Below, piece by piece: positions 1 to 64,000 of a stretch of 64,000 nt of DNA (its first letter is position 1; every line of letters begins with the position of its first letter). The DNA is from Flavobacteriaceae bacterium (GTDB taxonomy: Bacteria > Bacteroidota > Bacteroidia > Flavobacteriales > Flavobacteriaceae). The notes below the pieces were generated by a model. That model worked only from the letters and a program-made list of their open reading frames with translations, did not search any database and was not told the origin of the DNA. The stretch is taken from the NCBI GenBank assembly GCA_018657955.1, contig JABHWD010000020.1, positions 1 through 64,000 on the forward strand, given 5' to 3'. Position numbers and translations under genes: made by a program.

Positions 1-3000
1 AGAGCTAAAGTAAGATAGTATTACATTTTGGCCTGCAATAATTTCGTCATTCTTGGTGGTTATATCAAATACTTCAACCATGTCTCCAGAATTATTGTAA
101 TCACATAATTCATAGTCAGTAACCTCTATTACTGCTAGTGGGTTGACAACAAGACCTTGAGTAGTTGTGGCATAACATCCTGTTGTATTATTCTCTAGAC
201 GAACAATAATTTCTTGTGCACTAAGTACCGTATTATTAAAAGGTGTTGATAATACATTAGTTCCAGCATCCGCATCTTCTTGCGACTGATGATAAGTAAC
301 TGATATTCCTGTTTGACCATTTAGAATTGTATCATCTAAAGAAGTTAGATCAAATGTTCCCACACCATCATAATCATCATCACATACCTCAACAACAGGC
401 GGTGTAATTACCTCAGGAATAGGATTTACAATAAGCTCTAGGGTAGTGGTTGCATAACAAGCAGTAGCATCATCCTCTAGTCTTACATATACTATCTGAC
501 CATCAGCAGTTGTATTAAGATAAGGATCTGTAATTGGATTATCCCCACTCTCAGCATCCTCTTGTAACTCATAATAAGAAACACTGATGCCTGTTTGACC
601 ATTTAATATCTCAATATCTTTATCCGTTAAATTAAACGAAGTAATCCCATTATAATCATCATCACACTCCTCTAATGCAGTAGGTACTATAACATCGGGT
701 GGATTAATACTATTTAATTCAAAACTTGCTATTGAATAACAATCTGGATAGGTATTTTCTATAATTCTAGCATATATAGTTTGAGAAAAAGGAATAATGT
801 TATCATATGCATCAGTTGAAATGATAGGATTTGTATTATTTTCAGCATTTTCTTGAGTCTCAAAATAATCTATAGTGTATTCTGAGGGAGTTAATTGTGC
901 TATAATATTTGAATTTTGCTGGGTTATATCAAAAATAGCATCACCATCATTTTCTAGATTATCACAAGAGTCAAGAGCCGGTAATGACTCAACTGTTTGA
1001 GGAACATAGAATTCAACAATAATATCATCATTACTAACACATTCTTGGGATAAAGCTACATCCACACTATACTCGCCAGGTTCTGAAACAATTAATGTAG
1101 ATTCAACCTCACCTACTATTTCTACACCATTGTTATACCATACATAACTAGCTCCTTCAAAAGAAGTATCAATTTGAGTGTCAATCGTATAAGTACCCCC
1201 ATCACATGGTGATAATCCAGTTGGAACAAGAATATCATCTCCAAGATTAATGCCTAGATCAAAACTACCTGCTTCTAAAAAAACTGCAGAATCTAATATT
1301 GTGTCAATTGCATCAGCTACTGCTAATTTTATATGATATGTCTCTCCAATATTAACATCTGCTTCAGCGGTGAATGCTCTAGTTCTTCCATCATATTCAA
1401 TATCAGGCTGTCCAGCAGGTGTATACGAATGAAAATATTGAGGATTTGCAGCTTCACACACACTATTTGCAGGATGAATATTTGTTATTGCTATTGGTAT
1501 ATCTGTATCAGGTAAAACAGCTAGATTTGTAGTAACCCCATTTTGATCTGTTAAAAAGAAACCAAAAACATCAGAGTAAGTACATTCCCATGAACCTTGA
1601 TCATATTCTTCAGAGGCCATTATAAATCTAAAACTTAATTGGTTAGATATAGGAACAAAATCAAATTCAATAATAGATGCATTATTAGTTCCATCAGAAG
1701 GATTTGTTAAAAGAGAAGTTAGTTCATCATCACCTGGCCATCCACCTCCTCCTGAGCCTTCTCCACCACCTCCATCGTTAGGTCCTGTTCCAAAAGTAGC
1801 ATCACCTGAGGATAAAATTATACCTTCAGAGAATGTAAATCCACCACTAGGTTCACTAAAATATCCTATTCCATTAACATCATTAAAATTAGTTCCAGTA
1901 GAATAGGTAATGTTAGAAACTTCAGCACAAGGATTATTAATTAAGACCTCTGTAACTAATTCTTCAATAGTATATGTGCATTGATCAACAGTAACATTAG
2001 GAGCTATAGGTGTAGGTCCAGGAGTTATTGTTGCTGTGATTGGAATTCTACTAAAGCTATCGCATTCATCATCACTAAAAGGAGTTACCCAAAAGGTTGT
2101 TGTTGTGCTTATATCAGGATTGTAAACATTCTCTGTATAATTGGTAATAGTTATTAGACTACCTCCAGTTTCACTATCATACCAATAAACATCATTATTA
2201 ATAGATGTTGCTGTTAGACCAGTAAATTCATTATTACAGCCAACAAATTCCTCTATTGTAATATTAGGAGCAATAAGGCTTGTGCTAGAAGATAAATTAA
2301 GTTCTGGATCCCCAGGCGTACCACCATATTCTACTATAAATCCTTTTGCTTGATAGGCTCCAGAAGTATTTGTAACATTTGGAAGATCATTCCAAGATCC
2401 TACAATTCCTGTAGAATTATCAGTTATATGAGCATAATTCTCTTCACCTCCAACAGCATCGTTACAACAATCATTAGGTTCATTATTATTCCAGTTAGCA
2501 TACATTCCTGTTGCGGGTGATCCTGTCATATCTCCATTCCAAAAGTTTGTTCCAGCTTCAGGGCCAGTTACCCAATTCCAAGCTCCTTCAACACCTTCAT
2601 CACTAGCACCAATCCAGCCTACACCTGTTATTTGTTCTGCTGAAATTTGATTCTCATCTTCTGATAATATTGTAGCAAGATATCCTTGAAGTCCGTAATA
2701 TGTCATGGTTTCTGCTTGATCTCTAGCATCCTGCCAAGTAATATTTAGACTTTCAACATATACATAATAATGATCTGTAGAAGGCAGGTAATTGGCATCT
2801 CCAATAGTAAAAGAAAATGTTTTTGAGGAAGGAGTAGGATTACTGCTAAAAAATACCACATTATCTACTGCAGCTATAATATCTGAAATATTAGCAGGAT
2901 TTCCTGCGGGTCCAGTAATTTCTAATTTACCTTCAAGGGTATTCCAAGAAGTAGTTATGTTTGGATGAGCTCCAGTTAAAATTAATTGATCTTCACCTGA

Positions 3001-3210
3001 AACATAACCTGTAGAGACTTGTATATAGAAAGCATCTAAGGTTGTGTCATCAGGGTCTTCAATATTAAAAGATGTAGTAATATTTTGCTGGGTTAATGGG
3101 CAATAAGTATCATTTCCCTCAGAAGAAATTACAGGGGGCTGATTGTCTTGAGCATAAATAAAATTTATACTTACAATTAAAAAAAATAAAATGTTAACTA
3201 AAAACTTCAT
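1..3210 (-). CDS. Large secreted lectin/choice-of-anchor-L surface protein (C-terminus outside window)
   Basis: This reading frame is open from ATG at 3210 to the window edge (1070 codons, no stop), so the C-terminus is missing. Residues 1-20 form a signal peptide (hydrophobic run ending FIYA before QD). Residues about 146-297 resemble a C-type lectin domain: WQDARDQAE, GWIGASDEG, WNWVTGPE, NNNEPND, FIVEY. Residues about 435-653 match the choice-of-anchor L domain, with MASEEYDQGSWECTYSDVFG as its hallmark. Further Ig-like segments follow, then at least four units of about 95-100 residues opening with CDDDYDGxxTFDLT-like motifs near residues 750, 850, 940 and 1040. In flavobacteria such proteins usually end in a T9SS type B sorting domain, which I would expect beyond the window but cannot see. 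Its likely role is cell-surface glycan binding or adhesion. Domain naming is from motif recognition only. Confidence 0.85.
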   Translation of the reverse strand, partial: MKFLVNILFFLIVSINFIYAQDNQPPVISSEGNDTYCPLTQQNITTSFNIEDPDDTTLDAFYIQVSTGYVSGEDQLILTGAHPNITTSWNTLEGKLEITGPAGNPANISDIIAAVDNVVFFSSNPTPSSKTFSFTIGDANYLPSTDHYYVYVESLNITWQDARDQAETMTYYGLQGYLATILSEDENQISAEQITGVGWIGASDEGVEGAWNWVTGPEAGTNFWNGDMTGSPATGMYANWNNNEPNDCCNDAVGGEENYAHITDNSTGIVGSWNDLPNVTNTSGAYQAKGFIVEYGGTPGDPELNLSSSTSLIAPNITIEEFVGCNNEFTGLTATSINNDVYWYDSETGGSLITITNYTENVYNPDISTTTTFWVTPFSDDECDSFSRIPITATITPGPTPIAPNVTVDQCTYTIEELVTEVLINNPCAEVSNITYSTGTNFNDVNGIGYFSEPSGGFTFSEGIILSSGDATFGTGPNDGGGGEGSGGGGWPGDDELTSLLTNPSDGTNNASIIEFDFVPISNQLSFRFIMASEEYDQGSWECTYSDVFGFFLTDQNGVTTNLAVLPDTDIPIAITNIHPANSVCEAANPQYFHSYTPAGQPDIEYDGRTRAFTAEADVNIGETYHIKLAVADAIDTILDSAVFLEAGSFDLGINLGDDILVPTGLSPCDGGTYTIDTQIDTSFEGASYVWYNNGVEIVGEVESTLIVSEPGEYSVDVALSQECVSNDDIIVEFYVPQTVESLPALDSCDNLENDGDAIFDITQQNSNIIAQLTPSEYTIDYFETQENAENNTNPIISTDAYDNIIPFSQTIYARIIENTYPDCYSIASFELNSINPPDVIVPTALEECDDDYNGITSFNLTDKDIEILNGQTGISVSYYELQEDAESGDNPITDPYLNTTADGQIVYVRLEDDATACYATTTLELIVNPIPEVITPPVVEVCDDDYDGVGTFDLTSLDDTILNGQTGISVTYHQSQEDADAGTNVLSTPFNNTVLSAQEIIVRLENNTTGCYATTTQGLVVNPLAVIEVTDYELCDYNNSGDMVEVFDITTKNDEIIAGQNVILSYFSS

Positions 3211-3240
3211 TAAATTATTAAGATGATTCAATAATCGTTC

Positions 3241-3248
3241 CAAATATA
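3241..3248 (-). promoter_or_regulatory. Candidate -7 box (TATATTTG) for the lectin-like gene
   Basis: The minus strand reads TATATTTG, matching the flavobacterial -7 element TAnnTTTG, 30 nt upstream of the ATG at 3210. No TTG lies at the usual 17-23 nt spacing, so this is a half-site only. Confidence 0.4.
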
Positions 3249-3414
3249 TTACTTTGAATGAACTATTCTGATTATTTCTCTATCAAGTTCTGCAAAAAAA
3301 TCTTTTTTATTTTATTATAATATACTAAATGTGAAGATAAATTATTATAGATAAATATTTGAAATTAATTATAAATTATATGAGATCATATATCATATAA
3401 ACCATCAAGTTTAT

Positions 3415-3422
3415 TACATTTG
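3415..3422 (+). promoter_or_regulatory. Candidate -7 box (TACATTTG) for sucC
   Basis: TACATTTG matches TAnnTTTG and ends 29 nt before the sucC ATG. No well-spaced upstream TTG is visible. The intergenic region 3211-3451 is otherwise plain AT-rich spacer between divergent genes. Confidence 0.4.
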
Positions 3423-3451
3423 TTTTTCTAATATTTAGAATACTAATTTTT

Positions 3452-4651
3452 ATGAATTTACACGAATACCAGGGAAAGGATATCTTAAATAGTTTTGGAG
3501 TTAATATACAAAGAGGTATAGTAGCATCTAATTCTGAAGATGCTGTAATAGCAGCTAAAAAATTATCTAATGATACAGGAACGAGTTGGTTTGTAATCAA
3601 AGCGCAAGTACATGCAGGTGGTAGAGGTAAAGGAGGTGGTGTTAAGATTGCCAAAAATATTGATGAGGTTAGAGAAATTTCAAGTCAAATTATAGGCATG
3701 AACTTAGTTACTCCTCAAACATCAGCTTCTGGTAAAAAAGTACATCAAGTTTTAATAGCAGAAGATGTTTATTATCCTGGAGATTCTGAAATTCAAGAAT
3801 TCTATATGTCTGTTCTATTGAATAGAAAAACTAGTAAAAACATGATTATGTATTCTACCGAGGGTGGAGTTGATATTGAATCTGTAGCTGAGAAGACACC
3901 GCACTTAATACACACAGTTGATATAGATCCAGAATCTGGTTTAAGTAATGAAGAGGCTTGTAAAATAGCTGATAACTTAGGATTAAACGGAAATGCTCAT
4001 AATCAGATGGTTGAATTTGTAAGGTCACTTTATAATGCATATAATAAATCTGATTCATCTTTATTTGAGATTAATCCAGTTATTAAAACAAGTGATGATA
4101 AAATTTTAGCTGTTGATGCTAAAGTAACAATTGATGATAATTCATTATTTAGGCATGAAGATTATTTAAAATTAAGAGATATAAGAGAAGAGAATCCAAT
4201 TGAAGTAGAAGCTAAAAAAGCTGGTTTAAATTACGTTGATTTGGACGGAAATGTAGGCTGCATGGTTAATGGAGCTGGATTAGCAATGGCAACAATGGAT
4301 TTAATTAAGCAGGCTGGTGGAGATCCAGCAAACTTCTTAGATGTTGGTGGTACAGCAGACAGTGAAAGAGTTGAGACAGCTTTTAGAATTATTTTAAAGG
4401 ATCCAAATGTAAAAGCAATTCTTGTAAATATATTTGGAGGTATTGTTAGATGTGATAGGGTGGCTAATGGAATTGTTGATGCTTATAAAAACATGAAAGA
4501 TACTATCAGTATTCCTATTATTGTACGACTTCAAGGGACAAACTCTGAAATTGCAAAACAAATAATTGATTCATCAGGGTTAAATTTCTTCAGCGCTACA
4601 GAGTTTAAGGAAGCTGCAGATAAAGTTCAAGAAGTTTTAAACTCAAATTAA
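3452..4651 (+). CDS. sucC: Succinyl-CoA ligase (ADP-forming) subunit beta
   Basis: This is the nucleotide-binding beta subunit of succinyl-CoA synthetase, which interconverts succinyl-CoA and succinate in the TCA cycle with substrate-level phosphorylation. The 399 aa match the family length. The N-terminus MNLHEYQGKDIL is characteristic. The ATP-grasp lysine and glycine-rich loop lie at about 50-63 (KAQVHAGGRGKGGG). The CoA-ligase part carries GGTADSE near 297 and FGGIVRCD near 328. The alpha subunit SucD is not in this window, so the genes are unlinked here. The gene is monocistronic by position. Its TAA stop sits inside the palindrome TTAA that is also the stop of the convergent uvrB. Confidence 0.97.
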   Translation: MNLHEYQGKDILNSFGVNIQRGIVASNSEDAVIAAKKLSNDTGTSWFVIKAQVHAGGRGKGGGVKIAKNIDEVREISSQIIGMNLVTPQTSASGKKVHQVLIAEDVYYPGDSEIQEFYMSVLLNRKTSKNMIMYSTEGGVDIESVAEKTPHLIHTVDIDPESGLSNEEACKIADNLGLNGNAHNQMVEFVRSLYNAYNKSDSSLFEINPVIKTSDDKILAVDAKVTIDDNSLFRHEDYLKLRDIREENPIEVEAKKAGLNYVDLDGNVGCMVNGAGLAMATMDLIKQAGGDPANFLDVGGTADSERVETAFRIILKDPNVKAILVNIFGGIVRCDRVANGIVDAYKNMKDTISIPIIVRLQGTNSEIAKQIIDSSGLNFFSATEFKEAADKVQEVLNSN

Positions 4652-6642
4652 GTTTTAGACTGCAGCATTTTTTTTAGTTTCTTTATGTCATCTCTATATT
4701 TAGCTGCAATAATAAAATCCAATTCTTTAGCTGCTATTTCCATTTTCTTTCTAGTTTTTCTTATTTCTTTTTCTATATCAGAATTTTTTAATGGTAAATT
4801 AAATTCTTTAGAATTTATATTTAAAAAAGTATCATCATTAATTAATAATTTCCTGCTAAGCGGATTTTTTATTTTTCTAGTAATAGCCTTAGGTTTAATT
4901 TTATATTTTTTGTTATAACTATTTTGTTTTTTTCTTCTATAGTTGGTTTCATTAATTGTTTTTTCCATACTTCCAGTAATATTGTCAGCATATAATATTG
5001 CAGATCCATTAATATGTCTTGCAGCTCTACCAATTGTTTGAGTGAGTGACCTACTTGATCTCAAGAAGCCTTCCTTGTCAGCATCTAGAATAGCTACAAG
5101 TGAAACTTCGGGAAGATCTAATCCTTCTCGTAATAAATTTACTCCAATAAGCACATCAAATTTATCTTCACGCAATCCTTGTATTATTTCTACTCGATCA
5201 AGTGTATCAACATCAGAATGAATATATTTACATTTAATATTTAATTTGCTAAAAAAATTAGTTAATTCTTCAGACATTTTTTTAGTTAAAGTAGTAACCA
5301 GAATCTTCTCTTTCTTATTTATTCTAGTATGAATTTCATTAATTAAATCATCTATTTGATTTTTTATTGGTTTAACTGTTATTATAGGATCTAAAAGACC
5401 AGTAGGTCTTATTATTTGTTCAGTATAAATTCCTTCACATTTTGATAATTCATAATCTGCTGGAGTAGCACTTACAAAAATTATATTTTTTTGCAGATTT
5501 TCAAATTCTTCAAATTTTAAAGGTCTGTTGTCAAGCGCTGCAGGAAGTCTAAAACCATAATCAACTAAATTTTCTTTTCTACTTCTATCACCACCATACA
5601 TTGCTCTAACCTGAGGAATAGTAACATGACTTTCATCAATTATTGTCAAGAAATCGTTTTGAAAATAATCAATTAAACAAAAAGGTCTTTTACCAGGCTT
5701 TCTGCCATCAAAATATCTTGAATAGTTCTCAATTCCAGAGCAATAACCTAATTCTTGCATCATTTCTAAATCAAACTCTGTCCTTTCTTTAAGTCTTTTA
5801 GCATCTAAAATTTTACCACAATCATTAAAATAATTGTATTGTTTAATTAAATCTTCTTGAATTTGTTTTATTGCATCATTAATAACATTTGGAGATGTAA
5901 CAAAAATATTTGCCGGATAAATTTCTATAGATTTATGAGAATTTAGTATTTCATTGGTATTTGTATTAAAGGATTCAATTTCCTCAATTTCATCTCCAAA
6001 AAAATGAATTTTATAACCAAAGTCTGCATATGCAGGAAAAACATCAATAGTATCCCCTTTAATTCGAAAATTACCCTGTTTAAAACCATCATTATCTCTT
6101 GAATATAAACTTTGAACTAATTTATTTAAAAGTATAGTTCTAGTAATATTTGTATTAATATCAACGGTTATAATATTTTCTTTAAATTGTTCTGGATTAC
6201 CCATTCCGTAGATACATGAAACAGAAGCTACTACAATAACATCCTTTCTCTCAGACAATAAAGATGATGTAGTGCTAAGTCTTAATTTTTCTATTTCATC
6301 ATTAATTGATAGATCTTTTTCAATATAAATTCCCGAAGAAGGAATATATGCTTCAGGTTGATAATAATCATAATAGGAAACAAAGTATTCAACTAAATTA
6401 TCGGGAAAAAAATACTTAAATTCAGCGTATAATTGTGCCGCTAATGTTTTATTATGAGCTAAAACTAATGTTGGTTTTTGAGTTCTCTCAATAACATTTG
6501 CTACAGTATATGTTTTTCCTGATCCTGTAACACCTAATAGTGTTTGAAATTTTTCATTAGATTCAATTCCTTTAACAAGTTGATCAATAGCTTCTGGTTG
6601 ATCGCCTGTTGGAGAAAAATCAGATTTTAGTTTGAATCTCAT
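4648..6642 (-). CDS. uvrB: Excinuclease ABC subunit UvrB
   Basis: UvrB is the damage-verification helicase-like subunit of nucleotide excision repair. It is loaded by UvrA and recruits UvrC for incision. The 664 aa are close to the family norm. Walker A is GVTGSGKT at 37-44. The DNA-clamping beta-hairpin motif YDYYQPEAYIP starts at 91. The DESH box of Walker B is near 338. The helicase motif GRAARH lies in the C-terminal half. The final 35 residues form the UVR domain that contacts UvrC. The ATG at 6642 is the only sensible start. Neither uvrA nor uvrC is in the window. The gene lies 11 nt downstream of the pRiA4b-type gene and probably shares its transcript. Confidence 0.97.
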   Translation of the reverse strand: MRFKLKSDFSPTGDQPEAIDQLVKGIESNEKFQTLLGVTGSGKTYTVANVIERTQKPTLVLAHNKTLAAQLYAEFKYFFPDNLVEYFVSYYDYYQPEAYIPSSGIYIEKDLSINDEIEKLRLSTTSSLLSERKDVIVVASVSCIYGMGNPEQFKENIITVDINTNITRTILLNKLVQSLYSRDNDGFKQGNFRIKGDTIDVFPAYADFGYKIHFFGDEIEEIESFNTNTNEILNSHKSIEIYPANIFVTSPNVINDAIKQIQEDLIKQYNYFNDCGKILDAKRLKERTEFDLEMMQELGYCSGIENYSRYFDGRKPGKRPFCLIDYFQNDFLTIIDESHVTIPQVRAMYGGDRSRKENLVDYGFRLPAALDNRPLKFEEFENLQKNIIFVSATPADYELSKCEGIYTEQIIRPTGLLDPIITVKPIKNQIDDLINEIHTRINKKEKILVTTLTKKMSEELTNFFSKLNIKCKYIHSDVDTLDRVEIIQGLREDKFDVLIGVNLLREGLDLPEVSLVAILDADKEGFLRSSRSLTQTIGRAARHINGSAILYADNITGSMEKTINETNYRRKKQNSYNKKYKIKPKAITRKIKNPLSRKLLINDDTFLNINSKEFNLPLKNSDIEKEIRKTRKKMEIAAKELDFIIAAKYRDDIKKLKKMLQSKT

Positions 6643-6653
6643 ATTTAAAATTA

Positions 6654-7154
6654 TTAATAATAATCATCATGATCATCTTCACTATAGCTTTCTAAATCTT
6701 CATCATCTATTATTTCACTTTTTTCTGACTTAAATTTTTTTTCGGGAGCTTTTTCAGGTATTTCTCCTTTACTAAAAATTGTATTAGGATAATCAATTCC
6801 TTTAATTCCTTCTGCAACTTCAACCAGTTGAACAAGGAATGTCCACATATTTAAAAAATCATAGACATAAATCAGCTTGCTATTTTGACTATTAATTACA
6901 TCACCAATTAGTACATCACTCATAAGTTTATTATTCTGATCTTGATCTTCAAAATTAAAAAGTGAAATTTCTTCTCCCTGATTCCATTGATTATCGGAAA
7001 GATAAAATGATGCTATTTCATTATTATTAAAACCAAATGAAGTAATAATAGATTTATGAAATTCTACCAAGGAGTCCTTTTTATTTATTTCAATATCTCT
7101 AAGAATATCATCTTCTGTGTCGTTGTCTAGTATAACTCTAAATCTGTAAATCAT
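6654..7154 (-). CDS. pRiA4b ORF-3-like (PF07929-type) conserved protein
   Basis: The 166-aa protein begins MIYRFRVILDNDTEDDILRD, the pattern of the plasmid pRiA4b ORF-3 family (also labelled IS1096 passenger TnpR family). That family name reflects its first description and does not mean a mobile element is present here. The fold should be a small alpha/beta domain in the first ~130 residues, with a hydrophobic segment YVYDFLNMWTFLVQLVEV near 95-112. A strongly acidic tail, SEDDHDDYY, closes the protein. The function is unknown. It sits just upstream of uvrB and downstream of the ctaA stop, a position suggesting it leads the uvrB transcript. Confidence 0.8.
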   Translation of the reverse strand: MIYRFRVILDNDTEDDILRDIEINKKDSLVEFHKSIITSFGFNNNEIASFYLSDNQWNQGEEISLFNFEDQDQNNKLMSDVLIGDVINSQNSKLIYVYDFLNMWTFLVQLVEVAEGIKGIDYPNTIFSKGEIPEKAPEKKFKSEKSEIIDDEDLESYSEDDHDDYY

Positions 7155-7172
7155 CTGCTGTTTTATAGTTTA

Positions 7173-7180
7173 CAAATGTA
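7173..7180 (-). promoter_or_regulatory. Candidate -7 box (TACATTTG) for the pRiA4b-type/uvrB unit
   Basis: The minus strand reads TACATTTG, ending 18 nt before the ATG at 7154, in the short gap behind ctaA. No TTG lies at the expected distance. Confidence 0.4.
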
Positions 7181-7190
7181 TTAAATTTTG

Positions 7191-8207
7191 TTACTTACTA
7201 AAGCGATGTAGTGTAAATGTCATCGAGCTAAGAAGCAAGAATGCACCTATCTGATGTGCAATCCCAAGCCATAAAGGAACTTGTAGTAAGATAGTTAGCA
7301 CCCCTAGAAGTGATTGAAGGCCAACTAATAGAAGAATGGAGTTTAGACCATTTAATTGGTGGTTAGAAACTGCTATTTTTTTACCTTTTAAATAAATTAT
7401 TACTACTGATAAAACTACAATAAATGCTAGAATACGATGAACAAATTGAACTCCACTTCTACCTTCAATAAAGTTTTTATACACTGGAGTTTTTTCAATT
7501 AAAACCGTTTCATGCATGAATTTCCCTTCACTCATCATAGGCCAATGATTATGAATAAAACCAGCATCTAAACCAGCCACAAATGCTCCATATATTATTT
7601 GAATAAATAGTATTATTAAACTAATTCTTATTAGGTTCCTATATGCTTTGTTTATAGTCTGTTTTATAGGAAAAATTAAATCTAGAGCAACCCATAATGT
7701 AAAGGCAAAAGTTGCAAAGGCAGTTGTTAAATGTGCAGCTAGCCTGTAATGACTTACATCAGGTCTATCAACTAAGCCACTTTTTACCATATACCACCCT
7801 AAAAATCCTTGAAAACCTCCAAGAATTAGTAGTATTATGGTTTTTTTTATTGTGGATTTATTTAATTGTCTAGTTATTAAAAAATACAGAAAAGGAATAA
7901 TAAAGACTAGCCCTATAGCTCTTCCAATAGCTCTATGTAACCATTCCCAAAAAAAAATACCTTTAAATTCTTTTAAACTTATATTGCTATTTAGTTTTTG
8001 ATATTCTGGATATTGTTTATAGAGCTCAAATGCTTCTTGCCATTGCTGATCATTAATTGGAGGAATCGTTCCTGAAATTAGTTTATAATCTGGGATTGAC
8101 AATCCTGAATGAGTTAATCTAGTTATTCCTCCAACAACTACCATAATAAAAATTAGAGCACATCCTGTAAAAAGCCAATAAATTACCTTTTTATTATCTC
8201 TTTTCAT
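7191..8207 (-). CDS. ctaA: Heme A synthase (COX15/CtaA family)
   Basis: This membrane enzyme hydroxylates and oxidises heme O to heme A for aa3-type cytochrome oxidase. The 338 aa begin with a cytosolic stretch and a first membrane helix, and contain the family motif GGITRLTHSGLSIPDY (about 26-41). Heme-ligand histidine motifs are visible in the paired half-bundles: HRAIGRAIG, HYRLAAHLTTA, FVHRILAF and IAHQIGAFLL. About eight membrane helices are apparent. The gene overlaps the 3' end of cca by 14 bp, so the two are co-transcribed. Its presence implies an aerobic respiratory chain with heme A. Confidence 0.95.
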   Translation of the reverse strand: MKRDNKKVIYWLFTGCALIFIMVVVGGITRLTHSGLSIPDYKLISGTIPPINDQQWQEAFELYKQYPEYQKLNSNISLKEFKGIFFWEWLHRAIGRAIGLVFIIPFLYFLITRQLNKSTIKKTIILLILGGFQGFLGWYMVKSGLVDRPDVSHYRLAAHLTTAFATFAFTLWVALDLIFPIKQTINKAYRNLIRISLIILFIQIIYGAFVAGLDAGFIHNHWPMMSEGKFMHETVLIEKTPVYKNFIEGRSGVQFVHRILAFIVVLSVVIIYLKGKKIAVSNHQLNGLNSILLLVGLQSLLGVLTILLQVPLWLGIAHQIGAFLLLSSMTFTLHRFSK

Positions 8208-9615
8208 TTGCTATGAGACCTAGTTTTTTCCCCTCTTCCAGCATAAGCTTGTATGCAGCATTATAATCATTTTTAATATCACCTTCTAGAATAGCCTCTT
8301 TAATAGCCTCTTTAATTTGACCTATTGACTTACAAGGATTAAGATCAAATGTTTCCATAATTTCCTTGCCACTAATAGGTGGCTGAAAATTTCTGATATT
8401 ATCTCTTTCTTCAACTTCAATAATCTTATTCCTTACAATTTTGAAGTTTTGAAGGTATTTCTTAAATCTTTCTTTATTTTTAGTTGTTATATCTGCCTCA
8501 CATAGAGTCATAAGATCATCAACACTTTCTCCAGCATCAAATATTAATCTTCTAACAGCAGAATCAGTTACATTTTCTTGCGCAAGAACAATAGGTCTTG
8601 AGCTCATTAAAACAATTTTTTGAACATATTTCATTTTATCATTTAACGGCATTTTTAATCGCTTAAAAATTTTATATACCATCTTGCTTCCCTCAAATTC
8701 ATGTCCATGAAAAGTCCAACCTATTTTACTGTTAAATTTTTTAGTTGGCATTTTACCAACATCATGCAGAAGTGCAGCCCATCTTAACCATAGATTATCT
8801 GTCACTTTACTTATATTATCTACAACTTCTAATGTGTGATAAAAATTATCTTTATGAGTTTGTCCTTCGATTTCATCTATACCCTTTAGGGAAGATATTT
8901 CAGGTAAAATAATGTTTAGAAGACCAGTTTCTTCTAATAAAGAAAATCCATATGAAGGTTTTGGACTTAATAGAACTCTATTTATTTCTTCAACTATTCT
9001 CTCTTTTGTAATAATATTAATTCTAGAGTTTAAATTAGATATTACGTCTAACAAATCTTTATTTATATTGAAATCGAAATTACTAGCAAACCTTATTGCC
9101 CTTAACATTCTCAGAGGATCATCATTAAAAGTAATCTGAGGATCAAGAGGAGTTCTAATCACTTTTGATTTAATATCTTCTAATCCATTGTGGTAATCTA
9201 TTAGTTTCCCATAATTTTTTTTGTTCAAACCTATGGCAAGACTATTTATTGTAAAATCTCTTCTTTTAATATCATCCTCTAATGTGCCTTGTGATACCTG
9301 AGGGTTTCTGCTATTAGGACTATATGATTCCTTTCTGGCTCCAACAAATTCAATATCATAATTTGAATATTTAAGCATTGCAGTTCCATAGGTTTTAAAA
9401 ATTTTTACCTTAGAAGTGTTTTTCAGGTTTTTAGACACTAATTCAGCCATCTCTATTCCACTTCCAATAACTACAATATCAATATCTTTAGATTCTCTTT
9501 CTAAAAAATAATCTCTAACAAAACCTCCAATAACATAGCAGTCTAAACCTATTTCATCTGCACAATTAGAAATTGTTTTAAAAAGTTTATTCTTAATAGC
9601 CTCTTCAAATTTCAT
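8194..9615 (-). CDS. cca: CCA tRNA nucleotidyltransferase with HD domain
   Basis: This enzyme adds or repairs the 3'-CCA of tRNAs. The class II nucleotidyltransferase head has VIGGFVRD at about 28-35 and the metal-binding DIDIVVIG at 44-51. The RNA-binding/PolyA_pol region follows, including RRDFTINSLA and DDPLRMLRAIRFA. An HD phosphohydrolase motif WAALLHDVGKMP lies near 275-287. The 473 aa fit the HD-containing bacterial subtype. Both tRNA genes in this window lack an encoded CCA, so the enzyme is needed for tRNA maturation. Transcription continues into ctaA through a 14-bp overlap; tsaC lies 17 nt upstream on the same strand. Confidence 0.95.
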   Translation of the reverse strand: MKFEEAIKNKLFKTISNCADEIGLDCYVIGGFVRDYFLERESKDIDIVVIGSGIEMAELVSKNLKNTSKVKIFKTYGTAMLKYSNYDIEFVGARKESYSPNSRNPQVSQGTLEDDIKRRDFTINSLAIGLNKKNYGKLIDYHNGLEDIKSKVIRTPLDPQITFNDDPLRMLRAIRFASNFDFNINKDLLDVISNLNSRINIITKERIVEEINRVLLSPKPSYGFSLLEETGLLNIILPEISSLKGIDEIEGQTHKDNFYHTLEVVDNISKVTDNLWLRWAALLHDVGKMPTKKFNSKIGWTFHGHEFEGSKMVYKIFKRLKMPLNDKMKYVQKIVLMSSRPIVLAQENVTDSAVRRLIFDAGESVDDLMTLCEADITTKNKERFKKYLQNFKIVRNKIIEVEERDNIRNFQPPISGKEIMETFDLNPCKSIGQIKEAIKEAILEGDIKNDYNAAYKLMLEEGKKLGLIANEKR

Positions 9616-9632
9616 TTATAATAGTATTTTCT

Positions 9633-10199
9633 CTACCGTATTTTAGTCATTTCCCCTTCTTTATTAACCTTAATAATTGAAGAAGGAAGATTACTGACTG
9701 ATTTGTTAGGCAAATTTACGATATAGTCTACACCTTTTAAAATACGTTCATCTATTTCTTTAAAATTAACTGGATATTTTCTGTTATGTATATTTGCTGA
9801 AGTAGAAACAATAGGTTTCTTTATTTTACTAATTAGTTTGCTGCAGAAGTTGTCCTTTACAATTCTAAATGCAACTGTATTTTTATTTGAAATCAGTAGT
9901 TTAGATATATTCTTTGGATCACTATATACTATTGTAATTGGGTTTTTAAATTCTTTTAATATTTCATCTATATTGTTAGGCTTGTTATGCAAAAATTCAT
10001 TTAGCATGTCAGAACTATTAATCAAACTTAGCATAGGAGTTAAATTATCTCTGTTTTTTAAACTGTTAATTTTATTAATAGCATCGTCATTTGTTGCATC
10101 ACAACCTATACCCCAAATAGTATCGGTAGGATATAAAATGATTCCACCAGTTTTTAGTACACTAAATGCATTTTCAACTTCATTTATAATTTTTTCCAT
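9633..10199 (-). CDS. tsaC: L-threonylcarbamoyladenylate synthase (TsaC/YrdC/Sua5 family)
   Basis: The protein catalyses formation of threonylcarbamoyl-AMP from threonine, bicarbonate and ATP, the first step of t6A37 tRNA modification. At 188 aa it is the short single-domain form without the Sua5 C-terminal extension. The YrdC signature is YPTDTIWGIGCDA near 23-35, followed by KNRDNLTPM, the equivalent of the KxR nucleotide-binding motif, and STSAN later. It is the first gene of a tsaC-cca-ctaA run of RNA and respiration housekeeping genes. Confidence 0.93.
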   Translation of the reverse strand: MEKIINEVENAFSVLKTGGIILYPTDTIWGIGCDATNDDAINKINSLKNRDNLTPMLSLINSSDMLNEFLHNKPNNIDEILKEFKNPITIVYSDPKNISKLLISNKNTVAFRIVKDNFCSKLISKIKKPIVSTSANIHNRKYPVNFKEIDERILKGVDYIVNLPNKSVSNLPSSIIKVNKEGEMTKIR

Positions 10200-10220
10200 C
10201 TATTATAAATATATTTATAT

Positions 10221-10228
10221 CAAATATA
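10221..10228 (-). promoter_or_regulatory. Candidate -7 box (TATATTTG) for tsaC-cca-ctaA
   Basis: The minus strand reads TATATTTG, ending 21 nt before the tsaC ATG, inside the 41-nt gap separating tsaC from the divergent LPS-kinase-like gene. No spaced TTG partner is visible. Confidence 0.4.
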
Positions 10229-10240
10229 AAAAATAACCAC

Positions 10241-10996
10241 TTGAATAGGTCTATTGAGTTTAATTCTGAGTATATAGATTATAAAGATGATATATTAAGC
10301 CTAATTGAAAATTTTAGCATATTGAATGGTCAAACTATTAAAGATCATAGAAATATTATTAAAAGGTTCAGATTAGGAAACCTTGATGTTAATATCAAAT
10401 CTTTTGCTACACCACCTATGTTAAATGCATTTATTTACTCTTTTTTTAGATTAACTAAGGCACATAGATCATTTGATTATGGAAAGAGATTATTAAAAAT
10501 AGGAATTAATACTCCAACCCCAATTTGTTATTGTGAGTATAAAAGTAAGGGTTTGTTAAATAAGAGTTTTTATGTCTCTATGCAACTTGAATATGACTTT
10601 CCCATAAGTGAGGTAATTAATAATAAAAACTTCCCTAATAGAGTAAAAATTTTAAATGATTTTGTATTGTTTACTTTTAAACTTCATGAAAATGGAATAA
10701 ATTTTTTAGACCATTCTCCTGGAAATACTCTAGTTAAGATGCATAACTCTCTACTAACATTTTATTTAATTGATTTAAATCGTATGAAATTTGAAAAAAT
10801 GAATTTTACTAAGAGAATTATGAATTTCAGGCGACTTACTAACGATAAAGAAGTATTAAAAATTATTAGTAGAGAGTATGCTAAATTGTCTAATAGAGAT
10901 GATGATGAAGTTTTTAGTTTAATGGTTAAGTATAGCAATCAATTTCTTAGAAGAAGGTCTTTTAGAAAAAAATTAAAAAAAATTTTAGTTAAATAG
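10241..10996 (+). CDS. LPS core kinase-like protein (Kdo/WaaP family)
   Basis: The 251-aa protein looks like a lipopolysaccharide kinase of the Kdo/WaaP/InaA type, which phosphorylates sugars of the LPS inner core at the cytoplasmic face. The kinase catalytic loop is HENGINFLDHSPGNTLV at roughly 150-166, with catalytic D and metal-binding N. The DFG-equivalent is LIDLNRMKF near 177-185. A conserved-looking VNIKSFATPP segment near 48 would position ATP. The start is TTG at 10241: the frame remains open upstream, but no ATG occurs before codon ~60, which would remove the N-lobe. The actual phosphate acceptor cannot be read from sequence. Confidence 0.78.
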   Translation: MNRSIEFNSEYIDYKDDILSLIENFSILNGQTIKDHRNIIKRFRLGNLDVNIKSFATPPMLNAFIYSFFRLTKAHRSFDYGKRLLKIGINTPTPICYCEYKSKGLLNKSFYVSMQLEYDFPISEVINNKNFPNRVKILNDFVLFTFKLHENGINFLDHSPGNTLVKMHNSLLTFYLIDLNRMKFEKMNFTKRIMNFRRLTNDKEVLKIISREYAKLSNRDDDEVFSLMVKYSNQFLRRRSFRKKLKKILVK

Positions 10997-11023
10997 CATA
11001 TTTATTTACAATAAGTTAAGTAC

Positions 11024-11031
11024 TATATTTG
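11024..11031 (+). promoter_or_regulatory. Candidate -7 box (TATATTTG) immediately before ruvX
   Basis: TATATTTG ends only four bases before the ruvX ATG (11036). If transcription starts 5-7 nt past the box, the mRNA would be leaderless or nearly so. No spaced TTG is visible. Confidence 0.45.
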
Positions 11032-11035
11032 TGCC

Positions 11036-11452
11036 ATGTCAATAATATTATCAATTGATTATGGAAAAGTAAAATCCGGGATTGCAGTTAGTGATGAATC
11101 TCAGATTTTTGCATTTGGTTTAGCAACTATTGTAACTTGTAATTTAATAGATTATATAGTTAATTATAATATTGATAATAATATTACACAGTTTGTTGTT
11201 GGTCAACCTAAAAGAATGAATGACGAATATTCTGAAGTTGAAAAATTAATCAAAGAATTTATTAAAAAATTAGCATTAAAATTTCCTAACACTCCTATTG
11301 ATCGTTATGATGAGCGCTTTTCATCAAAAATTGCTTTTCAAACAATGATTGATGCAGGTTTAACTAAAAAAAATAGAAGAGATAAGTATATTATTGACAA
11401 GATTAGTGCAACTATAATTCTTCAAGGATATTTAAAGTCTAAAGAGGAGTAA
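11036..11452 (+). CDS. ruvX: Putative Holliday junction resolvase RuvX (YqgF family)
   Basis: The 138-aa RNase H-fold protein of the YqgF/RuvX family is implicated in pre-16S rRNA 5' processing and in Holliday-junction resolution. Acidic metal ligands are visible: D in LSIDYGKVKSGIAV (residue 7), E in YDERFSSKIA near 95, and D in DKISATIILQGYL near 122. VVGQPKRMND near 58 is the usual VVGxP strand. The downstream partner is def, 40 nt away, in a probable ruvX-def-MATE-PAP2 transcript. Confidence 0.93.
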   Translation: MSIILSIDYGKVKSGIAVSDESQIFAFGLATIVTCNLIDYIVNYNIDNNITQFVVGQPKRMNDEYSEVEKLIKEFIKKLALKFPNTPIDRYDERFSSKIAFQTMIDAGLTKKNRRDKYIIDKISATIILQGYLKSKEE

Positions 11453-11492
11453 TTAATGAATAATAGATACATTGTATTTTAAATAATAATTA

Positions 11493-12071
11493 ATGATTTT
11501 ACCTGTAATTGGATATGGAAATCCTATTTTAAAAAAAAAATCTAAGGAGATTACTGGTTCTTATCCAAATCTTAAAGAGCTAATCAGCAATATGTACGAT
11601 ACAATGTATAGCGCTAAAGGTGTTGGTCTAGCTGCTCCACAAATTGGTAAATCAATTAGAATATTTATAATAGATACTTCTCCATTTTTAAAGATTGATG
11701 ACAATGAAATAAAAGATTATAAAGTTAGCAGTGTTAAACAAACATTTATCAATCCAACTATTTTAGATGAAACTGGAGAGTTTTGGTCATTTGAAGAGGG
11801 ATGCCTAAGTATTCCACATATTAGGGAAGAAGTAAAAAGAAAATCTGAAATTAAAATTGAATATTATGATGAAAATTTTAATTTCAAAAAAAATAACTTT
11901 TCAGGTATTGTTTCCAGGGTAATACAGCATGAATATGACCATATTCAAGGAATATTATTTACTGACAAATTAACTAGTTTTAAAAAAAGGTTATTAAAAA
12001 GTAAATTAAATAATATTGAAAAAGGAGATGTTGACATTGATTACTTAATGGAATTTTATAAAAAAAATTAA
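11493..12071 (+). CDS. def: Peptide deformylase
   Basis: The enzyme removes the N-formyl group from nascent proteins and is metal-dependent (Fe2+ in vivo). All three family motifs are intact: GVGLAAPQIG at 43-52, EEGCLS near 101-106, where Cys is a metal ligand, and QHEYDH near 144-149 with two His ligands and catalytic Glu. The 192-aa length is normal. The ruvX-def adjacency puts two translation-associated genes together. The next gene starts 9 nt downstream. Confidence 0.97.
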   Translation: MILPVIGYGNPILKKKSKEITGSYPNLKELISNMYDTMYSAKGVGLAAPQIGKSIRIFIIDTSPFLKIDDNEIKDYKVSSVKQTFINPTILDETGEFWSFEEGCLSIPHIREEVKRKSEIKIEYYDENFNFKKNNFSGIVSRVIQHEYDHIQGILFTDKLTSFKKRLLKSKLNNIEKGDVDIDYLMEFYKKN

Positions 12072-12080
12072 ACTACAGAG

Positions 12081-13463
12081 TTGAATCTATCCACTTACAC
12101 AAAGGAGTTTTCTTATAATTTAAAATTATCTATACCTGTCATATTAGGTTTATTGGGCCATACCTTAGTGGGAATGGTAGACAATATAATGGTTGGTAAA
12201 TTAGATCCAATAAATTTAGCAGCAGTATCACTAGGAAATAGCTATATTTTTATAGCTATGGCAATAGGAATTGGTTTTTCAGCTGCAATTACACCAATAG
12301 TTGCTGAAGCACATTCTGAAAGAAATCACAAGAAACTTAAAAAATCTTTTATAAATGGATTTATTTTATGTCTTATGTTAGGTTTATTTTTATATGTTTT
12401 AGTCCTATTATTAAAAGAAACATTAACCTATCTAGATCAGCCCGAGGAGGTTGTTATGCTAGCCTTGCCATACTTGGATATTGTTGCAATATCACTGATA
12501 CCTCTATTACTTTTTCAGGCCTTAAAACAATTTACAGATGGTCTCTCAAAAACTATATATCCAATGTATGCAACTGTTTTAGCCAATATAATTAATGTTA
12601 TTATAAATTATATTTTAATTTTTGGAATGTTAGGGTTTCCTAAACTTGGAATTATTGGAGCAGCTATTGGCACATTAGTTTCAAGGATAATAATGTTTAT
12701 ATTTTTATTCTATACGCTAATAAATAAAAAAATTATTAATGAGTATATATCAGATTTAAAATCATTTTTATATGATAAACTTATGATTAAGGAAATTTTA
12801 AATTTAGGACTTCCAACTTCTTTGCAAATGTTATTTGAAGTAGGTGTGTTTACAACTGCAATTTGGCTAAGTGGTTTGCTTGGAGAGATACCTCAATCAG
12901 CAAATCAAATAGTATTAAATATCTCTTCAATGACTTTTATGGTTGCTAGTGGATTTAGTGTAAGTGCTGCTATTAGAGCTGGTAATCAGAAGGGTTTAAA
13001 CAATTATATAGAACTAAAGAGGATCTCATTGTCAATATTATTATTAGGAATTTGTTTTGCGTTATTTTTTGCATTGGGAATATATTTTCTAAGAGATTAT
13101 CTCCCTTATATTTACATTGATATTAGTAATCAGGAGAATTATACTGAAAATATAGCGTTAGTAAAAATTGCATCAAAATTATTTATAATTGTTGCTATTT
13201 TTCAACTTTTTGATAGTGCCCAGGTAATTATGCTAGGAACCCTAAGAGGCATGCAAGATGTAAAAATTCCAACGATAATAGTATTTATAGCTTATTGGAT
13301 AGTAGGCTTTCCTATAAGTTTTATATTAGGAGATGAATCATCAATGGCAGAAACAGGTATTTGGATAGGATTACTTTCAGGTCTAACATTTTCTGCTGTA
13401 TTTTTGTACTTGAGATTTTTATATTTGACCAATAAGATGATTAATAAGATTCATAAATTATGA
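12081..13463 (+). CDS. MATE family multidrug/Na+ efflux transporter
   Basis: This 460-aa polytopic inner-membrane protein has the twelve-helix pattern of the MatE superfamily, with two homologous halves. The N-terminal half carries GLLGHTLVGMVDNIMVG and the usual AAVSLGNS segment. The C-terminal half has the equivalent ANQIVLNISSM and later LRGMQDVKIP. Such proteins export drugs or metabolites in exchange for Na+ or H+. The start is TTG at 12081, placed 9 nt after the def stop; the next in-frame ATG would cut into helix 1. The stop overlaps the start of the PAP2 gene (ATGA), so expression is coupled. Confidence 0.93.
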   Translation: MNLSTYTKEFSYNLKLSIPVILGLLGHTLVGMVDNIMVGKLDPINLAAVSLGNSYIFIAMAIGIGFSAAITPIVAEAHSERNHKKLKKSFINGFILCLMLGLFLYVLVLLLKETLTYLDQPEEVVMLALPYLDIVAISLIPLLLFQALKQFTDGLSKTIYPMYATVLANIINVIINYILIFGMLGFPKLGIIGAAIGTLVSRIIMFIFLFYTLINKKIINEYISDLKSFLYDKLMIKEILNLGLPTSLQMLFEVGVFTTAIWLSGLLGEIPQSANQIVLNISSMTFMVASGFSVSAAIRAGNQKGLNNYIELKRISLSILLLGICFALFFALGIYFLRDYLPYIYIDISNQENYTENIALVKIASKLFIIVAIFQLFDSAQVIMLGTLRGMQDVKIPTIIVFIAYWIVGFPISFILGDESSMAETGIWIGLLSGLTFSAVFLYLRFLYLTNKMINKIHKL

Positions 13464-14023
13464 CTTTGGAAGAAATTGATATTCAACTATTAGTTTACTT
13501 AAATTCATTAGGATCAGAATTCTGGGATCCTTTATGGATAGTATTAACTAATAAACTAACTTATATTCCTTTATTTATTTTTATTGTTTTTAGAATTTAT
13601 AAGAAATTCGGGGTAAAACAAATGCTATTTATCTTATTTTTCATTGCTTTATTAATTTTATTTACTGATCAATTTACTAATTTCTTTAAAGATTCCTTTC
13701 AGCGATTAAGACCTTGCAGAGCGGAGTATTTAAACTTACGACAGATTGATATATATTGTGGTAAATATGGTTTCTTCTCAGCTCATGCTTCTAATTCAAT
13801 TGCAGTTTCACTATTTCTTATTAGAGTAATGAAAGAGAGGTTTAGCAGTCTATTTTCAATTTTCTTATTTCTCTGGGTTTTTATATTTTCTTATAGTAGA
13901 ATATACCTTGGGTTACATTACCCAGTAGATATATTATTTGGTTTACTTTTTGGTGCTATTTCTTCAAGTATTTTTTACACTATTTACTTAAGAATTAACA
14001 ATTATTTTCTTGATAAAATATAA
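13460..14023 (+). CDS. PAP2-family membrane phosphatase
   Basis: This 187-aa membrane phosphatase belongs to the PAP2 acid-phosphatase family, acting on lipid phosphates such as undecaprenyl pyrophosphate or lipid A phosphate. The three catalytic motifs are present: KDSFQRLRP (about 76-84), SAHASNS in place of the usual PSGH (about 106-112), and SRIYLGLHYPVD (about 145-156) with the catalytic His and Asp. Five to six helices are visible. It is translationally coupled to the MATE gene by a 4-bp overlap, and its 3' end overlaps the convergent GT39 gene by 22 bp. The substrate cannot be assigned, though the lipid-linked sugar genes next door make undecaprenyl or lipid A substrates plausible. Confidence 0.9.
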   Translation: MTLEEIDIQLLVYLNSLGSEFWDPLWIVLTNKLTYIPLFIFIVFRIYKKFGVKQMLFILFFIALLILFTDQFTNFFKDSFQRLRPCRAEYLNLRQIDIYCGKYGFFSAHASNSIAVSLFLIRVMKERFSSLFSIFLFLWVFIFSYSRIYLGLHYPVDILFGLLFGAISSSIFYTIYLRINNYFLDKI

Positions 14024-15576
14024 AAATTTGTTGCAAGCCGATATTTATATCGATCACTTTCTTCTGTAGTTGTATTAAAATCTAATTCAATTTTCTTATT
14101 TATTATTAGTTTGTTCTCTATGATATTAATGTTTGTAGCATCAAAATTTTCATTGGAAATTAGAGCAAAAATTGAATCATTAATTTTAGATAATTCTAGT
14201 TTTTTAACTTTTTTATTTAGATTCCATATCAGATCAGGAGTAATGTTGTAATCAGAATATAGTTTTAATTCTTTGATATCATGATGTAATTTATCTGTAG
14301 AGGTATAATTGGTATTAGTATTTAAATACATTTGTGGTAGAATAAAATTAATCATAGTAAAAAAGAGAATAATTTTTAAATAAATGACCTTATCAAACTC
14401 TTTTTTATAAAAATTATAAATAAAACTTAATGCTATTATAATTGTGATTGTTGAGAAAAAACTAAATCCATAATTATATATATAAATAGTTGGTATAATT
14501 ATGCCTGCAATGGATATTAAAATAAAATTTAGGTATATAGGCCAAAGTGATGAGATTGTCTTCTGTTTTGAATACTTAATAATGTAGTTAATGTAGAACC
14601 CAGTATTTAGTGCTAAAGGCATAAGTACAGGCACTATATATCTGGTCTTTTTTTCTGGAATTAATGATAATAAAATAACAGAAATTATAACCCAATAACA
14701 GGTTAGTAGGTGATTTTTATTTATTGAGATTTTACTATTTATAAATGGTAATATTAAACTAGTTATCGCAGGGATTAACCAAATTCCACTATTAATGAAA
14801 AAATCCCAATAGTAGTAGAATGGTTTTAAGTTATAATTGAACCAATTTTTAGTCTCCTGAGAGGTAGTATCTAGTAATGTCTGGTGATCCTGGATATATA
14901 CATATATATACCATAAACCACCAGAAATAATTGAAACAAACAGAATTTGAATAAGATCACTAATGCTAATATTAATTTTCTTATAAACTATGAGATATGA
15001 TAATAAAAAAGGGATTAATAATACATAAATTGAAATAGGGCCTTTAGACATAATAGAGAGCCCAATTAATAAACCTATAAGTATATTTTTTTTTAGAGTA
15101 AATTTATTTTCTAATGAACTAAAAAGATAATAGATTGCTAGGAACATAAAACTATGTGCAAAAATATCCCAGGGAGCTTCAAATATGATGGCAATTATAT
15201 AAATAGAGCTTAGAGATATCAATCCATTAATAATGCTTTCCTGTTTGTTGAATTTAATTTTAAGACTAAAAAAATAGCTAGTAATACCAATAACAAATAA
15301 AAATAAAATTGCAGGAATTCTATAAAATATAATTGATTTCGAATTGAACAATAAAACAGAAAATGCAGTTAGCCAAGTAGGTAATGGGGGCTTCTGATAT
15401 CTAGGCTCTCCATTTAAAGTTGGAAGAAGCCAGTTATTATCTTCAACCATCTCTTTTGCAGTTTGAAAATTCCTAGCCTCCATGATTCCAACTTCTATTA
15501 AATTAAATGTAGAAATTGAATATGCTAATAGAATTAAAATAATTATTGAGAAATAATTTTTCTTTAAAAAACTCAC
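14002..15576 (-). CDS. GT39-family (ArnT-like) membrane glycosyltransferase
   Basis: This 524-aa integral membrane protein has about a dozen helices and the ArnT/PMT pattern. A periplasmic loop after helix 1 contains the acidic catalytic motif EARNFQTAKEM (about 33-43) and RYQKPPLPTW (about 57-66). Family members transfer a sugar from a polyprenyl-phosphate donor to lipid A or a glycan outside the inner membrane. The start is GTG at 15576. The chosen start is supported by an upstream remnant of the LAB_N gene whose stop overlaps it as GTGA. GT2 and LAB_N genes lie upstream on the same strand but are now separated from it by a 3-kb insert. The acceptor is unknown. Confidence 0.9.
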   Translation of the reverse strand: MSFLKKNYFSIIILILLAYSISTFNLIEVGIMEARNFQTAKEMVEDNNWLLPTLNGEPRYQKPPLPTWLTAFSVLLFNSKSIIFYRIPAILFLFVIGITSYFFSLKIKFNKQESIINGLISLSSIYIIAIIFEAPWDIFAHSFMFLAIYYLFSSLENKFTLKKNILIGLLIGLSIMSKGPISIYVLLIPFLLSYLIVYKKINISISDLIQILFVSIISGGLWYIYVYIQDHQTLLDTTSQETKNWFNYNLKPFYYYWDFFINSGIWLIPAITSLILPFINSKISINKNHLLTCYWVIISVILLSLIPEKKTRYIVPVLMPLALNTGFYINYIIKYSKQKTISSLWPIYLNFILISIAGIIIPTIYIYNYGFSFFSTITIIIALSFIYNFYKKEFDKVIYLKIILFFTMINFILPQMYLNTNTNYTSTDKLHHDIKELKLYSDYNITPDLIWNLNKKVKKLELSKINDSIFALISNENFDATNINIIENKLIINKKIELDFNTTTEESDRYKYRLATNFYILSRK

Positions 15577-15608
15577 GGCTTCTTTTTGTTAATATATATA
15601 AAATAAAT
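15551..15608. repeat. 58-bp direct repeat, copy A (5' end of GT39 gene + relic of LAB_N 3' end)
   Basis: The segment matches 18653-18710 at 56 of 58 positions; the mismatches are 15558/18660 and 15577/18679. On the minus strand it contains a relic tail IYFIYINKKKP plus TGA, in the LAB_N reading frame, followed directly by the functional GTG start and first eight codons of the GT39 gene. Confidence 0.95.
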
Positions 15609-15649
15609 TTTAATCTCCATAAAAAAATAATATATTACCCTTACTGATT

Positions 15650-17059
15650 ATGAAAAAAATTATTTCAATCATTTTTATTTCTATTTTATTTATTTCTTGT
15701 TCAGACCAAGAAAAAAAACTACCAAATATTATTGTTATAATAAGTGATGACCAAGGTTATGCTGATGTTGGTTTTCATGGAAGTAAAGAAGTTAGAACTC
15801 CTAATATTGATAGAATTGCTAATAATGGAGTAGTATTTTCAGAGGGATATGTTTCATATGCGGTATGTTCACCAAGTAGAGCTGGGTTGATAACTGGTAG
15901 GTATCAAAATAGATTTGGTTATAGTAGAAATATTTTATTAACTCCTAAAGATTCAACTATGGGACTTCCTTTGTCTGAACAGACACTTCCTGATGTTCTT
16001 AAAGAAGTTAATTATAAGACAAAAGCTATTGGAAAATGGCATCTAGGGGCTCATGAATCTTTAGTTCCTCAAAAAAGGGGTTTTGATGAGTTTTATGGCT
16101 TTGTTATTGGCGGTCATAGATATTTCCCTAAAGACTTAACATTAAATGACTTAACTGAAGCTAGATCTCAGATGGATGGTTATATAACTAAGATATTTGA
16201 TAATGGTAAGAGGGTAGACATATCTAAATATCTTACTGAAGAATTATCAGATAATGCAGTAAAATTTATTGATGAAAATTCTGAAAACCCATTCTTTGTA
16301 TACCTTTCTTATAATGCCCCTCATACACCCTTACAAGCTACCAAGAAGGATCTAGATAGAAATATGCATATTAAAGGAGAGAAGAGAAGAACATATGCAG
16401 CCATGGTCACATCACTAGATGATGGTGTTGGCTTAATTTTGGATAAACTTGTAGAAAAAAATATATCTGATAATACAATAGTTGTTTTCTTTTCAGATAA
16501 TGGTGGTGTGGAATGGTATAATCACTCAGATAACGGTATTTTAAGGGGAGGGAAAGGTGAATTTTTTGAAGGAGGAATACGTGTTCCATTTGTTATGCAG
16601 TGGCCAAATGTAATTCCTGCTGGATTAACTTATGATAAACCAATTATTTCCCTAGATATTTTTGCAACTGCAGCATCTGTTGCGAATGCTGAAAAATATA
16701 TTGATGGAGATATAGACGGCGTTAACCTAATACCTTATATTTTAGGACAGAAAGATGGTTTGCCACATAAATTTCTTTACTGGCAGAACAGGGATAAAGA
16801 TATTGATGTGATAAGAGGAGAAAGATATAAGTACCTTAGAATGGCCGATGAAGAATTTATTTTTGATTTAAAGAATGATATTAGTGAGGAAAATAATATA
16901 ATTGATATTTCACAAGAAATTTATGATGATTATAAGTTCAGATTCAAAGAGTGGGATAAGGAGATGATTGATCCTATTTTTCTAGATTTAGGTAGTGGAA
17001 AACAATATAATAAACTTCATCCAGACAGGTGGTATAACTCTAGTTCAAAGAAACAGTAA
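15650..17059 (+). CDS. Type I sulfatase lipoprotein
   Basis: This 469-aa arylsulfatase-family enzyme hydrolyses sulfate esters, in marine Bacteroidota typically on algal polysaccharides. Residues 1-17 form a lipoprotein signal (LFISC, Cys17), so the protein is membrane-anchored. Metal-binding DD is at 33-34 (ISDDQGYAD). The active-site motif CSPSR starts at Cys73, the residue to be converted to formylglycine by an FGE located elsewhere. GKWHLG and the second-half SDNGG complete the sulfatase pattern. It stands alone on the plus strand, convergent with the PhoD-like gene (20-bp overlap). No polysaccharide-utilisation SusC/D pair is nearby, so the substrate is unknown. It lies in the inserted segment. 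Confidence 0.95.
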   Translation: MKKIISIIFISILFISCSDQEKKLPNIIVIISDDQGYADVGFHGSKEVRTPNIDRIANNGVVFSEGYVSYAVCSPSRAGLITGRYQNRFGYSRNILLTPKDSTMGLPLSEQTLPDVLKEVNYKTKAIGKWHLGAHESLVPQKRGFDEFYGFVIGGHRYFPKDLTLNDLTEARSQMDGYITKIFDNGKRVDISKYLTEELSDNAVKFIDENSENPFFVYLSYNAPHTPLQATKKDLDRNMHIKGEKRRTYAAMVTSLDDGVGLILDKLVEKNISDNTIVVFFSDNGGVEWYNHSDNGILRGGKGEFFEGGIRVPFVMQWPNVIPAGLTYDKPIISLDIFATAASVANAEKYIDGDIDGVNLIPYILGQKDGLPHKFLYWQNRDKDIDVIRGERYKYLRMADEEFIFDLKNDISEENNIIDISQEIYDDYKFRFKEWDKEMIDPIFLDLGSGKQYNKLHPDRWYNSSSKKQ

Positions 17060-18638
17060 TAGGCCATCCCTTAAATTGTTTTGGATTATTTAATCTAACG
17101 TCCTCATATCTTGGCCAACACTCAAAAATTACATCGTTTCTTTCCTTATTAAATTTTATTATTCCATATCCAGCTCCATTAGAATCGGCATCAGGATTAG
17201 CATATGCATGCATCGTAATTTTATTATCAAATCCATCTTTATACCTTCCTGTCCACGGTAAAATATTATTAGGATTATTATCAATTTTTTCATTTTCTGG
17301 CCACCACCACCTACTATAGTAGTTATTTACAATAGCTGGTACAACAAAAGCCCATGGACCATCCTCATAATCATCAATTCCATGATGAATTACAGTGGCA
17401 ATATGTTGATCTCCACCGATATGAATAGCATTTGCACCCTTAATAAGCTCTAATGCTTTATTTCTGCCTCTCTGTGGCCATCCATTTGAATCTAGGTCGG
17501 CATGAAGTCTATTCTCTTCACTTCCATGGAGATGAGCTCCTCCACAGAAACCAGTCTGGGACAAAACTGCCTTCATTACTGAATTATTTTCCCCCCATTC
17601 ACTAAGAAACTTGAGCTGCCTATCACCAAGTAACTTTAATCCATCCATATCAATTGATTTTGGATTATAATCAGGGTTTCTTATGTGATCTGGTCTTGGT
17701 CCTTGTTGAGGTATTTTTCCTTTAGGCCCAGACTTAAACTTTCTATCTTCAATGATTGCAAAATCTATTCCTCCAAGGAGAAGGTTAGTATAATACACAC
17801 CTATTCCTTGCTTGATAGGAGTTTTATCATAAGGATCTGGAAGGTGATTAGTTTGTGCCCTTTCTACCATCTTTATGTATTCATGGTGATAGTAATAACC
17901 TCCATTATTTCCTGCTGATGATGAAGCAATTTTCCCGTTTTCTCCCCATAAATTACCTTGACCAATATCATGATCGTCAGGTATAGTTATGCATGGTCTC
18001 TCCCTAAAAATATCTCTAAACTGCATTCCGAACTTCAACCATGCAGCAGTATGTTCTTTCTCGTCATAAGACTGATCTCCAGCAAAAAATAAAATATCAG
18101 GATCAATATGATTTATATTTTTAACATAATTCTCTCTATCTCCTCTGTCTTTATTACTATTACATGAGAATGCAGCCATAACAATCTCATTTTTATTTTT
18201 AGGATCTTTTCTTACCATTCCTTCAAAGAGGGCATCATCACTATGTCTTAATCTATATTTTATATTTTTTGAATCATCCCAATTTTCTATCCTAAAAGTT
18301 GTAGCCCATCCTATTTCATTAATTTTTCTTGATTGTATTTCTTTCCAGCTATCATCTTGATAAATTTCTAATCTAACCTCTCTGCTTTCATCTGGATAAA
18401 GTGGAAAAAGTTGTGCAGTAAGTTTAAGAGTTTTATTAGACACTGTATAAATGCCAAAGGCTACAACATCATCTCTGTCAACTTTTAAATTAACTATTGG
18501 ATTTTCAGAACGATTCCACCAATCATTTGTTGATAAGGTGTCTATATTTGAAAATGGCGATTTAATAGGTTCTTTTTGTTTATTACACCCAAATGCAATA
18601 AGCGTTAGTAAACAAAGAGTAATTCTTATATATCTCAT
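17040..18638 (-). CDS. PhoD-like metallophosphatase lipoprotein
   Basis: The 532-aa protein is an alkaline phosphatase D (PhoD-like) family phosphoesterase. A lipobox (LIAFGC, Cys18) directs it to a membrane. An N-terminal Ig-like part covers about 35-145. The catalytic domain follows, with metal-ligand motifs FFAGDQSYDE near 183, IPDDHDIGQG near 222 and HIGGDQHIA near 407, and FVVPAI further on. PhoD enzymes cleave phosphodiesters or phosphomonoesters using Fe/Ca. The 3' end overlaps the sulfatase by 20 bp. The pair may act together on a sulfated or phosphorylated glycan, which is inference from adjacency. Base composition looks richer in G+C than surrounding genes. Confidence 0.88.
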   Translation of the reverse strand: MRYIRITLCLLTLIAFGCNKQKEPIKSPFSNIDTLSTNDWWNRSENPIVNLKVDRDDVVAFGIYTVSNKTLKLTAQLFPLYPDESREVRLEIYQDDSWKEIQSRKINEIGWATTFRIENWDDSKNIKYRLRHSDDALFEGMVRKDPKNKNEIVMAAFSCNSNKDRGDRENYVKNINHIDPDILFFAGDQSYDEKEHTAAWLKFGMQFRDIFRERPCITIPDDHDIGQGNLWGENGKIASSSAGNNGGYYYHHEYIKMVERAQTNHLPDPYDKTPIKQGIGVYYTNLLLGGIDFAIIEDRKFKSGPKGKIPQQGPRPDHIRNPDYNPKSIDMDGLKLLGDRQLKFLSEWGENNSVMKAVLSQTGFCGGAHLHGSEENRLHADLDSNGWPQRGRNKALELIKGANAIHIGGDQHIATVIHHGIDDYEDGPWAFVVPAIVNNYYSRWWWPENEKIDNNPNNILPWTGRYKDGFDNKITMHAYANPDADSNGAGYGIIKFNKERNDVIFECWPRYEDVRLNNPKQFKGWPITVSLN

Positions 18639-18652
18639 CTTATTGTATTAAA

Positions 18653-18710
18653 AAATAATATTTCTTTAAAAAACTCACTGCTTCTTTTTGTTAATATATA
18701 TAAAATAAAT
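18653..18710. repeat. 58-bp direct repeat, copy B (3' end of LAB_N gene + relic of GT39 5' end)
   Basis: This is the partner of 15551-15608. On the minus strand it holds the genuine C-terminus of the LAB_N protein (IYFIYINKKKQ, TGA) followed by a relic GTG and codons reading VSFLKKYY, against MSFLKKNY at the true GT39 start. The two copies are 3102 bp apart. Confidence 0.95.
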
Positions 18711-19310
18711 ATTTCTTGAATATATAATGATTCCTGCAATATGACTAAAAAATAAAACAGGATCTTCTCTAAAAATAGAATATGTAATTATTAAAATAGC
18801 TCCTAGAATACTTATAGCCCAAAATCCTAATGGCAGATGAGATTTTTTTGAAATTTCCGACGACATCCACTGATATATATATCTAAAAGTAAATGTAATT
18901 TGTGAAATTATTCCCAGATATAACAGCCACTGCGGTATGTCAGGATTATAAAAAAGTGACTCTAAATCAAAGAAATTAGAATTCCATGCTCTTTCTATGC
19001 AAATTAAAATAGGTAATAATATTATAATTCTCCTAATTACTATATTGTAGTCTGTCCACTTTTTTTGTAATTGTAAATTTCTAATATATATATAATAACC
19101 TATGAATTGACCTAGCATAATAGCAAAGTCATCTCTGAAATAGCCATACACAAAGAATAATAAAGATCCTATTATACTTAATATCCAATAAATTGTTGGT
19201 GTTATTACTTTTGCCTCTCTTTCAGAGTAAAACCATTGAATAATAACTCTTGAACTAAAAAAGAATTGAGCAAGAAACCCTAGTGAATATAAATAAATTA
19301 GGTCATTCAT
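18675..19310 (-). CDS. Membrane protein with two tandem LAB_N (lipid A biosynthesis N-terminal) domains
   Basis: The 211-aa membrane protein contains the LAB_N fold twice. The first copy, about 1-75, has LGFLAQFFFSSRVIIQWFYSE and later FVYGYFRDDFAIMLGQ. The second, about 128-205, has LGIISQITFTFRYIYQWM and ITYSIFREDPVLFFSH. LAB_N domains were named from the N-terminus of some LpxB proteins and also occur alone as small membrane proteins beside lipid-linked sugar transferases. The GT2 gene upstream overlaps by 8 bp, so the two are coupled. By analogy with ArnC-ArnEF-ArnT, it may move the polyprenyl-phosphate sugar across the inner membrane. That is inference. Confidence 0.88.
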   Translation of the reverse strand: MNDLIYLYSLGFLAQFFFSSRVIIQWFYSEREAKVITPTIYWILSIIGSLLFFVYGYFRDDFAIMLGQFIGYYIYIRNLQLQKKWTDYNIVIRRIIILLPILICIERAWNSNFFDLESLFYNPDIPQWLLYLGIISQITFTFRYIYQWMSSEISKKSHLPLGFWAISILGAILIITYSIFREDPVLFFSHIAGIIIYSRNIYFIYINKKKQ

Positions 19311-20013
19311 TATCTTTTATTTGGTAATTAATATATTTTTTTTTCATCCAAATAAATGCAAAACAATCAGACAAGGGGCCTAATATTCTATTAAATAATC
19401 CAAATTTTGCTTTTCCAGCTATTCTTGGAAAATGTTTTACCGGAATCTCAATAATTTTACCTTTTTGAAGAAGTATCATTGCTGGCAGAAATCTATGCAA
19501 TCCCTTAAACATTGGAATTCTTTTTGCAAAATCAGTCTTTATTACTTTTAATGGACACCCTGTATCATTTACGCCATCATTAGTAAATATGTTTCTAATA
19601 CCGTTTGCAACTAAAGATGATATATTCTTTAAATAAGAGTCTTTCCTATTAGATCTATAACCTGTAATAAGATCATACTGATCAATATATTTTAATAAAA
19701 TATGAAAATCGCTTGGTGATGTTTGCAAATCAGCATCAATATATCCTATATATTCTGAATTACATAAATCAAATCCAGCTTTTAATGCACTGCTAAGTCC
19801 AGAATTTTTTATAAAAGAAACAGATTCAAAGAAATCATTTTTTTTACAAATTTTATTGATAATATCTTCGCTTCCATCTGTAGAGCCATCATTTATTAAA
19901 AGAACTTTAGTTTCAAATACTGTAGAATTAATAAACTTCACTAATTCGCTTTCTAGTCTAGATAAATTATCTTTCTCATTGAATACAGGCACTATTATTG
20001 TAAATGTGGACAT
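19303..20013 (-). CDS. GT2-family polyprenyl-phosphate glycosyltransferase (DPM1/ArnC-like)
   Basis: The 236-aa GT-A glycosyltransferase begins TFTIIVPVFNEKDNL and carries the acidic metal/nucleotide-sugar motif DADLQTS near 93-99, with a DPM1-type ending GKAKFGLFNRILGPLSD. Such enzymes load a sugar onto undecaprenyl or another polyprenyl phosphate at the cytosolic face. It lacks the C-terminal membrane helices of ArnC-type enzymes. It is followed by the LAB_N and formerly adjacent GT39 genes, giving donor synthesis, translocation and transfer in one operon. MeaB's stop lies only 2 nt upstream of this ATG, so the transcript may start further back. Confidence 0.9.
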   Translation of the reverse strand: MSTFTIIVPVFNEKDNLSRLESELVKFINSTVFETKVLLINDGSTDGSEDIINKICKKNDFFESVSFIKNSGLSSALKAGFDLCNSEYIGYIDADLQTSPSDFHILLKYIDQYDLITGYRSNRKDSYLKNISSLVANGIRNIFTNDGVNDTGCPLKVIKTDFAKRIPMFKGLHRFLPAMILLQKGKIIEIPVKHFPRIAGKAKFGLFNRILGPLSDCFAFIWMKKKYINYQIKDNE

Positions 20014-20014
20014 A

Positions 20015-21001
20015 TTATATTTTCAATAAAATTTCAGCAGCAGAAAATGGAGTTGTTTTGTTTTGTTCTAATAAAATATATTGTTTTTCTAGTTCTTTTT
20101 TAATTTTTTCATTATTAAAGAAATTTGATTGTAATTTATCATTGATAGTTTGTAATAACCAATATTTATTTTGATTCTTCCTGTTTTTGTTAAAGAAATT
20201 ATTAGCTTTTGTTACTATTACATACTCTGAAATTAATTTCCAAATAGGCTTTATTCCAGCGCTATTAACTGAACTGCAAGTCATCACTCTTGGAGTCCAT
20301 TTAGATTTCTTTATAGGATATAATTGTATAGCCATTGCAAATTCTGATTTAGCCTTATTAGAATTTTCTATATTATCTCCATCAGCTTTATTTATTATTA
20401 TAGCATCGGCCATTTCTATTATTCCTCGTTTTATTCCTTGTAATTCATCTCCAGCACCAGAGAGTTTAAGCAAAAGAAAGAAATCTACCATTTCAGATAC
20501 ACTAATTTCATTTTGACCAACTCCAACTGTCTCTACTAGAATTATGTCATAACCTGCAGCTTCGCATAATATAATTGACTCTCTAGTTCTTTTTGCAACA
20601 CCACCATAATGACTAGAAGCGGGGCTAGGTCTAATAAATGCATTTTTGTTATTAACTAATGTAGTCATCCTTGTTTTGTCACCCAATATGCTGCCGCGGT
20701 TAACTGAGCTAGTTGGATCAATAGCCAATACAGCAACCTTGCGGCCTATACTTGTTAGATGATCTCCAAATGTTTCAATAAATGTGCTTTTCCCAACACC
20801 AGGAACTCCTGTTACACCAATTCTTATTGAATTGGTTTTTTCTTTAATACATGAGGATATTATTTTGTTAGAATCAGATTTATCATTTATGTTATCACTT
20901 TCAATTATGGTAATTGCCTTACTAAGTGAAACAATATCACCATTTGTCACCCCACTAATTAGCTTACGAATATTTAATTGCTTTTTAGAGGTTTCTCCCA
21001 T
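20015..21001 (-). CDS. meaB: Methylmalonyl-CoA mutase-associated GTPase MeaB
   Basis: MeaB is the G3E-type GTPase that loads and protects adenosylcobalamin on methylmalonyl-CoA mutase. The 328-aa protein has the P-loop GVPGVGKST near 67, VETVGVGQNE near 158 and the guanine-specificity motif NKADGDN near 203. The C-terminal dimerisation arm is present. The mutase itself is outside the window, but an ATP:cob(I)alamin adenosyltransferase lies 3.8 kb upstream beyond secA. Together these imply B12-dependent propionate/methylmalonyl metabolism. The start is 18 nt after the secA stop, so it may be co-transcribed with secA. Confidence 0.95.
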   Translation of the reverse strand: MGETSKKQLNIRKLISGVTNGDIVSLSKAITIIESDNINDKSDSNKIISSCIKEKTNSIRIGVTGVPGVGKSTFIETFGDHLTSIGRKVAVLAIDPTSSVNRGSILGDKTRMTTLVNNKNAFIRPSPASSHYGGVAKRTRESIILCEAAGYDIILVETVGVGQNEISVSEMVDFFLLLKLSGAGDELQGIKRGIIEMADAIIINKADGDNIENSNKAKSEFAMAIQLYPIKKSKWTPRVMTCSSVNSAGIKPIWKLISEYVIVTKANNFFNKNRKNQNKYWLLQTINDKLQSNFFNNEKIKKELEKQYILLEQNKTTPFSAAEILLKI

Positions 21002-21019
21002 GGTAATTTAAATTAATTT

Positions 21020-24000
21020 TTATGGAGTAGTAGTGCTTTCTGAAATAACCCACTGACCTTCATTAATTAATGATTCTGCATGCTTGTACTTCATTTCTTT
21101 ATTCTCTCCTGTAGAAACATTTTTTATTGTAATTCGATCATTTCTTCCAATCTTTGGTTTATCTCTTACAACTGTTTCAATTTCATGATCTCTATTTCTA
21201 CCAGCTGCTTTATTTTGAGAACTTAATTCATCAATATTAGGAATTTCATCTTTGGATGTATTTATCTTAGTTATTTTTCTTGGCCTAGCTTCTTGAATGT
21301 TTTTTGCACTTTCATTTGAAATTTCAGCTTTGAACAAAAATGATAGAATTTCTTTATTTACACTATCAATTAAATTTTTAAATAACTCAAATGATTCAAA
21401 TTTATATATTAAAAGCGGATCCTTTTGCTCATGAACTGCGAGCTGAACAGATTGTTTTAATTCATCCATTTTTCTTAAATGATTCTTCCATGAGTTATCC
21501 AAAATTGCTAATGAAATATTTTTCTCAAAATCTGTTACAAGCTGCTGACCATCAGAGGAGTAAGCTCTTTCTAAGTCTGTAATAACTTGTAATGTTTTTA
21601 TTCCATCAGTAAAAGGAACAACAATTCTTTTAAACCTATCTTTCTGATTCTCATATACATGTTTAATTACAGGATATGCTAATTTAGCATTTGCCTCAAT
21701 TTTACTTAAATAATGACTTAAGGTGAGTTTATATATTTTATTGACAATTTCATTTGGATTCATGGATTCAAATTCATCAGCATTTAGATCTGTGCTTATA
21801 GAAAAAAGCTTAATCAACTCGAATTCAAAATTTTTGTAATCGTTATTTTCTTTATTATTTATAACAACATTTTCACATGTATCATAGATCATATTAGCAA
21901 TATCAATTCTTAATCTATCCCCAAACAGTGAATTATGCCTTCTTTTATAGATTACTTCCCTTTGAGCATTCATTACATCATCGTATTCTAATAATCTTTT
22001 TCTTATACCAAAATTATTTTCTTCTACTTTCTTTTGAGCTCTTTCAATTGATTTTGTTATCATAGAATGCTGAATTACTTCTCCTTCTTCAAGACCCATT
22101 CTATCCATCATCTTAGCAATTTTTTCACTTCCAAATAGCCTCATTAGGTTATCTTCTAGAGACACATAAAACTGTGAACTACCTGGATCACCTTGCCTTC
22201 CAGATCTTCCTCTTAGCTGTCGATCAACTCTTCTTGAATCATGTCTTTCTGTTCCAACAATTGCTAACCCTCCTAAATCAATAATTTCTTTACTTAGTTT
22301 TATATCTGTTCCTCTACCTGCCATATTGGTAGCAATAGTAACTTGACCAGCATCTCCTGCCTGTGCAACAATATCAGATTCTTTTTTGTGTAGTTTTGCA
22401 TTAAGAATATTATGAGGGACCTTTCTAATTCCTAGCATTTTACCAAGTAATTCGCTAATCTCAACTGAAGTGGTACCAATTAGCACAGGTCTTCCAGACT
22501 TTGAAAGCTTAGTGACTTGTTCAATTGCAGCATTATATTTTTCTCTTTTAGTTTTATAGACTAAATCTTCTTTATCATCTCTTATCAGAGGTTTGTTAGT
22601 TGGAATTTCTACTACATCCAATTTGTATATTTCCCAGAATTCTCCTGCCTCTGTTACAGCTGTACCCGTCATTCCAGAAAGTTTACCATACATTCTAAAA
22701 TAATTTTGTAGTGTTATTGTTGCATATGTCTGAGTAGCAGCTTCAATTTTAACATTTTCCTTAGCTTCAATTGCTTGATGCAGACCGTCACTATATCTTC
22801 TGCCATCCATTATTCGTCCTGTTTGTTCATCTACAATCATTACTTTATTATCCATTAGCACGTATTGAATATCCTTTTCAAAAAGTGTATAGGCCTTAAG
22901 TAATTGATTTATAGAATGAATTCTTTCAGATTTAATGTTAAAGTCTCTATATAGTTCTTCTTTTAAAGCAGCTTCCTTTTTTGGTTTATGACCTTTGGAT
23001 TCAATTTTTGAAATTTCCATGCCAATTTCTGGCATTATAAAAAAATTAGGATCGTCTTTTCCTGAAAGAAATTCTATGCCCTTATCGGTAAGTTCTATCT
23101 GATTATTCTTTTCATCAATAACATAATATAGAGCTTCATCAATTTTTGGCATTTCCCTATTATTATCCTGCATATAGAAATTTTCTGTCTTTTGAAGTAA
23201 TTGTTTTATACCTTCCTCACTTAAATATTTTATTAGAGCTTTATTTTTAGGTATTCCTCTATATACTCTTAGTAGACTAAAAGCCCCTTCATCACTATTA
23301 TTGTTTGATATATTGTTTTTTGCTTCAGCCAATGTAGAAGTTAGTAATTGTCTTTGCACTGATACTATTTCTTCAATTTTAGGCTTTAACTCATTAAATT
23401 CATGTTTATCCCCTTGAGGTACAGCTCCAGAAATTATTAAAGGGGTTCTCGCATCATCTACTAGTACTGAATCAACCTCATCTACAATAACATAATTGTG
23501 TTTTCTTTGAACTAAATCATCAGGTGAATTAGCCATATTGTCTCTTAAATAATCAAACCCAAACTCATTATTTGTGCCATATGTTATATCAGCATTATAT
23601 GCATTTTTTCTTTCTTGTGAATTCGGCTTATAATAATCAATACAATCTACCTTTAATCCATGAAATTCAAACATAGGAGCCATCCATGCACTATCCCTTT
23701 TTGCTAAATAATCATTCACAGTTACAATGTGAACTCCTCTACCTGATAAGGCATTTAAGTATACAGGTAATGTTGCAACTAAAGTTTTTCCTTCACCTGT
23801 TTGCATTTCAGCTATTTTACCACGATGCAGAGCAATACCACCAATTAATTGCACATCATAGTGAATCATATCCCATGTTATTGCTTTTCCAGCTGCATCC
23901 CAAGAATTTTTCCAGATAGCCTTATCATTGTCTAATTGCACATATTCTTTATTGCCTGAAATTTCTCTATCAAAAGATGTTGCTCTAACTATAATTTCTT

Positions 24001-24379
24001 TGTTATCAAAAAAACGCTTGGCAGTTTCCTTAACAACAGCAAAAGCTTTGGGAAGGATTTTATTCAGAGTGTCTTCAGTGATTTTATAACATTCCTCTTC
24101 GTACTCATCTATTTGAGTATATAATTCTTCTTTTTCGTCAAAATCATTTGTTTTATCTACAGCCTCTTTTAGTTGTTTAATCTTACTTTTTATCTCATTA
24201 ATTGATAATTCTATTTCAGATTTAAAATTTTGGGTTTGTTCTCTTAATTCATCGTTATTTAGGCTAGAAATTTCACTCTCAAAAGATTTTATTTCTTCAA
24301 CTACAGGAATTATTGATTTTATATCTTTTTTTGTTTTGTCTCCTATAAAGAATTTAAGTATTGAATCAAGAAAACTCAT
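21020..24379 (-). CDS. secA: Preprotein translocase ATPase SecA
   Basis: SecA is the motor ATPase that drives unfolded preproteins through SecYEG. At 1119 aa it is the long Bacteroidota form. NBD1 has Walker A MQTGEGKT near 194 and DEVDSVLVDDART near 300. A large extra segment (about 330-450) interrupts the preprotein cross-linking region. NBD2 motifs include AGRGTDIKL near 687 and QLRGRSGRQGDPG. The C-terminus ends in a Lys-rich linker and GQWVISESTTTP, without the Cys-rich zinc tail of proteobacterial SecA. A -7 box lies just upstream. Confidence 0.97.
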   Translation of the reverse strand: MSFLDSILKFFIGDKTKKDIKSIIPVVEEIKSFESEISSLNNDELREQTQNFKSEIELSINEIKSKIKQLKEAVDKTNDFDEKEELYTQIDEYEEECYKITEDTLNKILPKAFAVVKETAKRFFDNKEIIVRATSFDREISGNKEYVQLDNDKAIWKNSWDAAGKAITWDMIHYDVQLIGGIALHRGKIAEMQTGEGKTLVATLPVYLNALSGRGVHIVTVNDYLAKRDSAWMAPMFEFHGLKVDCIDYYKPNSQERKNAYNADITYGTNNEFGFDYLRDNMANSPDDLVQRKHNYVIVDEVDSVLVDDARTPLIISGAVPQGDKHEFNELKPKIEEIVSVQRQLLTSTLAEAKNNISNNNSDEGAFSLLRVYRGIPKNKALIKYLSEEGIKQLLQKTENFYMQDNNREMPKIDEALYYVIDEKNNQIELTDKGIEFLSGKDDPNFFIMPEIGMEISKIESKGHKPKKEAALKEELYRDFNIKSERIHSINQLLKAYTLFEKDIQYVLMDNKVMIVDEQTGRIMDGRRYSDGLHQAIEAKENVKIEAATQTYATITLQNYFRMYGKLSGMTGTAVTEAGEFWEIYKLDVVEIPTNKPLIRDDKEDLVYKTKREKYNAAIEQVTKLSKSGRPVLIGTTSVEISELLGKMLGIRKVPHNILNAKLHKKESDIVAQAGDAGQVTIATNMAGRGTDIKLSKEIIDLGGLAIVGTERHDSRRVDRQLRGRSGRQGDPGSSQFYVSLEDNLMRLFGSEKIAKMMDRMGLEEGEVIQHSMITKSIERAQKKVEENNFGIRKRLLEYDDVMNAQREVIYKRRHNSLFGDRLRIDIANMIYDTCENVVINNKENNDYKNFEFELIKLFSISTDLNADEFESMNPNEIVNKIYKLTLSHYLSKIEANAKLAYPVIKHVYENQKDRFKRIVVPFTDGIKTLQVITDLERAYSSDGQQLVTDFEKNISLAILDNSWKNHLRKMDELKQSVQLAVHEQKDPLLIYKFESFELFKNLIDSVNKEILSFLFKAEISNESAKNIQEARPRKITKINTSKDEIPNIDELSSQNKAAGRNRDHEIETVVRDKPKIGRNDRITIKNVSTGENKEMKYKHAESLINEGQWVISESTTTP

Positions 24380-24408
24380 ATGTATTATCAGATAGTGATT
24401 TTAATTTT

Positions 24409-24416
24409 CAAAGATA
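24409..24416 (-). promoter_or_regulatory. Candidate -7 box (TATCTTTG) for secA
   Basis: The minus strand reads TATCTTTG, 30 nt upstream of the secA ATG and just behind the terminator of the DUF2795 gene, where a new promoter would be expected. A TTG partner is not visible at 17-23 nt. Confidence 0.5.
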
Positions 24417-24439
24417 CAATTTGTTTGATGAAAAATATT

Positions 24440-24465
24440 AAAAAAAGCCTCAGTTAAGAGACTTT
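24440..24465 (-). terminator. Rho-independent terminator after the DUF2795 gene
   Basis: On the minus strand, stem arms at 24465-24458 (AAAGTCTC) and 24451-24444 (GAGGCTTT) pair over 8 bp with one G-U wobble, around a 6-nt loop. An uninterrupted T run continues to 24440. It starts 10 nt after the stop of the DUF2795 gene. Confidence 0.75.
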
Positions 24466-24474
24466 AAATGAATT

Positions 24475-24696
24475 TTAATATTCATCTTCATTCCAAAGAT
24501 AATCTTCATCAGTTGGATAATCTGGCCAAATTTCCTGAATAGATTCATATAGATCTCCTTCATCTTCAATTGCTTGTAAATTTTCTACTACTTCTAATGG
24601 TGCACCAGTTCTAATAGAATAATCTATCAATTCGTCTTTTGTAGCTGGCCATGGACCATCACTTAGGTAAGATGCTAATTCTAACGTCCAATACAT
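24475..24696 (-). CDS. DUF2795 domain protein
   Basis: This 73-aa acidic protein begins MYWTLELASYLSDGPWPATK and ends DYPTDEDYLWNEDEY. It is very similar to a small protein I recognise across Flavobacteriia as DUF2795. It has no signal peptide or membrane helix. The core ELIDYSIRTGAPLEVVENLQ looks like a helix-turn-helix-sized helical bundle, but its function is unknown. The gene is an isolated transcription unit with its own consensus promoter (24713-24742) and hairpin terminator (24440-24465), which argues for strong, independent expression. Confidence 0.88.
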   Translation of the reverse strand: MYWTLELASYLSDGPWPATKDELIDYSIRTGAPLEVVENLQAIEDEGDLYESIQEIWPDYPTDEDYLWNEDEY

Positions 24697-24712
24697 GATA
24701 AACTATTTTTTG

Positions 24713-24742
24713 CAAAAATAATTTTTTAAACGAAAAAATCAA
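24713..24742 (-). promoter_or_regulatory. Full flavobacterial promoter (TTG-N19-TATTTTTG) for the DUF2795 gene
   Basis: On the minus strand TTG (24742-24740) is followed after 19 nt by TATTTTTG (24720-24713), matching both elements of the Bacteroidota/flavobacterial sigma-A promoter. The ATG lies 16 nt further on. Confidence 0.75.
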
Positions 24743-24769
24743 GATATTCTTAATATTTTTTTATAAACA

Positions 24770-25327
24770 TTATGTTTCCCAAGAGATTTCTTCAATTCCT
24801 AGATCTATAGAAAATTTTCTTGCTAGAATAAATATATAGTCAGATAACCTATTTAAATAAATTAAGATTTCATCTTGAAAATTGTAAATAGATTTTAGTT
24901 TTGAGGCATTTCTTTCAGCTCTTCTGCAAACAGATCTAGCTATATGACAATAGGAAATTTCTTGATGACCTCCAGGAATAATAAATTTATCAATTTTTGG
25001 TAATTTTTCAGAAATTACATCAATATTCTTTTCTATAGTATAGATGTCTTCTTTTTGTATCCTTATTTTTTTTGTTTTCAGATATTTTTCCGCTGTTTTC
25101 TCATCTTGAAATGCAAGCATTGCTCCAATATTAAAAAGATTTTTTTGTATTTCTATCAATGATTTTTTTATATGCTGATCATCGGTAAAATCTCTTATCA
25201 GACCGATATATGAATTTAGTTCATCAATTGAGCCATACGTATCAACTTGTACATTATGTTTTTTAACATCTTTTCCGCCAATTAATTTTGTTGAACCTTT
25301 ATCTCCTAATTTTGTATAAATTTTCAT
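24770..25327 (-). CDS. ATP:cob(I)alamin adenosyltransferase (PduO type)
   Basis: The 185-aa enzyme transfers adenosyl from ATP to cob(I)alamin, making the coenzyme form used by methylmalonyl-CoA mutase. The N-terminal ATP loop IYTKLGDKGSTKLIGG (3-18), the RSVCRRAERN motif near 130 and the C-terminal YLNRLSDYIFILAR all match the PduO/MMAB family. It lies 4 nt downstream of the DUF4105 gene in the porV2-DUF4105 transcript. With meaB nearby it indicates B12 salvage and use. Confidence 0.93.
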   Translation of the reverse strand: MKIYTKLGDKGSTKLIGGKDVKKHNVQVDTYGSIDELNSYIGLIRDFTDDQHIKKSLIEIQKNLFNIGAMLAFQDEKTAEKYLKTKKIRIQKEDIYTIEKNIDVISEKLPKIDKFIIPGGHQEISYCHIARSVCRRAERNASKLKSIYNFQDEILIYLNRLSDYIFILARKFSIDLGIEEISWET

Positions 25328-25331
25328 ACAA

Positions 25332-26513
25332 TTATCTTATTCTATTTGAGAAATATTTAATTAGATATAGATATCTTACTATTAGTGCTAAAATTAGGGA
25401 AATTAAACAAATATTAAATACTTGAATCCCAATTATCCAATGCAAACACATTAACAATAACATTAGAACATTAATTTTTAGATAGGATAAAACCCACCTG
25501 CTTTGTTTTTTCTTAAGTAACTGAAAAAGTAATATTAGATTAAATGGGAATGCCCATAATAGATTATAATTCCAGGCAGATGCTATATGGTTACTAAAAA
25601 ACCATAAGTAAACTAATAATAAGCCAATTAACCCTGTAATTAAAAGGATAATAATGTCTAAGGCAACATTCCTGGTTATTTTTAAGTAGTCTAAAAAAGT
25701 AATTATAATAATTATTAATGATAGAATTAATAAGACATACAATGGAGAAAATGAAGTTTCTTCATACTCAATATATTCTCCAAACAGGATAGATGTTTCT
25801 ACTAAATCCCCATTTCTAATATTAGAATTACCTAGTTTATCAAAATATAGTTTCAAATTATATGGTAAAAATAACTCGTCTTGATCAGTAATATTTTTGT
25901 CAATTACTGATCCAAGACAGATGTCAATTCCCAATGCTCCCCAAGAATTCGGAACAACATGCTGATAAACCAATTTTCTATATGAATTTGAATTGATATT
26001 ATCTAGATTAATACCTTCATTTCTAATTTCTTCTTCTAGTAATACATTAAATATATCACCGATTTTAGTAGAGCAATTATTTTCAAAATAATTATACTTG
26101 TAATCTTTATTTTCCTCTTTAGAATTTGTAATAAGCTTATTTACAAGTACTCTTTTTTTATATTCTGATAAATTTAATTTCTGTTCTATTATTTGTCTAG
26201 AGCTATTTACATAACTTCTATAAAAGTTTTCAAATCTATTTTTTCCAAGACTATAGATAGGTCTCCCCTTTACAAAATTTCCATAAAAATTAGGTGCATT
26301 ATAGTCATAGACGCCATAATTAAAAACTATATCATAATTATTTACTCTATCTATTACTCTAATTCCAGAGTGACCAAAAGCATCACTAAGAGAATTTCCT
26401 GGTCCAATGGTTAGCATGCTAATTTCATATCGAGGTATCTCTTCTATATTTTCTTGCGCATGTATCTCTAGAAGAAATACTGATAATAAGATTAATAGAA
26501 TTTTTCTTAGCAT
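25332..26513 (-). CDS. DUF4105 membrane-anchored periplasmic protein
   Basis: A 393-aa protein with a signal peptide (MLRKILLILLSVF to HAQ) and a DUF4105 (Lnb N-terminal-type) domain, with FGHSGIRV near 48 and the conserved NNCSTKIGDI near 145. About four membrane helices occupy the last third. I start it at the ATG at 26513, where a proper signal peptide begins, rather than at an upstream codon at 26540 that would lie inside porV2. It starts 4 nt after the porV2 stop. This pairing with PorV2-type proteins recurs in flavobacteria. The FGHSG and NNC motifs suggest a cysteine hydrolase-like fold, but no activity can be stated. Confidence 0.83.
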   Translation of the reverse strand: MLRKILLILLSVFLLEIHAQENIEEIPRYEISMLTIGPGNSLSDAFGHSGIRVIDRVNNYDIVFNYGVYDYNAPNFYGNFVKGRPIYSLGKNRFENFYRSYVNSSRQIIEQKLNLSEYKKRVLVNKLITNSKEENKDYKYNYFENNCSTKIGDIFNVLLEEEIRNEGINLDNINSNSYRKLVYQHVVPNSWGALGIDICLGSVIDKNITDQDELFLPYNLKLYFDKLGNSNIRNGDLVETSILFGEYIEYEETSFSPLYVLLILSLIIIIITFLDYLKITRNVALDIIILLITGLIGLLLVYLWFFSNHIASAWNYNLLWAFPFNLILLFQLLKKKQSRWVLSYLKINVLMLLLMCLHWIIGIQVFNICLISLILALIVRYLYLIKYFSNRIR

Positions 26514-26517
26514 AATT

Positions 26518-27585
26518 TTATCTAAATAAATTAAAATCAAATTTCAATGAAAAGATATTAGAATATAAAGCAATACTTTGATTTCCTATATCAGTAAATG
26601 CATAGTCCATTTCAATGCTTTTATATTTAAATCCTATTCCAAAATTTGGCTGAAAACTAAGTTCTTTTGAATTATCAAATTGTAATTCATTTTGAAAATT
26701 ACCGATGCCTAATCTTAAAAAAACTAAGTCAAGATAGCCAAACTCTAGACCTAATGCAGGGTTTATACTAGCAAAATTAGTTGAAATTATATCATTATTC
26801 TCTTCAAATTTAAGTATTAGATCTAATGCTGCTAATAAAGTGTAACTATTTTTAATATCTATTTCTTTTGAAGCTCCTAATTGCAATTTTGGAATAGTTA
26901 TTTCAGTTCCGCTAGGTATTTCTTGATTTTGACCTTCAATTGCATTTTGAATATCACCTAATCTATCTTCATTTATAGACCAAGAATTATAAGTAGTTGT
27001 AATATCTCTTGCCATCAAGCCAAAGTTCCAATTATTACTTGTTTTAAACTGTATTCCAAAATCCATTCCAAAACCCCAAGAACTAGAAAAATCTCCAATT
27101 ATTCTTCTAATTATTTTTATATTAACCCCATAGTTCAAATTCTTAAATTTTAATTTTCTTGCATAGGAAAACAAGAATGCATAATCTGCAGTTGAAAACA
27201 AGTTAATTCTGTCAAAATTTATATTTCCCTGATCATCTATTAATTGTGTTGTGTCTAATATATCGTCAACCCCAAACCTAATCATAGAAAAGCCTAGTGC
27301 AGATTCATCATCAATTGGTGTTGCGTATGCAACAAAATTATACGTAGCGATGTTGGCAAAATAGTTTGAATGCATTAAGGAGATCTGCTTGTCTTTTAAT
27401 TGCAGCAAACCAGCTGGGTTCCAATAAGTAGAATTAACATCAGATGTACTAGATACAACAGCATTACTCATGCCAATTGATTGAGCATCTACACCAATAT
27501 TTAGGAATTCATTAGAATATTTTGAACTATCCTGTGCATTTACTCCTATAATGGAAAATAATAATAAGAAAATTAGCTTTTTCAT
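26518..27585 (-). CDS. PorV/PorQ-family outer-membrane protein (PorV2-like)
   Basis: The 355-aa beta-barrel protein of the T9SS-associated PorV family has a signal peptide (MKKLIFLLLFSIIGVNA). The first barrel segment carries the family pattern EFLNIGVDAQSIGMSNAVV and STYWNPAGL. Alternating hydrophobic strands run to the C-terminal SLKFDFNLFR with terminal aromatic residues. PorV relatives receive or shuttle T9SS cargo at the outer membrane. PorV2 is a paralogue of unproven role. I prefer the ATG at 27585 because it starts the signal peptide directly; an in-frame codon at 27600 adds five residues. The upstream region contains an exact 41-bp tandem repeat. Confidence 0.85.
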   Translation of the reverse strand: MKKLIFLLLFSIIGVNAQDSSKYSNEFLNIGVDAQSIGMSNAVVSSTSDVNSTYWNPAGLLQLKDKQISLMHSNYFANIATYNFVAYATPIDDESALGFSMIRFGVDDILDTTQLIDDQGNINFDRINLFSTADYAFLFSYARKLKFKNLNYGVNIKIIRRIIGDFSSSWGFGMDFGIQFKTSNNWNFGLMARDITTTYNSWSINEDRLGDIQNAIEGQNQEIPSGTEITIPKLQLGASKEIDIKNSYTLLAALDLILKFEENNDIISTNFASINPALGLEFGYLDLVFLRLGIGNFQNELQFDNSKELSFQPNFGIGFKYKSIEMDYAFTDIGNQSIALYSNIFSLKFDFNLFR

Positions 27586-27600
27586 TATTGATGATATCAA

Positions 27601-27682
27601 TAAAAACTTCTAAATGACTTGCTTATTGTGTTATAATAATATAAAAACTTCTAAATGACTTGCTTATTGTGTTATAATAATA
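27601..27682. repeat. 41-bp perfect tandem duplication between porV2 and pssA
   Basis: Positions 27601-27641 and 27642-27682 are identical, and the first seven bases of a third unit (TAAAAAC) follow at 27683-27689. The repeat occupies most of the gap between the divergently transcribed porV2-like and pssA genes. No TAnnTTTG box is visible in it on either strand. Confidence 0.95.
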
Positions 27683-27743
27683 TAAAAACAACTAAAATTT
27701 ATCAGCTATTAAATATATTATTTATTAAGTTACTATATTAGTG

Positions 27744-28475
27744 ATGAAATCTCAATTTTTGTTTATGAGAATAATCCCCAACATACTAACACTATTCAAT
27801 CTTTTTTTAGGTTGTGTTATTACATTGCTATTAATTGAGGGAAATCTTCCAATGGAATCTATTTCTCTTCTTATTTTAATAGCTTTATTTTTTGATTTTA
27901 TGGACGGATTAATTGCTAGAAAATTTAATTTGGAAAGTAAATTAGGTGCTCAATTAGATTCATTAGCAGATCTAATTTCTTTTGGCTTAGTCCCAGGAAT
28001 AATAATGTATAATTTATTTCTCGAAGTTTCATCTGACCCATATCTTCCTTTACTTGGTTTTACTATAACATTGGCTTCTGCTTATAGACTTGCTAATTTT
28101 AATTTATCTAAAAATAATGACAATTATTTTAAAGGCTTGCCAACTCCAGCAAATACTGTGTTCATTTTATCTCTAATGTTAATTATTGAACTACCTAACA
28201 TAGATTCATTTATAAAGGAAATTGTTTTAGATAATAATTTTTTAATTATTATTACAGTTTTAAGTTGCTATTTGCTTAATTCAAGATTTAAGCTGCTAAA
28301 CTTAAAGTTCAAAGATTTTAAACTTAAAGGAGTTAATAAATATAGATATTTGCTTATTGTTTTGTCAGCAATACTATTTATTTTTCTCAGGAGTGCACTC
28401 TCAATCCCAGTCATTTTAGCAATTTATTACATAGTATCTTATTTTGCAATAGGCAGGAAAAATACAAGTAGTTAA
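27744..28475 (+). CDS. pssA: CDP-diacylglycerol--serine O-phosphatidyltransferase
   Basis: This 243-aa membrane enzyme makes phosphatidylserine, the precursor of phosphatidylethanolamine. The CDP-alcohol phosphatidyltransferase motif D-G-x2-A-R-x8-G-x3-D-x3-D is fully present from residue 53 (DGLIAR through QLDSLAD). Six to eight helices span the rest. The start is ATG at 27744; a GTG directly before it (27741) is an alternative. The gene is alone on the plus strand. Its stop shares the palindromic TTAA with the convergent lptB. Confidence 0.95.
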
Positions 28476-29203
28476 GATTTTTTTCTTAACTCAAAATTTT
28501 GACCTAAATATACTTTTCTGACTGTTTCATCATTAGCTAGTTCTTCAGGGTTACCATCTTTAAGAATATTACCTTCAAACATTAAATATGTTCTGTCAGT
28601 GATTGCTAATGTTTCCCTTACATTATGATCTGTAATGAGTATGCCAATATTTTTTTTGGTTAGTTCAGTAATAATTTTTTGAATATCTTCAACAGCTAGA
28701 GGATCTACACCAGCAAAGGGTTCATCAAGTAGTATAAACATAGGATCTGTTGCAAGAGCTCTTGCAATTTCTGTCCTCCTTCTTTCGCCACCTGACAGAA
28801 GATCTCCTCTATTTTTTCTTATATGGGTTAATCCAAATTCATCTAATAAGGATTCCATTTTATTTTTTTGTTCTTTCTTAGATAAATTTGTTAGTTGAAG
28901 TACACTTAAAATATTATTTTCAACAGTCATTTTTCTAAAAACAGAAGCTTCTTGAGCTAAATATCCAATACCTGACTGAGCTCTTTTATACATTGGAAAT
29001 TTAGTAATATCTTTTTCGTCTAGATAGATTTTTCCTGAATTAGGTTTAATTAATCCAACAATCATATAAAATGAGGTTGTTTTACCAGCACCATTAGGAC
29101 CAAGAAGTCCTACTATTTCACCTTGTTTTAATTGAAGTGAGATATCTTTTACAACTCTCTTTCCAGAATAAGATTTCATTAAATTTTCAGCTCTTAAAAT
29201 CAT
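28472..29203 (-). CDS. lptB: LPS export ABC transporter ATP-binding protein LptB
   Basis: LptB is the cytoplasmic ATPase of the LptBFGC complex that extracts LPS from the inner membrane. The 243 aa contain Walker [10 protein letters not shown] near 34, the Q-loop, signature LSGGERRR near 136, Walker [13 protein letters not shown] near 155 and H-loop ITDHN. The short N-terminus and GLL-rich start are LptB-like rather than generic. It ends the kdsD-tatC-lptB run (5-nt gap after tatC). A cognate LptF/G-type permease is encoded at 62840. Confidence 0.94.
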
Positions 29204-29208
29204 CTATT

Positions 29209-30000
29209 TTATTTTTTTAAAACTAATCTAGAAATAAATATACTTATTTGATATAAAATCATTACAGGTATTGCAACAATAAATTGACTAGCCACATCAG
29301 GTGGGGTTATAATTGCAGCAAAAGTTAAAACAATCAATAAAGCATATTTTCTATATTTTATCAAGGAACTTGGAGTAACAACGCCAATTCTTGATAAGAA
29401 AAATATTATTATAGGAAGTTCAAACATAATTCCACATGCTAAGCTAGAAGACCTTACTAGCGCAATGTAAGAGCTAATATCTATCTCATTTAATACTTCA
29501 TTAGAAACTTGATAACTACCAAAAAAGTTAATTGAAAGCGGAGTTACAACATAATAGCCAAATAAAACGCCTAAAAAAAACAGAAGAGAACAAATAAAGA
29601 TAGTCCCTCCAGATTTCATTTTTTCATTTGTATGTAAGCCAGGGCTAATAAATTTCCATAATTCATAAATTACATAAGGAAATGATATAATAAAACCTCC
29701 AAGAATAGAAGTCCATATGTGAGCTGAGAATTGACCTCCCATTGTCCTATTTTGAATAATGAATGGAAATTCAGTACCACAAAAATTAGTTTCAAATCCA
29801 ATAAACCTTGCTGATTCACATAAGAATTTATATGTTGGAAAGGACATTTTTTTTGGACCAAATATTATGGTGTCAAAAATAAAATCCTTCATAATAAAAC
29901 ATACTATTCCCACAATAATAATTACAAAAATTGATCTAAGTATGTGCCACCTTAATTCTTCAAGATGTTCCAAAAAGGACATATTATCAGGTTTATTCAT
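29209..30000 (-). CDS. tatC: Sec-independent protein translocase TatC
   Basis: TatC is the twin-arginine signal receptor in the inner membrane. The 263-aa protein begins with the conserved cytosolic segment MSFLEHLEELRWHILRS. Six membrane helices follow, and FELPIIIFFLSRIGVVTP near the C-terminal half is the standard TatC motif. I use ATG at 30000; a GTG at 30006 overlapping the kdsD stop (TAGTG) is also possible and would couple the two. TatA is not in the window. Confidence 0.95.
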   Translation of the reverse strand: MNKPDNMSFLEHLEELRWHILRSIFVIIIVGIVCFIMKDFIFDTIIFGPKKMSFPTYKFLCESARFIGFETNFCGTEFPFIIQNRTMGGQFSAHIWTSILGGFIISFPYVIYELWKFISPGLHTNEKMKSGGTIFICSLLFFLGVLFGYYVVTPLSINFFGSYQVSNEVLNEIDISSYIALVRSSSLACGIMFELPIIIFFLSRIGVVTPSSLIKYRKYALLIVLTFAAIITPPDVASQFIVAIPVMILYQISIFISRLVLKK

Positions 30001-30005
30001 GTTCA

Positions 30006-30971
30006 CTATATAATTCCTTCTTTAATTAGACTTTGAATATGCAGAATTCCAATATATTTGCCTTTCTCAGCAACTACAAGTTGAGATATTTTATTAATTT
30101 TCATAATTGAAAGGGCTTTAGTTGCAAGTATGTTTTTACTAACGATTTTCGGATTTTTACTCATAATATCAGAAGCTTTAACCTTAGAAATATCTTGACT
30201 TTTTAGAAGTTGACGCCTAAGATCTCCATCTGCTATTACTCCAACAATCTTGTTTCTATTTAATACCGTTGCTATTCCTAGCATTTTGTTAGAAATCTCT
30301 ATAATTACATCTTTCATCATATCAGAAACATCTACTTTAGGTAGTTTTTTAGAATCCATTAAATCCTCAACATTTAGGAATAATTTCTTTCCAAGGTTAC
30401 CGCCGGGGTGATATTTTGCAAAGTCATTTGAGGAAAAACCTCTTAGTTTTACTAGACATACTGCAATAGCATCTCCAATGACAAGTTGAGCAGTAGTACT
30501 AGTAGTTGGAGCTAGATTGTTAGGACATGCTTCAGTATCAACATAGCTGCTAATTACAATATCTGATTTTTCAGATAAATAAGACTTAGTTTCCCCTGTT
30601 ATAGCTATAAGTTTATTATAAGTTTTTTTTATAAAAGGAACTAATGCTTTAATTTCTGGAGTATTACCACTTTTAGAAATACAAATAATTATATCGTTTT
30701 TTTGGATTAGGCCTAAATCTCCATGAATTGCATCTGCAGCATGCATGAAAATTGAAGGAGTTCCAGTAGAGTTTAATGTTGCTACAATTTTTTGAGCAAT
30801 AATTGCACTTTTTCCTATGCCACTTACAATAACTCTACCTTTAGTTTTATTTATTAAGTTTACTGCCTTTTCAAAATCTTTAGTTAGTAGTTTAGATAAA
30901 TTTCTTATACTACTAGCTTGAAGCTCAATGGTCTCTTTGGCATAACTTAAAATAGATTTTTTTTCTTCCAA
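30006..30971 (-). CDS. kdsD: D-arabinose-5-phosphate isomerase (KpsF/GutQ family)
   Basis: The enzyme converts ribulose 5-phosphate to arabinose 5-phosphate, the first step of Kdo synthesis for LPS. The 321-aa protein has an N-terminal SIS domain (about 30-165), with GKSAIIAQKIVATLNSTG and CISKSGNTPE as its phosphosugar loops. HPGGNLGKKL leads into two CBS domains (about 205-320). The start is TTG at 30971, as no ATG or GTG fits in frame upstream. Its product feeds the LPS pathway served by lptB two genes downstream. It is divergent from recQ, an arrangement typical of flavobacteria. Confidence 0.94.
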   Translation of the reverse strand: MEEKKSILSYAKETIELQASSIRNLSKLLTKDFEKAVNLINKTKGRVIVSGIGKSAIIAQKIVATLNSTGTPSIFMHAADAIHGDLGLIQKNDIIICISKSGNTPEIKALVPFIKKTYNKLIAITGETKSYLSEKSDIVISSYVDTEACPNNLAPTTSTTAQLVIGDAIAVCLVKLRGFSSNDFAKYHPGGNLGKKLFLNVEDLMDSKKLPKVDVSDMMKDVIIEISNKMLGIATVLNRNKIVGVIADGDLRRQLLKSQDISKVKASDIMSKNPKIVSKNILATKALSIMKINKISQLVVAEKGKYIGILHIQSLIKEGII

Positions 30972-31124
30972 ATTTTTTTATTTATGTATTCAAAAAATTG
31001 TTTTAAAATTTCAAACACAACATATTATACAAAAAAACAAAATTTTTACTAAAGAATTTCTTAAAATTATCATAATATCTTATCTTAATGGTAGTATAAA
31101 AAAATGATATACTATAGTGATTAA

Positions 31125-33317
31125 ATGAAAATCAATGATAATCTTATCCGCGATTCATTAAAAAAAATTTTTGGTTTTGATGAGTTTAAAGGACTACAAA
31201 AAGAAGTAATTAGCAATATTTTTGAGAATAAAAATACATTTGTCATTATGCCGACAGGTGGCGGTAAGTCTCTATGTTATCAATTGCCTGCTCTTATGAA
31301 AGAAGGCACTGCAGTAGTTGTCTCTCCACTTATTGCACTTATGAAAAATCAAGTTGATCATATAAGAGGTTTTTCTAATATAAATGGAATAGCTCATGTT
31401 TTAAATTCTTCTTTAACAAAAGATGAGCAGAAAAAGGTAAAAGACGATGTAAATAAAGGGATTACTAAACTCTTATATATGGCTCCAGAATCTCTTTCAA
31501 AGGAGTCTAATATTGAATTTCTTAAATCAAACAATATTTCTTTATTAGCTATAGATGAAGTTCACTGTATAAGTGAATGGGGACATGATTTTAGACCAGA
31601 ATACAGAAATTTAAGGTTATTAGCTGATAAAATTGATAAAAATATTCCAATTATTGCTCTCACAGCAACTGCTACTCCAAAGGTACAGTCAGATATATTG
31701 AAAAACTTAAATATTCCTGATGCCAAAATTTATAAAGCATCATTTAATAGACCTAATTTATTTTATGAAGTTCGTTATAAGAGAGATAGCGTAGATTCAG
31801 ATCTAATTAAATTTATTAAAAATAATAGTAGTAAATCAGGTATAATATACTGTTTGAGTAGAAAAAGAGTTGAAGAAGTAACTAATTTACTCCAACTTAA
31901 TAGTATAAAGGCATTGGCTTATCACGCAGGTTTAGATTCTAAAACTAGATCTAATAACCAAGATTTATTTTTAAAGGAAGATGTGGATGTAATTGTAGCA
32001 ACAATTGCCTTTGGGATGGGTATTGATAAGCCAAACATAAGATTTGTAATCCATTATGATGTGCCAAAAAGCTTAGAGAGTTACTATCAGGAAACTGGTA
32101 GGGCAGGAAGAGATGGAGGTGAAGGGCATTGCCTAGTCTTTTACTCATACAAGGATATTGAAAGATTGGAAAGGTTTATTACATCTAAAACTAATTCAGA
32201 ACAGCAATTATCTTCTTTATTGTTAGAAGAAATGGTTTCTTATTGTGAAACATCTATTTCTAGAAGAAAGTATTTGCTTAATTATTTTGGAGAAGAATTT
32301 GATAATAATACTGGTGATGGAGGTATGCTAGATGATAATATGGCAAATCCTAAAGAAAAAATTGATGTAAAAAAAGAAATTATAATATTACTCAACCTTA
32401 TTGATAAAACAAAACAAATTTATAAATCGAAGGAATTGATAGATATTTTAATAGGTAATGAAAGCTCTGTAATTAAATCTCATAAATTAAATGAAAAATC
32501 ATTTTTTGGTATTGGTAAAAATTATGATAAGACTTTTTGGACAGGATTAATTCGACAACTGATAGTTGCCCGTTTTATAGAAAAGAATATAGAATCTTAC
32601 GGTATTATTTTAATTAATGAAAAAGGAAATAAATTTTTATCTAGTCCGAAAACTTTTCAAATTTCTTTAGATCATGAATATTCCGATGATGATAAAATCT
32701 TAACTCATATTAAAGGTGGTATGTCTGCTGATTTAGAGTTAATGTCAATTTTAAAAAAATTAAGAAAACAAATTTCAAACAAACTCAATCTTCCCCCTTA
32801 TATAATATTTCAAGACCCTTCATTAGAAGATATGACCTTAAAATATCCCATAACAATCAGTGAAATAGCTAATATTCATGGAGTAGGTGAGGGTAAGGCA
32901 AACAAATATGGAAAAGAATTTGTTGATGTAATCTCTAAATATGTAGAAGAAAATAATATTAGCAGGATTGATGATTTTGTGGTAAAAACTGCTGGATCGA
33001 ATTCAGCACTAAAACTTTATATAATACAGAGTATTGATAGAAAATTATCTTTTGAGGATATCATATCTTTTAAAGGCCTTAAAATGGACGAGTTTGTTAA
33101 AGAGATGGAGTCAATTATTTATTCTGGAACTAAGCTAGATATTTCTTATTGTACTGATGATGTATTAGATGAGGATCAACAAACTGAAATTAATGATTAT
33201 TTCATGGAAGCTGAGAGTGATGATATTAAATTGGCAATGGATGAGTTTGATGGTGAATATGAAGAGTTTGAATTAAGAATTTATAGAATAAAATTCTTAA
33301 GTGAATTTGCAAACTAA
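31125..33317 (+). CDS. recQ: ATP-dependent DNA helicase RecQ
   Basis: This 3'-5' SF2 helicase acts in recombination and fork repair. Motif I is TGGGKS at 45-50, motif II DEVH near 145 followed by CISEWGHDFRPEYR, motif III TATATP, and motif VI QETGRAGRDG near 325. The RQC region and a C-terminal HRDC-like segment (LNLPPYIIFQDPSLEDM, about 545) complete the 730 aa. The zinc-binding cysteines normally following the helicase core are absent: only one Cys (SYCETS) remains, and the CGxCDxC stretch is replaced by an Asp/Gly/Asn-rich segment. This loss is familiar from flavobacterial RecQ. Confidence 0.96.
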   Translation: MKINDNLIRDSLKKIFGFDEFKGLQKEVISNIFENKNTFVIMPTGGGKSLCYQLPALMKEGTAVVVSPLIALMKNQVDHIRGFSNINGIAHVLNSSLTKDEQKKVKDDVNKGITKLLYMAPESLSKESNIEFLKSNNISLLAIDEVHCISEWGHDFRPEYRNLRLLADKIDKNIPIIALTATATPKVQSDILKNLNIPDAKIYKASFNRPNLFYEVRYKRDSVDSDLIKFIKNNSSKSGIIYCLSRKRVEEVTNLLQLNSIKALAYHAGLDSKTRSNNQDLFLKEDVDVIVATIAFGMGIDKPNIRFVIHYDVPKSLESYYQETGRAGRDGGEGHCLVFYSYKDIERLERFITSKTNSEQQLSSLLLEEMVSYCETSISRRKYLLNYFGEEFDNNTGDGGMLDDNMANPKEKIDVKKEIIILLNLIDKTKQIYKSKELIDILIGNESSVIKSHKLNEKSFFGIGKNYDKTFWTGLIRQLIVARFIEKNIESYGIILINEKGNKFLSSPKTFQISLDHEYSDDDKILTHIKGGMSADLELMSILKKLRKQISNKLNLPPYIIFQDPSLEDMTLKYPITISEIANIHGVGEGKANKYGKEFVDVISKYVEENNISRIDDFVVKTAGSNSALKLYIIQSIDRKLSFEDIISFKGLKMDEFVKEMESIIYSGTKLDISYCTDDVLDEDQQTEINDYFMEAESDDIKLAMDEFDGEYEEFELRIYRIKFLSEFAN

Positions 33318-33380
33318 ATTTGATATTAACTTAAGAAGATTAATCAATAGTTGTACATTCGCTCAAATTTTTAAATTATT

Positions 33381-34313
33381 ATGAAGGAAGGTATATATGC
33401 TAATTTTGAAACCTCTAAAGGATTAATTGTTATTGCTTTGGAATATGAAAAAACTCCTGGTACTGTAGGAAATTTTATTTCATTAGCTGAAGGAAAAACA
33501 AAAAACTCTTATAAAGATATTGGAAAGCCCTATTTTGATGAATTAAGCTTTCATAGGGTTATTAATGATTTTATGATTCAAGGAGGCTGTCCTTTGGGAA
33601 ATGGCACAGGAGATCCTGGATATAAATTCAACGATGAATTTCATGAAGATCTTAAGCATAATTCTGCAGGAATTTTGTCAATGGCAAATTCTGGTCCTGG
33701 GACTAATGGAAGTCAATTTTTTATAACACATATTGAAACTCCATGGTTAGATAATAAGCATACTGTTTTTGGTAAAGTAATAGAGGGTATGTCGATAGTA
33801 AATTCGATTGAACAAGGTGATGAAATTATAAAATTGACAATAAGTAGAGTAGGTGATAAAGCTGAAGGTTTTGATTCATTAGATTCATTCAGCCAGTTTA
33901 ATAATCAAAAAGAGGAAAGAGAGAAGAAAATGAAATTAGATCTCAACAATAAAATTGATGAAATTTCAAAAGGGTTTAAGATTACTGATTCTGGGTTACG
34001 CTATAAAATAATTTCAAAAAATAAAGGAAATAAACCAAAAGTTGGCGACACAGTTAAAGTTCATTACAAGGGTCAATTAATTGATGGAACAGTTTTTGAC
34101 TCTTCTTATAAACGAAATGAGCCAATTGAGTTTAAACTTGGTATAGGTCAAGTTATTAAAGGTTGGGATGAAGGAATAGGTTTGTTAAATGTTGGTGAAA
34201 AGGCAATATTCTTAATCCCAGGTAGTCTAGCTTATGGTGAAATGGGAGCGGGAGGTATAATTCCACCTAATGCAGATCTTATTTTTGATGTTGAACTAAT
34301 TGATATTAGCTAA
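33381..34313 (+). CDS. Dual-domain peptidyl-prolyl isomerase: cyclophilin fused to FKBP
   Basis: The 310-aa protein joins two unrelated prolyl isomerase families. Residues ~5-155 are a cyclophilin: [30 protein letters not shown], and [10 protein letters not shown]. Residues ~156-200 are a charged helical linker. Residues ~205-310 are an FKBP domain: [27 protein letters not shown] and [14 protein letters not shown]. There is no signal peptide, so it acts in the cytoplasm, probably as a folding factor. Fusions of this kind (FCBP) are known in some flavobacteria and protists. The 3' end overlaps the convergent thioredoxin-like gene by 8 bp. Confidence 0.94.
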
Positions 34314-34866
34314 CCTTCCACTTTATATTACAACCAATACTTGGTTTTTGTAATTTTTCGTTTACCTTATTTGTAATTAAGAAATTTAATGCATGACTTA
34401 GGTCATTTCCATCACATGGAAGATTATTTCCAGGCCTAGAATCATCTAGTTGCCCTCTGTATACTAACTCTAAATCAGAATTATAAACATAAAAATCAGG
34501 TGTACATGCTGCATCATATACTATTGCTGTTTGTTGAGTTTCATCGTATAAATAGGGAAAGCAAAAATTATATTCAATTGCATTTTCCTTCATAAGTTTA
34601 GGACTATCTTCAGGATAATTTAAAACATCATTACTTGAAATAGCTATAAATTTAATTCCAGATTGCTGATATTTTTTTGCAATTTCAACAATGGTTGTAT
34701 TTACATGTTTCACATATGGGCAATGATTACATATAAACATTATAACTGTTCCTTTATCCCCTTTTAATTCATCAAGTGATTTAAATGAATCAATAGTTAC
34801 ATCTAGTAAATTAAATTTAGAAGCTTTTGTTCCTAATGAAACCATATTTGAAGGTGTCTTTGCCAT
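34306..34866 (-). CDS. Thioredoxin-family (redoxin) protein
   Basis: The 186-aa protein has an AhpC/TSA-redoxin fold with redox motif CNHCPYV near 45-51, and the cis-proline-type CTPDFYVYN segment near 120. No signal peptide is visible, so it is cytoplasmic. It resembles flavobacterial thioredoxin-family proteins beginning [13 protein letters not shown]. Substrate and reductant are unknown. A TAAATTTG box lies just before the ATG. Confidence 0.88.
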
Positions 34867-34870
34867 TTTA

Positions 34871-34878
34871 CAAATTTA
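34871..34878 (-). promoter_or_regulatory. Candidate -7 box (TAAATTTG) abutting the thioredoxin-like gene
   Basis: The minus strand reads TAAATTTG, leaving four bases before the ATG at 34866. This is the same geometry as at ruvX and suggests a leaderless transcript. No spaced TTG is visible. Confidence 0.4.
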
Positions 34879-34911
34879 ATAAATTGTTGTAATTTTAAAT
34901 AAAAGTAAATT

Positions 34912-35256
34912 ATGAAAGCACATAAAGCAAGTTTAATAAATTCTTTAGTATTAATTATTTTTGGTATATGGGGATATATAGATTCAGAGGGTGCAGCTAT
35001 AACTGCATTAATACCAGTAGCTCTTGGTGTTGTAATTTTTTTATTAAATAAAGGATTAAAAAATGAAAACAAAACCATATCTCACGTGGTTGTTTTATTA
35101 ACAATTTTAGTTCTTTTTGGATTAGCTATGCCATTAATGAGAAGAGTAGGTGAAGGTGATATAATGGGAATTACTAGGGTAGCTTTAATGATGATAACAT
35201 CAATTTTAGCTATATATACATTTGTAAAGAGTTTTATTGCAAATAGATCTAAATAA
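34912..35256 (+). CDS. Small conserved membrane protein
   Basis: The 114-aa protein has four predicted membrane helices (about 8-24, 28-45, 58-75, 88-106) with short charged loops (LKNENK, RRVGEGD). No catalytic motif is visible and I do not recognise a named family, although the layout resembles small TMEM14-like proteins. It precedes csaA by 11 nt and so may share its transcript. Its function is unknown. Confidence 0.75.
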   Translation: MKAHKASLINSLVLIIFGIWGYIDSEGAAITALIPVALGVVIFLLNKGLKNENKTISHVVVLLTILVLFGLAMPLMRRVGEGDIMGITRVALMMITSILAIYTFVKSFIANRSK

Positions 35257-35267
35257 AATCAACTGAT

Positions 35268-35600
35268 TTGGATAAAGTTACATTTGAAGATTTCTCAAAA
35301 ATTGATTTTAGGGTAGGGACTATTATTGCTGTAGAAGCCTTTACTGAAGCAATTAAGCCTGCATATAAATTAAAAATTGATTTTGGTGATCTAGGTGTTC
35401 TTAATTCATCTGCTCAAATAACTTATAGATATTCAGAAAATGATTTACTCAACAGGCAAGTAATAGCAGTTGTAAATTTTCCAAAAAAACAAATCGCAAA
35501 TTTTATGAGTGAATGCCTTGTATTAGGTGCTGTAAACGAAAATGATGTAATACTGATATCTCCAGATGATGCAGTAAAAAATGGGTTAAAGATCCATTAA
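35268..35600 (+). CDS. csaA: CsaA-type tRNA-binding/secretion chaperone protein
   Basis: This 110-aa OB-fold protein of the EMAP-II/Trbp111 type binds tRNA and, in Bacillus, acts as a secretion chaperone. Visible family motifs are IDFRVGTII near 12, LKIDFGD, SSAQITYRY, and VVNFPKKQIANFMSE. The start is TTG at 35268, which gives the standard N-terminus DKVTFEDFSKIDFRVG. The gene ends one base before the stop of the convergent M14 peptidase. Confidence 0.93.
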   Translation: MDKVTFEDFSKIDFRVGTIIAVEAFTEAIKPAYKLKIDFGDLGVLNSSAQITYRYSENDLLNRQVIAVVNFPKKQIANFMSECLVLGAVNENDVILISPDDAVKNGLKIH

Positions 35601-35601
35601 A

Positions 35602-38112
35602 TTAAAATTGCTCACTAAAATAAATTGCATTAATCAACAATTTATTAGTTCCATACCAAAAGGCTCTGAAGTTTGTATTGTCTGTAATTGAAATAATTTT
35701 CCCTTTGTTTAATTTATTAATTTTTAAAGGAACAGTTGATTTTAAATTATTAAGATTTTCTTCAGATATGTAGCCACTTAATAGTGGTTTTTCAGAATAT
35801 ATTATAGGATTATTATAACTATCCTTGTCAGCTTCAATAAATAGCGTGCTATTTCTAAAAATTGAAATTGACTTATTTTTATATCCAAAATTTATTGGAT
35901 GAGTTCTATCAATATTTACTTCAAAGATTGCACCTCCAATTGCTTGTGATCCAAAATAATTGCTTTTTTGCTCAAAAGAGATGTTTTTTGCTGTACGCTC
36001 AGTCTCCTTAAAATTATATTCTACAAGATTATTTTTTTCCACCCATTTTAAGGAATTCTTATAAGCAATAAGTGTTCCTCCATTTTCTACCCATTTTTTT
36101 ATTTTATCAGAGTTTTTGCTATTTAATCCTCTACTACTTGGCATTATAATAGTTGAATAGTCACTTATATTTGCTGAGGAGAAATTTCTTACATCAAGTT
36201 TTGTTAGTTTAATATCATATCTAGTATCAAATAAATGCCATATTTCTCCGCAGTCATACGCACTAAAACCTTCTCCTACTAATAGGGCTATTTTTTTCTT
36301 GGATATTCTTTTAAAATGACTACTTCCTAAATCTATACCATCAGCTAGGCCTGTATTAACTCCATGAATAGTTATAGAGTTCTCTTTAGCAAGTTTATTT
36401 AAGAAATTATAAGTGCTATCAATTTCTTTATTAAACACAGGTATTAGTATTGTCCCGTAATCAAAAGCCTTATTATCTATATTAAATCTTTTTAATGCTA
36501 CTTTAGCAATCATATTATTGTTTAAAATTTTATTTAAAACTCTAGGTGTATAATATTCATGCCATTCCATTAAGTAAGCATAATTTGTTTTCTTAGTTAC
36601 TCCTCCTGTATTAGTTAAAAATTCTAGATTTTTATCACCTGCATTATTCATATCAGCATTCATGTCATAATCTAAATTAAAGGCAAGAGGTAAAGTCCAA
36701 GCAGAAACATCATAAAATAAGCTATCCTTGAATTTAGTTCTTGATTCAAACATAGCATTAATTAATTTTGATTTTTTTTGATTTTTCGGAATTATAAATG
36801 CATAATCTTTTTTATAATAGTTTCCTTTATAGTTTATATCCTTCTTTAGATTATAGAAATCTATTTCATGCCTTTTTAAAATTTCAGCTAAATGAATAGT
36901 TTTAGCCCTGTCTTTGCTATCTCCAAAGATGATGCCTTTGTTTTTTGATTTTAATGCTTCTTCTCTTGAGTTTTTATAAAAGTTATATTGATATTCCAGC
37001 AAACTTTCTTTTAAAGCTATTCCTGCTTTTAAAGTAGAAATAGCAGCAGTCAATTGATTTTTAATAGTAAAAGGAAAAGTAAGTATCCCATTCGCACTTT
37101 TTTGAATATGACCTCTTGAGCTAGCCTGCTCAAATAATATTCCAATACCTCCATTTATATCAGGAAAAGTAGATCCTTTCCCGTAATAAAAATCATCAAA
37201 ACTTTCTTTTGAATAATATAAAGATCCTATCTCATTTAATTCTTCTACATGAAAATCAGCTATTTTTTGAGTTAATTCTTGATTTAAAATTGGCGTAAGA
37301 GGATGTGTTCTTGAAGGAATTCCAGGCTGGAAGAAGAAAGTTGCATTTGTTCCCATTTCATGATGGTCAGTTAATATATTTGGAAGCCATTCGTTATACG
37401 TTTTAATTCTTGCCCTAGATTCAGGGAGTTGAACAGGAAGCCAATCTCTATTCATATCGAACCAATAATGATTGGTTCGACCTCCAGGCCATGCTTCGTT
37501 ATATTCTCTATCATTAGGATCTGGATTTAAATTGTAGTTTTTGTTTGTATTTGCCCAGTATGCAAAACGTTGTAGCCCGTCTGGATTAAATGATGGATCT
37601 AAAAGTATTACAGTTTTTTCTAATAAATCATCTATAAAACTACTTTTAGATGCAGCTAAATAATAAGCTAATAATAAACTAGCATTAGATCCGCTAGGTT
37701 CATTACCATGAATAGAAAACCCTTGATAAACTACTAGTGGTAAATTGTTAAAATTATTTATATCATTACTATTACTTAGAGCCATATGACTCTCTTTTAT
37801 TTTTTCGATATTGCTATGATTATTTTTAGAAGTAATAGTAAGTAAAATCAAAGGTCTATCCTCATAAGTTAAACCTCTATTTTGAATTGTAACTCTGTCA
37901 GAAGATCTAGCAAGCTCTTTCATGTATTGAACAAGCTTGTCGTGAGTGATATGCCATTCTCCAACTTGATGACCAATTATACTTTCAGGGGTTGGAATTG
38001 ATTCATCAAAAGTGTTTTCCTGATTAGAAAAATAATAATTTAAATCTACTGATGAATTTTGTGATTGTAAATTAAAAAAACAACAAATAGCAAACAAAAA
38101 TAAGTACCTCAT
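35602..38112 (-). CDS. Secreted M14-family zinc carboxypeptidase with C-terminal amidotransferase-like domain
   Basis: This 836-aa periplasmic or outer-membrane protein has a signal peptide (MRYLFLFAICCFFNLQSQ). The M14 peptidase domain (~50-370) contains zinc ligands in SIHGNEPSGS (~133) and DHHEMGTNATF (~245), and a catalytic Glu in GILFEQASS (~323). The second half (~590-700) has a class I GATase-like fold around ALLVGEGFSAYDCGEIWHL. The start is ATG at 38112; another ATG two codons upstream is possible. Flavobacterial homologues of this length are common, but peptidase substrates are unknown. A T9SS tail is not evident. Confidence 0.9.
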   Translation of the reverse strand: MRYLFLFAICCFFNLQSQNSSVDLNYYFSNQENTFDESIPTPESIIGHQVGEWHITHDKLVQYMKELARSSDRVTIQNRGLTYEDRPLILLTITSKNNHSNIEKIKESHMALSNSNDINNFNNLPLVVYQGFSIHGNEPSGSNASLLLAYYLAASKSSFIDDLLEKTVILLDPSFNPDGLQRFAYWANTNKNYNLNPDPNDREYNEAWPGGRTNHYWFDMNRDWLPVQLPESRARIKTYNEWLPNILTDHHEMGTNATFFFQPGIPSRTHPLTPILNQELTQKIADFHVEELNEIGSLYYSKESFDDFYYGKGSTFPDINGGIGILFEQASSRGHIQKSANGILTFPFTIKNQLTAAISTLKAGIALKESLLEYQYNFYKNSREEALKSKNKGIIFGDSKDRAKTIHLAEILKRHEIDFYNLKKDINYKGNYYKKDYAFIIPKNQKKSKLINAMFESRTKFKDSLFYDVSAWTLPLAFNLDYDMNADMNNAGDKNLEFLTNTGGVTKKTNYAYLMEWHEYYTPRVLNKILNNNMIAKVALKRFNIDNKAFDYGTILIPVFNKEIDSTYNFLNKLAKENSITIHGVNTGLADGIDLGSSHFKRISKKKIALLVGEGFSAYDCGEIWHLFDTRYDIKLTKLDVRNFSSANISDYSTIIMPSSRGLNSKNSDKIKKWVENGGTLIAYKNSLKWVEKNNLVEYNFKETERTAKNISFEQKSNYFGSQAIGGAIFEVNIDRTHPINFGYKNKSISIFRNSTLFIEADKDSYNNPIIYSEKPLLSGYISEENLNNLKSTVPLKINKLNKGKIISITDNTNFRAFWYGTNKLLINAIYFSEQF

Positions 38113-38160
38113 AAACATGGATTTAGAGTAAGTAATAAATAAAATAATTGAAGTATTGTA

Positions 38161-38634
38161 TTAGATATCTTCAAATTTTACATCAGTAAACTTGCTTGAG
38201 TCTGTATCATCTTCATTTTCTGAATTTTCTTCATCTGTTTCGCTGCTTTCTTCAGCCTCATTTTTTGTTTCATCTTCATTATCTGATTCTTGATCTTCTT
38301 CAGTAGTTTCAGCCTCTTCTGATGTAGTTTCTTGCTTTTCTTCTCTTTGGTAGTCTTTTTGGTGTATATCACTAATTACTTCTTCACCTTTCTCTTTAAT
38401 TATGTAATCAGTCATCTCACTTAAGTTACTAGAGAATTCGTTAAAATCTTCTTTATATAAATAAATTTTATGTTTTTTGAAGTGAAAGGACCCATCATCA
38501 TTTGTAAATTTTTTACTTTCAGTCAGCGTTAGATAATAGTCTCCTGCTTTAGTAGATCTTACATCAAAAAAATATGTTCTTCTACCCGCTCTCATTGTTT
38601 TTGAAAAAATCTCTTCTTCTCTATAATTTATCAT
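38161..38634 (-). CDS. DUF3276 (PUR-domain) nucleic-acid-binding protein with acidic tail
   Basis: The 157-aa protein carries a PUR-type DUF3276 domain over residues 1-~95: IFSKTMRAGRRTYFFDVR, YYLTLTESKK, and KIYLYKEDFNEF. PUR folds bind single-stranded DNA or RNA. Residues ~100-157 are a low-complexity Glu/Asp/Ser/Thr tail, longer than in most flavobacterial homologues I recall, ending in KFTDVKFEDI. It is cytoplasmic and acts alone by position, 65 nt from the ABC transporter gene upstream. Confidence 0.88.
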   Translation of the reverse strand: MINYREEEIFSKTMRAGRRTYFFDVRSTKAGDYYLTLTESKKFTNDDGSFHFKKHKIYLYKEDFNEFSSNLSEMTDYIIKEKGEEVISDIHQKDYQREEKQETTSEEAETTEEDQESDNEDETKNEAEESSETDEENSENEDDTDSSKFTDVKFEDI

Positions 38635-38699
38635 CAGTTTTTATATTAGTATTAGTCTATTAGATTTCAAAAATCTTAAAAAAAAATCAAGAACACAAC

Positions 38700-40466
38700 T
38701 TATTCTATACTTTCTTTTTTAATTATCTGCTTGTTATACAGTTGTTTATAGTATCCTTTTTGATTAATTAGCTGATCATGATTTCCTTCTTGAATTATTT
38801 TTCCATTTTTAAGAACAATTATATTATTAGTGTTTTTTATTGAAGAAATTCTGTGGCTAACAATTATTGTTGTAATATTCTTAGTATGACTATTTAAGGA
38901 CTTTAATATTGATTTTTCAGTTTCAGTATCCATGGCTGAAAGACAATCGTCTAGAATTAGTATTTTAGGCTGTTTGATTAACGCCCTTGCAATTGATATT
39001 CTCTGTTTTTGTCCACCACTAAGGTTTATTCCTCTTTCGCCTAGAACTGTTTTATAGCCTTTCTCAAAACTTAAAATTTCTTTGTGAATCTTAGCAGTTT
39101 TACAAGCAGCAACTACATCATCATCAGTTGCATTTTTCATACCAAACTTAATATTGTTCATTATTGTATCTGAGAACAAGAATGTGTCTTGCGGGACATA
39201 ACCTATTTGACTTCTTAAAGACTTTAAGTTGATTTTTTTAATGGGAGTTTTATCAATTAATATCTCACCACTATCAATATCATACAATCTACAAATGAGA
39301 TTCATTAGAGTAGATTTTCCTGACCCCGTACTTCCTGTAATACCCAATGTATCAATTGGCTTTATTTTAAAGCTTATTTCATTAGCTGCTATTATTCCTG
39401 TTTCTACATATTTATAGTTTACATTATTAAAAATAATTTCACCTTTAATCTCTGATGCATCATTGGTTTTATAATTTTTTATATCTGATTTTTCTTTCAA
39501 AAATTCATTGATTCTTTTTTGAGATGCTTCAGCTTGTTGAATAATGGAGCTTATCCATCCTATTGATGCAACTGGCCAAGTCAACATATTAACATATATA
39601 ATAAATTCAGCTATGATCCCAATACTGCTAATTGTTCCATCGAGATACTGTTTTCCCCCAACATATATAACAAGTAAATTACTTAAACCTATTAACAATA
39701 TCATTAATGGAAAAAAAAGTGCTTGGACCTTTGCTAACTTAACTTGATTTAATTTATTTTCTAAGGATAAATCGTTAAATGAATTTGAAGTTTTATCTTG
39801 GATTGTATATGATTTTACTATCTGAATACCAGTGAAAATTTCTTGAGAGAATGATGATAGTTTAGAAAGAGATTCTTGAACAATTGTACTCCTTTGGTTT
39901 ATTAATTTACTTAGTTTGTAAATAGTGATAGAAAGAAATGGAAGAGGACATATTGTATAGAAGGTTAATTCAGGAGATTGTCTATACATATAAAAAATGA
40001 CAATTATCAATAAGGTTATAGTATTTATTGAATACATTACTGCAGGACCAACATACATTCTTACTCTAGAAACATCTTCACTAATCCTATTCATAAGATC
40101 TCCTGTTTGGTTTCTTTTGTAAAAATTTATAGATAGATTTTGATATTGGTTATATATTTCATTTTTTAAATCAAACTCAATAAATCTAGATACATTAATT
40201 ATAGTTTGTCTAGTTAAAAATGTAAAAAATCCTGATAAAACAGCAGCTAAAAGAATTAAAAAGATATTTTGAATAAGCTCATATTCTACTATTGATTGAT
40301 CAATTATGATATTTTTCCTATACTCATCTATAACATTTATTGAATTTCTAATCAATCCTGGAGTAAATAATAACAAGATTCTAGCAATTATTACTATTAT
40401 CACTCCGAGTATTAGATTTAATCTATATTTATAAAAATATTTATTTAGATGTTTTAATTCTTTCAC
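38700..40466 (-). CDS. ABC transporter, fused permease/ATPase (MsbA-like exporter)
   Basis: The 588-aa half-transporter has six membrane helices (residues ~15-310) and a nucleotide-binding domain. Walker A GSTGSGKST is near 377, signature LSGGQKQR near 482, Walker B ILILDDCLSAMD near 502, and H-loop SHR. It works as a homodimeric exporter of lipid, peptide or drug. MsbA-type lipid flipping is plausible but unproven. The start is GTG at 40466. It is divergent from nusB, with a 95-nt AT-rich gap holding no clear promoter. Confidence 0.93.
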   Translation of the reverse strand: MKELKHLNKYFYKYRLNLILGVIIVIIARILLLFTPGLIRNSINVIDEYRKNIIIDQSIVEYELIQNIFLILLAAVLSGFFTFLTRQTIINVSRFIEFDLKNEIYNQYQNLSINFYKRNQTGDLMNRISEDVSRVRMYVGPAVMYSINTITLLIIVIFYMYRQSPELTFYTICPLPFLSITIYKLSKLINQRSTIVQESLSKLSSFSQEIFTGIQIVKSYTIQDKTSNSFNDLSLENKLNQVKLAKVQALFFPLMILLIGLSNLLVIYVGGKQYLDGTISSIGIIAEFIIYVNMLTWPVASIGWISSIIQQAEASQKRINEFLKEKSDIKNYKTNDASEIKGEIIFNNVNYKYVETGIIAANEISFKIKPIDTLGITGSTGSGKSTLMNLICRLYDIDSGEILIDKTPIKKINLKSLRSQIGYVPQDTFLFSDTIMNNIKFGMKNATDDDVVAACKTAKIHKEILSFEKGYKTVLGERGINLSGGQKQRISIARALIKQPKILILDDCLSAMDTETEKSILKSLNSHTKNITTIIVSHRISSIKNTNNIIVLKNGKIIQEGNHDQLINQKGYYKQLYNKQIIKKESIE

Positions 40467-40561
40467 TTATTCTAAATTCTTTCTAATAAAATTTTAATAG
40501 TATCTTGCGTTAAAATTAAATTAAATTTTTTATAATTTCATTTAATTAAAAGTTCTTTAAA

Positions 40562-41509
40562 ATGCTAACTAGAAGACATATTCGCTTAAAAATAATGCAA
40601 ATTATCTACGCATTAAAAATTTCTGATTTCGAATATACAAAAGAGACAGAGAAAAAACTTTTAGAAAGCATAGATTCTTCATATAATTTATATCTTATTT
40701 TAATTTCATTACTTATAGAAATATTAAATAGAGCACAAGCAAAATATTTAATTTCTCAAAAAAAGCTCTTATCTGATCAAAAGAATATTTATGATAATAA
40801 GAAATTTATAAAAAACCAGCTATTAAATCTATTAAAATCAGATCATTTATTCAATCAAGAAATAAATAAAAGAAATTCAAATCTATGGGATTTAGATTTT
40901 AAATACATTGATCTAATTTATGAGAAGTTAATTAAGAGTGAATTATTTTCCGATTACATAAAAAGTGATGAAATTTCTTTTAAAAATGATAGAGATTTTG
41001 TAGCTAAATTTTATAAAAATATTATTGCTACAAATGATAAGCTTTATAGTTTTCTAGAAGACAGAAATATTAATTGGGTAGATGATTTCCCGTTAATAAA
41101 TACTATTATTTTAAAATTAATCAATAAGTCAAAAGAAACGAATTCTAAAACATATTTTTTACCAAAACTATACAAAGACAATCAGGACAAGATTTTTGCA
41201 AAAGATTTACTCAAGAAAACTTTAAAAAATTACAATGATTACAATAATGAAATTTCAAAAAAAACCAAAAACTGGGATGCTGACAGAATAGCAAGACTAG
41301 ATTATGTTATGTTAAACATGGCCCTTTGTGAGCTCATTGAATTTAAAACAATTCCAATAAAAGTAACATTAAATGAATATATAGAAATCTCGAAAGAATA
41401 TTCAACACCCAAAAGTAACGTATTTATAAACGGAATACTTGATAGTATTGCAAAGGATTTTATAAAAAGTGGTAAAATAATTAAAGAAGGAAGAGGTTTG
41501 CAGGAATGA
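40562..41509 (+). CDS. nusB: Transcription antitermination factor NusB
   Basis: This long Bacteroidota-type NusB (315 aa) comprises the N-terminal LTRRHIRLKIMQIIYA start, a divergent middle (60-190), and a conserved C-terminal domain (DRIARLDYVMLNMALCEL near 238, NEYIEISKEYSTPKSNVFINGILD near 270-295). NusB with NusE binds boxA RNA and promotes rRNA antitermination. The nusB-DUF1573-yajC order, with short gaps, is a conserved flavobacterial cluster. Confidence 0.95.
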   Translation: MLTRRHIRLKIMQIIYALKISDFEYTKETEKKLLESIDSSYNLYLILISLLIEILNRAQAKYLISQKKLLSDQKNIYDNKKFIKNQLLNLLKSDHLFNQEINKRNSNLWDLDFKYIDLIYEKLIKSELFSDYIKSDEISFKNDRDFVAKFYKNIIATNDKLYSFLEDRNINWVDDFPLINTIILKLINKSKETNSKTYFLPKLYKDNQDKIFAKDLLKKTLKNYNDYNNEISKKTKNWDADRIARLDYVMLNMALCELIEFKTIPIKVTLNEYIEISKEYSTPKSNVFINGILDSIAKDFIKSGKIIKEGRGLQE

Positions 41510-41551
41510 CAATTTTTTTTACTTTTACAGCAAAATTTAATCTTAAAAGAA

Positions 41552-42043
41552 ATGAAAAACATATTATTCCTATTATCGTTCTTTTTTCTGTTTGCTTGTG
41601 GAGATGATCCTTTTAGTAAGGTTAAGTCTGAAAATGTTGAAAAGGCTTCAGTAAGAGATAATTCCCCATCAAAATTCCCGGTTATGAATTTTAATAAGAC
41701 AACCCATGACTTTGGTGTTATTCAAAATGGGACTCCTGTTGAAACTGTTTTTTCTTACACAAATACAGGAGAGGCTCCTTTAGTTATTACAGATATCAAA
41801 AGCACATGCGGGTGTACAGTTCCTAAAGATTGGAGTAGAGAGCCACTTAATCCAGGAGAATCTTCTCAATTTAACGTAAAATTTGATGGGAAGGGTGCTA
41901 ATAAAACTTCTAAAACGGTTATAATTACTGCAAATACTCAAACAGGTAGAGAAACAGTCAAAATAACAGCTTTTATTAATAATCCTGAGATGGATCAAAA
42001 GCTTAAGGATAGACCAAAGCCACCAGGGCCAATAATTCAATAA
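41552..42043 (+). CDS. DUF1573 lipoprotein
   Basis: The 163-aa protein is a predicted lipoprotein (FLFACGDD, Cys16). Its DUF1573 domain is an immunoglobulin-like fold with HDFGVIQNGTPV near 52, CGCTVP near 88 and LNPGESSQFNVKFD near 102. DUF1573 proteins are abundant in Bacteroidota and have no assigned activity. It lies between nusB (42-nt gap) and yajC (8-nt gap). Confidence 0.93.
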   Translation: MKNILFLLSFFFLFACGDDPFSKVKSENVEKASVRDNSPSKFPVMNFNKTTHDFGVIQNGTPVETVFSYTNTGEAPLVITDIKSTCGCTVPKDWSREPLNPGESSQFNVKFDGKGANKTSKTVIITANTQTGRETVKITAFINNPEMDQKLKDRPKPPGPIIQ

Positions 42044-42051
42044 TTTATTTC

Positions 42052-42333
42052 ATGGATACTAGTTTCCTTTTTCCCGTATTAATTTTAGTGGTTTTATATT
42101 TTTTTATGATAAGACCACAAATGAATCAGGCAAAAAAAGAAAAAAAATTTAGTACTGAACTTAAAAGAGGTGATAGAATAGTCACTAAGAGCGGTATTTA
42201 TGGAACTATAAATGATATAAATCATAAAGAAGGAACCTGTATAATTGCAACGATGGCTGGAAAGATTAAGTTTGATAAATCAGCAATTTCTATGGATTTA
42301 AGTAGTAAGTTAAAAAAAACTAGTAGCCAATAA
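42052..42333 (+). CDS. yajC: Preprotein translocase subunit YajC
   Basis: This 93-aa inner-membrane protein has one N-terminal helix (FLFPVLILVVLYFFMI) followed by RPQMNQAKKEKK and a cytosolic beta-rich domain GDRIVTKSGIYGTI. YajC accompanies SecDF and the holotranslocon. SecDF is not in the window. Confidence 0.95.
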   Translation: MDTSFLFPVLILVVLYFFMIRPQMNQAKKEKKFSTELKRGDRIVTKSGIYGTINDINHKEGTCIIATMAGKIKFDKSAISMDLSSKLKKTSSQ

Positions 42334-42369
42334 CTTAATCACTTCCTTTTTAGTTAAACCATTTTATTA

Positions 42370-42377
42370 TATTTTTG
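42370..42377 (+). promoter_or_regulatory. Candidate -7 box (TATTTTTG) for pyrD
   Basis: TATTTTTG ends 21 nt before the pyrD ATG in the 65-nt gap behind yajC. No TTG is positioned upstream, so this is a half-site. Confidence 0.4.
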
Positions 42378-42398
42378 CTTCATAGTTCATTGTTGTGA

Positions 42399-43418
42399 AT
42401 GTATAGAAAAACAATTCTTCCTATTTTATTTTTATTTGATCCTGAAAAAGTTCACAATTTCACTTTTCTTTTTTTTAAAATAAGTTTAAACCTTCCTTTT
42501 ATTGGTTTTATCATAAGGAAGATATATTCAGTAGAAAATAAAAAATTACATAAAAAAATCTTTGGATTAAAATTTAATAATCCTGTAGGATTAGCAGCTG
42601 GGTTTGATAAAAATGCAAAACTCTACAATGAATTAAATTATTTTGGATTTGGATTTATAGAAATTGGAACGGTTACACCTGAACCTCAAAAAGGTAATTC
42701 AAAGAAGCGATTATTTAGGCTAGTTGATGATAAAGGTATAATTAATAGAATGGGCTTTAATAATGACGGAATGTGTAAAATAACTACTCGGTTAAAGAAA
42801 AATAAAAATGTATTAATTGGAGGGAATATTGGAAAAAATAAATCAACTCCAAATAACCAAGCTGTTAATGATTATCTATTATGCTTCAATTACTTGCACG
42901 ATTTTGTAGACTATTTTGTTGTTAATGTAAGTTCCCCTAACACACCAAATTTAAGAGAGTTACAAAATAAAGAGCCTTTAATCGATATATTAAAATCTCT
43001 AAAGGATGAGAATATAAAAAAACAAAAACCAAAGCCAATACTTCTTAAAATATCGCCCGATTTATCAAAGAATAATCTTTCTGAGATAGTTGATATAGTC
43101 CTTTCTTTAAAAATAGATGGAATAATAGCAACTAATACTACTATACAAAGAAATAGCCTAAAATCTAAAAATATGAATGAATCTGGAGGATTGAGTGGTA
43201 AGCCAATTTCAGAAAGATCAAATGAGGTAATTAGATATATATCAGAAAAGTCTAAAGGATCAATTCCAATAATTGGAGTAGGAGGTATACACTCTGCCCA
43301 GGATGCTATTGATAAAATTAATGCTGGTGCTGATCTAGTTCAAATATACACTGGTTTTATTTATGAAGGGCCCTCACTTGTCAGATCTATAAATAAGGCA
43401 TTAGTTCAAATGAGCTAA
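42399..43418 (+). CDS. pyrD: Dihydroorotate dehydrogenase (quinone), class 2
   Basis: This membrane-associated flavoenzyme oxidises dihydroorotate to orotate in pyrimidine synthesis, using quinone. The 339 aa have the class 2 N-terminal helix ([14 protein letters not shown]), the FMN loop [12 protein letters not shown] near 62, the catalytic-Ser segment [14 protein letters not shown] near 176 with Ser typical of class 2, and [11 protein letters not shown] near 288. It stands alone, just short of the convergent M43 protease gene (2-nt gap). Confidence 0.96.
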
Positions 43419-43420
43419 CT

Positions 43421-45172
43421 TTATTTTACTATAAATTTTATATTTTCTTCTTTACCATCTGCAATTATATTTAGAAAATACAATCCTGATTCTAATGATC
43501 CCACAGAGATAGATAAATCAGATTCTGAATAAACAATTTTATCTAAGATTATTCTTCCATTAATATCAATTATTGAATATTTTTCTGGAATATTTGATTG
43601 ATTTGTTTTAATAGTAAGCAAATATTCAGAAGGATTAGGATAAACACTAAAATTATTAATATCTAAATCTGATAAGCTTAGGTAATCGGTGCTTATTTGT
43701 GTGCTTTCTTCGGAGCCAAAATTTGTATTGACATGAATAATAAGACCATTATCTGTTTGTAATCTATACCATTCTTGACCAGCAGCTCCTTGACTATTGT
43801 CATTATTAGAAAGCCCATCTCCTTGAGTATCATATATAGTAAATGTATAACATTCAGACTGTACGACATCTAGTTCATGGGTGTATTGTCCAGAAGAGCT
43901 ATAAGGTCCTCCAGAATATATTATTGTTCCTGAGCTATCTGTAAACTCCCATGTATTTTGATCAACTCCATTAACTACTTGTATGACTACAAATACTTCA
44001 CTTGTCTCATATATGCTTGAATCATAGTTAATATAATTTGAAAAAACCTTAGTTATTGATTCTGAAGATAAATTGGTAATAGTTAAGGCAACATCATAAT
44101 CTCCAAGCGTATATGTATGAGAAGGGTTCTGTATAGTGTAGTCTATTACATCATCACCGTCTATATCCCACTGCCAAGATACTGCACCAACACTTGTATC
44201 TATAAAATCAACACTCATATTATCATCACAGTCTTGATCTTTAACTGAGATAAAATCCACATTAAATGATGGACATTCATAATATGATTTAAAGGTGTGA
44301 AAACCTGCATACATTCTCGCAAATTGACCATCAGTTAATGAGTTTGTGCATGACTGAGGAGAATAAGACATAATATTTGATGTATCTGGATCAAAAAATT
44401 GACCTTGTGCATCAGTATCAGTCCCAGTATATACACAGCTGACATTACTTACATTGCTTCCGCTTAATTGTGGGTCAGCAGGTGTATCACATATTTGGTC
44501 TCCACCTGAAGTGCAATTTGCGCCACTTACGAGTTCAGTAGTTAATGTGCCATTTTGGGCTCCATGAGTATGCATTAAATTCCAGTGATGTCCAAATTCA
44601 TGAAGCAATGTATCACCATCTGCATTACTTGTACATTGATTGTCCATAACAATTACATCATAATATTGACTATTATTTCCAGGCAGATAAGTGTATCCAC
44701 AAATACCATTGCCACCTGAGGTAATAGATTCTACAAAATATATATTTAAGACGTTTGGCTCATGATAAGAATAAAGTTGCCCTTGATTAGCGGTATCAAA
44801 TGCATATAAAGTATTATCCGCAATATAGTTGATGTTGTCACATATAGTCATTTCTAAAAAAGAATTTGCTAGAAAGGAGTTTGATTGTTCTATTTCAGCT
44901 ATAATATCTGATTCAGAAATTGAAGTTGTGCCATTTTGTTGGGTTACAATATGAATCTTAACAGGAACATTAGTTATGGCTGTTGATGTTCTATTTTTCT
45001 TTAATTCATAATATTCTCTTTCATATTTTTCAATAATATCTCTTTTTTCATCCATAATATTGAAATAATTTTCAGGAATTTCAGTTCCACAGAAATCATT
45101 AGTATTTTGAGCAATAGAGCTTAGAGAAAATAAAAGCGCTAATATAAATAGTATTTTTTTCGTTTTATTCAT
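43421..45172 (-). CDS. Secreted M43-family zinc metalloprotease with PKD domain and T9SS sorting tail
   Basis: The 583-aa exported protease of the pappalysin/M43 type has the zinc motif HEFGHHWNLMH near 189 followed by the met-turn region NIMSYSPQSC. A PKD domain (about 315-380, WDIDGDDVIDYT, HTYTLGDYDV) follows. A C-terminal T9SS type A sorting domain (about 505-583) reads FSVYPNPSEYLLTIK, GRIILDK and LESGLYFLNI. The signal peptide starts at ATG 45172 (MNKTKKILFILALLFSL); a further 37 codons upstream would only add a non-signal extension overlapping the divergent LysE gene. It is secreted through the T9SS, likely for extracellular protein degradation. Confidence 0.93.
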   Translation of the reverse strand: MNKTKKILFILALLFSLSSIAQNTNDFCGTEIPENYFNIMDEKRDIIEKYEREYYELKKNRTSTAITNVPVKIHIVTQQNGTTSISESDIIAEIEQSNSFLANSFLEMTICDNINYIADNTLYAFDTANQGQLYSYHEPNVLNIYFVESITSGGNGICGYTYLPGNNSQYYDVIVMDNQCTSNADGDTLLHEFGHHWNLMHTHGAQNGTLTTELVSGANCTSGGDQICDTPADPQLSGSNVSNVSCVYTGTDTDAQGQFFDPDTSNIMSYSPQSCTNSLTDGQFARMYAGFHTFKSYYECPSFNVDFISVKDQDCDDNMSVDFIDTSVGAVSWQWDIDGDDVIDYTIQNPSHTYTLGDYDVALTITNLSSESITKVFSNYINYDSSIYETSEVFVVIQVVNGVDQNTWEFTDSSGTIIYSGGPYSSSGQYTHELDVVQSECYTFTIYDTQGDGLSNNDNSQGAAGQEWYRLQTDNGLIIHVNTNFGSEESTQISTDYLSLSDLDINNFSVYPNPSEYLLTIKTNQSNIPEKYSIIDINGRIILDKIVYSESDLSISVGSLESGLYFLNIIADGKEENIKFIVK

Positions 45173-45215
45173 GGATTGACAGTAAAAATAGTTAATTTTT
45201 AATAAAATTATAAGT

Positions 45216-45839
45216 TTGGATACTATATTAATTTCTTTTACTATTGCTAGTTTCTTTTTAGCCTTGGCTCCAGGACCAGACAATTTTTTTGTCTTAACAT
45301 TTAGTGCTAAATATGGGAGAACTTTAGGGATTTTAACAGTTTTAGGTTTAGTAGGTGGGTGTTTTATTCATACATCTCTTGTAGCCTTTGGCGTTTCAGC
45401 TCTAATTATTAATAATAGTTTTCTCCTATCTATATTAAAATATATTGGTGCAATATATTTACTATTTCTTGCAATAAAAGTTTATAAATCTGATAATGAA
45501 ATAAAAAATCTTAAAGCTCCAAAATATGAAATCAATAAGTTAAAAGTTTTTATAAATGGACTTTTAATGAATATTTTAAACCCAAAGGTTTTAATTTTCT
45601 TTTTAGCATTCTTTCCAACATTTATTTTTAGTGATTCCATAAGTCCTGTAATCCAGTTTTATATATTAGGAGGGATCTTTATGTTAATTACTTTTATTGT
45701 TTTTAGTTTTATTGCATTCTTTTCTTCTTTGATCTATAAAAACTTTAAAAAATATAGATTCTATACTGAATTGTTAAAATGGCTAAATATCATTGTGTTA
45801 ATTTCAATAGCGATTATTATACTTCTTTCTGAAAATTAA
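45216..45839 (+). CDS. LysE-family amino acid exporter
   Basis: The 207-aa membrane protein has about six helices and the LysE/RhtB signature ALAPGPDNFFVLTFSAKYG (about 17-35), then NPKVLIFFLAFFP in the second half. Family members export amino acids or related small metabolites. The start is TTG at 45216, as the helix-1 sequence begins immediately after. It is divergent from the M43 protease. Confidence 0.92.
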   Translation: MDTILISFTIASFFLALAPGPDNFFVLTFSAKYGRTLGILTVLGLVGGCFIHTSLVAFGVSALIINNSFLLSILKYIGAIYLLFLAIKVYKSDNEIKNLKAPKYEINKLKVFINGLLMNILNPKVLIFFLAFFPTFIFSDSISPVIQFYILGGIFMLITFIVFSFIAFFSSLIYKNFKKYRFYTELLKWLNIIVLISIAIIILLSEN

Positions 45840-45869
45840 GCTAATTTTAAATATTCTTAGCTAGTAGAA

Positions 45870-46733
45870 ATGCCAAAAATCAAGATTATTGAATGTCCTA
45901 GAGATGCAATGCAAAGCATTAAGGAATTTATTCCAACAGATCTCAAAGTAAAATATTTACAATCATTAGTAGATGTTGGTTTTGATACTATAGATATAGG
46001 AAGCTTTGTTTCAAGCGCTGTTATACCACAATTATCTGATACAGCTCAGGTTATTGATAAAATTGATATATCAAAAAATAATACAAAGTTATTAGTCATC
46101 ATTGCTAATAAAAAAGGAGCTTTGAAGGCATCTAATTATTCAAAAATTTCTTACTTAGGTTATCCATTTTCTATATCAGAAAATTTTCAAATGAGAAACA
46201 CAAATAAAACAATTAAAGAATCTGAAAAGGTTCTGATGGAAATAAAAGAAATTTGTTTTAAACAGAATAAAGAACTAGTTGTCTATTTGTCTATGTGTTT
46301 TGGAAATCCTTATGGTGATCCTTGGAGTTTAGAAATAGTTGAGAACTGGGTTTCAAAACTAGTAGATAAAGGAATTAAGATAATTTCATTAAGTGACACA
46401 ATAGGTTGTGCTAATAAAGAATCTATCGGCAAATTATTTCAAAGCTTATCAGATAAGTATAAAGAAATTGAGTTTGGAGTCCATTTGCATACAAATCCTG
46501 CATCATGGCATGAAAAGGTAAGGATTGCTTATGATGCTGGATGCAAACGTTTTGATGGCGCCATAAAAGGATTTGGAGGATGTCCTATGGCTTCTGACAA
46601 GTTGGTAGGGAATATGCCAACTGAAAAATTAATTTCATTTATTTCAGAAAAAAATATTATTTCTGAAATAAACCCATTGCGTTTTGAGACAGCATACAAC
46701 AATTCACTAGAGATTTTTAACAGATATAAATAG
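45870..46733 (+). CDS. mvaB: Hydroxymethylglutaryl-CoA lyase
   Basis: This TIM-barrel lyase of the HMGL-like family cleaves HMG-CoA to acetyl-CoA and acetoacetate in leucine degradation. The opening IIECPRDAMQ (6-15) holds the catalytic Arg/Asp, VHLHTNPAS has metal-ligand histidines near 208, and GFGGCPMASDK near 233 contains the catalytic Cys. At 287 aa it is typical of the bacterial form. No other leucine catabolic genes are adjacent. Confidence 0.93.
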   Translation: MPKIKIIECPRDAMQSIKEFIPTDLKVKYLQSLVDVGFDTIDIGSFVSSAVIPQLSDTAQVIDKIDISKNNTKLLVIIANKKGALKASNYSKISYLGYPFSISENFQMRNTNKTIKESEKVLMEIKEICFKQNKELVVYLSMCFGNPYGDPWSLEIVENWVSKLVDKGIKIISLSDTIGCANKESIGKLFQSLSDKYKEIEFGVHLHTNPASWHEKVRIAYDAGCKRFDGAIKGFGGCPMASDKLVGNMPTEKLISFISEKNIISEINPLRFETAYNNSLEIFNRYK

Positions 46734-46814
46734 ACTTTATTTAAAATAACCTTTAAAATTATTTTGATTAAAAAATAGTAAAAAGGGTAATAAACATATC
46801 ATGTTACTCTTAGT

Positions 46815-49634
46815 TTAATTAATTATCAATTTATTTTCATTAGAGGAAGTATTATTTTTTACTTGAATAATATATTCTCCTTTTTCAATATACTTTTTAT
46901 TGTCCTTGTCATATAAATTATTTTTAATAAAATTCAATCCTTTATCCAAGGTGTAAGTTTTATTAAAAATGATTCCGGAATCATTTTTAATAAGAAAATC
47001 AACTTGAGATTTATTTTTAGAAAAAATAATAACTTCAATATCTGGTTCTGTTGTATTCCCATACCAATTTTTTGAACCCCATCTGGATGAAAATTTTACT
47101 TTATCTAAATCATAAATATACAGTTCACTATCTAATATACTCTGATTTAATTTTTGAAGAACTTCTATATTTGTTACATAAATTGACCTTCCATGCGTGC
47201 CTACTATTAAATCATTTTCTCTTGGATGAATAACTAAATCATGAACTGGAGTATTTGGTAATCCACCACTGAAAGCAAAAAATAAATTCCCATAATCTAA
47301 AGATGCATATAACCCATGGTCTGTTCCCACGTATATAAGTTTTTCATTCTTTAAATCTTCAATTATTACATTAACTGGCTCATCAGGGATATTGTGACCT
47401 ATCTTACTCCAATTAAAGCCATAATCTTCAGAAACATATACCATGGATTCAAAATTATCCCATCTATAACCATTTAGTGATAAATAAACTCTACTCTCTT
47501 TAAATTTTGAAGGATATATTCCGCTTACCCACATTTTTTTAGGCAAAGAATTACTAATATTTTTCCATGTAAAACCACCATCTTTTGAAACATGAACTAA
47601 ACCATCATCACTACCAACATAAATCAAACCATACTTTAATTCAGATTCAATAATAGTAGTTAAAGTACCATAGCTTACATTACCTTTTATACCACCATTT
47701 GTAAGATCAGCTGACAAGGTTTCAAAATCATTTCCTTGATTTAAAGACCTATGAAATCTATTAGAACCCATATATAAAATATCTTGATTGTGACGAGATA
47801 AATATATTGGAGATTCCCAATTCCACCTATAAGGTTTCTCCCCTAACTTATGTGATGGCGTAATTCTCTTTCTTTCACCTGTTCTTGTATTAACTCTAGC
47901 ATAATTTCCAAATTGTGAGCCTGTATAAACTGTTTCATTATCTCTAAAATCTATCTCTGTTTGCATGCCATCTCCTCCATATATTGATTTCCAAGGATAT
48001 TGACCTGAGCTATGCCATCTTAAACTTGATTCATAGTTTGATGGTCCCATCCATACTCCATTATCTTGAAATCCTCCATAAACATTATATGGATTCTTCA
48101 TATCTATATTAATATCATAAAATTGTCCAACTGAAGTGCTATTGTATTTTATCCAATGTTCCCCATCATCATATGAAATATTCAAACCACCATCATTACC
48201 TGCTATAAGATGACCAGATCTATTAGGATTTATCCACAAAGCTTGATGATCACCATGCATATTATCAAAGTCTATAGACTCCCATGTTTTTCCAAAATCA
48301 ATTGATTTCAAAAGAGGAACACCCAATACGTATAACTTTGCTGGATCTTGAGGATCTACCCTGATTTCTCCAAAATAATAACCATAAGAGAAGTAGAGAT
48401 TATTTAACTCATCATCCCCATTTACTTTCTTCCATGTTATTCCATAATCTTGAGAAGAATAAACTTCAGCACCTATTACTGGAGTTTCATAAAGCAAACT
48501 ATTTGAATCTTCTAAAAATTCAACTAGAGAAATTGGATAAATACTTCCATCTGAGACTAATTTTTTTATTTTATTAGATTTATATTCAGAAGGAAATCTA
48601 TTTGATCTCAGAAACTTATTTAATTTTTTATCAGATAATCTTAGAAAATCAGTAATTGAAATATCTCTCAACATATCTTTAGTAAGATCATCATTCTTTT
48701 GTTCAGATGAAGTAGAAGGTTTTCTATCCTGATTATCTAAGATTGCATATATAATATTTGGATTTGATTTCGATATATCTAACCCAATTCTACCTGTTCC
48801 TTCTGTATCAGGAAATCCACTTGATCCACCCGATATCTCTTTCCAATTTTCACCCCCATCAGTTGATTTAAATATGCCAGATCCAAGTCCTGAACCATCA
48901 AAATTCCATGCCATTCTTTCTCTCTCCCACATAGATAAATATAAAATATCAGGATTAGATGGATCAATGACTAAATCAATTGCACCTGTCATGTCATTGA
49001 TAAAGAGAGTATTTATCCATGTAACACCTCCATCTGTTGTCTTATACAGACCTCTCTCCTTATTTGAAGAATATAAATGTCCAAGTGAAGCCACCCATAT
49101 AATATTACTATCTTCTGGATGAACTATAATTCTACCTATATGATGAGATTCTTTTAATCCTATATGAGTCCAATCTTTTCCTCCATTAGAAGATTTATAA
49201 ATTCCATTTCCAGAATAAGAAGATCTACTAGAATTCTTTTCACCTGTACCTACATAAATTATATCCTTTTCCCAATCAACCTCAACATCTCCTATTGTCA
49301 TCACCATCTGATTATCAAAAATTGGGTTAAAGCTATTTCCATTATTTGTGGTTTCCCATAATCCGCCAGATGCATATGCAACATAAAAATGAGATGGATC
49401 TTTTGGATTAACTGACAAATCAGTTACTCTTCCACTCATAATAGTTGGTCCAATATTTCTAAAGCTAATGTTTTTTGCTATAGAATTTTCTTCTAAGTAA
49501 ACCCTATCTAAATATCCATTAAATCTTTCTTCAGTAGATGTAGCTAAGGGATAATTAGGTTTTGTATTCTTTTTTTGAGAATAAGCATTAGTTATAAAAA
49601 ATAATACGAATAATAATTTTAATATTTTAATCAT
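46815..49634 (-). CDS. Secreted BNR/sortilin-like beta-propeller protein
   Basis: This 939-aa exported protein has a signal peptide (MIKILKLLFVLFFITNAYSQ). At least ten BNR/Asp-box turns appear as SxDxGxxW: TTDGGVTW, STDGGENW, SQDYGITW, SIDFGKTW, SYDDGEHW, SKDGGFTW and SEDYGFNW. These form two large propellers of the VPS10/glycosyl-hydrolase-like type common in flavobacteria, where they are often annotated as glycosyl hydrolases without proof. The ATG at 49634 is chosen since it begins the signal peptide. No T9SS sorting domain is recognisable at the C-terminus. The function is unknown, probably binding or hydrolysis of extracellular polymers. Confidence 0.9.
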   Translation of the reverse strand: MIKILKLLFVLFFITNAYSQKKNTKPNYPLATSTEERFNGYLDRVYLEENSIAKNISFRNIGPTIMSGRVTDLSVNPKDPSHFYVAYASGGLWETTNNGNSFNPIFDNQMVMTIGDVEVDWEKDIIYVGTGEKNSSRSSYSGNGIYKSSNGGKDWTHIGLKESHHIGRIIVHPEDSNIIWVASLGHLYSSNKERGLYKTTDGGVTWINTLFINDMTGAIDLVIDPSNPDILYLSMWERERMAWNFDGSGLGSGIFKSTDGGENWKEISGGSSGFPDTEGTGRIGLDISKSNPNIIYAILDNQDRKPSTSSEQKNDDLTKDMLRDISITDFLRLSDKKLNKFLRSNRFPSEYKSNKIKKLVSDGSIYPISLVEFLEDSNSLLYETPVIGAEVYSSQDYGITWKKVNGDDELNNLYFSYGYYFGEIRVDPQDPAKLYVLGVPLLKSIDFGKTWESIDFDNMHGDHQALWINPNRSGHLIAGNDGGLNISYDDGEHWIKYNSTSVGQFYDINIDMKNPYNVYGGFQDNGVWMGPSNYESSLRWHSSGQYPWKSIYGGDGMQTEIDFRDNETVYTGSQFGNYARVNTRTGERKRITPSHKLGEKPYRWNWESPIYLSRHNQDILYMGSNRFHRSLNQGNDFETLSADLTNGGIKGNVSYGTLTTIIESELKYGLIYVGSDDGLVHVSKDGGFTWKNISNSLPKKMWVSGIYPSKFKESRVYLSLNGYRWDNFESMVYVSEDYGFNWSKIGHNIPDEPVNVIIEDLKNEKLIYVGTDHGLYASLDYGNLFFAFSGGLPNTPVHDLVIHPRENDLIVGTHGRSIYVTNIEVLQKLNQSILDSELYIYDLDKVKFSSRWGSKNWYGNTTEPDIEVIIFSKNKSQVDFLIKNDSGIIFNKTYTLDKGLNFIKNNLYDKDNKKYIEKGEYIIQVKNNTSSNENKLIIN

Positions 49635-49873
49635 TGGATTAGGTTTGAATTTATTGTTCATTTAATTTAAAAAAAAAATTGCAATTATTCTATTTATTTT
49701 ATCAAATATAAATTCATGGAAGCTATTATTTTTTAATTATAATTGATGTGTATTTTGCTAGTGCTTCAATTGTCTTGTGTCAGTGTATTTTTGTAAAAAA
49801 ATAAATACATATTTTTAGACATATCATATCATTATAAAATTGTATATTTACACGCAATTAATTGATAATTGCA

Positions 49874-51346
49874 ATGAAACATCATCAGAAGAAAATAATA
49901 GGAGAGGGTCTTACCTACGATGATGTATTGCTAGTTCCAGCATATTCAAATATTCTACCAAAAGACGTTGATATAAAAACTAGATTTTCTAGGAACATTT
50001 TATTGAATATACCTATTGTCTCAGCAGCAATGGACACCGTTACTGAGAGTAAAATGGCAATTGCTATTGCTCAAGAAGGAGGTATAGGTGTTTTGCATAA
50101 AAACATGTCCATCAAAGAACAAGCTAATAAAGTAAGAAAGGTGAAAAGAGCAGAAAGCGGAATGATCATTGACCCAATTACTTTACCATTAGATTCTATT
50201 GTAAGTGATGCAAAATTGAGCATGAAAGAAAATAAGATAGGAGGTATTCCTATTGTAAACAAAAAAGGTATTCTTAAAGGTATTGTAACTAACAGGGATC
50301 TTAGATTTGAAAAAAACAACTCAAGAGTTATTACTGAAGTAATGACAAAAAAAAATTTAATTACAGTTAGTAAAGGAACTTCTCTTACTGAAGCTGAAGT
50401 AATTTTACAAAAAAATAAAATTGAAAAGCTACCTGTTGTAGATAAAAATAATACACTGGTTGGGCTTATTACTTTTAGAGATATAATTAAATTAACATTG
50501 AAGCCTATTGCCAACAAAGATGTTTATGGAAGATTAATGGTAGCAGCTGCAATTGGAGTAACTAAAAATTCTATTGATAGAGCAGAAGCATTGGTTAATT
50601 CTGGAGTAGATGCAATTATAATTGACACAGCTCATGGTCACTCTGAAAGAGTTGTTAGTCTAATGATAGAATTAAAGAAAAAATTTAAAAATATTGACAT
50701 TATAGTTGGAAATATTGCAACTGCAGAAGCGGCTAAATTTCTTGTTGAAGCTGGAGCTGATGGCATTAAAGTAGGAATTGGTCCAGGATCAATATGTACA
50801 ACTAGAGTAGTTGCAGGGGTAGGATATCCTCAATTTTCAGCTATTTTGGAGGTTTCTAATGCCATAAAATCATCTAAAGTTCCTGTGATAGCAGATGGAG
50901 GAATTAGATATACTGGTGATATCCCAAAGGCAATAGCTGCGGGAGCTGATTGTGTAATGTTAGGTTCATTATTAGCGGGAACAAAAGAATCGCCGGGAGA
51001 AACCATAATTTATGAAGGGAGAAAGTTCAAGTCGTATAGAGGGATGGGGTCTTTAGAAGCTATGAAAAAGGGTAGTGGTGATAGATATTTTCAAGAATTT
51101 GAAACTGAAATGGCAAAACTTGTTCCAGAAGGAATAGTTGGTCGTGTCCCTTATAAAGGAGATCTTACAGAGAGTGTGCATCAATTTGTAGGAGGATTAA
51201 GAGCTGGCATGGGTTATTGTGGAGCAAAAAATATTAAAACACTACAAGAAAAATCAAAATTTGTAAAGATTACTTCATCTGGGATTGCTGAAAGTCATCC
51301 TCATGGCATAAATATCACTAAAGAAGCACCTAATTACTCTAGATAA
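49874..51346 (+). CDS. guaB: Inosine-5'-monophosphate dehydrogenase
   Basis: GuaB oxidises IMP to XMP, the committed step of GMP synthesis. The 490 aa include an N-terminal barrel segment with [14 protein letters not shown], two CBS domains (about 95-210), the catalytic Cys loop [15 protein letters not shown] near 304, GGIRYTGD and the mobile flap [10 protein letters not shown] near 395. I choose ATG at 49874 because it gives the normal length and conserved [15 protein letters not shown] start; a TTG four codons earlier is unnecessary. The 200-nt upstream gap contains AT-rich spacer and a CAATTAATTG palindrome near 49855. Confidence 0.97.
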
Positions 51347-51361
51347 TTTAATTAATATTTA

Positions 51362-51369
51362 TATTTTTG
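51362..51369 (+). promoter_or_regulatory. Candidate -7 box (TATTTTTG) for the parvulin/SurA operon
   Basis: TATTTTTG lies 20 nt upstream of the ATG at 51390 in the 43-nt gap behind guaB, suggesting the operon has its own start rather than relying only on guaB read-through. No spaced TTG is present. Confidence 0.4.
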
Positions 51370-51389
51370 ATCTTTTAAAAATAAGATTA

Positions 51390-53018
51390 ATGTTTCGATC
51401 ATATATATATATTGTATTTTTTTCTTTTTCATTGGTCTCTTTTTCTCAATTTAATGAAAGGGATGTATTGTTTAATGTAAATAACGATTCCGTACTTGCT
51501 GGAGAATTTATAAGGGTATATAATAAAAACATAGACCTAATTAAAGATGAATCTCAAAAAGACGTTGATAATTATCTTCAGCTTTATATTAATTACAAAT
51601 TAAAATTATCTGAAGCATATTCCAGAGAATTGCATAAAAATGATAATTATAAAAAAGAATTAAAAAAATATACAAAACAGCTAGAATCAGCTTTTTTAAC
51701 TGATAAGGTGACTGAAGAAAAGTTATTATTAGAAGCTTATGAACGTACAAAATATGAGGTTAATGTTTCTCATGTTTTAATTAGGATTGAAGAAGACAAT
51801 AATGACACGATTGATGTATATAATAATATATTGAAACTTAGAAATCCTTTATTAAAAAATCATATAGATTCACTTATAAAAAATCATTATAATGGTAAAG
51901 CCCTAATAGTTGAAGATCTTGGATACTTTTCAGCATTTAAAATGATATACAAATTTGAGAATGTTGCATATAATACTAAAATTGGTGAAGTTTCAATGCC
52001 TTTTAGAACTCGATTTGGCTATCATATTATTAAAGTTATTGATAAAAGGAGCTCTCTTGGCGAAGTAAATGTAGCTCATATAATGGTTTATAAAAATAAA
52101 CCTGGGTCTAAAGAAAAAATATATAATTTATATGATTCAATTAGAAAAGGATCAAATTTTGAATCATTAGCTAAAAAATATTCTGAAGACAAAAATACAT
52201 CTTTTAAAGGAGGTAGATTAAACCCCTTTAGTAGTGGTCAATTAAATTCTATTGAATTTGAAAATATGGCTTTTAGTTTAAATAAGCCAAATGAAGTATC
52301 TTCTCCAGTAGAAACAAAACTTGGGTGGCATATTATTAAATTATATTCTAAGAGTAAGTTAAAACCTATAAGTGATATGAAATCTATTTTATCAAATAAA
52401 ATAAAAAGAAGTTCGCGCTCATCAATTATCTCAGACTCTTTTTATGCAATGCTTTTAGATAGGTATAATCTTAATTATAAAAATAAAAATTTAGAAGATT
52501 TTATATCTATAATTAATGATTCTTGGGAAATACCAGATAATATTGAAGAAGATAGTTTTTTAATTAAAATTCATAATAAAACCTATAATTTTCAAGATTT
52601 TGCTACTTATCTTAAAGAAAATAAAAGGTCTGTTAATACAAAAAATAAAGAAGATATAGTATTTAGTTTATATAAAGATTTTATAAACAATAATTTATTA
52701 GAAATATATAAATATAATTTAGAGGATGAGAATTTAGATTATAAATATATTTTAAAAGAGTATAAGGAAGGTTTATTGCTTTTTGACTTAATGCAAGAAA
52801 AAATATGGAATGTTGCTAGTAATGATTCAATAAATATTAAAGAGTTTTATCAATCTAATAAATCAAAATATTCTTCATTTGATGATGATAAGGGTGAGAT
52901 AATCAGTGATTATCAAGATTTTTTAGAAAATAATTGGATAACTGAATTAAGAGCAAATAATTCAGTTACTATAGATAAAAAAGTGCTAAAACGAATAAAA
53001 AAATCATTAAGAAAGTAG
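51390..53018 (+). CDS. Periplasmic parvulin-type peptidyl-prolyl isomerase
   Basis: The 542-aa exported foldase has a signal peptide (YIVFFSFSLVSFSQ) and two rotamase (PpiC) domains at about 120-220 and 225-325: VSHVLIRIEED with TRFGYHIIKVIDK, then VAHIMVYKN, KYSEDKNTSFKGGRL and TKLGWHIIKLYSK. The helical C-terminal part (330-542) resembles SurA-type chaperone arms. It probably assists outer-membrane protein folding. It is first of three genes in tight succession (1-bp overlap with the next). Confidence 0.9.
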   Translation: MFRSYIYIVFFSFSLVSFSQFNERDVLFNVNNDSVLAGEFIRVYNKNIDLIKDESQKDVDNYLQLYINYKLKLSEAYSRELHKNDNYKKELKKYTKQLESAFLTDKVTEEKLLLEAYERTKYEVNVSHVLIRIEEDNNDTIDVYNNILKLRNPLLKNHIDSLIKNHYNGKALIVEDLGYFSAFKMIYKFENVAYNTKIGEVSMPFRTRFGYHIIKVIDKRSSLGEVNVAHIMVYKNKPGSKEKIYNLYDSIRKGSNFESLAKKYSEDKNTSFKGGRLNPFSSGQLNSIEFENMAFSLNKPNEVSSPVETKLGWHIIKLYSKSKLKPISDMKSILSNKIKRSSRSSIISDSFYAMLLDRYNLNYKNKNLEDFISIINDSWEIPDNIEEDSFLIKIHNKTYNFQDFATYLKENKRSVNTKNKEDIVFSLYKDFINNNLLEIYKYNLEDENLDYKYILKEYKEGLLLFDLMQEKIWNVASNDSINIKEFYQSNKSKYSSFDDDKGEIISDYQDFLENNWITELRANNSVTIDKKVLKRIKKSLRK

Positions 53019-53866
53019 TGAGAAAAAGTCTAATCATCGTATTTTTTATTATTATTTCGTGTGAAAATTATTTTACTCCAAAAGATACAAATCCTATTGC
53101 AAGATTAAATCAGGAATTTCTATTTGAAGAAGATATTCAAGGATTAATAAATGATAAGTATGAATTATCTGATTCAATTTTAAGAGTTAATAAACTTATA
53201 AGTGATTGGGCAATAAACAAGATTCTTAGATCTGGAGCTAGACTTAATTTGTCTGAAAATAAATTATCTAAAATCACTTCTATGGTTTATGACTATGAGA
53301 CGGAATTACTTTCTAATAGCTATTTAGAAGCACTAGTTAATTCTACAATCAAACTAGAAACTGATTCTATTGAACTGGATAGTCTTTACAAGAAGAATTA
53401 TGAAATATTTAAATTAAATGAAGATTTAATACAATATGCATTTATTTATATACCAAATACTAATCCTGATATAAGTCAAATTAGAGGTAAATTAAGAAGA
53501 TATAAAGAACAAGATAAAGCCTTGCTAGATTCAATTTCATATCAATTTATATCTTCTTCATTTGACGATTCCACTTGGCATAGAAGAAATGAGCTCTTTA
53601 AAACTTTTCCTATATTGAATAATTATAGATATACTTCGTTAAAAAAATACAAATTTTCTCAATTCAAAGATTCTTTAGGATTATATTTGATTAAAATTAC
53701 AAGTTTATTAAAAAAAGGTCAATATGCTCCGATAGAATATGTTTCTCCAACTCTAGAGTATATGATTGTAAATAAAAGAAAGGTTGAATTGGTGAACAAG
53801 ATAAAAAAAGAGATACTTGATAATGCAATTGAAACCAATAAATTAGAAATATACAATGATGAATAG
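53018..53866 (+). CDS. SurA-operon lipoprotein without PPIase motif
   Basis: The 282-aa predicted lipoprotein (FIIISCEN, Cys15) resembles the N-terminal helical core of SurA-like chaperones (NQEFLFEEDIQGLI, then several amphipathic helices, then RKVELVNKIKKEIL). It lacks the rotamase sequence found in its neighbours. The start is GTG at 53018, overlapping the previous stop as TAGTG, and the 3' end overlaps surA by 11 bp. Tight coupling indicates a shared periplasmic folding role. The precise activity is unknown. Confidence 0.8.
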   Translation: MRKSLIIVFFIIISCENYFTPKDTNPIARLNQEFLFEEDIQGLINDKYELSDSILRVNKLISDWAINKILRSGARLNLSENKLSKITSMVYDYETELLSNSYLEALVNSTIKLETDSIELDSLYKKNYEIFKLNEDLIQYAFIYIPNTNPDISQIRGKLRRYKEQDKALLDSISYQFISSSFDDSTWHRRNELFKTFPILNNYRYTSLKKYKFSQFKDSLGLYLIKITSLLKKGQYAPIEYVSPTLEYMIVNKRKVELVNKIKKEILDNAIETNKLEIYNDE

Positions 53867-55229
53867 ATATATTATTTTTTGCTTATTTTTTTTCATTTCT
53901 AAAGCTATTTTTTCTCAAGAGAGTTCTTCTCAAGAGAATGAAAGAGTTAAAATTGACGGAGTGGCAGCTGTGATAGGGGATTTTATAGTGCTAGATTCTG
54001 ATATTGATAAACAATTCGCACAATTAAGAGTGTCTGGGGTATCAACTAAGGACATAACTAGATGTCAAATATTTGGCAAATTGTTAGAAGATAAATTATA
54101 TCAGCATCACGCTATTCAGGACAGCATTATCGTTAATAATTCTGAGATTCAGTCATATGTAGACCAACAGATTGATATGTTCGCTCAGCAGATAGGATCA
54201 ATGGATAAATTAATTGAATACTATAATAAAAGTTCAGAACAAGAATTAAGATCTGAAATGTTTGAACTTAACAAAAACTCTGAATTAGCAAAAAAAATGC
54301 AAGAGTCAATAATTGAAGATATTGAAATTACACCCGAAGAGGTAAGGCAATTTTTTAATTTGATTCCAAAACAAGACAGACCAATTTTTGGTACAGAGTT
54401 AAGAGTTTCACAAATTGTAATAATTCCAAAAACCACTTATGAAGAAAAACAAAAAGTAGTAGATAGATTAAAACAATTTAAGGTTGATGTTGTAGAAAGT
54501 GGAGCAAGTTTTGTTACAAAAGTGGTTCTTTATAGTGACGACATAGCTTCAAGAAAAAATGGAGGAAAATACACAATAAATAGAAAGAGATCTCCTATGG
54601 TTAAAGAATTTAATGAAGTTGCTTTTTCTCTTGAAGAGGGTGAAATATCTGAACCATTTGAATCTGAATTTGGCTATCATATTATTTTTTTAGAAAAGAT
54701 ACGTGGACAGGAATATGACGTAAGACATATTCTATTAAGACCAAACATAAATTCTGAGGATATAAAGGAAGCTAAAGATAAAATTGAAAACATAAGGGAG
54801 AGGATTGTCTCTGGTAATTTAACTTTTTCTGATGCTGCTAAAGAGGCTAGTGAAGAGAAAGAAACAAAATTTGATGGAGGTCTTTTGATAAACCCTGAGA
54901 CTCAGGATTATAGTTTTGAATTAACTAAAATGGATCCTGAATTATATTCACAAATTTCTAATCTTAAAGAAGAGGAAGTTAGTATTGTATATCAGGATGA
55001 AGACAGAGTTAATCCAATAAAATTTAAAATTCTTTCGGTATCTAATAGATACGATGAACATGTTGCAGATTATTCTAAAGACTACTTAAAAATTCAAAAA
55101 CTTGCTTTACAGAGCAAGCAGTTAAAAGAAATTGAGAAATGGCAAGATTCTAAAATTACTGAGACTTTCGTAAAGGTATCGATGGAGCATAGAGATTGCA
55201 ATTTCTATAGTAATTGGTTAAAAAAATAG
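53856..55229 (+). CDS. SurA-like periplasmic chaperone/peptidyl-prolyl isomerase
   Basis: The 457-aa protein matches SurA in layout. A signal peptide (IIFCLFFFISKAIFS) leads to an N-domain around DGVAAVIGDFIVLDSDIDKQ. The first rotamase (about 175-285) has LRVSQIVIIPK, RKNGGKYTI and FGYHIIFLEK. The second (about 290-390) has YDVRHILLRPN and KFDGGLL. SurA guides outer-membrane beta-barrel proteins through the periplasm. Two adjacent ATG codons occur at the start; I use the first. Aconitase begins 6 nt downstream. Confidence 0.92.
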   Translation: MMNRYIIFCLFFFISKAIFSQESSSQENERVKIDGVAAVIGDFIVLDSDIDKQFAQLRVSGVSTKDITRCQIFGKLLEDKLYQHHAIQDSIIVNNSEIQSYVDQQIDMFAQQIGSMDKLIEYYNKSSEQELRSEMFELNKNSELAKKMQESIIEDIEITPEEVRQFFNLIPKQDRPIFGTELRVSQIVIIPKTTYEEKQKVVDRLKQFKVDVVESGASFVTKVVLYSDDIASRKNGGKYTINRKRSPMVKEFNEVAFSLEEGEISEPFESEFGYHIIFLEKIRGQEYDVRHILLRPNINSEDIKEAKDKIENIRERIVSGNLTFSDAAKEASEEKETKFDGGLLINPETQDYSFELTKMDPELYSQISNLKEEEVSIVYQDEDRVNPIKFKILSVSNRYDEHVADYSKDYLKIQKLALQSKQLKEIEKWQDSKITETFVKVSMEHRDCNFYSNWLKK

Positions 55230-55235
55230 TTTTTT

Positions 55236-57485
55236 ATGATTTTTGATTTTGATATGATTGAAAAGGTTTATGAAAACATTGTCAAGAATGTTGACAATGC
55301 AAGAAAATCAATTAAATCACCATTAACTCTTTCTGAAAAAATATTATACTCACATCTGTGGAATAATTTTAAAAATCCTTTTACAAGAGGCAAGGATTAT
55401 GTAGATTTTAAACCTGATAGAATAGCTTGTCAGGACGCTACAGCGCAAATGGCTTTATTGCAGTTTATGCAAGCAGGTAAATCTAAGGTTTCTGTCCCAA
55501 CAACTGTTCATTGCGATCACCTTATACAAGCTAAACTTGGAGCAGATAAAGATTTAAAAAGAGCAAATTCTATTAGTAATGAAGTTTTCGAATTTTTAAG
55601 AACAGCATCAAACAAATATGGTATAGGTTTTTGGAAACCTGGAGCTGGGATTATTCATCAAGTTGTATTAGAGAACTATGCGTTTCCAGGGGGAATGATG
55701 ATTGGAACAGATTCACATACTGTAAATGCAGGGGGATTAGGTATGATTGCAATAGGAGTTGGAGGGGCTGATGCTGTTGATGTGATGGCAGGTATGCCCT
55801 GGGAGCTAAAATTTCCAAAAATAATTGGAGTTAAACTAACTGGAAAGCTTTCAGGATGGACTGCCCCAAAAGATGTTATATTAAAGGTTGCAGGAATACT
55901 ATCCGTTAAGGGAGGAACAGGATATGTTATTGAGTATTTTGGCCCCGGCGCAAAATCCATTTCATGTACTGGAAAAGGGACAATTTGTAATATGGGCGCT
56001 GAAGTTGGCGCAACTACATCTACTTTTGGTTATGATAAATCAATGGAAAGGTATTTAAGAGCAACAGGAAGAAGTAAAATTGCTGATGCTGCAAATAAAA
56101 TCAAAAAATATCTTACTGGAGATACAGAAATATATAAAAATCCAAGTAAATATTTTGATCAATTAATTGAAATTGATTTAAGTAAATTAAGACCACATTT
56201 AAACGGCCCATTCACACCTGATCTAGCAACTCCAATTTCAGAAATGGCAGCAAAGGCTAAAGATAATGATTGGCCTTTGGATGTAGATTGGGGATTAATA
56301 GGTTCATGTACTAATTCATCTTATGAAGATTTAACAAGAGCAGCTTCAATAGCTAAACAAGCATTAGAAAAAAAACTAGTTACAAAATCTGATTTTGGAA
56401 TTAATCCAGGCTCTGAACAGGTTAGATATACTGCAGAAAGAGATGGTATATTAAAAATATTTCAGGATGTAGATGCTACAATATTCACTAATGCCTGCGG
56501 ACCATGTATTGGTCAATGGGATAGAAGTGATAAAAAAGGAGAAGAAAAGAATACAATTGTTCATTCATTTAATAGAAATTTTTCTAAACGAGCTGATGGT
56601 AATCCTAATACACATGCTTTTGTAGGTTCACCTGAAATGGTAGCTGCGATTGCAATTTCTGGAAGACTTGATTTTGATCCCTTAAATGATAGTTTGATAA
56701 ATGAAGATGGTGATGAGGTAAAGTTGGATCCCCCTACTGGTTTAGAGCTGCCAAATAACGGTTTTGATTGCAAAGATTCTGGTTATATAGACCCTATATC
56801 TGATGGAAGTAATATAGAAGTCAAGGTCAATTCTAAATCAAAAAGACTACAACTATTAGAACCTTTTAAGCCTATAGGAAATAATATAAAAGATGCACAG
56901 TTGTTAATTAAAACTTTTGGAAAATGCACAACAGATCATATTTCTATGGCAGGCCCTTGGTTAAGATATAGAGGTCATTTAGATAATATTTCTAACAATT
57001 GCTTGATTGGAGCAGTTAATGCATTTAATAAAAAAACAAATTTTGTAAAAAATCAAATCACAGGCGAATATGGAGGAGTGCCAGATGTTCAAAGATTTTA
57101 TAAATCTAAAGGAATTAATACAGTAGTTGTGGGTGATCATAATTATGGTGAGGGATCTTCTAGAGAGCATGCAGCAATGGAACCACGCCATCTGGGAGTG
57201 TGCGCAGTAATTGTTAAATCATTTGCTAGAATACATGAGACTAATTTAAAGAAACAAGGTATGTTAGCCCTAACATTTTCTAATGAATCTGATTACGATT
57301 TAATTCAAGAAAATGATTTAATTTCATTTATTGATTTAAAAGATTTTGTTCCTTCAAGACACCTTAAGATTAGATTAAAGCACGATAACGGATCGTATGA
57401 TGTTATTAAATTAAATCATTCTTATAACAAACCTCAAATCAAATGGTTTTATAAAGGATCTGCATTAAATTTAATAAAGAAATAA
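55236..57485 (+). CDS. acn: Aconitate hydratase
   Basis: This [4Fe-4S] enzyme isomerises citrate to isocitrate in the TCA cycle. The 749-aa sequence is of the mitochondrial aconitase subtype seen in Bacteroidota, opening [13 protein letters not shown]. Cluster cysteines are in LIGSCTNSS near 352-360 and NACGPCIGQ near 419-427. Swivel-domain motifs [19 protein letters not shown] are near 642. Only 6 nt separate it from the surA-like gene, so it may extend that transcript. With sucC it covers two TCA steps in this window. Confidence 0.97.
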
Positions 57486-57547
57486 AACAAGTAATAATTG
57501 ATATGGATTTATTCATAGTTAAATTATTCTTGATGGTCTGTTGTTAG

Positions 57548-57632
57548 TGCGTACGAGAAGACTCGAACTTCCACAACTTATTAAGTTATTAGGCCCTCAA
57601 CCTAACGCGTCTACCAATTCCGCCACGTACGC
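57548..57632 (-). tRNA. tRNA-Leu(GAG)
   Basis: The minus strand folds as a class II tRNA. Acceptor GCGTACG pairs with CGTACGC. The D arm is GCGGAATTGGTAGACGC. The anticodon stem TTAGG/CCTAA encloses loop TTGAGGG, giving anticodon GAG. A long variable arm (TAACTTAATAAGTTG) is leucine-like, and the T arm contains GTTCGAGTC. The 3' end is A followed by CTAA, so CCA is not encoded and must be added by Cca. Confidence 0.95.
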
Positions 57633-57638
57633 ATTAAT

Positions 57639-57681
57639 AAAAAAATAGCCTTTTAAATATATTAACTAAAAGACTATTTTT
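57639..57681 (-). terminator. Rho-independent terminator between tRNA-Lys and tRNA-Leu
   Basis: On the minus strand, arms 57681-57667 and 57655-57641 form a 15-bp stem with one G-U pair and an 11-nt loop, followed by seven T. The plus-strand version has one C-A mismatch, so the minus direction is favoured. It lies 10 nt past the tRNA-Lys 3' end and only 6 nt before the tRNA-Leu 5' end. Confidence 0.7.
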
Positions 57682-57691
57682 CTCTAAATTG

Positions 57692-57764
57692 TGACCTGAC
57701 TGGGGCTCGAACCCAGGACCCTCTCCTTAAAAGGGAGATGCTCTACCAACTGAGCTATCAGGTC
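57692..57764 (-). tRNA. tRNA-Lys(TTT)
   Basis: The minus strand gives a 73-nt class I tRNA. Acceptor GACCTGA pairs with TCAGGTC. The D arm is AGCTCAGTTGGTAGAGC. The anticodon stem TCTCC/GGAGA carries loop CTTTTAA, giving anticodon TTT. The T arm contains GGTTCGAGCCC and the discriminator is A. No encoded CCA is present. It is preceded by a full promoter at 57790-57819. Confidence 0.95.
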
Positions 57765-57789
57765 AAAAATTAACTCTTGTATAAGGCTG

Positions 57790-57819
57790 CAAATATAAAA
57801 TCTTTAATTTATATTACAA
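57790..57819 (-). promoter_or_regulatory. Full flavobacterial promoter (TTG-N19-TATATTTG) for the tRNA genes
   Basis: On the minus strand TTG (57819-57817) is followed after 19 nt by TATATTTG (57797-57790). tRNA-Lys begins 26 nt beyond the box. This has the same spacing as the DUF2795 promoter and is one of two complete promoters I find. Confidence 0.75.
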
Positions 57820-57851
57820 TAAAATTTAGATATTAATATCAAAGCCTAAAT

Positions 57852-57929
57852 ATGATTATAGTCATTGTTAGATATACAGGATCGGGCAAAAGTAATATTG
57901 GTGAAATATTAATTAAATTAAACAAGTAA
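57852..57929 (+). pseudogene. Remnant of shikimate kinase (aroK) N-terminus
   Basis: A 25-codon frame from ATG 57852 to TAA 57929 reads like the start of shikimate kinase: a beta-strand IIVIV, Y at the conserved GYMGSGK position, the P-loop TGSGKSNIGE and then ILIKLNK. The family normally continues for about 145 more residues, with DLD and a lid. Here the frame ends after the first helix. The final 12 nt overlap the 3' end of the convergent phosphoribosyltransferase gene. I read it as a truncated pseudogene, not a functional small protein. Identification rests on the P-loop context. Confidence 0.6.
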
Positions 57930-58418
57930 GGCCTCGATTTTTGAGCCTTTAAATTCAACCATTATTTGACTCTGCATTGAAGTTGAAAGTGATATTCCTT
58001 TGAAATCTGCTTTTACTGGAAATTTTTTATGATTTCTGTTAACTAAAACAGCAGTTTTAAATTGTAATAGTTCTGTTTCTAGGAAATGTTTTACCCCGTA
58101 TATTAATGTTGATCCAGAATTTAAAACATCATCTACTAAAACAATTGACTTATTTGAGTATTGCTCTTTGCCTATAGAAGTTTCAATAGGTTTTCTCGGA
58201 TTTTTCTTATCAATTTTTACTTTACATAAAATGACTTCTATATTTGAAAGTTTATTAAGTATTTTTTTTAATTCTCTTGCAATCAAATATCCATTGGATT
58301 CAATTCCTGCTATAATAAGTTCTGAACTTTGTAAATTAGTTTCCAATATTTGGTAAGAAATCCTCTTTAACTTACTTCTGATTTGATCATCATTAAGTAT
58401 TACTTTTTTATCTTCCAT
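57918..58418 (-). CDS. Phosphoribosyltransferase-family protein (PyrR-like)
   Basis: The 166-aa type I phosphoribosyltransferase fold has the PRPP-binding motif VLVDDVLNSGSTL near 94-106 and an N-terminal strand-helix pattern LIIAGIESNGYLIA near 34. Proteins of this kind in flavobacteria resemble PyrR/UPRTase-like regulators. The acceptor base is not determinable. It begins 28 nt from the FKBP-side region and ends over the aroK remnant. Confidence 0.88.
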   Translation of the reverse strand: MEDKKVILNDDQIRSKLKRISYQILETNLQSSELIIAGIESNGYLIARELKKILNKLSNIEVILCKVKIDKKNPRKPIETSIGKEQYSNKSIVLVDDVLNSGSTLIYGVKHFLETELLQFKTAVLVNRNHKKFPVKADFKGISLSTSMQSQIMVEFKGSKIEALLV

Positions 58419-58481
58419 TTATATTTATATTTAACTCCTTAAAAGAATGTTAAAACTTAACAATTTACAATATAATAATTG

Positions 58482-58489
58482 TATTTTTG
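58482..58489 (+). promoter_or_regulatory. Candidate -7 box (TATTTTTG) for the FKBP lipoprotein gene
   Basis: TATTTTTG lies 17 nt before the ATG at 58507. It falls inside the in-frame extension that would begin at 58447, which supports the later start. No TTG stands 17-23 nt upstream. Confidence 0.45.
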
Positions 58490-58506
58490 CATGTAAAATT
58501 AAATCA

Positions 58507-59484
58507 ATGAGATTTAAAGTACATTTTTTCTTCTTTTTATTTTTAGTTTTATTTTTTTCATGTCCAGAGGACCCAGATGATGGGTTAGTAGAAATTCCTG
58601 AAAATGACAGAACTGAACAACAAGTTATTGACAGTGACTCTTTATTAGGATATTTCGAAACACATTATTACAATTCTTCTTATTTACAGAATAATCCTAG
58701 TTTCACTTTAGATGAAATTATTATTTCTGAGCTTCCTGAAGATGGAAATCTTCCAGATCCAAATCAGAATACTATGCTTAGTGATGATATTATAACACTA
58801 ACCACTACTTATTTTGATGTTGAATATGAATACTATATCTTAAAAATTAATCAAGGAGAATCAGAAATTTCTCCAAATTTTTCTGACAGAGTTCGTGTTA
58901 ATTATGAAGGAAGTCTTATGGATGGAGTAATATTTGACAGTTCTTCAACACCTGTAGATTTTGATTTAACAAATACAATTTCAGGGTGGGGAAGGGTTCT
59001 GCCAGAATTTAATAATGCCACAGACTTTGTAATTAATAATGACGGAACTGTAGATTATGCCAATCCAGGGATAGGAGTAATGTTTTTACCCTCTGGAATG
59101 GGATATTATTCCAGTGCAGCTGGAGATGTTCCAGTATATTCTAACCTAATTTTTAAGTTTAAGTTACTTGAATCAGAAGAAAATGATCATGATTTTGACA
59201 ATGTTCCTTCTCATCTAGAGGATTTAGATGGAAATTTAGATCTTACAGATGATAATACTGATGATGATCCATATGCAGATTTTGTAGATAGTGATGATGA
59301 TAATGATGGCACATTAACTATTGATGAAGATCTTGAGCCAGATTCAGACTTAACTGAAGATAGAGATGGAGATGGCGATCCTACAAATGATATTGGAGAT
59401 GGTGATCCTACAAATGATGATACTGATGGTGATGGCACTCCTAACTATTTAGATACCGACAATTCTGAATCTAGAGACGATTAA
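58507..59484 (+). CDS. FKBP-type peptidyl-prolyl isomerase lipoprotein with Asp-rich Ca-binding-like tail
   Basis: The 325-aa protein is a lipoprotein (MRFKVHFFFF to FFSC, Cys at 18-19). An FKBP domain covers about 100-215: RVRVNYEGSLMDGVIFDSS, GWGRVLPEFN, GIGVMFLPSGMGYYSSAAG, then PVYSNLIFKFKLLE. A strongly acidic tail (about 220-325) follows, with DxDxDG-like loops (DSDDDNDG, DRDGDGDPTNDIGDGDP, DTDGDGTPNYLDTD) resembling thrombospondin type 3 calcium repeats; a 21-bp unit coding DGDPTND occurs twice. It probably acts as an envelope foldase. Its stop shares TTAA with the convergent small gene. Confidence 0.9.
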   Translation: MRFKVHFFFFLFLVLFFSCPEDPDDGLVEIPENDRTEQQVIDSDSLLGYFETHYYNSSYLQNNPSFTLDEIIISELPEDGNLPDPNQNTMLSDDIITLTTTYFDVEYEYYILKINQGESEISPNFSDRVRVNYEGSLMDGVIFDSSSTPVDFDLTNTISGWGRVLPEFNNATDFVINNDGTVDYANPGIGVMFLPSGMGYYSSAAGDVPVYSNLIFKFKLLESEENDHDFDNVPSHLEDLDGNLDLTDDNTDDDPYADFVDSDDDNDGTLTIDEDLEPDSDLTEDRDGDGDPTNDIGDGDPTNDDTDGDGTPNYLDTDNSESRDD

Positions 59485-59708
59485 TTTTTCTCCTCTATTT
59501 CTTCTAATAATTCAATCATTTTATCATACTTTTCATGATCATCTTCATGTTGTTTGAGATGTTCAGTTCTAATAGGATTTTCTGTAGTAGTAGCATTTAC
59601 TATTATAGCTGTAAAAACAATAATTCCAAAAAAAACACAACCTAGAATAAAAATTGTTGTGTTTATAGCTATAGTTGTTAAGGGGTCTTTTAAATATTTT
59701 CTAATCAT
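59481..59708 (-). CDS. Small single-pass or two-pass membrane protein
   Basis: The 75-aa protein has one long hydrophobic region (about 11-40: TIAINTTIFILGCVFFGIIVF) and a charged tail rich in His/Asp/Glu/Lys (HLKQHEDDHEKYDKMIELLEE). I do not recognise the family. It sits between the FKBP gene, with shared TTAA stop, and the transketolase pair, and starts 28 nt downstream of the latter. The ATG at 59708 is the only start. The coding call rests on length, ATG and hydrophobic pattern. Confidence 0.65.
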   Translation of the reverse strand: MIRKYLKDPLTTIAINTTIFILGCVFFGIIVFTAIIVNATTTENPIRTEHLKQHEDDHEKYDKMIELLEEIEEKN

Positions 59709-59736
59709 ATATGCTTAAAACGTGCAAAAAATAATA

Positions 59737-60690
59737 TTATTTTCTTTTTAACACCCTTTCTGCTTTTTCTACAATTGAGTTTGCACTAAGACCATATTTT
59801 TCCATTAGTTGAGCTGGAGTTCCAGATTCACCAAATGTATCATTTATAGCAACAAATTCTTGCGGGGCAGGACTATTAGAAGCTAAAACACGAGAAACAC
59901 TTTCACCAAGCCCACCCATATAATTATGTTCTTCAGCGGTTACAACACATCCTGTTTTATTTACAGATTTTATGATGGCATCTTGATCCAAGGGTTTTAT
60001 AGTATGGATATTAATAACATCAACGCTTACTCCTTTTTTATATAAAATTTTAGCGGCCTCCAATGATTCCCAAACTAAATGTCCTGTAGCTATTATAGTT
60101 ACATCTTTTCCGTCTTGAAGCTGGATTGCTTTACCAATTTCAAAATTTTGATTTTCTGGAGTAAATACAGGAACTTTTGGTCTTCCAAACCTAAGATAGA
60201 CAGGGCCTTTATAATTAGCAATAGCAATAGTAGCTGCTTTAGTTTGATTATAATCACAAGTATTAATAACGGTCATGCCAGGAAGCATTTTCATCATACC
60301 AATGTCTTCTAATATTTGATGAGTTGCACCATCTTCTCCAAGAGTTATTCCTGCATGTGAAGCACAGATTTTTACATTTTTACCTGAATAAGCAATAGAT
60401 TGACGTATCTGATCATAAACTCTTCCAGTAGAAAAATTAGCAAAAGTGCCAGTAAAAGGTATTTTACCTCCAATTGTTAAACCTGCAGCAATTCCAATCA
60501 TATTCGCTTCAGCAACTCCAACTTGAAAAAATCTTTCTGGATGATTTTTTTTGAATTCATTCATTTTCAATGATCCAGTTAAATCAGCACATAATGCAAC
60601 AACGTTTGGATTTGATTTTCCAAGTTCTGTCAAACCATCTCCAAAACCACTTCTGGTGTCTTTCTTTTCAGAATATTCGTATATCTTCAT
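59737..60690 (-). CDS. Transketolase, C-terminal subunit
   Basis: The 317-aa polypeptide is the pyrimidine-binding (Pyr) and C-terminal part of a split transketolase: [25 protein letters not shown], and [16 protein letters not shown]. It pairs with the N-terminal subunit 7 nt upstream to form the active thiamine-diphosphate enzyme of the pentose phosphate pathway. The separated two-subunit arrangement is common in flavobacteria. Confidence 0.94.
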
Positions 60691-60697
60691 TTGCTAT

Positions 60698-61543
60698 TTA
60701 ATAATCACCTAGTGTTTCAGGATTTTGGTTTAATGCTGTTTCTAGTTGTTCGTCATTTGGTGCTTTACCATGCCATTCATGTGTATGCATCATAAAATCG
60801 ACACCATTACCCATAACAGTTTTTAAAAGCACGCAAACAGGCTTATTTTTCCCTGTTTTAGATTTAGCTTCTTTCATTCCATTAATTATGGATTGAATAT
60901 CATTTCCTTGATCAATTTTACATACAATCCAACCAAATGATTCAAATTTAGATTTCAAATCACCCATATCAATAACATCTGAAGTACTACCATCAATTTG
61001 TTGACCGTTAACATCTATTGTCGCAATAATATTATCAATATTTTTTGCTGAAGCATACATGATTGCCTCCCAATTTTGTCCTTCCTGCAGTTCACCATCG
61101 CCATGTAGACTGTAGATTAAGTTACTGTCATTGTTTAATTTTTTTGAATGAGAAGCTCCAATAGCTACAGAGAGTCCTTGCCCTAGTGATCCAGAAGCTA
61201 CTCTAACCCCTGGAAGTCCTTCATGAGTTGTAGGATGTCCTTGTAATCTTGAATTAATTAAACGAAAAGTATTAAGTTCTGAAATATCAAAATAATTTGA
61301 TCTAGCTAAAACACTATAAAACACGGGTGAGATATGTCCATTACTTAGAAAAAAAATATCTTCATTATGACCATCCATTTTAAAACCATCATTTCTTTTC
61401 ATGATAACATTGAAAAGACTTACAACAAATTCTGAGCAACCTAGTGATCCTCCCGGATGCCCAGAGTTTACTTTGTGAACCATTCTTAGAATATCTCTAC
61501 GAACTTGAGTAGTTAATTCTTCTAGATGATTAATGTCGATCAT
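60698..61543 (-). CDS. Transketolase, N-terminal subunit
   Basis: The 281-aa subunit carries the PP domain. HKVNSGHPGGSLGCSE lies near 23-38, and the thiamine-diphosphate motif starts GDGELQEGQNW near 149. YSLHGDGEL and NGQQIDG follow the family pattern. It is the first gene of the pair. The 161-nt upstream gap to tgt contains mostly AT spacer. Confidence 0.95.
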   Translation of the reverse strand: MIDINHLEELTTQVRRDILRMVHKVNSGHPGGSLGCSEFVVSLFNVIMKRNDGFKMDGHNEDIFFLSNGHISPVFYSVLARSNYFDISELNTFRLINSRLQGHPTTHEGLPGVRVASGSLGQGLSVAIGASHSKKLNNDSNLIYSLHGDGELQEGQNWEAIMYASAKNIDNIIATIDVNGQQIDGSTSDVIDMGDLKSKFESFGWIVCKIDQGNDIQSIINGMKEAKSKTGKNKPVCVLLKTVMGNGVDFMMHTHEWHGKAPNDEQLETALNQNPETLGDY

Positions 61544-61684
61544 TCTTAATTACAATAAATATTGAGTTTGTTAAATTAGAATTTTGTTTTTCTAATATAA
61601 AATTATTTTAACTTCATTTATTAACAATAACTTAAAATTCATAATATTAGAGTTTTATTAAGAATTAATTGGCTTAATGTTATT

Positions 61685-61692
61685 TATATTTG
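61685..61692 (+). promoter_or_regulatory. Candidate -7 box (TATATTTG) for tgt
   Basis: TATATTTG ends 12 nt before the tgt ATG. It partly overlaps a possible TTG start at 61690, so the ATG at 61705 is the better start. No TTG lies at 17-23 nt. Confidence 0.45.
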
Positions 61693-61704
61693 TTTTTCAT
61701 ATTT

Positions 61705-62835
61705 ATGAAATTCACTATTAATAATACAGATAATAACACTAATGCTAGAGCAGGATGTATTGAAACTTCTCATGGTGAAATTCAAACTCCTGTTTTTATG
61801 CCAGTAGGTACACAGGGGACTGTTAAAGCTGTTCATCAAAAGGAATTAAAACAAGAAATAAATGCAGATATAATTTTATCAAACACTTATCATTTATATT
61901 TAAGACCTGGAGTTGAAATAATAGAGAAGGCTGGAGGAATACACAAATTTATTAACTGGAATAGCAATATTTTAACAGACTCAGGAGGATATCAAGTCTA
62001 TTCTTTAGCCTCTAGGAGAAAAATAACTGATAATGGAGTTGAGTTTAAGAGTCATATAGATGGTAGTTCTCATCTATTTACACCTGAAAAAGTTATTGAC
62101 ATTCAAAGATCGATTGGTGCTGATATAATTATGGCTTTTGATGAATGTCCTGCTTATCCATGTGAATTCGATTATGCAAAAAAATCAATAAATTTGACAC
62201 ATAAATGGTTAGATAGATGTATTAAAAGATTTGATTCAACTGATGATAAATATGGATATAAGCAGTTTTTATTCCCTATAGTTCAAGGTAGTACGTATAA
62301 AGATCTTAGGATTCAGTCTGCAGAATATATAGCAAATACAAATTCATTTGGAAATGCAATAGGAGGGTTGTCTGTTGGAGAGCCTGCTGAAGAGATGTAT
62401 GCTATGAATGAGGTTGTATGTGAAGTTTTGCCAAAAGATAAGCCTAGATATCTTATGGGTGTTGGAACGCCAATAAATCTTCTAGAGAATATAGCTTTAG
62501 GAATAGATATGTTTGATTGTGTTATGCCTACAAGAAATGCTAGAAATGGCATGTTATTTACTTCAAAAGGAACAATCAATATTAAAAATAATAAATGGAA
62601 AGATAATTTTTCAGCAATAGATGATGATGAAATCACTTACGTTGACAAAGAATATTCAAAAGCTTATCTAAGACATCTTTTTTCTGTAAATGAAATTTTA
62701 GCAAAGCAAATAGCTTCAATTCATAATTTAGGTTTTTATTCGTGGTTGATTTCTGAGTCTAGGAAGCATATAATAGATGGAGATTTTTTAAATTGGAAGA
62801 ATAAAATGGTAAAAGTTTTAAATAAAAGATTATAA
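61705..62835 (+). CDS. tgt: tRNA-guanine transglycosylase
   Basis: Tgt exchanges guanine 34 for preQ1 in GUN-anticodon tRNAs, in queuosine synthesis. The 376-aa protein has the catalytic DSGGYQ loop near 91, FDECPAYP near 143, GGLSVGEPAEEMY near 215, and DCVMPTRNARNG near 270. The zinc-binding CxCxxC found in E. coli Tgt is replaced around residues 303-313 by DDDEITYVD, while YSKAYLRHL and IHNLGFYSWL are kept. This zinc-site loss resembles flavobacterial Tgt sequences I recall. The lptF/G-type gene follows 4 nt downstream. Confidence 0.95.
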   Translation: MKFTINNTDNNTNARAGCIETSHGEIQTPVFMPVGTQGTVKAVHQKELKQEINADIILSNTYHLYLRPGVEIIEKAGGIHKFINWNSNILTDSGGYQVYSLASRRKITDNGVEFKSHIDGSSHLFTPEKVIDIQRSIGADIIMAFDECPAYPCEFDYAKKSINLTHKWLDRCIKRFDSTDDKYGYKQFLFPIVQGSTYKDLRIQSAEYIANTNSFGNAIGGLSVGEPAEEMYAMNEVVCEVLPKDKPRYLMGVGTPINLLENIALGIDMFDCVMPTRNARNGMLFTSKGTINIKNNKWKDNFSAIDDDEITYVDKEYSKAYLRHLFSVNEILAKQIASIHNLGFYSWLISESRKHIIDGDFLNWKNKMVKVLNKRL

Positions 62836-62839
62836 TTAA

Positions 62840-63925
62840 TTGAAAATAGTAGACTGGTACATACTTAAGAAATATTTAATCACTTATATTTCAATACAAA
62901 TTCTGTTTGTTCCGATTGCCATAGTTGTCAATCTAGCAGATAACATAGATAAAATTCTATCAAATCAGGTTCCTTTTGATGAAGTGCTAGAATACTATTA
63001 TAATTTTACTATATATTTTTCAAATTCACTTCTACCATTATTTTTATTTCTCTCAGTTATATGGTTTACATCTAAGTTAGCTTCTAACTCTGAAATTATA
63101 GCATTATACAGTTCAGGATTTTCATTAAAAAACTTAATTAAACCTTATCTTATTGGCTCGGCAATGATAGCATTTATAGCTCTTATTTTAGGAATTTTTA
63201 TAGTTCCAAGTGCTAGTAAAGATTTTAATGAATTCTCATATAAATACCTTAAAGGTTCTAAAAAGAGTATTGACAATAAGAATATTTTTAGAAAGATCAA
63301 TGATAATGAATATATATATTTAACACAGTTCAACACTAAGAATAATATTGGAACAAATTTTACTTTAGAACATTTTAATAAAAATAAGTTAAAGTTTAAA
63401 ATTAATGCCAGCAATATTAGATATATAAAAAAAGACAGCACATATAGATTAACAAACTACATGAAAAGAACCATTACCGACAGTATCGATATTATTTCTT
63501 CTAAAAGAAGATTAGATACTGTATTTTCATTTAATTTTGATGATTTAACTCCACTAAATTATATAGCTGAAACACTTAATTACTCTGAATTAGTAAAATT
63601 TATTAATCAAGAAAAATTAAGAGGCTCATCCAATATAGGAAGATATCAAGTTATTAAGTATAAAAAATGGAGTACACCTTTTTCAATATTTATATTAACT
63701 CTTATTGCATTTTCTGTTTCTTCAGTTAAAAGAAGAGGAGGAGCTGGTATTAACTTAGCATTTGGAATATCTGTAGCTATGACATATGTATTTTTTGATA
63801 AAGTTTTTGGCGTTTTGGCTCAACAATCTGATTTTTCCCCAATTATTGCGGTTTGGTTTCCAAATTTTGTTTTTGGATCTTTAGCTATATACTTATTATA
63901 TAAAAACGCAAACAAGCAACTTTAA
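62840..63925 (+). CDS. LptF/LptG-family LPS export permease
   Basis: The 361-aa membrane protein has the LptF/G layout: three N-terminal helices (KIVDWYILKKYL to SVIWFTSKLASNSEIIALYSSG), a periplasmic jellyroll (about 130-270), and three C-terminal helices starting at SIFILTLIAFSVS. It transfers LPS from the inner membrane to the Lpt bridge, powered by LptB. The start is TTG at 62840. LptB is encoded 34 kb away in the kdsD-tatC-lptB cluster. Confidence 0.93.
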   Translation: MKIVDWYILKKYLITYISIQILFVPIAIVVNLADNIDKILSNQVPFDEVLEYYYNFTIYFSNSLLPLFLFLSVIWFTSKLASNSEIIALYSSGFSLKNLIKPYLIGSAMIAFIALILGIFIVPSASKDFNEFSYKYLKGSKKSIDNKNIFRKINDNEYIYLTQFNTKNNIGTNFTLEHFNKNKLKFKINASNIRYIKKDSTYRLTNYMKRTITDSIDIISSKRRLDTVFSFNFDDLTPLNYIAETLNYSELVKFINQEKLRGSSNIGRYQVIKYKKWSTPFSIFILTLIAFSVSSVKRRGGAGINLAFGISVAMTYVFFDKVFGVLAQQSDFSPIIAVWFPNFVFGSLAIYLLYKNANKQL

Positions 63926-63933
63926 ACATTATT

Positions 63934-64000
63934 TTGTGCCTTCATTTTTTAGTTTTTATTGCTGGATTTACAGCAATACTTGGAGAATTATTTACAATTT
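63934..64000 (+). CDS. N-terminal start of an EamA/DMT-family transporter (partial)
   Basis: A frame opening at TTG 63934 reads LHFLVFIAGFTAILGELFTI through the window end. This resembles the first helix of EamA-type drug/metabolite transporters, where GFTAILGKLI is typical. It starts 9 nt after the lptF/G stop. Only about 22 codons are available, so identity is tentative. Confidence 0.5.
   Translation, partial: MCLHFLVFIAGFTAILGELFTI

What the first reader, a model, noticed from the sequence alone, without database searches (positions are those of the whole stretch)
15551..18710. 58-bp direct repeats frame a sulfatase/phosphatase pair inserted into a GT2-LAB_N-GT39 operon, with both neighbour genes restored
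15551-15608 and 18653-18710 match at 56 of 58 positions. Copy B contains the true last codons of the LAB_N gene and then a relic of the GT39 start (VSFLKKYY). Copy A contains a relic of the LAB_N tail (IYFIYINKKKP, stop) and then the true GT39 start (MSFLKKNY). In both copies the stop and start overlap as GTGA. The simplest reading is an ancestral LAB_N-GT39 junction duplicated when about 3.04 kb was gained, so neither gene was broken. No integrase or transposase is visible, and 58 bp is long for a transposition target duplication. Campbell-type recombination of a circle carrying the junction, or a duplication followed by replacement, would explain it. The repeats also make the cassette excisable by recombination.
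Basis: partly seen in the sequence, partly recalled or inferred. Interest (0 to 1): 0.78.

Follow-up and report, generated by a model that had tools for sequence, protein, structure and literature searches.

The report
Gene pair inserted with duplicated junction
In an uncultured marine flavobacterium, two enzyme genes were inserted between two overlapping genes of an operon by an event that copied the 58-base junction on both sides, so neither neighbour was broken; the same thing happened at two or three other places in this genome, a known but rarely described way for bacteria to gain genes.

Summary
15551-15608 and 18653-18710 match at 56 of 58 bases and are the only copies found in the genome. 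Relatives show what happened. In 17 genomes outside the genus LAB_N lies directly beside GT39 with no pair; one genome of the genus (G003) has the empty junction with the GTGA overlap; three others (G001, G004, L097) carry the pair. Two more keep only the sulfatase: a shared deletion fused the LAB_N end to a PhoD fragment, and an inversion later broke one of them there. Sulfatase divergence shows that the insertion predates the split of the genus's two clades. A genome scan found the same signature elsewhere: a DUF2855 gene between DUF885 and proline racemase (~78 bp), a sialidase-like pair after a CDGSH gene (~66 bp), and probably a fourth case (71 bp). Empty sites in relatives confirm the first two. 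The repeats are unrelated in sequence, and no integrase, transposase, Ku or ComEC was found. This matches 'insertion with long target duplication', described in Helicobacter. Template switching is my preferred mechanism but unproven. The Campbell circle is unnecessary; in-situ excision is not demonstrated.

The parts
14002..15576 (-). GT39/ArnT-like glycosyltransferase; start codon GTG lies in repeat A
   Evidence: Pfam PMT_2 E 4e-11; NCBIfam ArnT-like weak match E 7e-15
15551..15608 (.). Repeat copy A: relic of the LAB_N 3' end (IYFIYINKKKP, stop) followed by the true GT39 start
   Evidence: 56/58 identity to copy B; relic retained in G001, G004, G005, G002
15609..18652 (.). Inserted segment of about 3.04 kb, G+C 32.7% against 24.6-26.9% for the neighbouring genes
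   Evidence: absent from G003 and 17 outgroups; G+C
15650..17059 (+). Sulfatase, lipoprotein-type signal, motif CSPSR for the formylglycine residue
   Evidence: Pfam Sulfatase E 2e-61; relatives in the genus 80-95%, nearest found outside 52-58%
17040..18638 (-). PhoD-like phosphatase, lipoprotein-type signal, convergent with the sulfatase
   Evidence: Pfam PhoD E 2e-8; relatives outside the genus 65-75%
18653..18710 (.). Repeat copy B: the true LAB_N 3' end followed by a relic of the GT39 start (VSFLKKYY)
   Evidence: present but decaying in G001/G004
18675..19310 (-). LAB_N protein
   Evidence: Pfam LAB_N E 3e-53
19303..20013 (-). GT2 glycosyltransferase, first gene of the GT2-LAB_N-GT39 order
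   Evidence: Pfam Glycos_transf_2 E 3e-23; same order in all 17 outgroups

Best explanation
The locus is an insertion with a long target duplication. An ancestor of this genus had GT2, LAB_N and GT39 in a row, with the LAB_N stop and GT39 start overlapping. About 3.04 kb carrying a PhoD gene and a sulfatase gene was inserted there, and 58 bp of the junction ended up on both sides, so each neighbour kept a complete copy. (Shown: empty and filled alleles, both relics, age before the two clades split.) The duplication was most likely made during the insertion itself: DNA synthesis left the chromosome after the junction, copied or joined the incoming DNA, and resumed 58 bp upstream (template switching), or an equivalent staggered break was filled in. 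(Inferred.) Only events that duplicate more than the overlap leave both genes intact, so selection in a compact operon keeps just those. (Inferred.) Later the PhoD gene was deleted in one branch, a chromosomal inversion broke that branch's locus again, and filled and empty alleles were exchanged by homologous recombination in LAB_N. (First two shown by sequence, last one indicated.)
For: Empty GTGA junction in G003 and LAB_N directly next to GT39 in all 17 outgroup genomes that have LAB_N. Filled site with both relics in G000, G001, G004 and LAB_N-PhoD-sulfatase in L097. Sulfatase dS between clades 1.1, at or above the neighbouring genes (0.6-1.1), and 0.10-0.20 within clades. G005: LAB_N end fused out of frame to a PhoD tail KYKDVRLNNPKQFKILPVTVSLD, relic A kept. 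G002: same fusion, then a break between sulfatase and LAB_N joined to LytTR and priA, which are adjacent in G000. Same signature at C4:31209/32393 (filled G000 and G004, empty G001, G003, G005, G075, G355) and C20:155510/157136 (filled G000, empty G001, G005, G002). Repeat sequences at these loci are unrelated, so an element arriving with its own copy of each junction is implausible. No transposase or integrase ORF in the insert. Ku and ComEC not detected in six genomes.
Against: The event itself is ancient and the duplication step is inferred from its product. Most gene-scale indels between G000 and 0.41 Mb of G004 show 0-25 bp overlaps, not 58-80 bp, so this is a minority process and its trigger is unknown. 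Nothing in the sequence separates template switching from a staggered break or from a recombinase acting in trans. The source of the pair is not identified: sulfatase and PhoD relatives are not adjacent elsewhere in the loci examined. The genomes are incomplete (65-85%), which weakens the Ku and ComEC absences.
Confidence: 0.78

Rival explanations
1. Campbell-type integration: a circular DNA already carrying the pair and one copy of the LAB_N-GT39 junction recombined with the chromosomal junction, giving flanking repeats.
For: Would give the observed structure with no integrase. A similar model was proposed for repeat-flanked transposed genes in Arabidopsis (PMC2869330).
Against: The circle must have obtained this exact junction, so the origin is only pushed back. 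Two other loci show the same signature with unrelated junctions. No other copy of the repeat was found in the genome, and the sulfatase gave no match in viral contigs and only distant ones (below 60%) in phage records; only PhoD was searched in plasmids, with distant matches.
Confidence: 0.1
2. Site-specific insertion by a tyrosine or other recombinase acting in trans, with the repeats as attL and attR at the 3' end of LAB_N.
For: Three of the four repeat pairs include the 3' end of a gene, as att sites often do. The genome encodes a phage-type integrase and dispersed att-like repeats.
Against: The four repeat pairs share no evident motif (by inspection), and the integrase-associated core TGCCTATGGTTTA is absent from them. 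No integrase in any of the inserts. An att site would have to match both sides of each junction over 58-80 bp.
Confidence: 0.07
3. A tandem duplication of the junction came first, and the foreign DNA was inserted between the two copies later.
For: At C20:157050-157190 the right repeat carries three tandem decayed copies of the CDGSH tail, so short tandem duplication does occur at such sites.
Against: Needs two independent events at each locus. The empty alleles of the relatives examined hold a single copy.
Confidence: 0.12
4. The pair is ancestral and the repeats arose otherwise, or the repeats are an assembly artefact.
For: None found.
Against: 17 of 17 outgroups have no pair at this site; repeats present in independent assemblies with separate decay.
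Confidence: 0.01

Closest known systems
Insertion with long target duplication (Nobusato et al. [quoted passage not shown] cited in PMC1643837, PMC3031569, PMC4978471)
   Same: Genes gained at a site that is single-copy in the empty relative and duplicated over tens of bases or more in the filled one; duplications long and variable; no transposase needed.
   Different: There mostly restriction-modification genes; here metabolic and hydrolase genes (sulfatase/PhoD, DUF2855, sialidase-like). Here at least two targets are overlapping operon junctions and both neighbours are restored. Different phylum, and no ComEC found, unlike naturally competent H. pylori.
Minimal mobile elements of Neisseria (gene cassettes without mobility genes between conserved genes, exchanged by flanking homologous recombination; described here from own knowledge, papers listed were not read)
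   Same: Alternative contents (pair, sulfatase only, empty) between the same two conserved genes; evidence of recombination in the flanking LAB_N 3' end.
   Different: Exchange explains spread or loss of alleles, not the duplicated junction.
Repeat-flanked transposed genes of Arabidopsis (PMC2869330)
   Same: Genes at new positions flanked by direct repeats that occur once at the empty site.
   Different: Eukaryote; repeats often chimeric with the donor site; proposed circle-mediated recombination.
Homology-facilitated illegitimate recombination (Acinetobacter, Streptococcus; discussed in PMC2884548)
   Same: Gain of foreign DNA without mobility genes.
   Different: Relies on natural transformation and one homologous end. 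No ComEC was found in these six genomes, and a 58-bp duplication of the recipient junction is not its expected product (own knowledge).

Membership tests
Insertion with long target duplication | Empty allele in a relative with one copy of the target | tested here: met
   G003 and 17 outgroups
Insertion with long target duplication | Filled allele with direct duplication of tens of bases or more, made of target sequence | tested here: met
   58 bp, both copies alignable to the empty allele
Insertion with long target duplication | No IS, transposase or integrase in the insert | tested here: met
   Only the sulfatase and PhoD ORFs of any size in 15609-18652
Insertion with long target duplication | Duplications of different length and unrelated sequence at different loci | tested here: met
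   58, about 66, 71 and about 78 bp at four loci
Insertion with long target duplication | Association with restriction-modification genes (frequent in the original report, not strictly defining) | tested here: not met
   Inserts carry sulfatase/PhoD, DUF2855, BNR sialidase-like genes
Transposon or IS insertion | Transposase and short fixed target duplication | tested here: not met
   No transposase ORF; 58 bp duplication
Integrase-mediated island | Integrase and shared att core among sites | tested here: not met
   No integrase in the insert; repeats of the four loci share no evident core and lack the genome's att-like motif
Minimal mobile element | Different gene contents between the same conserved neighbours in related genomes | tested here: met
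   Pair, sulfatase only, or empty
Minimal mobile element | Exchange by homologous recombination in the flanks | tested here: inconclusive
   LAB_N last 200 bp of G003 anomalous against G005/G002 (p = 5e-6 and 7e-7), other pairs mostly normal
Insertion with long target duplication | Biochemical mechanism (template switching or staggered break) | not testable with these tools
   Only the product is visible in sequence

The most novel reading that the evidence does not exclude
These flavobacteria have a dedicated, still unknown process that inserts foreign genes with target duplications in a narrow 58-80 bp range, preferentially at operon junctions or gene ends, distinct from NHEJ, transformation and known recombinases. 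All four cases fall in this range although a scan for repeats of 28-250 bp would have found shorter or longer ones.
Probability: 0.1. Interest if true: 0.75.

Novelty: new member of a known kind. Interest (0 to 1): 0.45.

Why it matters
It gives a fully polarised example, with empty, filled and decaying alleles, of how a compact genome can gain genes inside an operon without breaking it, and it shows the process is recurrent in one lineage (two confirmed and one probable further case). It extends insertion with long target duplication from restriction-modification genes in Helicobacter to metabolic genes in marine flavobacteria in which neither Ku nor ComEC was found, which narrows the possible mechanisms and gives a signature that can be counted across genomes.

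Tried and rejected
Recent transfer of the cassette between the clades: rejected, sulfatase dS between clades is 1.1, as old as the genome background. Simple in-situ excision in G003: disfavoured by the divergent LAB_N tail, but not excluded; the same tail data also show G005 slightly closer to clade 1 than expected (p 0.01-0.09), so which allele moved is open. Pair as a conserved unit elsewhere: not found; relatives of the sulfatase found elsewhere sit beside other sulfatases, PhoD relatives stand without a close sulfatase relative. Phage or plasmid origin: only distant matches for the sulfatase in phages and for PhoD in plasmids, and none for the sulfatase in viral contigs. Integrase att sites of this genome as the cause: motif absent from the repeats. 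Long-duplication insertions as the main indel type: rejected by the G000-G004 census, about 25 indels with overlaps of 0-25 bp. Further long-duplication cases in the G004 stretches: none clear; L254:18696/19940 (52 bp, 83%) undecided because G000 lacks the region. Fetching the rest of G004 and the Furuta et al. 2010 paper failed.

Full report
WHAT IS THERE. The repeat is real: 56 of 58 positions match between 15551-15608 and 18653-18710 (63 of 68 over 15544-15611 / 18646-18713). It is the best 58-base ungapped match in the window at offsets of 60-25,000; shuffled windows reached 39-40. The genome search returned only these two copies. Copy A holds a relic of the LAB_N end and the true GT39 start; copy B the true LAB_N end and a relic of the GT39 start, with the GTGA overlap in both. 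Between them are a sulfatase (+) and a PhoD-like phosphatase (-), convergent. 'GT39' is an ArnT-like PMT_2 protein and sits in a GT2-LAB_N-GT39 order.

RELATIVES. The genus is an uncultured Flavobacteriaceae lineage: matching contigs belong to MAGs NAT160, MED-G125, bin2o and ERR598985_bin.37 and to AG-319-B23, whose titles name Flavobacteriaceae, Flavobacteriales or Bacteroidetes. That it is marine is my own reading of these isolate names. All 17 genomes outside the genus that encode LAB_N have a GT39 homologue directly after it, and no pair. Within the genus, G000, G001 and G004 carry the pair with both relics; L097 has LAB_N-PhoD-sulfatase too. G003 is empty, with the GTGA overlap. G005 has the sulfatase and relic A, but its LAB_N end runs into the last codons of PhoD, out of frame. 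G002 has the same LAB_N-PhoD fusion, and between it and the sulfatase the chromosome is joined to priA on one side and LytTR-rpsF on the other; these two are neighbours in G000, so an inversion is the simplest reading (a misassembly is not excluded).

ORDER OF EVENTS. Nucleotide identity splits the six into {G000, G001, G004} and {G003, G005, G002}. Sulfatase dS between clades is 1.1 against 0.6-1.1 for neighbouring genes, and 0.10-0.20 within clades, so the cassette was there before the split. PhoD was deleted before G005 and G002 separated; G002 then had the rearrangement. G003's lack of the cassette is secondary on this tree, or G005/G002's cassette came from a deep lineage by allele exchange. 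The last 200 bp of LAB_N differ between G003 and G005 at 18.5% against 7.8% elsewhere (p = 5e-6), while G005-G002 and the pairs within clade 1 are normal there. Recombination in LAB_N is therefore indicated and plain looping-out is not the best account. The direction is unresolved: G005's tail is slightly closer to clade 1 than expected (p 0.01-0.09).

THE SAME SIGNATURE ELSEWHERE. I scanned 1.39 of the 1.44 Mb for direct repeats. Apart from tandem and paralogous repeats and the att-like sites noted below, three more pairs stood out. (1) C4:31209-31286 / 32393-32472: the junction of a DUF885 gene and a proline-racemase-like gene (stop and start overlapping) is duplicated over ~78 bp around a DUF2855 gene; filled in G000 and G004, empty in G001, G003, G005 and two outgroups. 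(2) C20:155510-155575 / 157136-157201: the end of a CDGSH gene is duplicated (~66 bp) around a BNR sialidase-like gene and a 99-aa ORF; filled in G000 only, empty in G001, G005, G002. (3) C20:360321-360391 / 361803-361873: 71 bp, 96%, around a 91-aa ORF and an SDR gene; G005 has one copy of this sequence and a different gene in between, so the history is more complex. The four repeat sequences share no evident motif. All four duplications lie between 58 and 80 bp; with n = 4 this is only suggestive.

MECHANISM. Shown: target duplication at insertion, no mobility gene in the insert, recurrence. Not detected in six incomplete genomes: Ku and ComEC, which argues against NHEJ capture and against uptake by the usual competence channel. 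Census: about 25 gene-scale indels between G000 and 0.41 Mb of G004 had only 0-25 bp overlaps, so this is a minority class. I favour replicative template switching that resumes upstream of where it left (about 45% on its own), over fill-in of a staggered break (about 25%), tandem duplication first (12%), a circle (10%) and a recombinase in trans (7%). Survival of both neighbours is probably a matter of selection: in an overlapping junction only events that duplicate more than the overlap are harmless.

COMPARISON WITH WHAT IS KNOWN. The pattern is the 'insertion with long target duplication' found by Nobusato et al. (2000) between two H. pylori strains, as described in PMC1643837 and PMC3031569 ('long and variable target duplications'). 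The defining features that can be tested are met; the frequent link to restriction-modification genes is not. The original paper was not available to me and Furuta et al. 2010 is not held, so their exact lengths and models were not checked. Variation in content between fixed neighbours resembles the minimal mobile elements of Neisseria (own knowledge). About 10-18% of small variable segments in E. coli, S. aureus and S. pyogenes are flanked by mostly short direct repeats (PMC2884548), which the authors read as deletion events; here the empty outgroups show the opposite direction.

VERDICT. A new member of a known, little-studied kind, with unusually complete evidence and recurrence in one lineage.

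Noticed in passing
own genome G000: C5:8910-9953(-); sites at C5:5363,7185,7533,8269; C18:62817,67071,67896,71075; C19:246; C20:362468,393485; C25:2754,8901,9897,10421; C10:24265; also L253:76 in G004: A phage-type integrase (Pfam PF00589, E 3e-13) whose 3' end encodes LKEEDMPMV carries a sequence repeated at more than a dozen places, core TTTAAAAGAAGAAGATATGCCTATGGTTTA, often preceded by TACAATTTACAATAAT. It looks like att sites of an integrase-linked cassette system; no exact match in viral contigs.
   Followed up: partly
own genome G000 C4:31209-32472; relatives L236-L242: Second insertion with a duplicated operon junction: DUF2855 gene between a DUF885 gene and a proline racemase, ~78 bp duplication, empty in G001, G003, G005 and outgroups.
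   Followed up: yes
own genome G000 C20:155510-157201; relatives L243-L246: Third case: end of a CDGSH gene duplicated (~66 bp) around a sialidase-like gene and a 99-aa ORF, only in G000; the right copy carries three tandem decayed CDGSH tails.
   Followed up: yes
own genome G000 C20:360321-361873; L249 in G005: Probable fourth case: 71 bp repeats (96%) around a 91-aa ORF and an SDR gene; G005 has a single copy and a different membrane-protein gene there.
   Followed up: partly
18675-19310 (LAB_N); L027, L028, L029, L030: LAB_N looks mosaic: G000 and G001 share one N-terminus (MNDLIYLYSLGF/MSELIYLYSLGF) while G004 shares another (IDIPIEIIVLGF) with the other clade.
   Followed up: no
G002 L030:10001-10648 and L062:7765-9872: In G002 the chromosome is broken between the sulfatase and LAB_N and joined to LytTR-rpsF and to priA, which are adjacent in G000: an inversion breakpoint in the same spot, or a misassembly.
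   Followed up: partly
27600-27681: A perfect 41-bp tandem duplication directly upstream of the ORF at 26518-27600.
   Followed up: no
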